Assembly: GCA_023269565.1 (NCBI GenBank)
Contig: JAHFTD010000006.1
Span: 1 to 48,799 of the forward strand
Direction: 5' to 3'
Length of the DNA: 48,799 nt
From: Opitutaceae bacterium
Lineage (GTDB): Bacteria > Verrucomicrobiota > Verrucomicrobiia > Opitutales > Opitutaceae
Shown here: positions 1 through 48,799 of the stretch, one piece after another
How the letters are laid out: each line of letters starts with the position of its first letter
How positions within the stretch are numbered: the stretch's first letter is position 1
Position numbers and translations under genes: made by a program
Notes under the pieces: model-generated
Databases searched by the model: none
What the model was told of the DNA's origin: nothing
Seen by the model: the letters and a program-made list of their open reading frames with translations, nothing else

Positions 1-211
1 GCGATGTTGAAAGTCAGCAGTCGGTGGCGCGACATGCCGGAAGTTATCACATTATCCCGCTTTTCAACAGTCCTGGCTGTGCCGTTCGATCGGCCGGGTG
101 CGGCGGTTCGGAGGCTTTGGCATTGCCGACGAAATTGCGCCGCCCTTGACCTCGCCGAGACGCATCGCTTCGCTCCCAAAGGCGACGAGGCGCGCATTCC
201 CCATCCATGAA
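1..211. other. left edge, no gene recognised
   Basis: This stretch precedes trpF. Short open frames cross it on both strands, but none resembles a known protein and they overlap one another, as expected by chance in GC-rich DNA. An in-frame upstream extension of trpF to position 98 exists, but the conserved start of the TrpF fold lies at 212. Nothing else is visible apart from whatever promoter trpF uses. Confidence 0.4.
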
Positions 212-862
212 ATGAGCACTGACATCCGGCTGAAAGTCTGCGGCCTAACCACGGAGGCCGATGCCCGTGCGGCCCATGCCGCGGGGGCGGATTACCTCGG
301 CTTTGTCTTCTACCCGCCATCGCCACGCAATATTTCGCCCGCTCAATTTGCGCGGATGCGGCCGCAACTGCCGCCGCGGAAATTTGTCGCCGTCTGCGTC
401 GCGCCCTCCGCCGACGACCTCGCGCGTCTGGCCGGACTGGAGTTCGATTATTTCCAGATCCATTTCAAGGCGCACGAGCCGCCGCCGCACCTTGCCGGCT
501 GGTCCGGCGCCGTCGGCCGCTCCCGGCTGTGGCTCGCGCCAAAACTTGCGCCCCCGCAGGAAATCAAGCCCGAATGGCTGTCCTTGGCCGCGACCTTCCT
601 GCTCGATGCGTTTCATCCGGAAAAATTCGGCGGCACCGGACAGTTCGGCGATTGGGAATATTTCCGGTGTCAGCAATCGGCTCATCCCGCACACGAGTGG
701 ATTCTCTCCGGCGGATTGAATCCCGGCAACATCGTCGCCGCCGTGACGACTACTGGCGCCAAGTTCGTCGATGTGAACAGTGGCGTCGAATCTTCCCCCG
801 GTCGCAAGGATCCCGCGAAACTGCAGTCGCTGGCCGCCGCGCTGGGCCGCCTGAAAAAGTGA
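212..862 (+). CDS. trpF: phosphoribosylanthranilate isomerase TrpF
   Basis: Isomerises N-(5'-phosphoribosyl)anthranilate to CdRP, the third step of tryptophan synthesis, in the cytosol. The 216-residue product is a typical single-domain TIM barrel. It opens with the KVCGLT motif (residues 7-12) that carries the catalytic cysteine, continues with GADYLGFVFYPPSPR, and ends with the phosphate-binding DVNSGVE segment. The open frame extends upstream to 98, but residues before the ATG at 212 do not match the family, so 212 is chosen. The gene lies alone on the + strand and faces the - strand trp operon, with trpA ending 41 bp away. The pathway is therefore split into two convergent units. A weak 6-bp GC hairpin (883-899) lies between the stop codons. 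Confidence 0.95.
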   Translation: MSTDIRLKVCGLTTEADARAAHAAGADYLGFVFYPPSPRNISPAQFARMRPQLPPRKFVAVCVAPSADDLARLAGLEFDYFQIHFKAHEPPPHLAGWSGAVGRSRLWLAPKLAPPQEIKPEWLSLAATFLLDAFHPEKFGGTGQFGDWEYFRCQQSAHPAHEWILSGGLNPGNIVAAVTTTGAKFVDVNSGVESSPGRKDPAKLQSLAAALGRLKK

Positions 863-903
863 AGCCCGCGCCGGGCGGCTGACCGGGCCCGTAGCCCGGG
901 CAT

Positions 904-1644
904 TTACTCCGCATGAAGTGCGGCCCGCAGCGACTTGCCCTCATACAGCGCCGCCACCACCGCGCTGCCGACGACGGGCACCGCGCCCATCGCCCGCACC
1001 GACTCCAGCGAGACGGCATCCGCGAGCCCAAATCCGACCGTCAATGGACGGCCCGTGATTTTCCGGAGGGCCGCGAGACGGTCGCGGACCAGTCCAAGAT
1101 CCGGCGCACCCGCCGCACCGGTCACACCCAGCCGGGCGACGACATAGGCAAAACGCTGCGCAAAGGGCACCGACGGTCCCGGATCGGGCCGCTCCTGCAA
1201 CAAACGCATGGCGCGATCCAGACTCGTGGTCGGCGCCAGCAAGGGCACGAGGGGATAACCCGCGGCGCGCAGTTCCCTCTCGAATTCGGCTTCCTCGCCA
1301 TGAGGCAGATCGACGATGAGCAGGCTCCGCACCGGCGTTGGACGCAACAATGCAATCAGCCGCCCGGTCCCCAATTGCAGCAGGGGGTTGAAATAACTAA
1401 ACAAAATCACCGACGGACTGGATGGACAGCGCGCCAGGCATTCCAGCACTTGGACTGGTGTGACACCGCGCGCGATTGCCCGCTGGGCCGCAGCCTGCAG
1501 CACCGGGCCGTCGGCAATCGGGTCGCTGTGCGGCAATCCCACCTCGATGGCTTCAAGGTCGAGCGCGGCCGCCTCGGCCAGCAGTGCGGGCAGTCGCTCC
1601 AACGAAGGTGAGCCCGCCATGATGAAGGGCAGCACGGGTTTCAC
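904..1644 (-). CDS. trpA: tryptophan synthase alpha subunit
   Basis: Cleaves indole-3-glycerol phosphate to indole and glyceraldehyde-3-phosphate, passing indole to TrpB in the alpha2-beta2 complex. The 246-residue protein has the family length. Near residues 35-45 it shows the segment EVGLPHSDPIADGP, which carries the catalytic Glu and Asp and the loop around them. It is the last gene of the trpEGDCBA operon. Its ATG overlaps the trpB stop by 4 nt (ATGA), suggesting reinitiation and balanced TrpA/TrpB synthesis. No clear terminator follows it before the convergent trpF. Confidence 0.95.
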   Translation of the reverse strand: MKPVLPFIMAGSPSLERLPALLAEAAALDLEAIEVGLPHSDPIADGPVLQAAAQRAIARGVTPVQVLECLARCPSSPSVILFSYFNPLLQLGTGRLIALLRPTPVRSLLIVDLPHGEEAEFERELRAAGYPLVPLLAPTTSLDRAMRLLQERPDPGPSVPFAQRFAYVVARLGVTGAAGAPDLGLVRDRLAALRKITGRPLTVGFGLADAVSLESVRAMGAVPVVGSAVVAALYEGKSLRAALHAE

Positions 1645-2846
1645 GCCGCACCTCCCGACTTGAGCGCGCGCTCGTAGCTGGCGATGTCCTTGTCGCCGCG
1701 GCCGCTCAACCCGAGCAGGACGACGCGGACGCCTTCACGGGCCAGTCGCGGAAGTGCCGCGAGCGCGTGGCTGCTTTCCAGCGCGGGCAGGATGCCTTCC
1801 AGTGCGCATAGTTGCTGTGCCGCGGCGAAGGCCTCCTCGTCGGAAGCCCGCCAGACTTCCACTCGGCCGTCCACGGCCAGTGCAGCGAGTTCCGGTCCGA
1901 GCGCCGGATAATCGAGTCCCGCGCTGATACTGGCGGTCCCGGCGGTGTAGCCGTGGCTGTCCTGCAACAGCAGTGTCTTGCAGCCGTGCAGCACGCCGGT
2001 GCGGCCGCCGTCGAGGCGGGCCGCGTGCTCGCCCAGTTCCCGGCCATGGCCGCCGGCCTCGACCGCCATCCGGCGCAGGTTGTCCTCGGCAAAAGGGACG
2101 AGCAGGCCGAGTGCATTGCTGCCGCCACCCGCGCAGGCGACGATGGCCTCGGGCAGCGTTCCGTGAGCAGCGAGCACCTGTCGGCGCGCCTCGTCGCCAA
2201 TCACCCGTTGGAAGGAGCGCACGATGGTCGGAAAGGGATGCGGTCCCAGCGCCGAGCCCAGGATGTAATGTGCCCGGTCGCAGCGGGCCGCCCAGGCGCG
2301 CATCGCCTCGTTCACCGCCGCCCGGAGGGTGCCCTGGCCGGCGGTGACCGGAATCACGTTCGCGCCGAGCAATTTCATGCGCGCGACATTCGGCGCCTGA
2401 CGGGCCATGTCGGTCGCGCCCATGTAGACCGTGCAGACGAGACCGAGGCGGGCGCAGGCGGCCGCGGTCGCCACCCCGTGCTGTCCGGCCCCGGTTTCGG
2501 CGATGATCTCGGTCTTGCCCATGCGCCGGGCGAGCAGCGCCTGGCCGAGCGCATTGTTGATTTTGTGCGCGCCGGTGTGCGCAAGGTCCTCGCGTTTGAG
2601 ATAAAGCGCCTGCAGGCCCGTCGCACGGGCCAGCTGGGGCGCGGGCGTCAGCGGCGTGGCCCGGCCGGCGAACTCCCGCAGCTCGCGCGCGAGTGCGACG
2701 CCAAAGTCCGGGTCGGCTTGCGCGGCGCGAAACGCCGCCTCGAGTTCGAGCAGCGGGGTCATGAGTGTCTCGGGGGCGTAGCATCCGCCGAAGGCGGCGC
2801 GCCCGAAGCGCGTAGGCAGGACAAACTCTGCGGGAGGAACTGTCAT
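1641..2846 (-). CDS. trpB: tryptophan synthase beta subunit
   Basis: PLP-dependent condensation of indole with serine to give tryptophan. The 401-residue protein belongs to the TrpB1 type that partners TrpA. The PLP lysine sits in HTGAHKINNALGQAL, the glycine-rich phosphate cup is ACAGGGSNALG, and ETGAGQHGVATA is the characteristic TrpB loop. It begins 4 nt inside the end of trpC and ends 4 nt inside trpA. Genes on both sides are trp genes, so the assignment is secure. Confidence 0.97.
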   Translation of the reverse strand: MTVPPAEFVLPTRFGRAAFGGCYAPETLMTPLLELEAAFRAAQADPDFGVALARELREFAGRATPLTPAPQLARATGLQALYLKREDLAHTGAHKINNALGQALLARRMGKTEIIAETGAGQHGVATAAACARLGLVCTVYMGATDMARQAPNVARMKLLGANVIPVTAGQGTLRAAVNEAMRAWAARCDRAHYILGSALGPHPFPTIVRSFQRVIGDEARRQVLAAHGTLPEAIVACAGGGSNALGLLVPFAEDNLRRMAVEAGGHGRELGEHAARLDGGRTGVLHGCKTLLLQDSHGYTAGTASISAGLDYPALGPELAALAVDGRVEVWRASDEEAFAAAQQLCALEGILPALESSHALAALPRLAREGVRVVLLGLSGRGDKDIASYERALKSGGAA

Positions 2847-3667
2847 AGCGGCAGAGGGGCGAAGATGTCCTGCAGGAACCGGCGCTGATTCGCGCTGCGC
2901 ATGAGCGCCTCGCCGATCAGCACGGCGTCAAAGCCCGCGGCAAACGCCGCCCGGGCGGCGGCCGGCGTCCGCACCCCGCTCTCGCGGATCAGCACGGCCC
3001 TGGGAAACAGCTCGCGCAGCGGCGCCGCCGGTGATTCGCGCACGGTAAAGGTGGCCAGGTCGCGCGCGTTGAGGCCGACGAGCCGCGCCTCCGCCTCCTG
3101 CGCATAGGGTGCTTCATCCAGCCCGTGCAGCTCGATCAATGGCTCAAGGCCCAACGCTCGCGCCGCCTCCGCAAAGAGCGCGGTGTGCCCGCGCAACACG
3201 CGGGCGATCAGCAGCACGGCAGCCGCGTCACTGTCCGCGGCCTCGTGCAGATGAAGCGGGGAGAGGACAAAACCCTTGTAGAGCACGGGCACCAGAAACC
3301 GCGCCGCGCGCCGCACGTGCGCCGCGGAGCCGTGAAAAAACTGCGGCTCGGCCAGCACGGAGAAGCAGTCCACCCCGCCGACCTGATAGGACTCGAGCTG
3401 CGCCTCCAGCGTGACCTTCGGGGCAAAGGCTCCAAGGCTGGGTGAAGCCAGCTTGAATTCGCCGATGACAGCGCCCCCGCGTTTCTCCCGGGCGCGGCGC
3501 AGGGCCAGCTCGAAGCGGCCGGCCTCCTGCCGACCCAGCGCGCGCCGGCCGGCCGCCGCCGTGGTGTCCGTGACCCGCCGCAGCTCCGCGGCCAGCACCC
3601 GTCCGAGATGCGAATCGCCGGGCACGCCACTGTCCTGCACCATTTGGATGGGGTCGGGGAATTTCAT
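2843..3667 (-). CDS. trpC: indole-3-glycerol phosphate synthase
   Basis: Closes the indole ring of CdRP with decarboxylation. The 274-residue TIM barrel is the monofunctional type and is not fused to TrpF, which lies separately at the left edge. Recognisable motifs are EFKLASPSLG (canonical E-x-K-x-x-SPS-x-G), VLYKGFVLSP (canonical VL-x-K-x-F with catalytic Lys), GLNARDL and the phosphate-binding ESGVRTP. The sequence is rather diverged from enterobacterial TrpC: the Asp that commonly follows the catalytic Lys is Gly here. The core catalytic residues are nevertheless present, and position in the operon supports the call. Coupled to trpD by a 4-nt overlap. Confidence 0.93.
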   Translation of the reverse strand: MKFPDPIQMVQDSGVPGDSHLGRVLAAELRRVTDTTAAAGRRALGRQEAGRFELALRRAREKRGGAVIGEFKLASPSLGAFAPKVTLEAQLESYQVGGVDCFSVLAEPQFFHGSAAHVRRAARFLVPVLYKGFVLSPLHLHEAADSDAAAVLLIARVLRGHTALFAEAARALGLEPLIELHGLDEAPYAQEAEARLVGLNARDLATFTVRESPAAPLRELFPRAVLIRESGVRTPAAARAAFAAGFDAVLIGEALMRSANQRRFLQDIFAPLPL

Positions 3668-4698
3668 GTTTCCTGCGCGGGGAAAGGCAGTGAAATTCCT
3701 TCGGGCAACCTGACCCGCACTTCGACGAACACCGACCGCAGCGCCGTAAGCGGCAGCTGGCGGTGGAGCAGCAGTCCGAAGGCCGCCTGCAGGGCCACGG
3801 CATCGGCGACCGCGGTCCGGTAATGCGGGTGCCCGGAACCGTGAACAATCCCGCGGGCCAGCTCCAGGGCTTCCTCGCGGCTGCGCACAGCGAGCGCGCC
3901 GGCTGGGACCGCAATCGCACCGAGAGCACCCGGCACGATCCGTGTGGTGGTGAGAACGCGACCGGCGGCGATCTCCACCACCTCGGTCGGTCCTTCGAGG
4001 GAGGCTTCATCCATACCGTGGCCGGTTGCAGTCGTGCCATGGATCACGAAGGCCCGGGTGACGCCGGTGGTAGCGAGCGCGGCAGCCATCGGCTCGAGCA
4101 AGGTGGCCCGCGCCACCCCGAGCACCATGCAGGCGGGCTGTGCCGGGTTGAGCAACGGGCCCATCAGATTGAAAATCGTCGGCACCCCGAGTCGCCGGCG
4201 GATGTCGCGCAGGCGCACCAGCTGCGGGTGGTAGGCCGATGCGAGCAGAAAGGCGAAGCGCGAGCGCGGCAGGTCGCCGTGCAACAGCTCCGGGGCGCGC
4301 TGCAGGTCGTAGCCCAGAGCCTCCAGCAGATCGGCGCTGCCGCACAGGCTCGTGGCGGCGCGGTTGCCATGTTTGGCGACCGTCACGCCAAACGCGGGCA
4401 GCAGCAGTGCGGCCAGCGTGCTGAGGTTGACCGTCGAGACTCCGCCGTGGCTGTCGCCCCCAGTCCCGACGACGTCGAGCACCGGCTGCACCACTGGAGG
4501 AAACGGCCTGGCCGCTGCGCGCAGCTCCCAGGCGAAAGCCGACAGTTCCTCGGCCGTGGGTTCGCGCTGCGCGAGCAGCGCCAAGCCGGCACCGACCACG
4601 AGCGGGTCGGCGGCGGGATCGAGGAAATAGGCCAGGAGTTCGCGCGCTTCGTCGAACGGAAGCGGGCGGGCGGGATTGTGGGTGGCAAGCAGGTTCAT
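3664..4698 (-). CDS. trpD: anthranilate phosphoribosyltransferase
   Basis: Transfers phosphoribose from PRPP to anthranilate. The 344-residue protein has the normal length of the monofunctional enzyme. It shows the PRPP/Mg signature GTGGDSHGG followed by STVNLST, then AKHGNRAATSLCGSAD, and the second metal motif in the C-terminal half (GMDEAS). It is coupled to the upstream amidotransferase gene by a 4-nt overlap, with trpC following in the same way. Confidence 0.96.
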   Translation of the reverse strand: MNLLATHNPARPLPFDEARELLAYFLDPAADPLVVGAGLALLAQREPTAEELSAFAWELRAAARPFPPVVQPVLDVVGTGGDSHGGVSTVNLSTLAALLLPAFGVTVAKHGNRAATSLCGSADLLEALGYDLQRAPELLHGDLPRSRFAFLLASAYHPQLVRLRDIRRRLGVPTIFNLMGPLLNPAQPACMVLGVARATLLEPMAAALATTGVTRAFVIHGTTATGHGMDEASLEGPTEVVEIAAGRVLTTTRIVPGALGAIAVPAGALAVRSREEALELARGIVHGSGHPHYRTAVADAVALQAAFGLLLHRQLPLTALRSVFVEVRVRLPEGISLPFPAQET

Positions 4699-5270
4699 GG
4701 GAAAAATCGGGCGAGGTGGAGAAAATTGGCGAGCAGGCGGAGCCCTGCGGGCGTGAGAATGCTCTCGGGATGGAATTGCACGCCCCAGCGGGGGAGCGCG
4801 GCATGCGCCACCGCCATGATCTCGCCTTCGGAGGACACGCCGGTGACGCGCCAGCAGGCAGGCAGCCCGGCGCCATCGGCAATCAGGCTGTGATAGCGGC
4901 CGACCGGCAAATTCGTTGGCAGGCCGGCGAACAGCCCCGTGCCGTCATGCCGGCAGGCGGCGGCTTCGCCGTGCCGCGGCACGAGTGCGTGCGTGATGCG
5001 CCCTCCGGTGGCGGCGATGAGCGCTTGGTGACCGAGACAGACCCCGAGCACGGGCACGTCCCAATCCGACGCCGCGATTTCCATGTGGGCGGAGCACTCG
5101 GCCGGGTGGCCCGGCCCGGGACTGAGCACGACGGCGCGGGGGGAGAGTGCGCGGGCCTCCGCGAGTGCGATTGTGTCGTGCCGGCGGACGCAGACCTCGG
5201 CGCCGAGGACGGCGAACGCCTGCACCAGATTGTAGGTGAAGGAGTCATAGGCATCGATGAGCAGGATCAT
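4695..5270 (-). CDS. trpG: anthranilate synthase component II (glutamine amidotransferase)
   Basis: Class I glutamine amidotransferase that feeds ammonia to TrpE. The 191-residue protein carries the three expected blocks: LSPGPGHPAE (oxyanion region), GVCLGHQAL with the nucleophilic Cys, and VQFHPESIL with the catalytic His-x-Glu. Such subunits can also serve aminodeoxychorismate synthase (PabA), and the sequence alone cannot exclude a dual role. The position between trpE and trpD, with 4-nt overlaps on both sides, makes tryptophan synthesis the main job. Confidence 0.94.
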   Translation of the reverse strand: MILLIDAYDSFTYNLVQAFAVLGAEVCVRRHDTIALAEARALSPRAVVLSPGPGHPAECSAHMEIAASDWDVPVLGVCLGHQALIAATGGRITHALVPRHGEAAACRHDGTGLFAGLPTNLPVGRYHSLIADGAGLPACWRVTGVSSEGEIMAVAHAALPRWGVQFHPESILTPAGLRLLANFLHLARFFP

Positions 5271-6619
5271 GTGGCAGCGCTCCCTTCGTCCAAGGTGACG
5301 CCCAAGGCCGCCGCCACGGCCGTCATTTTCTGAACGGTTTCAAGGTATTCCCGGGCGGGCTCGGAAGCGCGGACGATGCCCGCGCCGGCTTGCAGGTAAG
5401 CCGCGCCGCCGGCATAAATTGCCGTGCGCAGGATGAGCGCCGTGTCGAGCGCGCCGTCGGCGCCGAGGCGCAGCAACGCGCCGCCGTAGGGCCCGCGGTG
5501 TTCGCCTTCCATTTCGACGATGCGCTGCGCGGCCCGGATTTTCGGGGCGCCACTGACCGTGCCGGCGGGAAACGCGGCGGCGAGGACATCGAGCGCATCC
5601 AGGCCGGTTCTCACACGGCACCTCACCGTGGTCGTGATATGCAGCAACCGGCTGGTGCGGTGGATGGCGAGGGGATGTTCGACCCGCACGCTGCCGGACA
5701 CGGCGACGCGCCCGAGGTCGTTGCGGGCCAGGTCGACGAGCATCTGGTGTTCCGCGAGTTCCTTGGGGTCGGCCAGCAGGGCGCGGGCGCGGCGTTCGTC
5801 CTGCGCCTCATTGCCGGTGCGCGCCGCGGTGCCGGCGATGGGCAGGGTTTCCGCCTCGCCGCCGGCCACCCGCACCAGCATTTCCGGCGAGGCGCCGACC
5901 AGCGCACAACCGGGCCATTCCAGCAGAAAGGCGTAGGGGCTCGGGTTGGTGCGCCGCAACCGGCGGTAGGCAGTCAGCGGCGAGGGCGGAGCCGTAACCC
6001 TGATCCGCCGGCTCGGCACCACCTGATAGACATCGCCCTCGCGGATGAGGGTCTGGCTGCGGCGCACGAGCGCCTCGTAGTCGGTGCGCGTTCGCAGCGG
6101 TTGGGCAACCGGCGCCCCGACCTCCTCCACCGGCGCGGCCTGCGGTGATTCCAGCAACTCGGCAAGCCTGGCAAGACGCACGTTCCCCTCGGACTCCGTG
6201 GCCGCCAGCACCTGCAGCTCGGCGGTTTGATACAGGTGATCGAACACCACCGCGGCAGCGATCAGTTTCATGTGGACGGCGGGCAGGCCCAGCGAATTGG
6301 CCGCCGGCAGTGGCACGCTCGGTTCGAGTCCGGCCAGGGCCTCGAACCCGACATAGCCCGCCAGACCAACCCCGACCGGCAAGCCCACGCCGCAATCCAC
6401 TCGCGGCAGGAATCCGCGCACGGCATCGACCCAGCCGCGGGCTGGCGCCGGCAATGTCACCTCGCCCCCGGTGTCGAGCAGGACAAAGGAATGCCGGCCG
6501 ACGCGTTCGCCGCGCTCGGCGCTCTCCAGCAGCAGGCCCGCCCCGGCGGGGCGCAATTGCAGGTAGGCGGCCAGCGGCGTGAGCAGGTCGGCGGGGATGG
6601 TGTTGCGATAGAGTTTCAT
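5267..6619 (-). CDS. trpE: anthranilate synthase component I
   Basis: Converts chorismate and ammonia to anthranilate, the first committed step. The 450-residue protein shows an N-terminal LLES motif near residues 30-33, which in TrpE forms part of the tryptophan feedback site. In the chorismate-binding domain it shows PIAGTAAR, HQMLVDLARNDLGRV, PAGTVSGAPK and GPYGGALLRLG. The LLES motif favours TrpE over the homologous PabB. It is the first structural gene of the operon. Its ATG comes only 6-7 nt after the T-run of the attenuator terminator, so there is no room for a strong Shine-Dalgarno outside the hairpin region. Confidence 0.95.
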   Translation of the reverse strand: MKLYRNTIPADLLTPLAAYLQLRPAGAGLLLESAERGERVGRHSFVLLDTGGEVTLPAPARGWVDAVRGFLPRVDCGVGLPVGVGLAGYVGFEALAGLEPSVPLPAANSLGLPAVHMKLIAAAVVFDHLYQTAELQVLAATESEGNVRLARLAELLESPQAAPVEEVGAPVAQPLRTRTDYEALVRRSQTLIREGDVYQVVPSRRIRVTAPPSPLTAYRRLRRTNPSPYAFLLEWPGCALVGASPEMLVRVAGGEAETLPIAGTAARTGNEAQDERRARALLADPKELAEHQMLVDLARNDLGRVAVSGSVRVEHPLAIHRTSRLLHITTTVRCRVRTGLDALDVLAAAFPAGTVSGAPKIRAAQRIVEMEGEHRGPYGGALLRLGADGALDTALILRTAIYAGGAAYLQAGAGIVRASEPAREYLETVQKMTAVAAALGVTLDEGSAAT

Positions 6620-6625
6620 CGGATG

Positions 6626-6657
6626 AAAACAAAAAGCCCGGTCACAGGGACCGGGCT
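6626..6657 (-). terminator. trp attenuator terminator hairpin
   Basis: On the - strand a perfect 9-bp stem, AGCCCGGTC / GACCGGGCT, closes a 5-nt loop (CCTGT) and is followed by TTTTGTTTT. It lies between the trp leader ORF and the trpE start codon, the position expected for the 3:4 terminator of an attenuator. Confidence 0.9.
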
Positions 6658-6715
6658 CGGGGAAAGGCAGGCGCGCAGGACAGGATTGTCAGCGTCGCGT
6701 CGCTTTCTCCGAGCC
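6654..6715 (-). promoter_or_regulatory. trp antiterminator pairing (segments 2 and 3)
   Basis: Segment 6703-6715, directly after the Trp codons in the leader ORF, reads GGCTCGGAGAAAG on the - strand. Segment 6654-6666 reads CTTTCCCCGAGCC. They pair over 12 of 13 positions, with one A/C mismatch. Segment 6654-6666 includes the 5' part of the terminator stem, so the two structures are mutually exclusive. A ribosome stalled at the Trp codons would leave 6703-6715 free to pair and so block the terminator. The alternative structure is seen in the sequence; the mechanism is inferred from classical trp attenuation. Confidence 0.8.
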
Positions 6716-6778
6716 ACTATGCCACCACCAAGCCCAACCTTGGGCCGGTGCGAAACAGAGGGAACGGAGGTGCGACAT
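6689..6778 (-). CDS. trpL: trp operon leader peptide
   Basis: A 29-residue ORF (ATG 6778, TGA 6689) upstream of trpE. Residues 15-20 read WAWWWH, giving four Trp codons within five, far above chance. It is followed by the antiterminator and terminator segments, so it is read as the sensor peptide of the trp attenuator. No good Shine-Dalgarno is visible before the ATG. The peptide needs no function of its own; ribosome position at the Trp codons is the signal. Confidence 0.85.
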   Translation of the reverse strand: MSHLRSLCFAPAQGWAWWWHSGSEKATRR

Positions 6779-6844
6779 GCCGGCACGGGAGCGATTCGCG
6801 GTAATCTTGTCAAGCCGCAGCTGGAAAATTAGCGACAGTCGGGA

Positions 6845-6881
6845 TCAGCCCATAATCACCGCGACGTCACAACCCTGTCAC
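6845..6881 (-). promoter_or_regulatory. possible promoter of the trp leader
   Basis: On the - strand, GTGACA (6881-6876) is separated by 18 bp from GATTAT (6857-6852), a moderate sigma70-like pair. It would start transcription near 6845 and give a leader of about 65 nt before trpL. A TTGACA also occurs at 6813-6808 but lacks a recognisable -10 at the right distance. The assignment is tentative. Confidence 0.3.
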
Positions 6882-6914
6882 GGGAATGCAACACCGATGC
6901 TCCAGATTGCGTTC

Positions 6915-7298
6915 ATGGTATCGCCGCGAAAAATCCTGTCGGTCGAGGATGAACCCGACTTCGCCGAACTCATCCGCTACCACTTGGAACGGGGCGGCTA
7001 TGCAGTCCGCACCGCAGGCACCGGATGGGATGCCCTAGAGTCGATTCGGGCTGAACGGCCTGATCTGATTCTACTCGACCTAATGCTGCCTGATCTGGAT
7101 GGCTTTGGTTTGTGCGAATTGCTTCGCCGCGATCCGGCCACCGCGACAATTCCCATTATTGTGGTATCTGCTTGGTCGACCACCGACTCTCGAAACCTTG
7201 GACTGGAGCTCGGTGCCCTCGATTACATCATCAAGCCGTTCAATCCCCGCTACCTCATGGAAAGGGTTAATTATTTCATCGAGCAAGGGGCAGCCTGA
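6915..7298 (+). CDS. receiver-only response regulator
   Basis: A 127-residue stand-alone CheY-like receiver domain with no output domain. The acidic pocket (VEDEPD), the phospho-acceptor Asp55 in LLDLMLP, the switch Ser85 (VVSAWS) and Lys107 (IIKPF) are all present, so it should be phosphorylatable. An in-frame ATG at 6897 would add six residues; 6915 is preferred because the domain begins immediately after it. It is transcribed divergently from the trp leader. No histidine kinase is adjacent and the partner is unknown. Confidence 0.85.
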   Translation: MVSPRKILSVEDEPDFAELIRYHLERGGYAVRTAGTGWDALESIRAERPDLILLDLMLPDLDGFGLCELLRRDPATATIPIIVVSAWSTTDSRNLGLELGALDYIIKPFNPRYLMERVNYFIEQGAA

Positions 7299-7381
7299 CC
7301 ACTGGGCAAAACGCTTGGAATGAAAGGGCTAATTGGGTCGCCGACTGCAGTTTTCAACAGCGCAGTGCGGACTCATTAAAA

Positions 7382-7459
7382 TGGGGCGGCCAACGGGACT
7401 CGAACCCGCGACCCCAAGATTCACAATCTTGTGCTCTAACCAACTGAGCTATGACCGCC
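7382..7459 (-). tRNA. tRNA-His (GTG)
   Basis: On the - strand a full cloverleaf can be drawn. The anticodon stem CAAGA/TCTTG encloses loop TTGTGAA with anticodon GTG. The T arm is GCGGG TTCGAGT CCCGT. The acceptor carries an encoded extra 5' G (position -1) opposite C73, as expected for histidine tRNA, and an encoded CCA end. It sits between the response regulator and the DUF47 gene, antisense to both. Confidence 0.95.
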
Positions 7460-7584
7460 GTGAAAAAGGACCGGCGAACATCCCCGCCGCCCCGCCGGCT
7501 GTCAACCCTTCTCCTCCGGCGGCCAAAGTGCCCTCGGCGCGTAAATCGTCTCGCGTCCGTCCGCGTCGCGGCTACCTTTAGGGT

Positions 7585-8220
7585 ATGTTTTCCGTCAAAA
7601 AACTCCTGGGCAAAGAGGACAAGTTTTTCGACCTGCTGGAGGCCAGCGCCGACGAGGCCCGGCAAAGCACGGTCGCCCTCGCCAAGATTCTCGCCAGCGA
7701 GGGAGCGGCACAGGCCGCCAACATCCACGAGGTCATCCAGACCCGCCGCAAGGACAAGCGCATCACCCAGGAAATCACCGAGGAACTCTGCAAGACCTTC
7801 GTCACCCCGTTTGAGCGCGAGGACATCGAGGCGCTCTCCATCGCCCTTTACCGCATCCCCAAGACCATCGAGAAGCTCGTCGAGCGCCTCACCATCTGCC
7901 CCGCCCGCATCCCGCGCGACACTCTCCAGCGCCAGGTCGTGCTCCTGGAGGACGCCGTCGAGTCCGTCGTCGTCATGGTGAAGCAGCTCCGCAAAGGCAC
8001 GCAGCTGGACAAGATCAAAAACGCCAACGACCGCCTCCAGTTCGCCGAGGGCGAGGCCGACAAGCTGATGCTCGCTAACGTCAAGGAGCTCTACAACGGC
8101 CCCTATGATGCCAAGGAAGTTCTCATTCTGATGGAACTCTACGACCTGATGGAAACCGCCATCGACCGTTGCCGCGATGCCGGCCAGGTCGTCTTCCAGA
8201 TCATCCTGAAATACTCCTGA
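7585..8220 (+). CDS. DUF47 / PhoU-like PiT accessory protein
   Basis: A 211-residue, largely helical cytosolic protein of the DUF47 family (COG1392), distantly related to PhoU. Such genes are commonly paired with PiT phosphate permeases and are thought to modulate them. Conserved features are the N-terminal KEDKFFDLLE segment, the acidic FEREDIEALS block around residues 75-85, and the C-terminal ELYDLMETAIDRCRDAG helix. The next gene, PiT, starts 25 bp downstream on the same strand, so the two are probably co-transcribed. Confidence 0.88.
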   Translation: MFSVKKLLGKEDKFFDLLEASADEARQSTVALAKILASEGAAQAANIHEVIQTRRKDKRITQEITEELCKTFVTPFEREDIEALSIALYRIPKTIEKLVERLTICPARIPRDTLQRQVVLLEDAVESVVVMVKQLRKGTQLDKIKNANDRLQFAEGEADKLMLANVKELYNGPYDAKEVLILMELYDLMETAIDRCRDAGQVVFQIILKYS

Positions 8221-8245
8221 GCCGCTGCGCCCGCCCGACGCCGCC

Positions 8246-9313
8246 ATGACCATCTTCCTGATCGTCCTTCTTACGGCGCTGGTCTTTGAATACATCAACG
8301 GCTTCCACGACGCCGCCAACGCCATCGCGACGGTTGTCTCGACGAAGGTCCTCACGCCCCGCCAGGCCATCGCCATGGCCGCGTTCTTCAATCTGCTCGG
8401 CGCCCTCATGGGCACCGCCGTCGCCAGCACCATCGGCAAGGGTCTGGTCGATACCAATTACGTCTCGATGACCACGATCTTCAGCGCCCTGTTCGGGGCC
8501 ATCGTGTGGAACCTCCTCACTTGGTGGCTCGGTCTGCCGTCCAGCTCCAGCCACGCACTGATTGGCGGTCTGTGCGGTGCCGCGCTGGCCTCCGCCGACG
8601 GCAACTGGGCCGTGCTCAAGTGGGCCACCGTTGACGCCAAGGGCGCCGCCGCCGGCCTCTGGCCCAAGGTGGTGCTGCCCATGGTTTCCTCACCCCTGGC
8701 CGGCTTTTTCGGCGGCGCGTTTCTCATGTTCCTGCTGCTCTTGATCGTCCGCCATCTGACGCCGCGCACGGTCAACGGCTGGTTCGGCAAGCTGCAGCTG
8801 GTGAGCGCCGCCTTCATGGGCCACAGCCACGGCTCCAACGACGCCCAGAAGACAATGGGCATCATCGCCCTCGCCCTCTTCACCGGCACCAAGTCCGGTG
8901 CCTTCGACCACGCGCCGGCCTGGGCCGTTTTTCTCCGCACGCCCGAATTTCATATCGACCGCTGGGTCATGCTGACCTGTGCGGCGGTCATGGCCGCGGG
9001 CACCGCCGCCGGCGGCTGGCGCATCATCCGCACCATGGGCCACAAGATGGTGAAACTCCAGCCCGTGCACGGTTTCGCCGCCGAGACCACCGCCGCCATC
9101 ATCATTCACGCCGCCTCCACCCTCGGCATCCCCGTTTCCACCACCCACTGCATCTCCACCTCCATCATGGGCGTCGGCGCGATGAAACGCTTCGGTGCCG
9201 TCAAGTGGGGCGTGGTCGAGCGCATCGTGTGGGCCTGGGTGCTCACCTTGCCGGTCACGGGCCTGATTGGTTTCCTGATGATGGTCTTCTGCCGCTCGCT
9301 CGGCTACAATTGA
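8246..9313 (+). CDS. pit: PiT family inorganic phosphate transporter
   Basis: Low-affinity phosphate:cation symporter of the inner membrane. The 355-residue protein has about ten hydrophobic segments and both PiT signature repeats: GFHDAANAIATVVST near the N terminus (residues 19-33) and GHSHGSNDAQKTMGI in the second half. Together with the upstream DUF47 gene it makes a PiT unit. Its stop lies only 10 bp from the stop of the convergent phoR, so both phosphate import systems share one locus. Confidence 0.95.
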   Translation: MTIFLIVLLTALVFEYINGFHDAANAIATVVSTKVLTPRQAIAMAAFFNLLGALMGTAVASTIGKGLVDTNYVSMTTIFSALFGAIVWNLLTWWLGLPSSSSHALIGGLCGAALASADGNWAVLKWATVDAKGAAAGLWPKVVLPMVSSPLAGFFGGAFLMFLLLLIVRHLTPRTVNGWFGKLQLVSAAFMGHSHGSNDAQKTMGIIALALFTGTKSGAFDHAPAWAVFLRTPEFHIDRWVMLTCAAVMAAGTAAGGWRIIRTMGHKMVKLQPVHGFAAETTAAIIIHAASTLGIPVSTTHCISTSIMGVGAMKRFGAVKWGVVERIVWAWVLTLPVTGLIGFLMMVFCRSLGYN

Positions 9314-9323
9314 GCCGCGCCGG

Positions 9324-10490
9324 TCATGCCGCAGGGAGCTTGAAGTAGAAGGTCGTGCCGCGGTTCTCCGCGCTCTCCACTCGCACCTCGCCGCCGTGCG
9401 CCTGCACGAGGTTCTTCACGATGGCGAGGCCCAGCCCCGTGCCGCCCTGCGCCCGCGTGCGCGCTTTGTCCACGCGGAAGAATCGCTCGAACACCCGGTC
9501 GCGCGCCTCGGCCGGGATGCCCCGTCCGTCGTCGCGCACGAAAACCTGCACCCAACCGGCGCCGAGGACGGATGCACCGGTTCGCACCTCCCCTTGCTCG
9601 CGTCCGTATTTGACGGCGTTGTCGACGAGATTGGCCAGCACCTGCCGCAACCGGCCGGCGTCGGCCCGCACCGTAAGTTCCGGCGGCACTTCGTTGATCA
9701 AAGTGGTGCCGCGCGTGCGCGCGGCGGCGGCGTGGTCGTCGCACAGTTCCTGCACCGCCGCCCGCAGGTTCACGGGCGCGACATGCAGCTCGATGCGGCC
9801 CGAATCGAGGGCCGACAGCAGCAGCAAATCCTCGATGAGCAGCGCCAGCCGGCTTGAGTGCCGGTCGATGATCTCCAGAAAGCGGACGAGCGTGGCGGGA
9901 TCGTCCTTGCCGCCGTCGATCAAAGTCTCGGCCGCGCCACGGATGAGCGAAAGCGGTGTGCGCAGCTCGTGGCTGACATTGGCAACAAATTCCTGCCGGA
10001 TGGCCTCCAGCTGGCGCAGGCGCGTCAGGTCGTGGAAAACCAGCAGGGCGCCGGCAGAGTCGGGCAGCGCCACGGCGTTGACCTCGAGGATGCGCGGCGT
10101 GGCGCCCTCGAGCCGCAGCTCATGGCCGAGGACTTCGCGCTCGGACTTCAGCCGCACTACGACACCGGCGACCTCGTGGTGCCGCACCGCTTCGAGCAGG
10201 GTGCGACCCGTGGCCGGTGGGTCGAAACCGAATAAGGCCGCGGCGGCGCGATTGGCCAGACGGATGCACCCGTCGGCATCGATGACGATCAGGCCCTCGA
10301 TCATGCGGTCGAGCAGCGTGCCGAGGTGCAGCGAGCTTTCCCGGAGCGCCGCGGCGTGACGCCGTTGCAGCTCGCGCAGTTCGCGTTCGTGCCGCTCCAT
10401 CGTATCCAGTCGGAGCCGGTGCTCACGGCGCGCCGACCAGCCGAGAGCAACGGCGGCGATGCCAAGAAGCGTGAGCAAGAGGAGCGTCAT
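9324..10490 (-). CDS. phoR: phosphate regulon sensor histidine kinase PhoR
   Basis: A 388-residue kinase with one N-terminal membrane helix (about residues 2-18), a basic/coiled stretch, a PAS domain (about 50-155), a HisKA domain with phospho-acceptor His174 in VSHELRTPL, and an HATPase domain with N box (NLVDNAVKYG, Asn291), DDGRGIP (320-326) and GGTGLGLAI (349-357). There is no periplasmic sensor domain. This fits PhoR, which is thought to sense the Pst transporter through PhoU rather than phosphate itself. It overlaps phoB by 4 nt and is the last gene of the pst-pho cluster. Confidence 0.93.
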   Translation of the reverse strand: MTLLLLTLLGIAAVALGWSARREHRLRLDTMERHERELRELQRRHAAALRESSLHLGTLLDRMIEGLIVIDADGCIRLANRAAAALFGFDPPATGRTLLEAVRHHEVAGVVVRLKSEREVLGHELRLEGATPRILEVNAVALPDSAGALLVFHDLTRLRQLEAIRQEFVANVSHELRTPLSLIRGAAETLIDGGKDDPATLVRFLEIIDRHSSRLALLIEDLLLLSALDSGRIELHVAPVNLRAAVQELCDDHAAAARTRGTTLINEVPPELTVRADAGRLRQVLANLVDNAVKYGREQGEVRTGASVLGAGWVQVFVRDDGRGIPAEARDRVFERFFRVDKARTRAQGGTGLGLAIVKNLVQAHGGEVRVESAENRGTTFYFKLPAA

Positions 10491-11182
10491 GCGGGATGGA
10501 CTTCCGCGACGAAGCGGTAGCCGACACCGCGCACGGTTTCAAGATAGTCGGCAGCAGGGCCGAGTTTTTCGCGCAGGCGGCGCATGTGCGTATCGACGGT
10601 GCGGCTGTCGATGGGGTTTTCATAGCCCCAGACATCCTGCAGCAGCCGGTCTCGTGTCTGCACGCGGCCGCGGCGGCGGGCGAGCAGGTCGAGCAGCTTG
10701 AACTCCGTGGCGGTGAGCGTGACCGGCCGGCCCTGCACCTGCACGAGGTGGCGGGAGGCATCGATATCGAGGTGGCCAATGCGCACGTGTGCGGCGGGAT
10801 CGTCGCTCTGCTGGGCACGGACGAGCAGTTTCTTGATGCGGAGCACGAGTTCGCGCGGGCTGAAGGGTTTGGTCACGTAGTCGTCGGCGCCGAGTTCAAG
10901 GCCGACAATGCGATCCATCTCGGCGGCGCGCGCCGTGAGCATGAGGATGGGGATCGCGGCGGTGGCGGGGTCGCGACGAAGCAGCTTGCAGACCTCAAGG
11001 CCGTCGATCTCCGGGAGCATCAGGTCGAGGACGATGAGCGCGGGGCGCTCGTCGCGGGCGGCGGCGAGGGCGCGGCGACCGTCGGCGGCGAAGACCGGCG
11101 TCAAGCCCGCCTCGCGCAGCTTGAAGCCCAGCACCTCGAGGGCGTCGGGCTCGTCATCAACGACCAGGATCTTGGGCTTCAT
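10487..11182 (-). CDS. phoB: phosphate regulon response regulator PhoB
   Basis: OmpR/PhoB-type regulator of about 231 residues: a receiver domain with phospho-Asp53 in VLDLMLP and Lys105 in VTKPF, followed by a C-terminal winged helix that ends YLETVRGVGYRF. ATG 11182 is chosen because the domain follows directly. An alternative ATG at 11194 adds four residues. Both overlap the end of phoU, implying translational coupling. It probably activates the porin, pstS and pst genes when phosphate is low. Confidence 0.93.
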   Translation of the reverse strand: MKPKILVVDDEPDALEVLGFKLREAGLTPVFAADGRRALAAARDERPALIVLDLMLPEIDGLEVCKLLRRDPATAAIPILMLTARAAEMDRIVGLELGADDYVTKPFSPRELVLRIKKLLVRAQQSDDPAAHVRIGHLDIDASRHLVQVQGRPVTLTATEFKLLDLLARRRGRVQTRDRLLQDVWGYENPIDSRTVDTHMRRLREKLGPAADYLETVRGVGYRFVAEVHPA

Positions 11183-11837
11183 GCGGCTGGACACCTGAGT
11201 GGCGGATGTCGCGGGCCTCGTAAAGATAAACCACGTCCTCGGCGATATTGGTGGCGTGGTCGGCCACGCGCTCGAGGCTGCGGGAGACGGCCATGAGCGC
11301 GAGGCAGCGGGTGATGTTGGCGGGCGCCTCGATCATGTAGCTGGAGAGGGCGCGGTGCACCTGGCGGTTGAGCGCGTCGACCTCGGCATCGCGGGGAATG
11401 ACGGCACGGGCCAGATCGGGGCGGCGCTGGACAAACGCATCGAGAGCGCCGTGCAGCATCTCCAGCGCCTGGGTCGCCATACGGGGCAGATCGACATCAA
11501 ATCGCAGCCGGGACTCCGCGTTCAGGTCCTGGGTGCGCCGGGCGATGGTGCCCGCCTCGTCGCCGACCCGCTCGAGGTTTTTGGAGATTTTCATCGCCAC
11601 CGTGATGAAGCGGAGGTCGGTGGCAACGGGCGCCATAGCGAGCAGGTGGATGGCGATGTCGTCGATCTCGATTTCAAGCTGATCGAGGATGTTGTCGTCA
11701 GTTTGCACCTGCCGCGCGAGCATATCGTCGCGCTCGGTCAGGGCGCGCATAGCGCGGGCAACGGCGGTCTCGGCGTGGCTGGCCATGGCGAGCAGCTTGT
11801 CCTTCAGGCGGATCATTTCCTCGGCGTAGTTTGTCAT
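11157..11837 (-). CDS. phoU: phosphate signalling protein PhoU
   Basis: A 226-residue all-helical protein made of two PhoU repeats of about 100 residues each. The acidic metal-cluster motifs appear as EIEIDDIA near residue 50 and DAEVDALN in the second repeat, with FITVAMKISKNLERVGDEA and LERVADHATNIAEDVVY as repeat ends. PhoU couples PstSCAB state to PhoR and restrains phosphate uptake. It starts 12 bp after pstB and overlaps the phoB start. Confidence 0.95.
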   Translation of the reverse strand: MTNYAEEMIRLKDKLLAMASHAETAVARAMRALTERDDMLARQVQTDDNILDQLEIEIDDIAIHLLAMAPVATDLRFITVAMKISKNLERVGDEAGTIARRTQDLNAESRLRFDVDLPRMATQALEMLHGALDAFVQRRPDLARAVIPRDAEVDALNRQVHRALSSYMIEAPANITRCLALMAVSRSLERVADHATNIAEDVVYLYEARDIRHSGVQPHEAQDPGR

Positions 11838-11849
11838 GGGTGCGGTGGG

Positions 11850-12686
11850 TCAGCCAAAGCGGCCGGAGACGTAGGCCTCGGTCTGCGGGTTGGCAGGATT
11901 GGTGAAAATGGTGCGGGTTTCGGCGTATTCCACCAATTTGCCAAGGTAGAAAAACGCCGTGCGGTCGGAAACCCGGGCGGCCTGCTGCATGTTGTGGGTG
12001 ACGATGACGATGGTGAAGCGTTGCTTGAGGTCGTGGATGAGCTCCTCGATCTTGGCGGTGGCGAGGGGATCGAGCGCCGAGCAGGGTTCGTCCATCAGGA
12101 TGATTTCCGGCTCAACGGCGATGGCGCGGGCAATGCACAGCCGCTGCTGCTGGCCGCCGGAGAGACCGAGCGCGCTCGCCTGCAGCCGGTCCTTGACCTC
12201 GTCCCAGAGGGCGGCGCTACGGAGGCTTCTCTCCGCAATTTCGTCGAGCCGCGCACGGTTTTTCTCCCCTTGGATGCGGAGGCCGTAGGTCAGGTTGTCG
12301 TAGATCGACTTCGGGAAAGGATTGGATTTCTGGAACACCATGCCGACACGCTTGCGCAGTTCGATGACGTCGACCCGCGGGTCGTTGATGTCGACGCCGT
12401 CGAAGCGGATCTGGCCGCCGGCGACGCGGGCGATGCCGATGAGGTCGTTCATGCGGTTGAGGCAGCGCAGCAGCGTGGTCTTGCCGCAGCCGGAGGGGCC
12501 GATGAAGGCCGTGACCTGCCGCTCGGGGATGCCGAGCGTGATGCCGTGCAACGCCTGCGCGGCGCCGTAGAAAAAATCGAGCCGGTCGATCTCGATGGCA
12601 GGCCGGGCCGCGGCGGGCGGGGCGGCCACAGGAACGGCGGGAGCAGCGGAGCGGATGTCGGACATGGCGGGGGCGACGGTTACCAT
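11850..12686 (-). CDS. pstB: phosphate ABC transporter ATP-binding protein PstB
   Basis: ABC ATPase of the high-affinity phosphate importer, 278 residues from ATG 12686. Walker A is GPSGCGKT (63-70), followed by the Q loop region, the signature [14 protein letters not shown], Walker [14 protein letters not shown] and the His switch VTHNMQQA. The open frame continues upstream to 12890, but that part is out-of-frame pstA sequence. The ATG at 12686 overlaps the pstA stop; ATG 12665 is an alternative. The Ala/Pro-rich stretch of about 30 residues before the domain is unusual and may be an unstructured tail. Confidence 0.94.
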
Positions 12687-13726
12687 CGGTATTTTTTGCG
12701 GAGACGCGTGCGCAGGACCACAGAGGTCAGCGCGATGGCGGCCACGGTGAAGAGGAAGACGAACGCCGTGCCGTATTGGACGTCGTGCGTGTATTGGTTC
12801 TGCGGAATCTTGGAGGCAACGACGTAGATGTGATACGGCAGCGCCATCACTCCCTGGAAAAAGAAATCCGTCCACTGCTTCACCTGCCACGGCAGCTCGT
12901 CGCGCACCACGAACGCCGTGGTGAACATGATCGGCGCCGTCTCGCCCGCGACCCGCGCGATGGCCAGCACCGATGAAGTGAGGATCCCGGGCAGCGCGTA
13001 GGGCAGGACGTTGGTCAGGATGGCCTGCAGCTTGGTCGCACCCAGCGCCAGCGAGCCCTCGCGGTAGCCGCCCGGCACGGAGCGGAGCGCCTCCTCACTC
13101 GCGGTGATGACGACGGGCAGCACCATGAACGCCAGGGTGAACCAGCCCGCGAGCAGCGAGACATTCCAGCCGAGCAGGATGACGAAGAAGCCGAAGCCGA
13201 ACAGCCCGTAGACGATGGAGGGCACGCCGGCGAGGTTGAGGATCGAGAGCCGCACGAAGCGGATGAACGGCCCGTCGACCGCATACTCGCTGAGGTAGAT
13301 GGCGCTGAGCACGCCCAGCACCAGCGCGAGGCCGATGGAGCCGAGGACGAGCAGGATGGTGCCCACGATGTTGGGGAAAATGCCGCCAGCGGAGTAAACG
13401 TAGGCCTCGACCTGCACGCCTTTGAGCTCGGCTGCATGCTGCGCGCGGAAGGTGCGGAATTCGCGATCGCCCATCGTGCGCTTGCGCCCTTCCCATTCGA
13501 AGACATTAAGCGTCTCGGGCGCCTCGGTCAGGAAGGGAATGTTGATGAACGGCGCGTGCCGGCGGAAGACGACCGCCCCGCCCTTGATGCCAATGTCGAG
13601 GAAGACCACCGCGGCGCAGGCGAGCACGAAGTAGGTGGCGACGCGCAGCAGGCCGAACACGCCCCACTCCATCCACCGGGCCTTGGTGGACCGGGCCCGC
13701 AGGGCGGCGGAATTGGCGGGGTTCAT
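12680..13726 (-). CDS. pstA: phosphate ABC transporter permease PstA
   Basis: Inner-membrane permease of 348 residues with an N-terminal membrane helix, an extra periplasmic segment of about 80 residues (about 50-125), then five hydrophobic helices. The cytoplasmic coupling loop is [14 protein letters not shown]. Start at 13726 is set by the ATGA overlap with the pstC stop. The open frame extends much further upstream, but only as a shadow of pstC. It forms the channel with PstC. Confidence 0.93.
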
Positions 13727-15375
13727 GCGGGGGCGAGGCGGTAACGGCGCACAATTTTCTGCGCGAGCCAGTTGATCAGCAGTGAAAGCAGGAAGAGCAC
13801 GACGCCGACCATGAAGAGCGCGCGGTAGTGGATGGTGTTGCGCACCACCTCGCCCAATTCCTGCGCGATGATGCCCGTCATGGTATGCACCGGTTCGAAG
13901 ACCACGCCCAACCCGGCGGCGAGGTTCGGGATCTCGATGCGGTTGCCCGCGCACAGGAGCACCACCATCGTCTCGCCGATCACGCGGCCGAAGCCGAGCA
14001 GGATGGCGGCGGTGATGCCCGACAACGCGGCCGGCACGATGATGCGCAGGACCGTCTGCAGCCGTGTGGCCCCGAGGGCGAGCGACGCCTCCTTGAATGA
14101 GCGCGGCACGTTGTTGAGCGCGTCCTCCGCCAGTGAGAAAATGGTGGGGATGGAGATGAGCGCGAGCAGGCAGGCGGCGGTGCTGGCGTTGAGGCGCTCG
14201 CTGATAGGGAAGCCCGGCACCCAGTCGAGCGCAGGCAACTGGGAGAGCCGCCGCAGCGTCTCGCCCAGCACGGCGATACCGAAGAAACCGAGCACGACAC
14301 TCGGGATGGCCGAGATGAACTCGATGCCGGGCTTGATCAGCCGCTGCTCCACAGGTGTGGCCACTTGGTTGACGTAGATGGCGGCGGCAACCCCGAGCGG
14401 GATGGCGAGGATGAGTGCGAGCACGGCGATGAGCAGTGTCCCGGTGAACAGCGGCAGGATACCATACCAGTCCTGCCAGAAACTGGCCGTCACCCAGTCG
14501 CGGCCGAACGCGAAGGCATTGAACGACTCCAGCCATGTCACCGGTCGGGACTGATCCCAGCCGGCCATCTTTTTTTCCGTGAGGGGAACCCCGACGATGT
14601 AAGCCACAGCCAAGCGCTGGAATTTCTCCAGCCGCTGCTGCAACACGGAGTCATCCAACCGGGGAGTGGAGGCTGCAATGGGGGAAAGTGCAGCAAGTAG
14701 CCGGGCATTGCCGGCGGCAACGTCGGCCCGCCGGCCGAGCAACGGCTGGATTTCGCGGGCGAAATCGATCTCTTCGACCACGATGGCCTCGGCCTGCCGG
14801 CGGAGCGTGGTGGCACGCGCAGGATCGGCGGTGCGCGCGGCCGCGAGGTAGTTTTGCTTCGCCTCGCGCAGGTCGGCGGCAATTTTTTGCCGCTCCTTGA
14901 GGCCGGAGGCCAGTTCGGTCATGTCGCCGAGGAGCGCTTCCTGCGCGATGTCGGTCTCGGTGAATCGCTCCGCAAATACATCAAAGGTCGCAAGCCGGCG
15001 GGTCGCCTCGGTTGGCGCGAGTTGGAGCCGGCCGGTCAGCCGCGCGTATTCACTCTGGCGGATAGCACCGAGGTAGCGGGAAAGCGCCTTGTGGTCGTCG
15101 ACTTGCTGGCGCAGCAGATCGACCAACTCGAGGCCGGCGAGGCGATAGATGCGGAGGTTCTCCCTATTTTGCGGAAGGAAATCGACGGCGTCCCGGAAAA
15201 TTGTGAAGGTGATGAGGCTCAGGACGACCACCGAGATGGCAGCGTTCCCTTGGAAGACGAACTTGACGAACTCATCACCAGTCAGGCCGAAGATCCAGCC
15301 ACGCCGCCGGCGCAACAGCGCCTCGCGGGTCGGGAGGCGGACGGGAGCGGCGGCAGGGGCGGCGGTATACGGCAT
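13723..15375 (-). CDS. pstC: phosphate ABC transporter permease PstC with long periplasmic insertion
   Basis: The 550-residue product is far longer than a typical PstC of about 300 residues. TM1 is at about 43-61. Residues from about 62 to 275 form a hydrophilic, helix-prone region rich in Ala, Arg, Glu and Leu. The remaining PstC helices and the coupling loop ([14 protein letters not shown]) follow. By topology the insertion would be periplasmic, between TM1 and TM2. It is encoded without frame disruption, so it looks like a genuine extra domain. The gene begins after a terminator that separates it from pstS. Confidence 0.93.
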
Positions 15376-15446
15376 GGCCTGAAGTCATCACATAGTCGGG
15401 CGGACGGGCCCCGCCGGTCAACCGGCGCAGGTTACGGTTCGGTGAC

Positions 15447-15484
15447 AAAAAAGCCGCCCGCAGTCCGGGCGGGCTGCGGGCGGC
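15447..15484 (-). terminator. terminator between pstS and pstC
   Basis: On the - strand a perfect 11-bp stem (GCCGCCCGCAG / CTGCGGGCGGC) with a 10-nt loop is followed by six Ts. It lies in the 136-bp gap after pstS and before pstC. It probably ends most porin-pstS transcripts while allowing some read-through or a separate pstC promoter, so that binding protein exceeds permease. Confidence 0.88.
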
Positions 15485-15511
15485 ACCAGCACACACTGCC
15501 ATGAACAGAAA

Positions 15512-16330
15512 TTAGTTCAGCGGCCGAATGGGAACAAATCCGACTTTACGGACGAGGAGCTGTCCGTCGTCACTGAGAGTGAATTCGAGGAAGCGCGCCG
15601 CCACGCCCACCGGTTCTCCATTCGTGTAGTAGAAGGTCGGCCGGGCGTAGGGATATTTCTTCGTGAGCACGCTCTCCTCGGTTGGAAGCGAACCATCGAT
15701 CGACACGGTTTTGATCCCCGGATCCCGCAGGTAGGCGAGGCCGACATAGCCAATGCCATTCGGATTTTTGGCGACCTCGGCGGCAATCTGCTCATTGCCG
15801 GCCATTTTCTGGGAGGAGCCGGCATAGTCGCGCTTCTTCATCGCGAGCTCCTTGAAGTCCGAGTAGGTGCCGGAGGAGGTGTTGCGCGTATAGATGGAAA
15901 TCCTGCCTGCGGCACCGCCGACCTGCGACCAGTCGGTGATGTCGCCGGAAAAGATTTGCTCGACCTGCCGCTTGGTGAGCGTGCCGAGCGGATTGCCGGC
16001 GTTAACGATGACTCCGATGCCGTCGAAGGCGACGATGGTCGGCTTCATGGTCACGCCTTTGGCCAGCGCGGCGGAGGCCTCCGTCGGACGGGCGCGGCGC
16101 GACGACATGCCGATTTGGGCGGTGCTGTCGATGATGGCGGAAATGCCGGTGGTCGAACCCTCGGCGGCAATTTCAAATGTCGTGCCAGGGGCGCGGGCCT
16201 TGTATTCCTCGGCGAGCATCGGGACGAGCTTGGCACCGAGCGTGTCGGAGCCCTTGATGACGAGTTTCTCGGCGCGGGCGAATATCGCCGAGCAGGCGAG
16301 CAGGGAAGCGAAGATGAGTCTGTTATTCAT
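15512..16330 (-). CDS. pstS: phosphate-binding periplasmic protein PstS
   Basis: Phosphate-binding protein of 272 residues with a signal peptide (residues 1-20, cleavage after ARA). The phosphate-binding segments of the PstS-like fold are present: GSDTLGAKLVP, AAEGSTTGISAI, IGMSSRRARPTE and RNTSSGTYSDF. There is no lipobox Cys, so a soluble periplasmic protein is expected. It lies 30 bp after the porin gene on the same strand and upstream of pstCAB. Confidence 0.93.
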   Translation of the reverse strand: MNNRLIFASLLACSAIFARAEKLVIKGSDTLGAKLVPMLAEEYKARAPGTTFEIAAEGSTTGISAIIDSTAQIGMSSRRARPTEASAALAKGVTMKPTIVAFDGIGVIVNAGNPLGTLTKRQVEQIFSGDITDWSQVGGAAGRISIYTRNTSSGTYSDFKELAMKKRDYAGSSQKMAGNEQIAAEVAKNPNGIGYVGLAYLRDPGIKTVSIDGSLPTEESVLTKKYPYARPTFYYTNGEPVGVAARFLEFTLSDDGQLLVRKVGFVPIRPLN

Positions 16331-16360
16331 GAGTGGGATTTCCGGTGAGGGAGCTGCGGC

Positions 16361-17689
16361 TCAGTAGCTGATCACGAGATCGAGCTGCATGATGCCGTAT
16401 TTGTTGAGAAGGTTATTGGAGCCGATGTCGCCCGCGCCGGGAGCGATGAGCGTGTCGTTGGCGCGCGAGCCGTGGGCCAGAGTCAGGGAGAGTTGCGTGG
16501 CGGCGCCGAGGCGGTAATTGGCGTTGAAGACCAGTCCCTTCATATTGGTGCGGCTGTCCCACAGGTCGGAGTCGACCAGGTTGGGATCGAGGGCGAAGGC
16601 GCCGGTGGACATGTAGTAGAGGCGGGAGTCCCACTCGCCAGTGTTGGTGGCGCGGCCGTATTGGAAGCCGACCTGCCAGGCCTTGTTCTCGCCGTCGAGA
16701 TCGGGCCGGCCGAACTTGGTCGCCCGGTCCTTGCCGTCGAGGTTGATGGCGAAGTCGCCAAAGAGACGCGCGGGCACGCCATTGATCAGCCAGTTATACT
16801 CGACCGGCACGTCGATGACGGTCAGATTGTTGACGAGGGCGGAATTGCTCGCCGAGAAATTTCCCCGGAAAGCCGCGGGGTTCTGCGTGCTGTTGCGCAC
16901 ATAGGTGTAGAGAGTGGGATTGATCTGGAAGAAGGTGGCGGTGCCCTCCAGATAATGCTTGTAGCCGCCCTGCCAGGCGAGCAGGAGGAGATCCTTCAGC
17001 GGGTTGGTCGCACTGGCGGCGCCGAAGGCGTTCTGGGTGCTGGCGGCGCTGTAGAGGAACTGCGCAGCGGTCAGAGAGAACTCCGACTTGCCGGAGCGGC
17101 GGGTGAATTTTTCCGCGATGCCTTCGGGATTGATGTCGGCATCCCAGACCATGAGGGTCGAGACGAGCGGATTGGGCATGCGACCGAGCGTCAGGCTGAA
17201 TTCCGGCGTTGGTTCCCACTTCGCCCAGATTTGGCCGATGTTGACCGTGTCACTGTTCTTGGCGAAAGGGCCGGCATCATCGCCCATGGTGACATTGCTG
17301 GAGCGGCTGCCGGTGGAAGTTTCGAACCGGAAGCCCCACGACCAGTTGTTCAGCATCTTGCCGGTCAGCCCGGTGCGAAAGCGGTAGCGGAAACGGTCGC
17401 GCTCCTGATGGTCGCCAGTGGGAAGTTCGCCGGTGCGGCTCTCGTAGCGGATGCGCACGTCGCCCGCGATGCGCAGTTCCGTCAGCGAATTGTTAAGGTT
17501 GAGCTTGCCTGCGGAGGTGGAGGCGAAGTCCTTGGTCAGCTCCGCGCGGAGCTCTTCCGCCTCCTGGTCGTTGATGACGCCCTTTTTAATCAGGAGGTCG
17601 ATGAGCGGGCCGCTGTCCTGGGCGAGCGCGAAGCTGGCGCCGCCCAGAAAGACCACGAGGGCGAAAAGTCTGGTCGTGAATTTAAACAT
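16361..17689 (-). CDS. putative outer-membrane porin
   Basis: A 442-residue protein with a clear signal peptide (about residues 1-23, ending ALA). A short helical segment of the form LIKKGVINDQEAEEL then leads into a long region of alternating polar/aromatic beta strands that ends VISY, typical of an outer-membrane barrel. It resembles the Porin_5 (putative porin) group. Placement directly before pstS on the same strand suggests a phosphate-regulated entry channel analogous in role to OprP/PhoE; substrate choice is inferred. The open frame extends upstream to 18217, but ATG 17689 with its signal peptide is the start. Confidence 0.85.
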   Translation of the reverse strand: MFKFTTRLFALVVFLGGASFALAQDSGPLIDLLIKKGVINDQEAEELRAELTKDFASTSAGKLNLNNSLTELRIAGDVRIRYESRTGELPTGDHQERDRFRYRFRTGLTGKMLNNWSWGFRFETSTGSRSSNVTMGDDAGPFAKNSDTVNIGQIWAKWEPTPEFSLTLGRMPNPLVSTLMVWDADINPEGIAEKFTRRSGKSEFSLTAAQFLYSAASTQNAFGAASATNPLKDLLLLAWQGGYKHYLEGTATFFQINPTLYTYVRNSTQNPAAFRGNFSASNSALVNNLTVIDVPVEYNWLINGVPARLFGDFAINLDGKDRATKFGRPDLDGENKAWQVGFQYGRATNTGEWDSRLYYMSTGAFALDPNLVDSDLWDSRTNMKGLVFNANYRLGAATQLSLTLAHGSRANDTLIAPGAGDIGSNNLLNKYGIMQLDLVISY

Positions 17690-17773
17690 GATACGATCGG
17701 TGTTGGATGGTAGGTTGGTTTTCGGCGATGGCCCGGAGGTCGTCGCACAACGCAAAGCTAACAGACAATTGTT

Positions 17774-17802
17774 ACGAATCCGTGGCTGACAAGTGACGAA
17801 TC
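17774..17802 (-). promoter_or_regulatory. 22-bp-spaced direct repeat upstream of the porin, possible PhoB sites
   Basis: On the - strand GATTCGT occurs at 17802-17796 and again at 17780-17774, exactly 22 bp apart. Each copy is followed by an AC..TTGTC.G core. PhoB-type regulators bind 11-bp direct repeats, so 22-bp spacing fits tandem sites. The match to the enterobacterial Pho box is poor, so this is a suggestion only. It lies 85-113 bp upstream of the porin ATG. Confidence 0.3.
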
Positions 17803-17858
17803 GGGAAAGACGGCATTGTCTTTTGCGTGCGGCAACGCTCAGCTCCCGCCTCACCCTT

Positions 17859-19262
17859 ATGCAGAAATCATCCTCCCTTGTTCTCGCCTTCGCCCTGCTC
17901 GGCATCTCGGCACCCGCCGCCCAGCCCGATTTCGCCGCCGCCCACCAGGAGGTGGTCGATACGCTGCAGAAATTCGTGCGCATCGACACCTCCAATCCGC
18001 CCGGCAACGAGACCAAGGCGGCCGAGTTCCTCAAGGCCATTCTCGACAAGGAGGGCATCTCCAGCGAGATCGTTGCCCTCGACCTTAAGCGTGGCTCGCT
18101 CATCGCCCGGCTCAAGGGCTCGGGCAAAAAGAAACCCCTGCTCCTCATGGGCCATACCGACGTCGTCGGCGTCGAGCGCGACAAATGGACGGTCGATCCG
18201 TTCGAGGGCGTCATCAAGGACGGCTTCCTTTACGGCCGCGGCTCCTCCGACGACAAGGCCATGACGACCGTCTGTCTTGAAATCATGCTCATACTCAAGC
18301 GCAGCAACGTGCCGCTCGACCGCGACGTCATCTTCGTGGCCGAGGCCGGTGAGGAGGGCACGAGCCAGTGGGGCATCAATTTCCTCGTCGAGAAGCATTG
18401 GGACAAGATCGCCTGCGAGTTCGCCCTCAACGAGGGCGGCGGCATCGTGCAGGAGAACGGCCGGGTGAAGTTCGTCAATGTCTCCACCACCGAGAAAGTC
18501 CCGCGCACGCTCTTCCTCTCGGCCAAGGGCGTGAGCGGCCACGCCTCGCGCCCGCGGCCCGACAACGCCATCGCCCACCTCGCCGCCGCCGTCGCCAAGG
18601 TCGCCGACTGGCAGCCGCCCGTCCGGCTCAACGACACCACGCGGACGTATTTCGAGCGGCTCGCCAAAGTCAGCCCACCCGATGACGCCTGGCTCTTCAC
18701 CCATTTCACCGACCCGGTTGTCGGCCTGCAGGTGCAGGAAATTTTCCGCCGCAGCGAAAAACACCTTTACTATAATTCCGCCCTGCGCACCTCCATCTCG
18801 CCTACTGTTATCAAGGGCGGCTTCCGCACCAATGTCATCCCCGGTGACGCGCTCGCCACCCTCGATGTCCGCGCCCTGCCCGACGAGGACATGGATGCCT
18901 TCGTCCGGACCCTCGAGCGCGTCATCAGCGATCCCGCCGTCACGGTCACGCGCGCCGGCGGTTATGAGCGGCCGGCCACGCCGCCCTCGCGGCTCGACAG
19001 CGAGATGTTCGCCGCGCTCGAGCGCGCGCAGCAGAAACTTTTCCCTGGCGCCGCCGTCATCCCCTCGATGTCGGTCGGCGCGACCGACTCCGCCCAGCTC
19101 CGCGAAAAGGGCGTGCAGGCCTACGGCCTCGGCTCCGTGTTCGACGACGCCGACGGCGGCTCGCGCGCCCACGGCAACGACGAGCGCATCCGGCTCGCCG
19201 GCCTCCGCCCCTTCCTCGAATACCTCTACGCGGCCGTCTCCGACGTCGCCGGTGCGAAATAG
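17859..19262 (+). CDS. M20 family metallopeptidase, exported
   Basis: A 467-residue protein with a signal peptide (residues 1-22, ending AQP) followed by an M20 di-zinc peptidase. Metal and catalytic residues are visible: His99 and Asp101 (GHTDVVG), bridging Asp131 (GRGSSDDKAM), catalytic Glu165 and Glu166 (AEAGEEG), and a C-terminal His in RAHGNDE. The inserted dimerisation domain spans about residues 200-330. Likely a periplasmic dipeptidase or carboxypeptidase; the exact substrate cannot be told. The open frame extends to 17793, but ATG 17859 gives the signal peptide. It is divergent from the porin and convergent with the SNF2 gene. Confidence 0.88.
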   Translation: MQKSSSLVLAFALLGISAPAAQPDFAAAHQEVVDTLQKFVRIDTSNPPGNETKAAEFLKAILDKEGISSEIVALDLKRGSLIARLKGSGKKKPLLLMGHTDVVGVERDKWTVDPFEGVIKDGFLYGRGSSDDKAMTTVCLEIMLILKRSNVPLDRDVIFVAEAGEEGTSQWGINFLVEKHWDKIACEFALNEGGGIVQENGRVKFVNVSTTEKVPRTLFLSAKGVSGHASRPRPDNAIAHLAAAVAKVADWQPPVRLNDTTRTYFERLAKVSPPDDAWLFTHFTDPVVGLQVQEIFRRSEKHLYYNSALRTSISPTVIKGGFRTNVIPGDALATLDVRALPDEDMDAFVRTLERVISDPAVTVTRAGGYERPATPPSRLDSEMFAALERAQQKLFPGAAVIPSMSVGATDSAQLREKGVQAYGLGSVFDDADGGSRAHGNDERIRLAGLRPFLEYLYAAVSDVAGAK

Positions 19263-19269
19263 GCGATCC

Positions 19270-19300
19270 GGGCATTGTCACTTAATAGGTGACAATGCCC
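19270..19300. repeat. perfect 12-bp hairpin between convergent genes
   Basis: GGGCATTGTCAC and GTGACAATGCCC form a perfect 12-bp stem around the 7-nt loop TTAATAG. It lies 7 bp after the M20 peptidase stop and 7 bp before the SNF2 gene stop. There is no T-run on either side, so it would be a non-classical bidirectional terminator at best. Its core matches the hairpin inside uvrA at 42143-42161 at 17 of 21 positions. Confidence 0.8.
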
Positions 19301-19307
19301 GCGGGGC

Positions 19308-21842
19308 TCAGGCGCCGGGTGTGCGGGCCATCACGTTCTGCAGCTGCTCGGTCTCGCCCGGCTCGGTGGCGCTGAGCTGGATGAGACTGTTCAGAGAATT
19401 GAAATGCTTTGTCCACTCGAAGTCGCCGGCGTGCCCGCCGACGATCTGGTCGAACAGCGTCTTCTTATCGACCTTGAGCGCCTGGATGCGCTCCTCGATC
19501 GTGCCGGCGGTGACCATGCGGTAGACGAACACCGTGTTGGTCTGGCCGATGCGGTGCACGCGGTCGATCGCCTGGTCCTCAACCGCCGGGTTCCACCACG
19601 GGTCGAGCAAGAAAACGTAGTCCGCCGCGTGCAGCGTGATGCCGGTGCCGGCGGCCTTGAGGCTGACGAGCATCGCCGCCGCCCCCTGCGCCGCCTGGAA
19701 CTGCTGCACCGGTTTCTGCCGGTCGAGCGTCATGCCGGTGATCTCATAGCGCGCCAGCTCAGGGTAATGCTGTTCCAATGCCGTGCGCACGCGATCGAGC
19801 AGCTTCACGAACTGCGAGAAAATGACGACCTTGTGGCCACTGCCGACGACCTCGCTGAGTTTCTCAATGAGCAGCTGGAGCTTGCCGCTGTCGGTGAGCG
19901 GGGCGTTGAGCCAGGGCAGCAGATCGGGGTCGCAACACACCTGGCGCAACCGCGTGAGCAGGGCGAGAAAGCCGAACGACCGTTCGCGCAGCGCCGCCGT
20001 GATGTCCTCGCCCAGCCGGGCGAGGCCCTCGGTGCAGATGCGCGCATACTCGGTGCGCTGCACCTCGGTCAGCGGGCAAAGCAGGTCCATCTCGACTTTC
20101 TGGGGCAGCTCGGTGGCGACCTCGTTCTTGGTGCGGCGGAGGATGAACGGCGCGACTTGCTGGCGCAGCCGGCGCATCGTGCCCTCGCGGTCCTGCACCA
20201 GCGCCGTCTCAAACATCGCGCGCGAGCCGAGCAGGCCGGGCAGCAGGTAGCGGAAGATGGACCAGAGATCGAGCTGCCGGTTCTCGAGCGGCGTGCCGGT
20301 GAGCACGAGCCGGTGCTGCGTCCTGATGGCGAAGCAAGCTTGCGTGACCTTGGCGTCGGGGTTCTTGATGAACTGGCCCTCGTCGAGGATGGCGTAGCCG
20401 AACTCCGTGGTGTCGAGCAGCGCGCGGTGCTTGCGCAACTGGGTGAAACTGGCGAGCCAGATCACCGGTGCCGGGTTGGTCGTGAAATCGTTTCCGGACT
20501 TAAGTATGTCGATCTTCGCCTCAGGATAAAAGCGCGCGAGCTCCTCGCGCCAGACGGGCACGACGCTCGCCGGGCAGACGACCAGGTGGCGCTGGCCGGC
20601 CAGCGGGCGGGCGCGCAGCAGGGCGATGACCTGCGCAGTCTTGCCCAGGCCCATCTCATCGGCGAGCAGACCGTGGCACTCGGTCTCGCAGAGGTGGTGC
20701 ATCCATTCGACGCCGCGCCGCTGGTAGGGACGCAGAAAATCAGCCAGTTCCGGCGGTGTGGCGGGCGGTGTGAGCACCTTCTGGCGCCAGGCCTCGATCT
20801 CGGCGCCGAGCGTGACCTTGATGCGTTGGTCGCTGAAGAGGGAGAAGATCAGGTAGGGCGGCACGCTTCCGTCGGCCTGTGCGTCCTTCAGATAGTGGCG
20901 CCACTGGTTGAGGCTGTCCCACTTGTCCGGCGTCATCGTCACGATGCCGAGATCGGACAGGAGCATGGGAGTGCGACCATGCTTGAGCAGCGCGGCGGCC
21001 TGCTCGTCGGTGAGAAGATTTTCACCGGCACGAAAGATCCAGCGGAGGTTGAGTCCGGAGCCGTTGCGCTGGTCCGCGACGGCCTCGATCTCGATGGCGC
21101 GGGCACCCTGTTTGAGCGTGCTGACCTTCGTATCGAGCTCGATGGCGAACTGCTTCTTCCAGTGCGGGAGCATATCGCGCAGGAAGCCCGGGATGTCGGC
21201 CAGCGCCTCAAGTGCGTAGGCGTGGGTGGTCTGGTTGTAGCGGAAGTGGGCCTTGCGGGCGTAGGTGGCCAGCGCGATGAGTTTGGCGCGTTCGGTGGCG
21301 GTGGGATGGTGCAGCGTGTTGCCGAGCGCCGGGATGCGATTGCGGCCCTGCTTCCAGTAGGCGAGGAAGACGAGGCCGTCGCCCGTCGTGGTGAAACTGA
21401 GCAGGAGGTCGCGCACGGGACCGTCGGCCTTGGCGCCGTTGCCGTTGACGGCACCGTTGCCGTTGACGGTCTGCTCGGCTGGGAGCAATGCGCCGGGCAA
21501 CTTGGCGGTCATCTCGTCGGCCACCAACTCCTCGATCTCATGCAGTCCCGCCACGGCGATAGCGTTGGCCAGCAGGAGATCCGTGGAGGAGGAACGAACC
21601 TTGAGGGCATCGCCCTCCCATTCGATAACGGCGTATTCTTCCTTCTTGTCGACCTTGCGATGGATAATGGCGTCCTTTGCGCCGAGCTCGATCTCGCGGA
21701 TCTCTCCGTTGCGATACATATCGTGGCCGCGCTCGACGTGGAGCGGGTCGAAATGTCCCTCCCAATCCGCTTCCAGCCGGTTGAACCAGAATTCGAGTGA
21801 CTGAGGAGTGTAGATGCGCTTGGGCCCGTGGGTTTGCATCAA
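19308..21842 (-). CDS. SNF2-family DEAD/DEAH helicase
   Basis: An 844-residue protein. The C-terminal half is a SNF2 ATPase: Walker A DEMGLGKT near residues 394-401, the DEGQ box (DEGQFIKN) in place of DEAH, LTGTPLENR, and in the second RecA lobe SLKAAGTGITLHAAD, WWNPAVEDQAIDRVHRIGQT and FVYR. The N-terminal 350 residues are less conserved. Bacterial homologues often carry a SWIM zinc finger there, but the expected Cys/His pattern is not seen. Probably a dsDNA translocase acting on DNA-bound proteins or RNA polymerase; the target is unknown. ATG codons at 21842 and 21839 are both possible starts. Confidence 0.88.
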   Translation of the reverse strand: MMQTHGPKRIYTPQSLEFWFNRLEADWEGHFDPLHVERGHDMYRNGEIREIELGAKDAIIHRKVDKKEEYAVIEWEGDALKVRSSSTDLLLANAIAVAGLHEIEELVADEMTAKLPGALLPAEQTVNGNGAVNGNGAKADGPVRDLLLSFTTTGDGLVFLAYWKQGRNRIPALGNTLHHPTATERAKLIALATYARKAHFRYNQTTHAYALEALADIPGFLRDMLPHWKKQFAIELDTKVSTLKQGARAIEIEAVADQRNGSGLNLRWIFRAGENLLTDEQAAALLKHGRTPMLLSDLGIVTMTPDKWDSLNQWRHYLKDAQADGSVPPYLIFSLFSDQRIKVTLGAEIEAWRQKVLTPPATPPELADFLRPYQRRGVEWMHHLCETECHGLLADEMGLGKTAQVIALLRARPLAGQRHLVVCPASVVPVWREELARFYPEAKIDILKSGNDFTTNPAPVIWLASFTQLRKHRALLDTTEFGYAILDEGQFIKNPDAKVTQACFAIRTQHRLVLTGTPLENRQLDLWSIFRYLLPGLLGSRAMFETALVQDREGTMRRLRQQVAPFILRRTKNEVATELPQKVEMDLLCPLTEVQRTEYARICTEGLARLGEDITAALRERSFGFLALLTRLRQVCCDPDLLPWLNAPLTDSGKLQLLIEKLSEVVGSGHKVVIFSQFVKLLDRVRTALEQHYPELARYEITGMTLDRQKPVQQFQAAQGAAAMLVSLKAAGTGITLHAADYVFLLDPWWNPAVEDQAIDRVHRIGQTNTVFVYRMVTAGTIEERIQALKVDKKTLFDQIVGGHAGDFEWTKHFNSLNSLIQLSATEPGETEQLQNVMARTPGA

Positions 21843-21922
21843 GTTAAAAGCAAGACGTTAGAAACTTCGCCGAGCCCCGCGCAACCTCAATTTTGCAGAA
21901 TCGTGCCGGCGGCGTCCACCGG

Positions 21923-23212
21923 CTACAGACTGAGCGCGGCCAACTGGGTGCGGATGACCACCAGGGTCCGCTCCGTCGCGCCACGGTTGGCCTCGTGCCA
22001 CGCGCGGGCGTTGGCGGCCATCGTCTCGCGCTGGGCGGCGTCCTGCAGCAGCTCAACGGCCGTCGCGATGAGCTCGCTGTGCGTTTCGACCCGCCGGACG
22101 GCGCCGGCCTCGGTGAGGCCACGGATGATCTCGCGGAAATTGGTCATGCGCGGGCCGTGGAGCACGGGTTTGCCCAGCACCGCCGCCTCGACCGGTGTCT
22201 GCCCGCCCTCGTGCGGCGCAAGGCTCTTGCCCACGAACACCACATCGGCCAGCTGCGTCAGCCGGCGCAACTCGCCCGTGGTGTCGCCCACCGCCACATC
22301 GACCTCGCCTGGGGCGGCGCCCGCAGTGCGGAAGTGAAAACTGAAACCAGATTTTTCCAGGACACCGCGCAGCTCCTCCCGCCGCTCGGCGTGGCGCGGC
22401 ACGAGCAGCAGTGACGCCCGCAGACCGCGCGCGCGGGCCGCCCGCAACGCGGCGAACAGCGCCGCCTCCTCGCCCGCCCAAGTGGAGGAACCAAGGAGCA
22501 CCCATCCCTCCCCCAGCCCCAACTCCCGTCGCAACGCGGTTTTTTCCCCGGCATCGAGCAGAGGGATATGGACGTCGAGTTTCAGGTTGCCGGTGGTGGC
22601 CAGGCGTTGGGCTGGCACGCCGAGCGACTTGAACCGCTGCTCGTCGCGCTTTGTGGCGCAGAGCACGCGCGTGATGCCGCGCGCGAGCGGGCGCAGCGCC
22701 CAGCGGAAGCGCAGCAACCGGCGGAAACTGCGGTCGGAGAGCCGGGCGTTGACACAGAGGAGAGGCACATGGCGCGCATGCGCCTGGTGCACGTGCTCAG
22801 GCCAGCGCTCACCTTCCATCAGAATGCAGAGGTCGGGTTGCACCCGGCGCCAGGTGCGCGCGTTGAACGCCCAAAAATCAAGCGGAAAATAGCCGATGCC
22901 GCAGGTGAGCGCGGTGTATTTTTCCCGCGCCTGCCTGTAGCCGGTGCTGGTGGTCGTCGTCAGGTAAACTTCCACCGCCGGGTCGCGTTTCAGTGCCTCG
23001 AGCAGCGGAGCGAGAGCGAGCACCTCGCCGACGCTGACGGCCTGCAGCCAGACTCGGCGCCCGCCGGGGCGTTTGGGCGGCAGCGCCGGCACCTCGCCGA
23101 ACCGGTGCCAGAAGCCTTCCGCGTAACCACCACGCCGGCGCATCCGCCAGAGATAGTAGGGTGCCGCCAGTAGCAGCAGCGGCAGGAAGAGGAATCGGTA
23201 GAGCCAGATCAC
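21923..23212 (-). CDS. waaA: 3-deoxy-D-manno-octulosonic acid transferase
   Basis: Transfers Kdo from CMP-Kdo to lipid A precursor at the inner membrane. The 429-residue GT-B protein has an N-terminal membrane anchor (residues 3-22), the proposed catalytic Glu63 in SVGEV, PLDFW, EGERWPE (canonical ETE-x-WPN), NARLSDRS and, in the C-terminal domain, GSTWAGEE and VFVGKSL. It shows that the organism makes lipopolysaccharide. It overlaps the end of the upstream deoxyhypusine-synthase-like gene by 4 nt, so the two are one transcription unit. Confidence 0.93.
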   Translation of the reverse strand: MIWLYRFLFLPLLLLAAPYYLWRMRRRGGYAEGFWHRFGEVPALPPKRPGGRRVWLQAVSVGEVLALAPLLEALKRDPAVEVYLTTTTSTGYRQAREKYTALTCGIGYFPLDFWAFNARTWRRVQPDLCILMEGERWPEHVHQAHARHVPLLCVNARLSDRSFRRLLRFRWALRPLARGITRVLCATKRDEQRFKSLGVPAQRLATTGNLKLDVHIPLLDAGEKTALRRELGLGEGWVLLGSSTWAGEEAALFAALRAARARGLRASLLLVPRHAERREELRGVLEKSGFSFHFRTAGAAPGEVDVAVGDTTGELRRLTQLADVVFVGKSLAPHEGGQTPVEAAVLGKPVLHGPRMTNFREIIRGLTEAGAVRRVETHSELIATAVELLQDAAQRETMAANARAWHEANRGATERTLVVIRTQLAALSL

Positions 23213-24255
23213 TGCCCGAGCACCCAGGCGAAGATGAGTGGCGCGACGATGGTGGCGTCGGATTCGACGATGAACTTTGGCGTCTGCCGGCCGAGCTTGC
23301 CCCAGGTGATTTTCTCGTTGGGCACGGCGCCGGAGTAGCTGCCGTAGCTCGTGGTCGAGTCACTGATCTGGCAGAAGTAACCCCACAGCGGCACGCTGGT
23401 GCGCCCGAGGTCCTGGTGCAGCATCGGCACCACGCAGATCGGGAAATCGCCCGCGATGCCGCCGCCGATCTGGAAGAAACCGATCGAGCCCTCGCCATTC
23501 TTCAGTGTCTTCGCCGACTTGGTATACCACTGGGCCAGCCAGGTCATGTATTCGATGCCGGTGCGGACGGTGTGCACGTTCTTCACGTCGCCCCGGATGA
23601 CCGCCGCGGCAAACATGTTGCCGAGCGTCGCGTCCTCCCAGCCGGGGACGATGATGGGCAGATTCTTCTCGCAGGCAGCGAGCATCCAGGAATTCTTCGG
23701 GTCGATCTGGTAGCTCTTCTTCAGTTTCCCGCTGCGCAGGATGCGATACATGAATTCGTGCGGGAAATATCTTTCGCCAGCGCGATCCGCCGCCACCCAT
23801 TCCTCCAGCACGGCCCGCTCGATGCGGCGCATGGCCTCGTCCTCGGGGATGCAGGTGTCGGTGACGCGGTTCAGGTGCCGGTCGAGCAGCGCCTGCTCGT
23901 CCTCGGCGGTGAGGTGGCGGTAGTGCGGCACGCGCTCGTAGTGGTCGTGCGCGACGAGGTTGAAGATGTCCTCCTCCAGGTTGGCGCCCGTGCAGACGAT
24001 GGCGCCGATCTTGCCGCGGCGGATCATCTCGGCGAGCGAGATGCCAAGCTCGGCGGTCGACATCGCGCCGGCGAGGGTCACCAACATCTGCCCGCCCGCA
24101 GCCAGGTGCGTCTCGTAGGCTTTGGCCGCGTCCATGAGCGCGGCGGCGTTGAAATGCCGGTAATGCTGCGCGATGAACCGGGAGACGGATCCCTTTGGGG
24201 CGGCGAGGGCGGCATTGAGGTCCTCGAGGCGTTGTGGGAGGCGTTTGGCTTTCAT
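23209..24255 (-). CDS. deoxyhypusine synthase-like protein
   Basis: A 348-residue member of the deoxyhypusine synthase superfamily. The NAD-binding and active-site segments are retained: GAMSTAELGISL, CTGANLEEDIFNL, FQIGGGIAGDFP and the C-terminal NEKITWGKL, whose Lys (about residue 320) aligns with the spermidine-linking Lys of the eukaryotic enzyme. Bacteria lack eIF5A. Bacterial members are linked to polyamine conversion such as homospermidine formation, or have no known role. ATG 24255 is preferred over an in-frame start at 24285. It is coupled to waaA by a 4-nt overlap. The family call is firm; the substrate is unknown. Confidence 0.88.
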   Translation of the reverse strand: MKAKRLPQRLEDLNAALAAPKGSVSRFIAQHYRHFNAAALMDAAKAYETHLAAGGQMLVTLAGAMSTAELGISLAEMIRRGKIGAIVCTGANLEEDIFNLVAHDHYERVPHYRHLTAEDEQALLDRHLNRVTDTCIPEDEAMRRIERAVLEEWVAADRAGERYFPHEFMYRILRSGKLKKSYQIDPKNSWMLAACEKNLPIIVPGWEDATLGNMFAAAVIRGDVKNVHTVRTGIEYMTWLAQWYTKSAKTLKNGEGSIGFFQIGGGIAGDFPICVVPMLHQDLGRTSVPLWGYFCQISDSTTSYGSYSGAVPNEKITWGKLGRQTPKFIVESDATIVAPLIFAWVLGQ

Positions 24256-24389
24256 GACTGCAGACAGATAGAAACCCCACGGCAACTTTGGCCACGATAA
24301 AATTCAGCGCCCGCCGCCGGGCTCCGGCTGGGCCCAAGGAACCATCGATGGAAACTTGCCATCGGTGCCGGTGTCGGGAGTCTGTCGCC

Positions 24390-27209
24390 ATGAAGTTCCG
24401 CCCAGCCCTGCTCCTATCCCTGCTGTTTGCGCCGTTGCTCGCCGCCGCCACTTTTCCTCACGAGGAGAGCGACCTGCCCACTGATCCCGCCGTGCGCTGG
24501 GGCCGCCTCGACAACGGCCTCCGCTACGCCGTGCTCGCGAACCACGAGCCGCGCGGCCGCGCCAGTCTCCGCCTCGCCGTCGCCGCGGGTTCCTTCGAAG
24601 AAGAGGACAGCCAGCGCGGCCTCGCGCATTTCCTCGAGCACATGGCCTTTAACGGCTCCGCGCATTTTCCCGCCGGCACACTTGTCGAGTTCTTCCAGCG
24701 CCTCGGCATGAACTTCGGTGGCGACACCAACGCCTCCACCAATTTCGACCGCACCATCTATCTGCTCGAGCTGCCCGACACCAAACCCGCCACCGTGGAC
24801 GAGGCGTTCACCTATTTCGCCGACGTCGCCGGTGGCCTCCGACTGGACCCTGCAGAAATCGACAAGGAGCGCGGCATCATCGAGAGCGAGCGCCGCGCGC
24901 GTGACTCGGTGGAATACCGCAATTTTATCGGGGAAATCGACTATCTGCTGCCCGGCACCCTCGTGCCGCGGCGCGTTCCCATCGGCACTCCCGAGGTCAT
25001 CACCACCGCGACGCGTGAGCGCTTCGCCGCCTTTTACGACACCTGGTATCGCCCCGAACTCATGATCCTCACCGTCGTCGGCGATGTCGACCCCGCCGCG
25101 GTCGAGCGGATGCTGCGCGAAAATTTCTCCCCGCTCAAATCCCGCGCCCCGGCCCGGCCCATGCCCGCCCTCGGCGACATCCCGCCCGCCACCAGCCTCA
25201 CCGCCCGGCTGCATACCGACGCCGACGCCGGCAGCACCACCGTGTCCATCGAAACCATCGTCCCCTACGCGTTCGAGCCCGACACCGCCGCCAACCGCCT
25301 GAAATACCTCCCGCGCTCGCTCGCGCTGCAGATGCTCAACCGCCGCCTTTCCATCCGCGCCAAGCAGGAGGGCGCCCCCTTCCTCGGCGGGCTCGTCGGC
25401 GTCACCGAGCAGTTCGATTTCTACCGCAACGCCTCTGTCGAACTCATCAGCCGCCCTGACCAATGGCAGGCTGCCCTCGCCGTCGCCGAGCAGGAACTGC
25501 GCCGCGCGCTCCTCCACGGCTTCCAACCCGCCGAACTCGCCGAAGCTGTCGCCGAGCAGCGCAACCGTCTCGAGCAGGCCGTGCGCGGTGCCGCCACCCG
25601 CCGCTCGCCCGCGCTGGCCGACGAACTCGTCGACACCCTGCTCGACCGCAATGTCTTCACCCACCCCGGCACCGAGCGCGCGCTGCTGGCGCCTGCGCTC
25701 GACCACGTCACGCCGGAGGCCTGCCTCGAGGCCTTCCGCGCCGCGTGGAACGAATCGCAGGGCCGCAAGATCTACGTCGCGGGCAACCTCCAGCTTGCCG
25801 AACCGGAGAAGGAAATCATCGCCGCCTACCAGGCCAGCAGCGCCACGCCCGTCACTCCGCCCGCGCGCGTCGAGCAGGCGGCCTTCGCCTACACCGACTT
25901 CGGCCCCGCCGGTGTTGTCGCCTCCCGCCGCCAAGTCGACGACCTCGGCGTCACGCAGGTCGAATTCCAGAACGGCGTCCGCCTCAACCTCAAGCCGACC
26001 GACTTCGAGGCCGGCAAGATCCAGCTCTCCCTCCGCCTCGGCGGCGGCACCCTCACTCTGCCCGCGGGCCAGCCCGGGCTCAACCTCGTCGCCAACACCG
26101 CCTTCACTGCCGGCGGGCTTGGCCGCCACAGCATCGACGACCTCCAGCGCATCCTCGCCGGCAAGACGCTGGGCCTGAGCTTTTCCGCTCGGCCCGACGC
26201 CTTCGTGCTCGGCGGCTCGACCAGCAAGGACGACCTCCTCCTCCAACTCCAACTCCTCTGCGCCTACGTCACCAACCCCGGCTACCGCCCCGAGTCGCTC
26301 CGCCAGTTGCGCAAGGCCGCCGACCAGCTCTACGCCCGCCTCGAGCACGAAATCTCCGCGCCGCTGCAAACCGAGATCCCGCACCTCCTCGCCAGCGGCG
26401 ACCCGCGCTTCGGCCTCCCGCCCAAGGACGCCGTGCTCGCCCTCTCGCTCGACGATCTGAAGACCTGGCTCGCGCCCGAGCTGGCGCACGGCGCGATCGA
26501 AATCGCCGCCGTCGGCGACCTCGACCCCGACGCCCTCATCGCCGCCGTCGCGAAAACCTTCGGCGCCCTCCCCGCGCGCTCCGCCAAGCCCGCCTACGAC
26601 GACGCCCGCCGCGTCGCCCTGCCCGCCGCGCCGCTCGTCCGCCAATACTCCGTGCCCACCGAGATTCCCAAGGCTATCGTCGCCCTCAACTGGTCCGCCA
26701 CCGACGGACGCGAGGTCCGCCTTACCCGCCGCCTCCGCCTGCTCTCCGAAATTTTCTCCGACCGCCTGCGCGTGAAAATCCGCGAGGAACTCGGCGGCAC
26801 TTACAGCCCCGAGGCCGGCGCCGACCTCAGCGACACCTACCCCGGCTACGGTTTCCTTGTCGCCGAGGCGGTCGTCGCCCCCGCGCAGGCGCGCCAGATC
26901 GCCGATGCCATCAAGGCTGTCGCCGCCGACCTGCACGCGCACGGCGTCACCACCGAGGAGCTGCAGCGCGCCAAGGAGCCCGTGCTCACGCAGCTCCGCG
27001 AATCCTCCCGCACCAACGGTTACTGGCTCGCCAACGTCCTTGCCGCCGCACAGGAGCAGCCGCAGCGCCTCGACTGGTGCCGCACCCGCTATTCCGACAA
27101 CGAGGCCATCACCACCGACGAACTAACCGCCCTCGCCCGCCAATACCTCGACCCCGCCAGGATGCACGAATTCATCGTCCTGCCCGCCACCACGCCACCG
27201 GCGAAGTAG
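24390..27209 (+). CDS. M16 (pitrilysin/insulinase) family zinc peptidase, exported
   Basis: A 939-residue protein with a signal peptide (residues 1-20, ALLLSLLFAPLLAAA). The N-terminal M16 domain carries the inverted zinc motif HFLEH (residues 80-84) and the third ligand Glu in ERGIIESE (160-167). A second M16-like half, without the zinc motif, starts near residue 520, giving the two-half clam shell of the family. Likely a periplasmic peptidase that degrades small peptides. The open frame extends upstream to 24288, but ATG 24390 gives the signal peptide. A long antisense frame across this gene is a codon-bias shadow. Confidence 0.9.
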   Translation: MKFRPALLLSLLFAPLLAAATFPHEESDLPTDPAVRWGRLDNGLRYAVLANHEPRGRASLRLAVAAGSFEEEDSQRGLAHFLEHMAFNGSAHFPAGTLVEFFQRLGMNFGGDTNASTNFDRTIYLLELPDTKPATVDEAFTYFADVAGGLRLDPAEIDKERGIIESERRARDSVEYRNFIGEIDYLLPGTLVPRRVPIGTPEVITTATRERFAAFYDTWYRPELMILTVVGDVDPAAVERMLRENFSPLKSRAPARPMPALGDIPPATSLTARLHTDADAGSTTVSIETIVPYAFEPDTAANRLKYLPRSLALQMLNRRLSIRAKQEGAPFLGGLVGVTEQFDFYRNASVELISRPDQWQAALAVAEQELRRALLHGFQPAELAEAVAEQRNRLEQAVRGAATRRSPALADELVDTLLDRNVFTHPGTERALLAPALDHVTPEACLEAFRAAWNESQGRKIYVAGNLQLAEPEKEIIAAYQASSATPVTPPARVEQAAFAYTDFGPAGVVASRRQVDDLGVTQVEFQNGVRLNLKPTDFEAGKIQLSLRLGGGTLTLPAGQPGLNLVANTAFTAGGLGRHSIDDLQRILAGKTLGLSFSARPDAFVLGGSTSKDDLLLQLQLLCAYVTNPGYRPESLRQLRKAADQLYARLEHEISAPLQTEIPHLLASGDPRFGLPPKDAVLALSLDDLKTWLAPELAHGAIEIAAVGDLDPDALIAAVAKTFGALPARSAKPAYDDARRVALPAAPLVRQYSVPTEIPKAIVALNWSATDGREVRLTRRLRLLSEIFSDRLRVKIREELGGTYSPEAGADLSDTYPGYGFLVAEAVVAPAQARQIADAIKAVAADLHAHGVTTEELQRAKEPVLTQLRESSRTNGYWLANVLAAAQEQPQRLDWCRTRYSDNEAITTDELTALARQYLDPARMHEFIVLPATTPPAK

Positions 27210-27367
27210 TCAATCGTAACGACAATAGACTCATTCCCAAACTCGAGGATTGAACCTCAGCGATTTGTCTGACCGCCTGCTGTCGTAGGCCGCCAACCAA
27301 ATTTCTGTTTCCACCTCAGGCGGATAACACTGTTAGACTAAGAAGCCCTCACGCCCCGAAGGTAAAC

Positions 27368-27844
27368 ATGTTCGTTTTTATCCGTGCCATCACCTACGCT
27401 GCGCTGTTCATCGGGCTCGTGCTCATCTACGTGCCGGCCCGTCTTCTGGTGTGGTCCGGGATGGTTCGTCCGGTTGTGCTTGATGTGCCGCAGGTCGTCG
27501 GAATGGTGATCGGGACGGCGGGGGCAGTGGTCGCCCTGTGGTGCATTCTGGCCTTCGCAACCATCGGAGCCGGCACGCCGGCGCCCTTTGACCCGCCTCG
27601 TCGGCTCGTGATCCGCGGACCATACCGCTTTGTCCGGAATCCCATGTATATCGGGGCCGGACTCGCCCTGGCCGGTGCCGCGCTCGTTTATGAGTCCTTG
27701 CCGCTGCTTGGTTACGCAGGCCTCTTCCTGATCGCCACTCATGGCTTGGTCGTGTGGTATGAGGAGCCCGCTCTCCGACGCACCTTCGGCCGTGACTATG
27801 AAGTATACTGCGGCCGGGTCAGGCGATGGTGGCCGAGCATCTGA
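27368..27844 (+). CDS. isoprenylcysteine carboxyl methyltransferase-like membrane protein
   Basis: A 158-residue protein with four or five hydrophobic segments. The C-terminal signature GPYRFVRNPMYIG followed by EEPALRRTFGRDYEVYC-x-x-VRRW-x-P is that of the ICMT/PEMT-like methyltransferase superfamily, where the conserved part forms the SAM pocket at the membrane surface. The bacterial substrate is not known. An AAGG sits about 5 nt before the ATG as a ribosome-binding site. The 158-bp gap before it is AT-richer and contains no recognised feature. Confidence 0.85.
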   Translation: MFVFIRAITYAALFIGLVLIYVPARLLVWSGMVRPVVLDVPQVVGMVIGTAGAVVALWCILAFATIGAGTPAPFDPPRRLVIRGPYRFVRNPMYIGAGLALAGAALVYESLPLLGYAGLFLIATHGLVVWYEEPALRRTFGRDYEVYCGRVRRWWPSI

Positions 27845-27897
27845 ACCGCCCACACATGATCCCGATCCAGCCTAATAAAACGCCAGAGCCCACGACT

Positions 27898-28311
27898 ATG
27901 GTCATCTCGCGGTTCGGTGAAAATAAACCAGGATGTAAGATTCTAGCCTCCGCCCGCGTCATCGGATTCATCCCCACGAAAAATTTTCGCCGGGCGAAAG
28001 CGTTTTACGCCACCAAGCTCCAATTGCGCCTCGTCGCCAAGGACGACTTCGCCCTCGTGTTCAAGAGCGGCGGCACGACCATCCGGGTCGTCAAGGTGGC
28101 CGGTTTTGAGGCAGCGGGATTCACGATCCTAGGCTGGCGCGTGGACGATCTGGACGAGACCGTCGCTGCCTTGCGCAAGCGGGGCATCTTCGTCGAGCGC
28201 TACCCGGGACTGAAGCAGGATGCCGTGGGAATCTGGACCGCCCCCGGTGGAGCACGCATCGCGTGGTTCAAGGATCCGGACGGCAATGTGCTGTCGGTTT
28301 CAAGCCGCTGA
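27898..28311 (+). CDS. VOC (glyoxalase/bleomycin resistance) family protein
   Basis: A small protein with one VOC module of paired beta-alpha-beta-beta-beta units: IGFIPTKNFRRAKAFY at the start and WFKDPDGNVLSV at the end. Metal-dependent dioxygenase, isomerase or binding roles are all possible and cannot be separated here. Start is uncertain: ATG 27898 (137 residues) is used, but in-frame codons reach back to 27826, inside the preceding methyltransferase gene. The first 15 residues look unlike the family, whose members usually begin near the VIGFIPT strand. Confidence 0.8.
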   Translation: MVISRFGENKPGCKILASARVIGFIPTKNFRRAKAFYATKLQLRLVAKDDFALVFKSGGTTIRVVKVAGFEAAGFTILGWRVDDLDETVAALRKRGIFVERYPGLKQDAVGIWTAPGGARIAWFKDPDGNVLSVSSR

Positions 28312-28384
28312 AAGCGGAGCCGGCTGGCGCGACTCGGGCGCGGCAAGCTCGCAGACCGACAGATACCGGATTTGAAAACGCGCC

Positions 28385-28849
28385 CTAGCTGAATGTCTTC
28401 AGTTGCCGCAGCGCCTCGTAGGTGGCGATGCCGGCGGCGGTCGAGAGATTGAGCGAGCGGAGCGCCGCGTTGGCGTGCGGAATTTTCACGCGGCGATTCC
28501 CGTCTAGCTCGGTGTGTAGCCAGTCGGGCACGCCGGCTTCCTCGTTGCCGAATACCAACCCGTCGCCGTCGGCGTAGCGCACGTCCCAGAATGTCCGCGC
28601 CGCGTGCGTGGTGAACAGCCAGAGCCGCGCCGGCGCGGCGGGGCTGGCCTTGAACGCCGCCCAGTCGGAGTGCTCGTGCACGTCGAGCGATTGCCAGTAG
28701 TCCATGCCGGCGCGCTTCAGGTTTTTGTCGGTGATCTCGAAGCCGAGCGGATGGATGAGGTGCAGCCGCGATTGCGTGACCGCGCACATCCGGCCGATGT
28801 TGCCAGTGTTTGGCGCTATCTGCGGCTGAAAGAGCACCACGTGGAGCAT
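28385..28849 (-). CDS. trmL: tRNA (cytidine(34)-2'-O)-methyltransferase TrmL
   Basis: A SPOUT-class RNA methyltransferase of 154 residues, the length of TrmL, which methylates the wobble ribose of tRNA-Leu. The three SPOUT motifs are clear: PQIAPNTGNIGRMC near the N terminus, VFGNEEAGVP in the middle and SLNLSTAAGIATYEAL at the C terminus, which form the trefoil knot. The open frame extends to 28966, but ATG 28849 fits the family start. It is transcribed divergently from a response regulator with an 85-bp shared upstream region. Confidence 0.92.
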   Translation of the reverse strand: MLHVVLFQPQIAPNTGNIGRMCAVTQSRLHLIHPLGFEITDKNLKRAGMDYWQSLDVHEHSDWAAFKASPAAPARLWLFTTHAARTFWDVRYADGDGLVFGNEEAGVPDWLHTELDGNRRVKIPHANAALRSLNLSTAAGIATYEALRQLKTFS

Positions 28850-28934
28850 GGGGCCGTTGGATGAGTTTCTGCCCTTTACCGCAAGTAGTTTTGCGCTATA
28901 GGTGACGGGCGCGCGTCGCCGACGCGATTGTCCC

Positions 28935-29363
28935 ATGAGCGCCCCCACGCCACCGTCGAGCAGCAAATCCGTCGTTCTGGTCGACGACGAGATTTCCTAC
29001 ATCGACCTGCTGGAACAGTTGCTCCGCGAACACCTGGCGTGCCCCGTTCACAGCTTCACCAAGCCCACCGAGGCCCTGCGCGCGCTGCCCGGACTCAACG
29101 CCGGGCTGATCGTCACCGACTTCCAGATGCCCGGACTCAACGGGCTCGATTTCATCTTCGAGGCGCAGAAAATCGTCCCGAGCGTGCCCGTGATCATGAT
29201 CACGGCCTACAACCTGAAGTTCACCAAGGACGAACTCAAGCGGGTGCCGTCGTTGCGCACCGTCGTGGTGAAACCCTTCAAGTGGACGACGCTGGCCGAG
29301 CAGATTTCGCGCTTCTGGCCGCCGCCCACGCCCCCGCCCTTCCCTAGCGGCGGCGCGCTGTAA
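28935..29363 (+). CDS. receiver-only response regulator
   Basis: A 142-residue stand-alone receiver domain with phospho-acceptor Asp62 (VTDFQMPG), acidic pair in LVDDE, Thr90 (MITAYN) and Lys113 (VVKPF), followed by a short proline-rich tail. No output domain and no adjacent kinase, so the partner is unknown. ATG 28935 is favoured over 28902. Its last 20 nt overlap the end of the convergent thrB gene. Confidence 0.85.
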   Translation: MSAPTPPSSSKSVVLVDDEISYIDLLEQLLREHLACPVHSFTKPTEALRALPGLNAGLIVTDFQMPGLNGLDFIFEAQKIVPSVPVIMITAYNLKFTKDELKRVPSLRTVVVKPFKWTTLAEQISRFWPPPTPPPFPSGGAL

Positions 29364-30318
29364 TGCGCAGGCCGCGGTGGTCGGCGCGCAGGGCAAACAC
29401 CCGGCTGCCGATTTTCCCGGCCTGAAACGCCCGCGTCATCGCCCGACCGATACGCAACGCGTGTTTCCGCTCCGCCACGCAGAGCACGCTTGAACCGCTG
29501 CCGCTCAGCCAGCCGGTGAGCGCGCCCGCCGCGACGCCCGCCGCGATGGCCTCGCGCCCGCCAGGGATGCGCAGCAGCCGGTAGGGTTCGTGCAGAAAAT
29601 CACTGGCGGCGCCGCGTAGCCGCGCATAGTCACGCGTGGCGAACGCGGCGGTGAGATACGCCGCGCTGTTGACGCTCTTCACCGCATCAAAGAACGGCAG
29701 TGTCGGCGGCAGCACGCCGCGCGACTCCTTCGTCGGCATTTCCAAGTCCGGCGAGCAGACCACAAACCGCAGGTCATCCGGCACCGTGACGCGGATGGTG
29801 TCGCGATACGCGCCCGTGGCCGGGTCGGTGCGCGCCACGCAGAAGCCGCCGAGAATGCCCGCCGCCGCGTTGTCGGGATGGCCCTCGAGGCCAGCCACCA
29901 GCGCGGTGAGGTCGTGGCGGGAAAGTTTCGCGCCGGTCATCTCGTTGAGCGCGGCCAGCGCGCCGGCCAGCACGGTCACGCTCGAACCCAGCCCGCGGGC
30001 CACCGGCACGTCGCCCTCGATGGCGAAAAACAACCCGAAGCCCAGCTCCCCGCCGGTGCGCTGCTCGAAGGCGTCGATCGCCTGCCAGATCAAAGGCAGG
30101 GCGCGGATGCTCTCGCCGAACGCCGGCTCGATCAGGCCGCGCGGCGCGCGGGCGAGCGTCACCTCGTTGTAGATCTGCAGCGCCAGCCCGAGCGTGTCGA
30201 ACCCCGCGCCGCAGTTCGACGTGCTGCCAGGGACGCGGACGGTGACCTCGGAGAACTGGCCGCGCGGCGCGGGCGGCAGCCGCATGGTCCGGGCCGGCGA
30301 TGACCGCGACTTTTTCAT
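29344..30318 (-). CDS. thrB: homoserine kinase
   Basis: Phosphorylates homoserine in threonine synthesis. The 324-residue GHMP kinase has the N-terminal VPGSTSNCGAGFDTLG, the ATP-binding PVARGLGSS (105-113), HPDNAAAGILGG and the C-terminal GWLSGSGSSV. Start at 30318 is set by an ATGA overlap with the smpB stop. The open frame extends through smpB as a shadow. No other thr gene is adjacent, so thrB is separated from thrA and thrC. The first 15 residues are basic and probably disordered. Confidence 0.93.
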   Translation of the reverse strand: MKKSRSSPARTMRLPPAPRGQFSEVTVRVPGSTSNCGAGFDTLGLALQIYNEVTLARAPRGLIEPAFGESIRALPLIWQAIDAFEQRTGGELGFGLFFAIEGDVPVARGLGSSVTVLAGALAALNEMTGAKLSRHDLTALVAGLEGHPDNAAAGILGGFCVARTDPATGAYRDTIRVTVPDDLRFVVCSPDLEMPTKESRGVLPPTLPFFDAVKSVNSAAYLTAAFATRDYARLRGAASDFLHEPYRLLRIPGGREAIAAGVAAGALTGWLSGSGSSVLCVAERKHALRIGRAMTRAFQAGKIGSRVFALRADHRGLRITARRR

Positions 30319-30788
30319 GGGCGGTGCTTGAGCGCCTTGCGCGCCTCCATCTGCTGCTCGCGTTTCTTGAGGTCGGCGCGCTTGTCGAACTGCTTCTTGC
30401 CGGTGGCGAGGGCGATCTCGACCTTCACGAGCGCCTCCTTGAAATACATCCGCAGCGCCACGATCATCTTGCCGCCGGTCTCGACCGCCTGCCGGATTTT
30501 GCGGATCTCGCTGGCGTGCAGGAGCAGCTTGCGCGGGCGGCGCGGCGCATGCTGCGAGAGGCCGCCGTGCGAGTATTCCTGGATGTAGGCGCCGTGCAGC
30601 CAGAGTTCGCCCCTCTCGACGCGCGCGAAGGCGTCGGTGATCTGCGCCTTGCCTGCGCGGATGGATTTCACCTCGGTGCCGGCCAGCTTGACGCCTGCCT
30701 CGAACTTGTCGTGGATGAAATAGTCGCGCAGCACCTTGGAATTGCGCAGCTCGGTGTAGCGGGCGGAGTCGGTGGGCTTGGCGGACAT
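30315..30788 (-). CDS. smpB: SsrA-binding protein SmpB
   Basis: Partner of tmRNA in rescue of stalled ribosomes. The 157-residue protein has the OB-fold motifs YFIHDKFEAGVKLAGTEVKS and AYIQEYSHG, then the basic C-terminal tail (KKREQQMEARKALK) that enters the mRNA channel. ATG 30788 is chosen; ATG 30803 is also possible. It overlaps thrB by 4 nt and follows rpoZ on the same strand after a terminator. No tmRNA gene was recognised in the window. Confidence 0.94.
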   Translation of the reverse strand: MSAKPTDSARYTELRNSKVLRDYFIHDKFEAGVKLAGTEVKSIRAGKAQITDAFARVERGELWLHGAYIQEYSHGGLSQHAPRRPRKLLLHASEIRKIRQAVETGGKMIVALRMYFKEALVKVEIALATGKKQFDKRADLKKREQQMEARKALKHRP

Positions 30789-30825
30789 CGGCACTCCAAT
30801 CATGCGCGGGGGCCGGCGGCACGGC

Positions 30826-30857
30826 AAACAAAAGAAGCGCGGCCGGGTGCCGCGCTT
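30826..30857 (-). terminator. terminator between rpoZ and smpB
   Basis: On the - strand the 9-bp stem AAGCGCGGC / GCCGCGCTT with loop ACCCG is followed by CTTTTGTTT. It lies 23 bp after the rpoZ stop and 38 bp before the smpB start, so most rpoZ transcripts should end here. Confidence 0.8.
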
Positions 30858-30879
30858 TGGTGACGGGAACGGGCGGGAC

Positions 30880-31080
30880 TCAGCCCTTGGCGAGCTCGTA
30901 GCTGATCTTGCCCTCGATGATTTCGCGCAAGGCGACGTCCTCGGGGCTGAGTTTCTCGAGCGACTCAACGAGCGGACGGCTGCCGCGGCGCAACTGCTTG
31001 ACGCGGCGCGAGACCACATTGATCAGGATATTCGGGTCCTGGATGGTTTTCTGGGCTTCCCTGACGTATTCGTCTCTCAT
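30880..31080 (-). CDS. rpoZ: RNA polymerase omega subunit
   Basis: A 66-residue omega-type protein. It shows the conserved helix NILINVVSRRVKQL, the VALREIIEGKI segment and the short length. Omega helps assemble the beta' subunit. The sequence matches the divergent verrucomicrobial form rather than the enterobacterial one, so confidence rests on the central motif. Longer in-frame extensions to 31476 are not supported. Divergent from cutA. Confidence 0.82.
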   Translation of the reverse strand: MRDEYVREAQKTIQDPNILINVVSRRVKQLRRGSRPLVESLEKLSPEDVALREIIEGKISYELAKG

Positions 31081-31236
31081 GGTGGCGGAAATTAAAGCGC
31101 CTACCCCTACGGCGGGTCGGGGGCGGGTCAAGGGCAAATCTCGCTGCGGCGGCCCGACGGCGCTGCGTCGTTTCCGCCCGCCGCGTGCCCGCACTTTCGC
31201 TTTGCGATGGCGGCATTTTGGGAGGAAACTGCCGGC

Positions 31237-31578
31237 ATGTTCGTAGCCTGGACCACCACCACCAGCCGCACCGATGCCGAAAAGCTCGCCCGCGGCGCCG
31301 TGGTGAAACGCCTCGCCGCCTGCGCACAAGTCGACGGCCCGCTCACCTCCTTCTATCACGCGGAGGGACAGCTGGAGCACGCGGAGGAATTCCGGGTGTG
31401 GTTTAAATACCTGCCGGGCAACGCCTCGGCCCTGCGCGACTGGGTGCACACCCATCACCCTTACGCCACGCCGCAATGGATCGAGATGAGCGCCGAGTCC
31501 GTGGGCGAAAAATACTTGTCATGGGCGATGGCGAACTCTACACCCGCCCCCTTCCAGAATCCGCAGCAACCGAAATAA
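31237..31578 (+). CDS. cutA: CutA divalent-cation tolerance protein
   Basis: A 113-residue trimeric ferredoxin-like fold protein. The family features AWTTTTSRTDAEKLAR, CAQVDGPLTSFY and EEFRVWFKYLP are present, together with the HTHHPYATPQWI motif, the usual HPYxxPEI with Gln in place of Glu. The physiological role of CutA in bacteria is unsettled despite its copper-tolerance name. ATG 31237 is chosen because residues before it do not match. It precedes the PVC small basic protein by 11 bp on the same strand. Confidence 0.9.
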   Translation: MFVAWTTTTSRTDAEKLARGAVVKRLAACAQVDGPLTSFYHAEGQLEHAEEFRVWFKYLPGNASALRDWVHTHHPYATPQWIEMSAESVGEKYLSWAMANSTPAPFQNPQQPK

Positions 31579-31589
31579 CTCCTCCTTTT

Positions 31590-31745
31590 ATGTCCCAGCA
31601 TCCCAGCCTCAAGTCCTCCGGCGGCCTCGTCGTGAAGCGCAACGTCCTGAAGCGCTTCGAGCGCGTCGCCATCCTCAAGAAGCGCGGCCAGTGGAAGGAA
31701 GGCGACCGCGTCCAGGGCCTCCGCAAGACCAAGCCGGACGTCTGA
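31590..31745 (+). CDS. PVC-superphylum small basic protein
   Basis: A 51-residue lysine/arginine-rich protein with the core LVVKRNVLKRFERVAIL followed by GDRVQGLRKTKP. It matches the small basic protein described as a signature of Planctomycetes, Verrucomicrobia and Chlamydiae, thought to be ribosome-associated but without proven function. The ATG is preceded by a pyrimidine tract (CTCCTCCTTTT) rather than a Shine-Dalgarno. A strong terminator follows. Confidence 0.85.
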   Translation: MSQHPSLKSSGGLVVKRNVLKRFERVAILKKRGQWKEGDRVQGLRKTKPDV

Positions 31746-31766
31746 GCCGGGACTATTTTGCCAACC

Positions 31767-31791
31767 GGCGGGCCGCACGCCCGCCTTTTTT
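31767..31791 (+). terminator. terminator after the small basic protein gene
   Basis: The 7-bp stem GGCGGGC / GCCCGCC with loop CGCAC is followed by six Ts. The dedA ATG comes immediately after the T-run. Confidence 0.9.
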
Positions 31792-32418
31792 ATGCACGAC
31801 CTGCTGAAGGAACTCCTCGACTGGTATCTGAAGTCGCTCGAGACCGGTGGGTATCCGCTGATCGTGCTGCTCATGTTCATCGAGAGCACTTTCCTGCCGC
31901 TGCCGAGCGAGCTCGTCATCCCGCCGGCCGCCCACCTCGCCTACACCCAGGGCCACATGTCGCTGCCCGGCATCGTGCTCGCCGGCGCCTTCGGTTCATG
32001 GCTTGGCGCCACGGCGATGTATTGGGCGGCGCGCTGGGCGGGCCGTCCACTGTTGTTGAAATACGGCAAATACTTCCTTGTGCCGCCCGAGAAGATCGGT
32101 CGCGCCGAACGCTGGGCCGCCGCCTACGGCAACTTCGGCGTTTTCGCCGCGCGCCTGTTGCCCGTCGTGCGCCACCTCATCGGCATCCCCGCCGGCATCG
32201 TGCGGATGGATTACGGGAAATTTTCGCTCTGGACGCTGGTGGGCTCCGGGCTCTGGTGCGGCGTGCTCTGCTGGCTCGGCGTCAAGGCCGGGCAGGACGA
32301 GGCGCTGATGCGCGGCGAACTCCGCTCGCTGACTCTCTGGGCCGCGGGCATCCTTGCTGTGCTCGGGGTCATCTACTGGTTCTTCGTGCACCGCCACATG
32401 CAAGCGGAGCGGAAGTGA
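31792..32418 (+). CDS. DedA family membrane protein
   Basis: A 208-residue inner-membrane protein of the DedA/SNARE-associated family, which includes polyprenyl-phosphate and phospholipid flippases. It shows four or five hydrophobic segments, the FIESTFLPLPSELVIPPA motif with the membrane-embedded Glu, and RLLPVVRHLIGIPAG with the conserved arginines. The ATG abuts the terminator T-run, so the Shine-Dalgarno region is inside the hairpin. The next in-frame ATG would delete the first helix and is less likely. Confidence 0.9.
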   Translation: MHDLLKELLDWYLKSLETGGYPLIVLLMFIESTFLPLPSELVIPPAAHLAYTQGHMSLPGIVLAGAFGSWLGATAMYWAARWAGRPLLLKYGKYFLVPPEKIGRAERWAAAYGNFGVFAARLLPVVRHLIGIPAGIVRMDYGKFSLWTLVGSGLWCGVLCWLGVKAGQDEALMRGELRSLTLWAAGILAVLGVIYWFFVHRHMQAERK

Positions 32419-32474
32419 CGGCCTGAAACAGCTTGAAAATAAGCGGCGGCGGCAAAAGCTGGGCTCCTGTTTTT

Positions 32475-32549
32475 GCGAGTGTAGCACAATGGATAGTGTA
32501 GCGGCCTCCGAAGCCGTCGATCCGGGTTCGACTCCCGGCACTCGCACCA
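32475..32549 (+). tRNA. tRNA-Arg (CCG)
   Basis: The acceptor stem GCGAGTG / CACTCGC is perfect, followed by A73 and encoded CCA. The anticodon arm is GCGGC CTCCGAA GCCGT with anticodon CCG (arginine). The T arm is CCGGG TTCGACT CCCGG. A truncated integrase-like ORF follows 84 bp downstream, so this gene is a candidate integration site. Confidence 0.95.
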
Positions 32550-32632
32550 GCTAGATCAGCGGCCAACCGGGTTTTCCGGACAGTGTCCTGACAATACCGC
32601 CCTCCCTAATCGGACAGGGCGCAGTTCATGTC

Positions 32633-32833
32633 ATGAAAACTGTCACCATAAGAAAGCCCGGTCAGCGCCCCTACCTAGAACTCCACGTGGGTTCCTGCTA
32701 TGCCAAGCTCTATTCCTGCCCGCGCCAGAAAAACGGCAGGACCTACCAAGAGCACGTCCTCACCTATTCATTCGCCGGACAGCGCGTCAGGCGCACGTTT
32801 GCCGACTCCGACGACGCCATCTTAGCAGACTAA
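32633..32833 (+). pseudogene. truncated integrase-like N terminus
   Basis: A 66-residue ORF whose body (YAKLYSCPRQKNGRTYQEHV, then AGQRVRRTFADSDDA) resembles the N-terminal arm-binding part of tyrosine recombinases common in Verrucomicrobia. There is no SAM-like core or catalytic domain. The frame ends in TAA at 32831-32833 and no continuation is seen in other frames. Its position just downstream of tRNA-Arg supports a remnant of an integrated element. The identification is by general similarity and is tentative. Confidence 0.45.
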
Positions 32834-32971
32834 CACCTCACGCATCCATCTTGCTAAACGTTTTGTCGGATTCGAGGGATTCCATCGCTGGAATTTATTC
32901 GCTTAGCTGCGCAACGGCGGTAGGCTGGGCTCACATTGGAACCGTTCGGATCGGTCCCGTATGTTCGCTCC
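32834..32971. other. non-coding stretch after the integrase remnant
   Basis: No gene, tRNA repeat or clear promoter is seen here. The sequence is less GC-rich than its surroundings. Together with 32550-32632 it gives the largest mostly non-coding area of the window. Confidence 0.4.
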
Positions 32972-33907
32972 ATGGATTCCACCCCGCCAACCGAGCCTGA
33001 GCTACCTTCGCCATCGATCACGGGGAATAATGTTCCAGTGGCGGAAAAAGACTCGGGCAGATTGCGCCCAATCGCTTGGTCCGTGCTGGTCATTCTGACG
33101 GCCCTGCCCTGTTTTGCTGCCGTAATTTTCCTGAGCAATTATTCTCGCCTGGCTCTCCGCTTGGCTATCGTTGTTTCAATCGCCGTGCCTGTCCTCGGCC
33201 TGTGGCGCAGATGGGCTACTCCGAAAGGCCTCAGACGGACCCGGTGGATCGCGGGACTGATCGTCGTCGTGTCTAGTTTGATCATCGCGAATGGAATAAT
33301 GAAGATCAAACGGAGGGGGGAAGCCTCAGTCGTGATGAGCTACCTGCATGGAATTACTGCCGGTTTAGAGCAGTTCAATCTGGAGTCCGAATCCTGTCGC
33401 CTCTTCGTGACCTACGACGAAATCATTGGGCCTGGGCGTTATCTCAAGAACGTCGGTTCTGCCGTCGGCGAGGATTATCATACACTCTTTCCCGTCCGGT
33501 TGGACGTGAACCAGGCGCTGCGCGTAAAATTACCTGACGGCCGCATAGTTCAGCGAACGGAAATCCTGCTTATGACCCTGCCGGACGGACGGCAGGTCAG
33601 TTGGGCAGTTCTCGACGATCCTGTGGGCCGGAGGCAGGACGGAGTGCATATAGTCCCGTATGATTCCGGGGGCCCGCTCTACGAGATCACCTATCACGGC
33701 GGCGTGCCTGACGGCCCGTTCCGCGCCTTTTACTCCGATGGCTTGCTCAAGGGAGAGACAACTTACGTGCGAGGACGAATCGTTGGGCCCTGCTGGCTCT
33801 ACACCCGTGACGGCAAGAAATTTAACGAGCTAATAGAGGGACCGGCCGCGGAGGCGGCCGTGCGGGCCAGCTTCACAAGCAATCCGGTCGTAGCGAGGAA
33901 ACCCTGA
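32972..33907 (+). CDS. membrane protein with MORN-like repeats
   Basis: A protein of 311 residues that I do not recognise by name. After a Pro-rich start, three hydrophobic segments (about residues 35-115) follow. A soluble region then contains LRVKLPDGRIVQRTEILLMTLPDGR-like strands and, near the C terminus, two repeats of the YEITYHGGVPDGPFRAFYSDG type, as in MORN_2/YwqK antitoxin-like proteins. The function is unknown. ATG 32972 is chosen; 32936 is an alternative. Its less GC-rich composition and place beside the integrase remnant suggest accessory DNA. Confidence 0.6.
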   Translation: MDSTPPTEPELPSPSITGNNVPVAEKDSGRLRPIAWSVLVILTALPCFAAVIFLSNYSRLALRLAIVVSIAVPVLGLWRRWATPKGLRRTRWIAGLIVVVSSLIIANGIMKIKRRGEASVVMSYLHGITAGLEQFNLESESCRLFVTYDEIIGPGRYLKNVGSAVGEDYHTLFPVRLDVNQALRVKLPDGRIVQRTEILLMTLPDGRQVSWAVLDDPVGRRQDGVHIVPYDSGGPLYEITYHGGVPDGPFRAFYSDGLLKGETTYVRGRIVGPCWLYTRDGKKFNELIEGPAAEAAVRASFTSNPVVARKP

Positions 33908-34024
33908 ATCCGTCGGGCTTTGCGCAGCTGCACAGATAAGATAAGGCGGGAGGCGCCTTGGCCTTCGTGAGGTTCCTCGTTCTCCTCCATGCAGCAAAAA
34001 AATCCGGCAACACTGCCTCGATCA

Positions 34025-35968
34025 CTAGGCCGCTGAGACGGCAAAGCAGACTACCGGCATTGGGACATTCTTTAGGTTTATCTTGCCCAGCGGCGCGAGT
34101 TTGAAGCCGCCAGTCACCTCCTGCACCGCTTCAATTGAAGCCACGATCGTCCCTTCCTTGGCGGCGCCCTGCAACCGGGCCGCCAGGTTAACCGCCGCAC
34201 CATAGACGTCACCATCCGGCGCTTCGACGACCGAGCCTTGGTGAATCCCTGAGTTGACTGGTAAGCCAGGCAGGTTTTCGCTTTTCAGGGCACGTTGGAA
34301 TTCCACAGGTAACCGGGTGGCCGCCGCCATCGCCGCTGACGGATTCGGGAAGGTCCACAGCACAGCGTCCCCGATGGTCTTCACCACCCTGCCGCCGGTA
34401 GTGCGGGCGACTTCGGTGGCCACTTTCTGGAAATGTCCCGCCACAAGGAGGGCCTGCGACTCGTGAGCAACGGAAAGAGCCGTGTAGCCCTCCAGATCCG
34501 AGAACATCACCGTCGCCTCGCGCCTCTTCCCGTCGGCGATGACACTTGCCGGCATGAAGCGATTGAGGAAGCCGTCGATCCCGTGCTCCATCCGATGGCG
34601 AAAGAGATTAAAGGAAAACGCCACTATCCCACCCGAGAGCATGGTGCTGAAGCCGTGCTGCACGCCCGAGGGAAACTGGCCCAGGAGTTTGAGGGCCACG
34701 GCTTGTTGCACAATCACCAGGACACAACTCAAGGCGAGACCGACGCCCGCGATTAATATCGTCCGCTTGAGCAGCGGCTTCGGCCCGAAGGTCCGGCTGA
34801 AGTAGATTGCTCCAGCCAGCGCGAACAGGATCAAGGCCCAGCCACTGGGGAAAAACAGCATTTCAATTCCGCCGCTGTAGTCTCGCAACCAGATGTTTTC
34901 GACTCCCAAAGCCTTGAGGGCAAGCTCAAGGATCAGTCCAACACTGCATGCCATGAGCATAAGGGCCACCAAAAGGCCCCCCGCAAACAGCCAATCGATC
35001 TGCCGCCTCTCCTCCTCAGTGCAATTCTCCCGGCCTGCTCGGAGCTTTCCCACCAACCCAATCGAGAAGAGCCAGCCAAACGCCATGAGCAACGCCAAGA
35101 CGATAAGGCCAATCAAAGGTCCGATCAATAATCCGAATTGCTGACTCCGTTCGGAGAAAGTCCCTCCCCATTCGGGACTAAAAGTGGGCGCCTGGACCGG
35201 GAAAATCAGGTATGGCAGCGTGCTCAGATTTATTCCGAACAAGAGCAGGCCGGTCATTGCGACCGGCAGTTGGCGCGAGACCGCCAGTAGATTGGTGTGC
35301 CCCGGGCGATAAAAAAGGTGCACTTGTTTCTCCGCCACGAGTGGTTGGCCGCGCCAACGCAGGAGAATTTGCATCACATGCCAGTCCTCGAGCTTGGTCG
35401 GAAAGGACGAGAAAAAGCGCTCCAATTTGAGCACGCACAAACCGAATGCGAGGGTCACGGCCAGGTCGAGGCCCAGACGAGGCCAGCCGGCCCAGACAAA
35501 TATATTTTCCCGCAAACGCGCCTGCCCGTTGATCAGAAATCCAGCCAGGGAGAAAGCGAACAGAGCCAAGGCCAGGGCCAGTTGGCGGGCCGGTGCATTT
35601 TGCCGCCGCCAGATCAGAAGGGACAAGGCGAGCAACGCCGCCGTGGTAGCATCGAAGGCGAGGAAGCGGGTAAACGCCAGCTCTTGCCAGTTGGCGGGTT
35701 CACCTTCGACACGCGCGTTGAATCCAGGCCGCATGTAAGCCTGCACGAGGATCGGCAGGCTGATGTGGTCTAGTCTATCCACATTCTCGCCGGCCATCTT
35801 CCGCCACAGTAATTTGCGGGGCCTGATCGTATGGTCGCCGACCTTGATTACTTGGCCAAACGGCCGCCAGGGAGCCAATTCATGAGGTCCCACTACCCAA
35901 TAGACCAAGGCCATCAATGTTAGGATGGCCAAACCGGCGGCGATAAAGTTTCCGCGCCAGTGTGTCAT
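34025..35968 (-). CDS. polytopic membrane class III adenylate/guanylate cyclase
   Basis: A 647-residue protein. About nine to ten hydrophobic helices and loops (residues 5-465) are followed by a C-terminal class III cyclase domain. The two metal-binding Asp residues are visible (FSDLEGYT, Asp491; KTIGDAVL, Asp534), as are the transition-state Asn594 and Arg598 (AVNLAARL), so a catalytically competent homodimer is plausible. The substrate (ATP or GTP) cannot be decided. ATG 35968 starts at the first membrane helix; an upstream in-frame ATG at 36019 would read through an inverted repeat. It lies in the accessory stretch after tRNA-Arg. Confidence 0.88.
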   Translation of the reverse strand: MTHWRGNFIAAGLAILTLMALVYWVVGPHELAPWRPFGQVIKVGDHTIRPRKLLWRKMAGENVDRLDHISLPILVQAYMRPGFNARVEGEPANWQELAFTRFLAFDATTAALLALSLLIWRRQNAPARQLALALALFAFSLAGFLINGQARLRENIFVWAGWPRLGLDLAVTLAFGLCVLKLERFFSSFPTKLEDWHVMQILLRWRGQPLVAEKQVHLFYRPGHTNLLAVSRQLPVAMTGLLLFGINLSTLPYLIFPVQAPTFSPEWGGTFSERSQQFGLLIGPLIGLIVLALLMAFGWLFSIGLVGKLRAGRENCTEEERRQIDWLFAGGLLVALMLMACSVGLILELALKALGVENIWLRDYSGGIEMLFFPSGWALILFALAGAIYFSRTFGPKPLLKRTILIAGVGLALSCVLVIVQQAVALKLLGQFPSGVQHGFSTMLSGGIVAFSFNLFRHRMEHGIDGFLNRFMPASVIADGKRREATVMFSDLEGYTALSVAHESQALLVAGHFQKVATEVARTTGGRVVKTIGDAVLWTFPNPSAAMAAATRLPVEFQRALKSENLPGLPVNSGIHQGSVVEAPDGDVYGAAVNLAARLQGAAKEGTIVASIEAVQEVTGGFKLAPLGKINLKNVPMPVVCFAVSAA

Positions 35969-35970
35969 GG

Positions 35971-36017
35971 ACTGGTTAATGGCGCAGGAATGACCAGTTT
36001 CCAAGCTTGGACTGGTC
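35971..36017. promoter_or_regulatory. clustered ACTGGT/ACCAGT sites at the cyclase start
   Basis: GACCAGT (35992-35998) and ACTGGTC (36011-36017) form an inverted repeat around CCAAGCTTGG. A third half-site, ACTGGT, lies at 35971-35976 next to the start codon. Such a cluster may be an operator for the cyclase gene; no regulator is known. Confidence 0.35.
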
Positions 36018-36083
36018 AACCAATTGAACCCAGTTTTGATTGAAGCTCCTGCATCCGCAGGTCAAAAAGCGACCAAATGTTTG

Positions 36084-37478
36084 TCAGATATGAATCGCCT
36101 CGCCGGTGGTCGCGGCGGCGGCTTCGCCGAGTGCTTCTGACAATGTCGGATGGGCGTGGATTGTGTGGTGGATCTCGTCGACGGTGGCCTCGAGGTTCAT
36201 CGCCAGCCCGTATTCGGCGATGAGTTCGGTGGCCTCGCTGCCGATGATGTGCACGCCGTAGATCTCGCCGGTCTTTGCGTCGGCGATGACTTTGACAAAG
36301 CCCTCGGTGTCGCCCGCGGCCACGGCCTTGCCGACCGCGGTGAATGGAAACTTGCCGACCTTGTAATTGAGGCCCTTCTCCTTGGAGGCACGCTCGGTCA
36401 GTCCCGTGCTGGCGACCTGAGGCTGGCAGTAGGTGCAGCCGGGGAAGACGCCGACCTGCTTGGGCTTCGCGTGGCCGAACATGCCCTCGACCGCGTTGAT
36501 CGCGCGGAACATCGCCACATGCGCGAGCCACGGCGGCCCCTGGATGTCGCCGGCGGCGTAGATGCCGGGCACGCTGGTCTGGTAATCCGGGCCGACCTTC
36601 ACGAAGCCGCGATCGAGCTCCAGCTTGACCCTGGACGACAGCAGGCCGTCGAGCGCGGAGGTGATGCCGATGGCCACGAGCACGCTCTCGACCTCCAGCT
36701 CGGTCTTCGCGCCGTCCTTCACGAGGTCGAGCTTCACGCTCTGCGCGCCGACGCGGATGTTCTCGCTCTTGGTGCCGGTGTGGATGGCGATGCCCTGCTT
36801 CTCGAAGCTGCGGTGGAGAACCTTGGCCACCTCCTCGTCCTCGACGGGCAGGACCTGCGGCAGCATCTCGACGAGCGTCACCTTCGTGCCGAAGGCGTTG
36901 AAGAAATAGGCGAACTCCACGCCGATGGCGCCGGCACCGATGATCGCGAGCGACTTCGGCGGCGCCTTGGCCACGAGCGCCTCGCGCGAGGTCAGCACGC
37001 GCACGCCATCGGCCGCGAGGCCGGGCAGTAGCTTCGGCCGCTGGCCGGTGCAGAGCAGGATGTTTTTCGTCCGGAAAAACTTCCCCAGATGCTCGCCCTC
37101 CCGGATCTCGACCATCCCGGGGATGGTCACCTGCGCCTTGCCGACGAAGTAATCGACCTTGTTCTTGCGAAAAAGAAACTCCACGCCTTTGGCCATCTGG
37201 CCGGCCACGCCGCGCGAGCGCGCGATGACCTTCTCAAAGTCGAAGCCCACGCCCGTGACGCTCAGGCCGTAGCTCTCCGCCTTCTGAAATGTCCGATAAA
37301 GCTCGGCGCTCTTGAGCAGGGCCTTGGTCGGGATGCAGCCCCAGTTGAGGCAGGTGCCACCGGCGCGCTCCATTTCTATACAGGCAACCTTTTTGCCCAG
37401 CTGGCCGGCGCGGATTGCACCGACATAGCCCGCCGGGCCGCCGCCGATGACCACCAAGTCGTATATTGTGTCAGACAT
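36084..37478 (-). CDS. lpdA: dihydrolipoyl dehydrogenase
   Basis: FAD-dependent E3 subunit of 2-oxoacid dehydrogenase or glycine cleavage complexes. The 464-residue protein has the FAD motif GGGPAGYVGA, the redox disulfide GGTCLNWGC (Cys43 and Cys48), the NAD motif GAGAIGVEFA, the FAD-binding YAAGDIQG and the C-terminal HAHPTLSEALGEA with catalytic His. No E1 or E2 gene is adjacent, so it probably serves several complexes. A double-hairpin repeat lies upstream, between it and the small membrane protein gene. Confidence 0.95.
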   Translation of the reverse strand: MSDTIYDLVVIGGGPAGYVGAIRAGQLGKKVACIEMERAGGTCLNWGCIPTKALLKSAELYRTFQKAESYGLSVTGVGFDFEKVIARSRGVAGQMAKGVEFLFRKNKVDYFVGKAQVTIPGMVEIREGEHLGKFFRTKNILLCTGQRPKLLPGLAADGVRVLTSREALVAKAPPKSLAIIGAGAIGVEFAYFFNAFGTKVTLVEMLPQVLPVEDEEVAKVLHRSFEKQGIAIHTGTKSENIRVGAQSVKLDLVKDGAKTELEVESVLVAIGITSALDGLLSSRVKLELDRGFVKVGPDYQTSVPGIYAAGDIQGPPWLAHVAMFRAINAVEGMFGHAKPKQVGVFPGCTYCQPQVASTGLTERASKEKGLNYKVGKFPFTAVGKAVAAGDTEGFVKVIADAKTGEIYGVHIIGSEATELIAEYGLAMNLEATVDEIHHTIHAHPTLSEALGEAAAATTGEAIHI

Positions 37479-37543
37479 AGGAGAAAAATGTGGAGCGGGA
37501 ACGTCGCGCCGGCTGCACCGAGGGTCAAATGGAAAGTCAGCGC

Positions 37544-37623
37544 TGTAGGGCGGGATCGCTGATCCCGCCGTGTCTGTGTCGCCGAACTCCGAAGTCCGGC
37601 GGGGTCGGCGACCCCGCCCTGCA
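37544..37623. repeat. REPIN-like double hairpin
   Basis: Two perfect 9-bp hairpins, GGCGGGATC-GCT-GATCCCGCC (37549-37569) and GGCGGGGTC-GGC-GACCCCGCC (37598-37618), lie 28 bp apart. They are enclosed by an outer inverted repeat (AGGGCGGG at 37547 with CCCGCCCT ending 37620, extendable to 37544-37623). The middle holds a third, imperfect stem (CCGAACT / AGTCCGG). The whole can fold as a cloverleaf, the form of dispersed REP/REPIN repeats. Confidence 0.8.
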
Positions 37624-37629
37624 TTTCGC

Positions 37630-38037
37630 TCAGATGTCGATCACGTCGTCACGCTTTGTGGGCGGCGGGGGCGGAGCAGTCGGCCGCGGCGCCAGCAGCC
37701 GGCTGAGCACCAGGTTGGTCACGCTCACGATGAGCGCCCCCCACAGCGCCGCACCGAAGCCGGCCACGTGGAAGCCGTCCACCAGCCGGCCGACAAAGTA
37801 GAGCAGCAGCGCGTTGATCAGCCACAGGCCGAGGCCGAGCGACAGGAAGATGAACGGCAGCGTGAAGAGCACCAGCAGCGGTTTCAGCACGGTGTTGAAC
37901 ACGCTCAGCAGCAGCACGACCTCGGCGAGCGCCAGGTTGTCATCGTAGCTGATGCCGGGCACTAATTTGGTGCTCAGCACGACGCCGACGGCCAGCACCA
38001 GCCACCGCACCAGCAGGTTGACGAGCGAGTTGTGCAT
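37630..38037 (-). CDS. phage holin family IV / YvlD-type membrane protein
   Basis: A 135-residue protein with four hydrophobic helices and a C-terminal proline-rich charged tail. It fits the family annotated as 'phage holin superfamily IV' (YvlD), whose members are chromosomal and of unproven function; no phage genes are nearby. The motifs NTVLKPLLVLFTLPF and GLWLINALLLY are characteristic. ATG 38037 is chosen. It is divergent from the glycosyltransferase, with 41 bp between starts. Confidence 0.82.
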   Translation of the reverse strand: MHNSLVNLLVRWLVLAVGVVLSTKLVPGISYDDNLALAEVVLLLSVFNTVLKPLLVLFTLPFIFLSLGLGLWLINALLLYFVGRLVDGFHVAGFGAALWGALIVSVTNLVLSRLLAPRPTAPPPPPTKRDDVIDI

Positions 38038-38078
38038 TGAATGATGCCGGGAATGTTGCCACCTCTTCCCGCGGAGCA

Positions 38079-39170
38079 ATGAAAATTCTCATCCTGCAGG
38101 ACTACCTCCGCAGCGGCGGCACCGAGCGCCAGTCGGTCTTCCTCGCCGGGGCCTTTGCCGACGCCGGGCACGATGTCTCGCTGGTGACCTTCCGTCCGGG
38201 CGGGCGGCTGGCCACGGACAACTGGCAGCCCAACTTCGCCTACCACTCGCTCCAGAAACGCGACTGGCACCTCGACTGGTTTGCGCCCGGGCTGCGGGGG
38301 CTGGTCACAAAAATCTCCCCGCAGCTGGTGCTCTGCATGGGCCGCAACGCCAATTGCTACGGCAGCCTGATCCAGCGGCGGCTGCCGCAGACCGCGGTCA
38401 TCTGCACCATGAGCACCGGGCTGCCGCTGCCCTTTCTCTATGTGCGTTCGCTGCGCCGCTGCCGGCACATCATCGCCAACAGCTTTGTCGCCAAGCGCAT
38501 TCTTTCCGAGCTCTATCTCGTGCCCGAGGTGAAGGTGACGGTCATCCACAACCCCCTGCTGCGCTTCACGGTCGAGGCACCGGTCCGCAACCTGAATCTC
38601 CGCCAGGTGCACGGCGCCGGCCCCGGCACCGCGGTGCTGCTGAACGTCGCCATGTTTTATCCCGGGAAAAACCAGCGCGAGCTCATCGAAATCTGCGCGC
38701 GCCTGCCCGGCTACCTCGACTGGCAGCTGTGGCTGGTGGGAGAGGGTCCCACCCGGACGGCGTGCGCCAAGCTCGCCGATCAGCTAGGGCTCGGCTCCCG
38801 GGTCAAGTTTCTTGGCTATCAGCCCAACCCGGTGCCCTATTACAACGCCGCCGACCTCGCGGTCCTCTCCTCGCAAAGCGAGTCGCTCTCGAATTTCCTC
38901 ATCGAAACGCAGCTCCACGGGCTGCCGGCCGTCGCCTACGACGTCGTCGGCGTCGGCGAGTGCTTCCTGCCCGGCCGCTCCGGCTACCTCATCCCCAACC
39001 GCGACCGCAGCGCCTTCATCGACGCCCTCCTGCATCTGATGCGCGAGCCCGCCCGTCGCCACCGGTTCTCCCTCATGGCACAGGCCTACGCCCGCCGCAC
39101 CTTCCTCCCGCAACGCCAGGTGCAGGCCCACCTCGCCCTCCTGAAGAAGTTCGTCGTCCCGGCGGCCTGA
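38079..39170 (+). CDS. GT4-like glycosyltransferase
   Basis: A 363-residue GT-B glycosyltransferase. The N-terminal SGGTERQSVFLAGAF is the acceptor-domain glycine loop. The C-terminal domain has FYPGKNQREL, WLVGEGP, VKFLGYQPNPVPYYNAADLAVLSSQSE, then SLSNFLIETQLHGLPAVAYDVVGVGE, in which the usual E-x7-E motif region is recognisable. It probably transfers a nucleotide-activated sugar in LPS or polysaccharide synthesis. A GGAG lies 4 nt before the ATG. The acceptor is unknown. Confidence 0.86.
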   Translation: MKILILQDYLRSGGTERQSVFLAGAFADAGHDVSLVTFRPGGRLATDNWQPNFAYHSLQKRDWHLDWFAPGLRGLVTKISPQLVLCMGRNANCYGSLIQRRLPQTAVICTMSTGLPLPFLYVRSLRRCRHIIANSFVAKRILSELYLVPEVKVTVIHNPLLRFTVEAPVRNLNLRQVHGAGPGTAVLLNVAMFYPGKNQRELIEICARLPGYLDWQLWLVGEGPTRTACAKLADQLGLGSRVKFLGYQPNPVPYYNAADLAVLSSQSESLSNFLIETQLHGLPAVAYDVVGVGECFLPGRSGYLIPNRDRSAFIDALLHLMREPARRHRFSLMAQAYARRTFLPQRQVQAHLALLKKFVVPAA

Positions 39171-39229
39171 GACCCGTCCGGCAATTGCGCGTTTGAGTTT
39201 TCGCACCGTCTGCGCATCCGTGTCCGCCT

Positions 39230-42200
39230 GTGGTTAAACCCGCCCCCGAGTCCATCCGCCTGCGCGGCGTCCGCCAGAACAACCTCAAGGGTTTCGATCT
39301 CGACCTGCCGCTGGGGAAATTCATCGCCGTCACCGGCCTCAGCGGCGCGGGCAAGTCCTCGCTCGTCTTCGACACGCTGCACGCCGAGGGCCAGCGCCGC
39401 TACGTCGAGACCTTCTCCGCCTACACCCGCCAGTTCCTCGAGCTGCTCGACAAGCCCAAGGTCGACTCCGTCGAGAACATCCGCCCGTCCATCGCCATCG
39501 AGCAGACCAACACGGTCAAGACCTCCCGCTCCACCGTCGGCACCATGACGGAGCTGACCGATTTTGGCAAAATCTGGTTCAGCCACGTCGCCGAGTGCTT
39601 CGATCCCGCGACCGGTGAAAAGGTCGAGGACGACAACCCGTCGACCATTTGGGCCAAGACCCTCGCCGCCCACCCCGCCGCCACGCTGCTGCTCTGCTTC
39701 CGCATCACCAAGCCGGGAAATCTGGAGTGGTCCGAGGTGCTTACCAGCATCAAAGGCCAGGGCTACACGCGCGTGCTGGCACCGGACAAGTCCGGCACAC
39801 TCAGCGTCGCCAAACTCGACGAACTCCTCGCCGCCAAGCCCGGCGTAGCGCTGAAGCATGCCGCTCATCTCTTCGTCATCCAAGACCGGCTCCGTATCTT
39901 GGCGGAGAACAAATCGCGCTTTCTGGAGGCGACCGAAGCCGCCTTGCACTTCGGCGGAGGCGAGTTGCAGCTGTTCGCCGCCGACGGTTTCGCGCCCGCC
40001 GGACATTATTCGCGTGGGCTCCACTCGCCGAAGACCGGCCGCACCTTCCGGCCCGCCTCGCCCGGTCTCTTTTCCTTCAATTCCCCGCTCGGTGCCTGCC
40101 CGAAATGCCGCGGCTTCGGTCGGGTCATTGACATCGACTACCGCCTCGCGATTCCCGATCACTCCGTGTCGATCGACGACGGCGCGATCAAACCGTTCGA
40201 AGGAGAGATCTTCAGCGAATCCAAGCGCGATCTCCTGAAGTTCACCAGGAAACTCAAGCTGCCGACCAACATCCCCTTCGCCGGGCTCACACCCGCGCAG
40301 AAGGCCTTCGTCATTGATGGTGAACCGGGCTATGCCTTGGAACCGGGCCGGCAGTGGCCGGATTGCTGGTATGGGATCAGGGGGTTCTTTCGCTACCTCG
40401 AAGCGCGGACCTACAAGATGCATGTGCGCGTCTTTCTTTCGCGCTACCGCGCCTACAACCGCTGCCCGGACTGCGGCGGCTCGCGCCTCCAGCCCGAGGC
40501 GCTCTGCTGGCTATGGCGCGGCTGCACGCTGCCGCAACTCTACCAGCTGCCGGTCAGCGAACTGCTGGCGCTGATTCAGCAACACGGCGCGGCCCAGACG
40601 GGCGGGGCGCCCACACCCCGCAACAACGCGGCCTCCGTCCACCAACGCGACCTCGCCCACGATTCCATTGTCACGCGGCTGCGCTACCTGGAACAGGTTG
40701 GCCTCGGCTACCTGACCCTCGACCGCAGCTCGCGCACGCTCTCCGGCGGCGAGGTCCAGCGCGTCAATCTCACCTCCTGCCTCGGCACCTCGCTCGTCGA
40801 CACGCTGTTCGTGCTCGATGAGCCTTCCGTCGGCCTGCATCCGCGCGACATCGACCGGCTGCTCGGCATCATCCGCACGCTCACCGACTCCGGCAACACC
40901 GTCGTCGTCGTCGAGCACGACGAGGCCATGATCCGCGCCGCCGACCATGTGATCGAAATCGGTCCCGAGCCCGGCGCCCGCGGCGGCGAGGTCGTTTTTC
41001 AGGGCAGCGTCGGTGAAATGCTGGGTGCGCCGCGGAGCATCACGGGGGCTTATTTCTCCGGCCGTCAGCGGCTCGATGCCCCGGCAGCTCGGCGTCCAGT
41101 GGCCGGGGCGAAGTGGCTGCATTTCACCGGCGCCACCAAGCACAACCTGCAAAACCTCTCCTTCCGGCTGCCGTTGCAGCGTCTGGTCTGCCTCTCCGGC
41201 GTCTCCGGCTCGGGCAAGTCCACCCTGCTCGACAACGTCATCCATCAGGGCCTGCTCACACAGCGCAGCCAGATGACCGAAGATCCGGGGTCCATCGGGG
41301 GCATCAAATCCGGCATTGAATTCAGCGAAGTCGTGCTGGTCGACCAGTCGCCACTCAGTCGCACCCCGCGCTCGAATCCCGCCCTTTACTGTGAGGCATG
41401 GGAACTGATCCGCGAACTCTACGCCGCGACGCCCGGCGCGCTCGCGGCCGGTTTTAATCACTCCAGCTTCTCCTTCAACAGCGGCGAGGGCCGCTGCGAC
41501 CACTGCCAGGGCCTCGGCAGCGAGCGCGTCGAGATGCAGTTCCTTTCCGACGTTTTCGTGCCCTGTCCCATCTGCTCGGGCCGGCGCTTCAAGCCCGAGG
41601 TGCTCGCCATCCAGTGGGACGGCCAGTCCGTCTCCGACCTGCTCGCCACGACCGTCACCGACGCGCTGGCTTTCTTCGCCACCCAGCCCGCCATCCGCGC
41701 CCGTCTCGCCGCGCTGGCTGAGGTTGGCCTCGGCTATCTGCCGCTGGGCCAGCCGCTCAACACTCTTTCCGGCGGCGAGTCCCAGCGGCTCAAGCTCGTC
41801 CGCTACCTCTCCGATTACACCGCCGACTCGTCACTCGTGACCAGGCACATGTCACTGGCCTCCCCATCCGGTGCCCTGCTTCTGTTGGACGAGCCCACCA
41901 CCGGTCTCCACCGCCACGACGTCAAGCGATTGCTCGAGGTGCTGCAACGCATCGTAGACCGCGGCCACAGCATCGTCGTCATCGAGCACAACCTCGACGT
42001 CCTCAAGTCCGCCGACTGGATCCTTGAGATCGGTCCCGGGGCCGGCGCGAGTGGCGGCCGCATCGTCGCCGAGGGCACTCCCGAGGACATCGCGCGCGCC
42101 GCCGCCGCCACCTCGCCGTTCCTCAAGCAGGCACTCGCGGAATGTCATATAATATATGACAATCTCCACAGGGCCGCCGAGGACGCCGCGCCCTACCAGA

Positions 42201-44896
42201 CGCCGCTTTCCCTGTCGGCTGGCGAGCTGACCGTGCTCGGCGCCCGTGAGAATAATCTCAAAAATATCTCGGTCTCCATTCCGCACCGCCAGCTCTCGGT
42301 CGTGACCGGCGTTTCCGGTTCGGGCAAATCGACCCTCGCTTTCGACATCATCTTTTCCGAGGGCCAGCGGCGCTTCATGGAGTCGATGTCGCCCTACGCG
42401 CGGCAGTTCGTCGAGCAGCTGCCGCGGCCCGACATCGACCGGCTCACCGGCATCCCGCCGACCGTGGCCATCGAGCAGCGGGTGACGCGCGGCTCGCGCA
42501 AGTCCACCGTTGCCACCATCACCGAGGTCGCGCAATACCTCCGCCTGCTCTACGCCCGGCTCGGCGTGCAGCATCATCCCGACACCGGCCGGCCCGTCAC
42601 ACCACTCTCGCCCGCCCAGCTGCGACGATTGCTCGACCGGACGCTCGCCACGTCTGCGGCGAGAAAGGCGAAACACCTCTACCTTTGCGCCCCGCTTATC
42701 CGCGGGCGCAAGGGCCACCACGAGCCTATCGCCAAGTGGATTGGCAGACAGGGCTTTGAGCTCATGCGCGCCGATGGCCGGCTACTGCGCGTCGACACTT
42801 TCACCAAGCTCGACCGCTACAAGGAGCACGACATCGAGGTTGTCGTCGCCGATTTGAAAATGAAACCCGCCAGGGAGACCGGCGTTACGCTGGCGCTCGC
42901 CTTAAAACTTGGCAAGGGCTCCTGCTTCCTCCTCACGCCCAACGGCCGGATTCTCTCCTGGTTCTCCACCACGCGCACCGACGTCGAGACCGGCGAGTCC
43001 TTTCCCGAGCTCGACCCAAAGCATTTCTCGTTCAACTCGCCACGCGGCTGGTGCCCGACCTGCCGCGGCCACGGCCGCATCTACGACTGGATGCTCAAAC
43101 CCGACGAGAACGAAGAGATGTCCGACGAGGTCGCCGACGCGCTGCGCTCGTTCGACCCCAACGACCCGGCGGCGCACGGCAACCGGTGCCCGACGTGCCA
43201 CGGGGCACGGCTCAACCGCATCGCCCGCGCCGTGAAGCTTCCGCTCAAACGCGGCGTGCCGATCTCGCTGCCCGACCTCCTCCGGCTCACCCCTGACGAG
43301 CTTCTCGCCACGTTGCGCAGTCTCAAACTCGAGAGCCGCGGTCGGCTGATCACGCAGGATATCGTGCCGCAGATCGAGGAACGGCTCCGGTTCCTCGCAC
43401 ATGTTGGCCTCGACTACCTGTCGTTGGAGCGCCCGACCGAGACGCTCTCCGGCGGCGAGGCCCAGCGCATCCGCCTCGCGGCGCAACTCGGCTCAAATCT
43501 CTCCGGGGTGCTCTACGTCCTCGACGAGCCTTCCATCGGTCTCCACGCCCGAGACAACGCGCGGTTGGTCGAGACGCTCCTGACGCTCCGCGAGAAGGGC
43601 AATACGGTGCTCGTGGTCGAGCACGACGAGGTCGTGATGGCGCGTGCCGACCGCATCATCGACCTCGGGCCCGGCGCCGGCATCCACGGCGGCGAAGTCT
43701 TGGCCAATGAAACCCCCACGGCGATTAAGAAGAACGCCTCGTCGCTGACGGGCCTGTTCCTCACCAAGGGTATCGCGCACCCCCTGCGCGGGGCTTACCG
43801 GAAGCCGGCGCCGGAATGGCTGGAATTGCGCGGCGTGAATTACCGCAATCTCAAGCATCAGTCCCTGCGCCTGCCGCTGGGCCGGCTTATCATGGCCTGC
43901 GGGCCCAGCGGGGCCGGCAAATCCACGCTCTTCCGCGATATCCTCCACCCCGCCGTCACCTGCGCCATCAAGCGACGGAAGGCGAAACTCACCGGGAAGG
44001 ATTTTTGCAAGCACGCCGCGTTCGAGGATGACACCGGCGCCGCGATCGCACCGTTCTCCGCACTCACCGGAGCGGACGGCTTTCGCTCCGTCATCGAGGT
44101 TGACCAGTCGCCCATCGGCAAGACGCCTCGCTCCACCCCCGCCACCTATCTCGGCATCTTCGACCGCATCCGGCAGTTTTTTGCCTCGTTGCCCGAGGCG
44201 AAGATGCGCGGCTACACCGCCAGCCGTTTTTCGTTTAACACGGCCGGCGGCCGCTGCGAGACCTGCGCTGGCGCCGGCCGGATCAAACTGGAGATGGCCT
44301 TCATGGCCGACTCCTACCTGCCGTGCGACGCCTGCGGCGGCTCGCGCTACGGGCACGACCTCGCGGACATCACCTGGAAGGGGAAGACCATCGGCGACGT
44401 CCTGCGGCTCTCCTTCGATGAAGCGCGGGCGTTCTTTGATTTCCACTCGCAGCTCTCGCAGGTGTGTCAACTGATGGTCGATTGCGGCCTCGGCTACCTG
44501 ACGCTCGGCCAGAGCAGCCCGTCGCTCTCCGGCGGCGAGGCGCAGCGGCTCAAGCTCGTCACCGAACTCACGCGCGGCCTGCAGACCTACAAGGAACGAT
44601 CACACGATATCCGCATCCGTAATCTCTACCTCCTCGAGGAGCCGACCATCGGCCTGCACCTCAGCGACTGCGAGAAACTCATCCGCGTGCTGCACAGCCT
44701 CGTCGACCATGGCCACACGGTAGTCGTCATCGAGCACCACCTCGATCTGCTCGCCGAGGCCGACTGGCTCGTGGAACTCGGCCCCGGCGGCGGACCGAAC
44801 GGCGGCGTGATCATCTACCAAGGCCCGCTTGCCGGCCTCCTCAAGGTCAAGTGCAGCCCGACCGCGCCGTATCTGCGGCGGAAATTGAAAAAGTAA
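39230..44896 (+). CDS. uvrA: double-length excinuclease subunit UvrA
   Basis: Damage-recognition ATPase of nucleotide excision repair. The 1888-residue protein is about twice the usual 940 and consists of two UvrA units in tandem. Four Walker A motifs (near residues 36, 660, 1026 and 1555) and four LSGGE-x-QR signatures (near 503, 845, 1405 and 1765) are present. Paired CxxC zinc modules occur in each half ([64 protein letters not shown]). A single chain thus equals a UvrA dimer. Start is GTG 39230. Similar fused UvrA is known in Chlamydiae. The junction (about residue 970) holds an AT-rich palindrome. Confidence 0.95.
42143..42161. repeat. palindrome inside uvrA at the junction of the two halves
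   Basis: TGTCATAT-AAT-ATATGACA is a perfect 8-bp inverted repeat, strikingly AT-rich inside a GC-rich gene. It encodes the linker residues around CHIIYDN between the two UvrA units. It matches the intergenic hairpin at 19276-19296 at 17 of 21 positions, with compensatory changes in the stem. Confidence 0.75.
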
Positions 44897-44899
44897 TCC

Positions 44900-44949
44900 G
44901 GAGGGCCCGTCTTCTGACGGGCCGCGGACGGTCGGGAGACCGTCCCTCC
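44900..44949. repeat. second double-hairpin repeat, between uvrA and tsaD
   Basis: An outer inverted repeat GGAGGG / CCCTCC encloses two perfect 8-bp hairpins: GGCCCGTC-TTCT-GACGGGCC (44904-44923) and GGACGGTC-GGGA-GACCGTCC (44926-44945). The architecture equals that at 37544-37623, but the sequence differs. It lies between the convergent ends of uvrA and tsaD and may act as a bidirectional terminator. Confidence 0.8.
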
Positions 44950-44951
44950 AC

Positions 44952-45992
44952 TCAACCGCCGGCCAGCATCAGGCTCGGCTCGATCTGCAGGGCGAGACCG
45001 GCCTCGTTGACACCACCGGCCTCACGCTCGGCCCACGCGGCAAAGGCGATCATGCCGGCGTTGTCGCCGGTGTGCTGCGGCTGCGCGCATAGATACGGCA
45101 CGCCCTGCCGCCGCGCCACCTGCGCGAGGCCGGCCTGCAGCGTCTTGTTATTCGCCACGCCGCCGGATAGCCCGAAACTGCGGCAGTCACCGCGCTCGAG
45201 CGCGAGCTGCGTCTTGCGCACCAGCTGGTCGAACACCGCGTGCTGGTAGCTGGCACAGAGGTCCGCGCGGCGGCGCTCGATGTCGGCCGGCGTCATTTTC
45301 TCCAGCTGATAACGCAGGCTGGTCTTCAGTCCCGAGAAACTGAACTCCAGCGACGAACGCCGGGCGACGGCCTTCGGAAAGGCGAACGCCGCCGGGTTGC
45401 CCGTCGTGGCGAGCTTCTCCACCTGCGGTCCGCCCGGATAGCCGAGCCCCAGCAGCTTGGCGCCCTTGTCGAGCGCTTCGCCGGCGGCGTCGTCCATGGT
45501 CGAGGCGAGCAGCCGGATGCGCCGCGACTCGTCGATGCTGAACAACGCCGTGTTGCCGCCCGATACCAGCAGCCCGAGGTGCGGCAGCAGCTTGGCAAAC
45601 TCCGCGTCGAAGTCCGCCGGCGCCGCGGCGTGCAGGGCGATGAACGGCGAGAACGCGTGCGCCCGCAGGTGGTTCACGCCGACGACTGGCACGCGCCACG
45701 CGAGACCAAGGCTCTTCGCGGTCGACAGCCCCATCGCAAGGCAGGCAGCGAGGCCCGGCCCGTTGGTCACGGCGATCTGGGAAATCCTTTCCGCCGGCAC
45801 GGCGGCCAGTGCCCGCTGCAGCAACGGACCGAAGTGCTGCAGGTGCTCGCGGCTCGCCAGGTCGGGCACGACGCCCCCATAGGCTTCATGCAGCGCGATC
45901 TGGCTGTGCACCCACTCATCCGCCATGCCCTTCGCCGGGTCGAAGACCGCCACCGCGCTTTCGTCGCAGGAACTTTCAATGCCCAGGATCAT
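44952..45992 (-). CDS. tsaD: tRNA threonylcarbamoyladenosine transferase TsaD
   Basis: Transfers the threonylcarbamoyl group from TC-AMP to A37 of ANN-decoding tRNAs, with TsaB and TsaE. The 346-residue ASKHA-fold protein starts MILGIESSCDES, has GGVVPDLASREH, the metal-binding H-x3-H (His108 and His112 in NHLRAHAFSP), LVSGGNTAL and SGGVANN, with late metal Asp in TGDNAGM. It overlaps the end of the upstream S41 protease gene by 4 nt (ATGA), so the two form an operon. Confidence 0.95.
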   Translation of the reverse strand: MILGIESSCDESAVAVFDPAKGMADEWVHSQIALHEAYGGVVPDLASREHLQHFGPLLQRALAAVPAERISQIAVTNGPGLAACLAMGLSTAKSLGLAWRVPVVGVNHLRAHAFSPFIALHAAAPADFDAEFAKLLPHLGLLVSGGNTALFSIDESRRIRLLASTMDDAAGEALDKGAKLLGLGYPGGPQVEKLATTGNPAAFAFPKAVARRSSLEFSFSGLKTSLRYQLEKMTPADIERRRADLCASYQHAVFDQLVRKTQLALERGDCRSFGLSGGVANNKTLQAGLAQVARRQGVPYLCAQPQHTGDNAGMIAFAAWAEREAGGVNEAGLALQIEPSLMLAGG

Positions 45993-47257
45993 GGCTTGGC
46001 GCCGGGCCGGGCCAGCAGGCCGGTGAGGATCTCGGTCGCGGCGTTGAGCTGGACATCCTCGATGGGCGGAAACCCGTAGCGCTCGGCAAACTCCTTGGGC
46101 GGCACCAGATCCTCGCGCGATTGCTGCAGACGGAGCTTGGCCTCATCATCCGCCGCGATCTCGAGTTCCACCGCAGGCTGGATCCCCTTCTCGTGAATGC
46201 TGATACCGCTGGGCGTGTAGTAGCGCGCGGTGGTCAGGCGCAGGCCTTCGCCGTTTTTGAGCTCAATCACCGTCTGAACCAGACCCTTGCCGAAGGTCTT
46301 CTCGCCGACGATCACGGCGCGCCGGGTATCGCGCATGGCCCCGGCAACAATTTCCGCGGCGCTGGCCGTGCCACCGTTGACCAGGATGGCGACCGGATAG
46401 GCGCGGCGAGGGTGCGAGCCTTCGGCCAGTCGGTTGTCCCGCGACTCGGAGGAACGGCCCTGAGTGTAGACAATCAGTTCGTTATGGTCAAAAAACTCGC
46501 TGCACACCTCGATGGCCGCGTCGAGCAGGCCGCCGGGGTTGTTGCGCATGTCAATGACCAGGGCGCGCAGGCCCCGCTTTTCAAGCTCGGCGAGCGCTCC
46601 AGCAAATTCCGCCCCGGTCCGTTCACTGAACTGCGTGATCTGGAGGTAGCCGATGCCGCCGGACTGCAGCGACACCCGGCGCACGCTCGCGAGCTGGATG
46701 CGCTCGCGCTTCAGTCTGAAATCGAGGCTGCGATCCAGCGCGGGGCGATACATCGTGAGCACGACCTCCGTGTCGGGCCGCCCGCGGATGAGCCCGACAG
46801 TCTTTTGCACCGTGGCATTCTCGAGCGGCCGGCCGTCGACTTTTACGAGTTGGTCGCCGCGGCGGATGCCGGCGCGCTCGGCAGGGGTGCCGGCAATGGG
46901 CGTGATGACAACGATCCGGTTGTCGCGCTGCTCCACCTGGATGCCGACACCGTCGAATCCGTTGCTCAGGTCATCCTCGTTCTGCCGGAATTCCTCAGCA
47001 GTGAGGAACTCGGAGTGCGGGTCCAGTTCGCTCAGCATGCCCTTGAGGGCGGTGCGGGTAAGGCCGTCGTAGTCCGCCTTGGCGGGGTCGACGTAGTTTT
47101 CGCGCACAGTCTGGAGCACGTCGCGGAAATAACGAACGTTGCGGTCGCGGTCGCGGTCGGGCCACCAACTGGGCGCGCCGTGGTGCCGCGCCGCGTATTG
47201 CGCGAGCAGAAAACCAGCGGCGACCGCAGCCGTGAGGGGAAGCAACCGTTTGAGCAT
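45989..47257 (-). CDS. S41 family C-terminal processing peptidase
   Basis: A 422-residue periplasmic protease. An N-terminal membrane segment or signal (residues 1-20, RLLPLTAAVAAGFLLA) is followed by a helical region (NYVDPAKADYDGLTRTAL), a PDZ domain (about 100-185) and the S41 core with the catalytic Ser in NGGTASAAEIVAGA and Lys in GEKTFGKG. Tail-specific proteases of this group trim or degrade periplasmic proteins. The open frame extends to 47383, but ATG 47257 precedes the signal. It is divergent from the MidA-type gene (34 bp between starts). Confidence 0.92.
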   Translation of the reverse strand: MLKRLLPLTAAVAAGFLLAQYAARHHGAPSWWPDRDRDRNVRYFRDVLQTVRENYVDPAKADYDGLTRTALKGMLSELDPHSEFLTAEEFRQNEDDLSNGFDGVGIQVEQRDNRIVVITPIAGTPAERAGIRRGDQLVKVDGRPLENATVQKTVGLIRGRPDTEVVLTMYRPALDRSLDFRLKRERIQLASVRRVSLQSGGIGYLQITQFSERTGAEFAGALAELEKRGLRALVIDMRNNPGGLLDAAIEVCSEFFDHNELIVYTQGRSSESRDNRLAEGSHPRRAYPVAILVNGGTASAAEIVAGAMRDTRRAVIVGEKTFGKGLVQTVIELKNGEGLRLTTARYYTPSGISIHEKGIQPAVELEIAADDEAKLRLQQSREDLVPPKEFAERYGFPPIEDVQLNAATEILTGLLARPGAKP

Positions 47258-47291
47258 GGCTTTCACTAAGGAGAAATGCTTTACTTTGTAA

Positions 47292-48278
47292 ATGTGTTCC
47301 TCTCCGCAGTTCCTTGACGTTTTCGCCACCGAGCCGCAGGCCGCCGCCGGCGTGTCCTTTGCGCGCTTCATGGAACTCGCCATGTATCACCCGCAGGTGG
47401 GCTACTACACCAGCGACCGGCGGCGCGTGGGCCGGGACAAGGGCGCGGATTTCTTCACCTCCACCTCCTTCAATCCCGTTTTCGGCGAACTGCTGGTCGC
47501 GGCGACGCTGCAGCTGCTCGGCGGCCGCGATCCGACCGGACTGATTTTCGTGGAAATTGGCGCAGAGCCGGGTGGCGGCGCCTTGCGCGGCATCGAACAC
47601 CCCTTCGCAGGCTACCAGACGATTTCGCTCGGCCAGCCGTTCGAACTGCCTCCCCGCTGCGTGGTTTTTTCCAACGAGCTGTTCGACGCGCAGCCCTTCC
47701 ACCGGGTGGTATGGCGCGCAGGCCGCTGGCAGGAGCTGGGTGTCATGCTTCAGGACGGAAAGCTTTCAACCGTGCCGCTGACGAAATTTTCCCCGGAAGT
47801 GGCCGCCGCGGCCGACCGGCTGCCGCACACGGCGGTGGAATATTACCACATCGACCTGCCGCTACGGACCGTGCCACTGCTGGAGCGGATTGTCGCACTG
47901 CCTTGGACGGGCTTGTTTCTCGCGTTCGACTACGGCAAATCCTGGCGCGAGCTGGCCGGAAATATTCCCAGCGGCACCGGCCGCACCTATTCCCACCAGA
48001 AAATGGGCACCGACCTGCTCGCGCGCCCCGGCAAACTGGATCTGACCTGCCATATTTGCTGGGACTGGCTGGTCGACATCCTGCAAACCCGCGGCTTTGG
48101 CGAGGCGGTGGTGGAGTCACAGGAAAGTTTTTTTGCCCGGCATGCCCCGGATAAACTGGCGGTGATCATGGCGGCGGAGGCCAAGACCTTCAGTCCGCGC
48201 AAACAGGCGTTGCTACAGCTTCTCCACCCGGGCAATATGGGGCAGAAGTTTCAGGCGCTCCATGCTTTGCGCGAGTGA
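47292..48278 (+). CDS. MidA/NDUFAF7-type SAM-dependent methyltransferase
   Basis: A 328-residue member of the COG1565 (Methyltransf_28) family. Typical motifs are SFARFMELAMYHPQVGYYTS, DFFTSTSFNPVFGELL, the SAM-binding FVEIGAEPGG, FSNELFDAQPFHRV and DYGKSWREL. The mitochondrial homologue methylates an arginine of a complex I subunit; bacterial targets are not known. No neighbour indicates a respiratory role. Confidence 0.87.
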   Translation: MCSSPQFLDVFATEPQAAAGVSFARFMELAMYHPQVGYYTSDRRRVGRDKGADFFTSTSFNPVFGELLVAATLQLLGGRDPTGLIFVEIGAEPGGGALRGIEHPFAGYQTISLGQPFELPPRCVVFSNELFDAQPFHRVVWRAGRWQELGVMLQDGKLSTVPLTKFSPEVAAAADRLPHTAVEYYHIDLPLRTVPLLERIVALPWTGLFLAFDYGKSWRELAGNIPSGTGRTYSHQKMGTDLLARPGKLDLTCHICWDWLVDILQTRGFGEAVVESQESFFARHAPDKLAVIMAAEAKTFSPRKQALLQLLHPGNMGQKFQALHALRE

Positions 48279-48364
48279 CGCGGACCGCACCGGCCGGGAG
48301 GAGATTTCCCTTGCTAAGCAAACTCGCGAGCCTTTACTGCGACCCTTTCACCAACCGAAACACC

Positions 48365-48595
48365 ATGGCAAGAATTTGCGCAATCACCGGCCGGCGCCCC
48401 GTCAAGGGCCGCATTATCAATCGCAAGGGTCAGTCCAAGAAGAGCGGCGGCATCGGCACGCACGTCACCAGCAAGACCCGGCGCAAATTCCGTCCGAACC
48501 TGCAAAAAATCCGCATTCGGATGCCGAACGGCGGCACCAAGCGCGTCTGGGTCTCCGTCAAGGCCATCAAGGCCGGCCTGGTCCAGAAGGCCTGA
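48365..48595 (+). CDS. rpmB: ribosomal protein L28
   Basis: A 76-residue large-subunit protein with the L28 start MARICAITGRRPVKG, the RRKFRPNLQKIRI core and the KRVWVSVKAIKAG end. It lacks zinc cysteines. ATG 48365 is chosen over upstream in-frame codons. A possible promoter (TTGCTA 48311, TTTACT 48333, 16-bp spacer) lies just upstream. An insertion-sequence end begins 11 bp after its stop. Confidence 0.95.
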   Translation: MARICAITGRRPVKGRIINRKGQSKKSGGIGTHVTSKTRRKFRPNLQKIRIRMPNGGTKRVWVSVKAIKAGLVQKA

Positions 48596-48606
48596 AACCA
48601 GGAGCA

Positions 48607-48799
48607 TGGGCTTGCCCTAAATCCTCGGACAGTGAGCCGGGGGTGATTTAGTTCAGGTGGGATTCAAAGGTGATGGGACTCAGATAGCCAGACCGGAGTT
48701 CGCCCTTGAGCGGGTGGCCCGCGCGGGTATCCTCGGGGAATCGGACCCATGCAATCCCTGGGGAAAGATAATTTGAGCGCCCCCGCAGCGGACCGCTCC
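48607..48799 (-). mobile_element. one end of a probable IS3-family insertion sequence
   Basis: From 48607 the sequence begins TGGGCTTGCCCTAAATC and continues CTCGGACA, the TG...CGGACA pattern of IS3-family terminal repeats. On the - strand an open frame ends at 48648 with the peptide GYLSPITFESHLN, like the C terminus of IS3-type transposases (YLSP-x-x-FE). The rest of the element is outside the window. The residues before GYLSP do not look canonical, so the copy may be degenerate. Confidence 0.5.

Follow-up and report, generated by a model that had tools for sequence, protein, structure and literature searches.

In the trp operon of E. coli, the leader trpL has 14 codons, is preceded by a Shine-Dalgarno sequence and has its stop codon ahead of segment 2 of the attenuator. 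In Sinorhizobium meliloti, the transcript starts at the ATG of the leader (trpL, whose RNA is known as rnTrpL) and is leaderless, and the attenuator precedes trpE(G) (PMC7298713). Classical trp attenuators are also found outside the Proteobacteria in Streptomyces and Corynebacterium (PMC1262725), and TrpL1 of S. lividans is leaderless and contains the motif WWW (PMC8079986). As of 2010, the only groups with documented leader-peptide attenuators were Proteobacteria and Actinobacteria, to which Firmicutes were then added, and hardly any attenuator predicted in Acidobacteria had an assigned function (PMC2965389). A literature search in which all terms were required jointly found no paper on trp attenuation in Verrucomicrobia or Acidobacteria. 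Entire trp operons have reportedly moved laterally between lineages and displaced a whole pathway, as described by Xie et al. in 2004 (BMC Biol 2:15, cited in PMC1173090); the donors were reportedly enteric bacteria and the recipients coryneforms or Helicobacter.

Here we describe a trp attenuator in an Opitutaceae bacterium (assembly GCA_023269565.1, fragmented into 153 contigs and 84% complete). The DNA analysed, referred to as the window, comprises positions 1 to 48,799 (48,799 nucleotides) of contig JAHFTD010000006.1. The element has in common with the E. coli trp attenuator (RF00513) a leader ORF with a Trp cluster, mutually exclusive 2:3 and 3:4 pairings, a U-run and a position upstream of trpE. 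It differs from that system in that the leader has 28-31 codons in nearly all members, no Shine-Dalgarno sequence precedes it, and the ORF contains segment 2, which would be masked both as the ribosome passes and when it stands at the stop codon. The S. meliloti trpL is likewise a ribosome-dependent attenuator, likened to the present one by its features alone, and differs in encoding a 14-aa peptide and in preceding trpE(G) only. The attenuators of Streptomyces and Corynebacterium have different leader sequences, and in S. lividans trpE is monocistronic. The present case, unlike those of Xie et al., connects Acidobacteriota with Lysobacteraceae and Opitutaceae, and its operon comes with a recognisable attenuator. 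We consider it highly probable (about 0.88) that a ribosome-mediated attenuator controls trpEGDCBA at this locus, and that operon and attenuator were acquired jointly, by horizontal transfer, from a Holophagae/Lysobacteraceae-type lineage.

Anatomy of the attenuator

The element lies on the minus strand directly before trpE and is read backwards from 6778 to 6626 (Table 1); the original prediction named no strand. The original prediction had described a complete trp attenuator in this genome, and its anatomy, comparison with shuffled sequences and a covariance model all agree with that description. In particular, the 29-codon leader ORF with the motif WAWWWH was found as predicted (W15, W17, W18 and W19 are the Trp codons, four in five); its stop codon is at 6691-6689, and no in-frame start lies upstream of its ATG. 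Segments 2 and 3 form the expected antiterminator of 12 pairs in 13, interrupted by a single A.C mismatch. The predicted terminator is also present: its stem has nine perfect pairs and an extra G.U pair, is followed by TTTGTTTT and has a folding energy of -18.4 kcal/mol, and it is the best terminator-like site within 6000-7500. Nucleotides 6654-6658 are common to the antiterminator and terminator helices, which are therefore mutually exclusive. In the minimum-energy fold of the window sequence without a ribosome, segment 1 pairs with 6699-6711; note that this 1:2 stem is predicted in the window and absent from the consensus fold of the alignment.

Table 1. Coordinates of the attenuator elements and trp genes in the window.
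Feature	Positions	Strand	Remarks
-35 promoter element	6808..6813	(-)	TTGACA; 35 nt upstream of leader ATG
Expected -10 position	6785..6790	(-)	TCCCGT, weak match; placed by spacing and the relatives' consensus
Leader ORF (trpL-like)	6689..6778	(-)	MSHLRSLCFAPAQGWAWWWHSGSEKATRR, 29 aa; 40 homologous leaders in alignment
Segment 1, 5' side of 1:2 protector stem	6765..6776	(-)	First leader codons; predicted fold without ribosome
Sensor codons Trp-Ala-Trp-Trp-Trp	6722..6736	(-)	Trp cluster in same place in relatives
Segment 2, antiterminator 5' arm	6703..6715	(-)	GGCTCGGAGAAAG; inside leader ORF
Segment 3, antiterminator 3' arm	6654..6666	(-)	CTTTCCCCGAGCC; overlaps terminator 5' arm
Segments 3:4, intrinsic terminator hairpin	6634..6658	(-)	GAGCCCGGTC CCTGT GACCGGGCTT
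Terminator U-run	6626..6635	(-)	TTTTTGTTTT
trpE, anthranilate synthase component I, acquired type	5267..6619	(-)	Pfam Anth_synt_I_N and Chorismate_bind
trpG	4695..5270	(-)	4-nt overlap with trpE; Pfam
trpD	3664..4698	(-)	4-nt overlap with trpG; Pfam
trpC	2843..3667	(-)	4-nt overlap with trpD; Pfam
trpB, acquired type	1641..2846	(-)	4-nt overlap with trpC; identities, tree, AU test; Pfam
trpA	904..1644	(-)	4-nt overlap with trpB; Pfam
trpF (PRAI), native Opitutaceae type	194..862	(+)	Convergent with operon; Pfam

When the whole window was shuffled 60 times with dinucleotides preserved, no short ORF with four Trp codons in five arose on either strand, and the 165-nt region folds 4.4 standard deviations better than its shuffles, none of 200 being as good. 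Chance is thus a very unlikely source of the element. A Trp-rich leader ORF, an intrinsic terminator before the first structural gene and a mutually exclusive, covarying antiterminator are found together here, and the element before the trp genes is almost certainly a classical ribosome-sensing trp attenuator. At the same site, the Rfam model for the trp leader (RF00513, Trp_leader) scored 14.5 bits (E 2.1), against a gathering score of 41, and seven related loci compared with Rfam gave no match.

A putative leaderless promoter and the proposed switch

TTGAC(A) precedes the leader ATG by 35-38 nt in 50 of 51 relatives, the distance being 37 nt in 36 of these. In the exception (L034) TTGAC lies at 28 nt, a distance that becomes 37 nt if the leader begins at the second ATG. 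In the majority of relatives TTTCAT occurs 6-7 nt ahead of the leader ATG (-13 to -8 in a position-wise count). Shine-Dalgarno matches of at least four bases were absent before the leader in the window and in 48 of the 51 relatives. The spacing of TTGACA, together with the position of the -10 element in relatives, would place the start of transcription on the A of the leader AUG or on a neighbouring base. Taken with the lack of a Shine-Dalgarno match, this fixed spacing suggests that the leader mRNA is probably leaderless and that the ORF is probably translated as such. Because TCCCGT is a poor match at -10, the leaderless start in the window itself is one that we infer, and the sequence is best regarded as a candidate promoter in the Opitutaceae host. 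(Another candidate, GTGACA-18-GATTAT at 6881-6852, was not favoured, as the conserved TTGACA is located elsewhere.)

Transcription beginning at or next to the leader AUG would allow a ribosome to load at the leaderless 5' end and to trail RNA polymerase. When Trp-tRNA is scarce, the ribosome would stall at the Trp codons, and segments 2 and 3 would be able to pair; the terminator would then be incomplete and trpEGDCBA would be transcribed. When Trp-tRNA is plentiful, the ribosome would reach the stop codon and cover part of segment 2, the 3:4 hairpin would form, and transcription would halt before trpE. Without translation the 1:2 stem would form and the terminator would again win.

Energy computations are consistent with these states. 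With Trp15, Trp17 or Trp18 in the A site and segment 4 still unmade, the antiterminator region reaches -33.5 kcal/mol. A ribosome that has reached the stop codon, taken to shield about 15 nt beyond the P site (up to 6679), leaves only the terminator able to form (-19.3). In the absence of a ribosome, the combination of the 1:2 stem and the terminator is best (-71.7). Segment 2 begins only two codons past the last Trp codon, Trp19, and a ribosome with that codon in the A site would therefore cover its first bases; in this model the earlier Trp codons are better placed for stalling, and Trp19 is the weak point of the geometry. At computed equilibrium a partial antiterminator coexists with the terminator, which argues that the switch would depend on kinetics.

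Conservation and covariation among relatives

The same element precedes trpEGDC(F)BA at 51 loci from Holophagaceae, related Acidobacteriota and a few Lysobacteraceae. At all 51, upstream of this type of trpE, a leader of about 28-31 codons carries a Trp cluster near codons 16-20 and is followed, about 25-50 nt past its stop, by a terminator of one shared sequence type. Terminator pairs are intact in 99.2% of alignment cells, with changes on both sides at four of nine pairs, and antiterminator pairs in 97.8% of cells over 41 sequences, with such changes at three of ten. For both helices, all 500 shuffles as well as slid versions of the helix fell below the real alignment in paired fraction, double-change cells and covariation score. 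Shuffles did reach the antiterminator on two of the five measures (the number of double-change pairs and the number of pair types) and the terminator on one (the number of pair types). Since some of these counts were matched, we regard the covariation as good, not overwhelming. Moreover, at three loci (L061, L062 and L072) an antiterminator C-G pair has become U-A with a change of the leader residue from Ser to Leu. As this substitution keeps the pairing and alters the peptide, it is base pairing rather than leader peptide sequence that appears to be conserved.

A covariance model built without the window sequence scored the window site at 54.3 bits (E 1.3e-8), with the next best hit at 18.2 bits, and gave no significant hit at native Opitutales trp loci or at other trp loci. 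Together with the fold and the covariation of both helices, this held-out score supports the attenuator that the original prediction had described. When the window was included in the model, matches were found in at least 21 of 247 Acidobacteriota genomes, at least 1 of 200 Lysobacterales genomes and at least 1 of 388 Verrucomicrobiota genomes, the last being the source genome only. (These are lower bounds, as the large genome scans scored 10-20 candidates per genome.) On these sequence comparisons, a covarying group of trp attenuators in Acidobacteriota (Holophagae), lying outside Rfam, is now defined. Two weaker Acidobacteriota matches (G546:C9:16393-16493, 50.5 bits, and G587:C26:36041-36143, 31.8 bits) may be divergent members.

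A few Lysobacteraceae (L052, L055, L063, L068, L070 and L076) carry the same operon and attenuator. Their occurrence, against a lower bound of 1 match to the model in 200 Lysobacterales genomes, looks like a second transfer between phyla. In several Geothrix loci (L045, L058, L059, L060, L065 and L073) a GC-rich, repeat-like insert of about 80 nt or more separates the terminator from the conserved trpE start.

Origin of the operon

The window TrpE is 38-46% identical to its Opitutales counterparts over full-length matches, as compared with mostly 57-66% to those of Holophagaceae/Geothrix and a few Lysobacteraceae, and up to 66-67% to those of Holophagae. TrpB is likewise 53-59% identical to that of most Opitutales genomes, versus 71-79% to Holophagae and Lysobacteraceae proteins. 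The best matches outside Opitutales come from Holophagaceae/Geothrix (Acidobacteriota) and a few Lysobacteraceae, where the gene order is trpEGDC(F)BA; identities to that group are 63-75% for TrpG, 56-64% for TrpD, 50-59% for TrpC and 60-71% for TrpA. Neighbouring genes show the opposite affinity. For the trpF product, identity is 44-57% with the counterparts in nearly all Opitutaceae and 28-31% with those encoded in Holophagae/Lysobacteraceae operons, and on the same contig PiT is mostly 64-77% identical to Opitutaceae proteins and PhoU 67-71% to the closest of them. The operon is thus flanked by native genes, trpF on one side and PiT and PhoU on the other, which together with the foreign-type identities argues that the contig is of Opitutaceae origin and the operon foreign. 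Its GC content is about 70%, whereas most of the immediately adjoining sequence has 59-66%.

Phylogenetic analysis gave the same picture. The window TrpE joined the Holophagae/Lysobacteraceae clade with support of 100, branching at its base, and TrpB fell at the base of Holophagae (sampling for these trees was guided by the query peptides). Grouping with native Opitutales was rejected by the AU test for both TrpE (p 2.4e-4) and TrpB (p 3.8e-9). At an E value of 1e-95 or better, this type of TrpE was found in 1 of 388 Verrucomicrobiota genomes, that of the source only.

As a check, the original prediction had proposed an alignment of trpE upstream regions from Opitutaceae. The outcome was negative, and the view that the element represents attenuation in this family or phylum is not supported: in the upstream regions of native Opitutales trpE genes no Trp-rich leader with a terminator was found, the element occurs at none of these loci, and in the phylum the source genome provides the sole match. 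(Pairs of Trp codons do occur in native Opitutales loci; they are scattered, have no adjacent terminators and were treated as chance.) Because the element is conserved in Holophagae and a few Lysobacteraceae and not in native Opitutales, the operon appears to have been acquired with its attenuator. To judge from these comparisons, the lineage of the attenuator and of the six genes occurs mainly in a different phylum, Acidobacteriota, and attenuator and operon probably arrived together, moving between distantly related bacteria; we infer both the direction and the time of this transfer.

Within trpEGDCBA (904-6619), all five junctions are 4-nt overlaps; relatives have gaps at some junctions, with room for trpF between trpC and trpB. 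It seems that the acquired trpF was lost, the operon compacted and the native trpF put to use.

Alternative explanations

Could the operon come from a Holophagaceae-like organism in the same sample, through a chimeric or mis-binned contig? The fragmented, incomplete assembly, the GC content of the operon above its immediate surroundings and the lack of a same-genus relative among the genomes searched would all fit such an artefact. We nonetheless judge it unlikely, as native genes flank the operon within a single 48.8-kb contig, with the end of trpF 42 nt from trpA, and a chimera would need two junctions within native sequence. Moreover, the assembly holds no other trpB of comparable score, a native-type trpE was not found there, and no relative compared has a TrpE more than about 67% identical to this one, so that no close donor is evident. 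If the contig is sound, the attenuator might instead be an ancestral element of Verrucomicrobiota or Opitutaceae that was inherited vertically and lost elsewhere. The host does belong to Opitutaceae by kinship and by the native genes on the contig; this history is nevertheless most improbable given native Opitutales trpE loci that lack the element, an element and TrpE type confined to the source genome among the 388 Verrucomicrobiota (for the element, a lower bound), and the rejection of an Opitutales grouping for both TrpE and TrpB.

Other readings concern what the element does. Between the terminator hairpin and the trpE ATG at 6619, which has no Shine-Dalgarno sequence, there are 14 nt, and the original prediction took this short distance to suggest that ribosome loading on trpE depends on the same fold. 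Control could then be translational, with the leader ORF and the fold governing ribosome loading or the leader aiding reinitiation. We regard this as very unlikely, since members keep both the hairpin and the U-run, the hairpin does not include the trpE start, and about 106 nt separate that start from the terminator in at least two relatives (L045 and L065); an obligatory coupling of trpE ribosome loading to the fold is not supported. That tryptophan is sensed here by some other device (a T-box, TRAP-type binding or a riboswitch), or that repression acts alone, is barely conceivable: the Trp codons and the covarying alternative helices explain the element, and the only Rfam matches at gathering score in the window are two tRNA genes.

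The joint acquisition of operon and attenuator raises the idea of a portable module, in which a leaderless promoter, a Trp attenuator and trpEGDC(F)BA move between phyla as a unit and work on arrival, because only ribosomes, Trp-tRNA and RNA polymerase would be needed. Such a module would be established in Holophagae and sporadic in Lysobacterales, and in one Opitutaceae lineage would have replaced all native trp genes but trpF; we lean slightly towards this view. The presence of the attenuator with its operon in a verrucomicrobial genome makes it testable whether an RNA switch can travel across phyla and continue to exert control. Cultured Geothrix species carry the attenuator, and the mechanism can be tested there.

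Elsewhere in the window, an ORF of 1888 aa at 39230-44896 on the plus strand has duplicate UvrA domains (Pfam UvrA_inter in two stretches), as in a very large UvrA-like protein.
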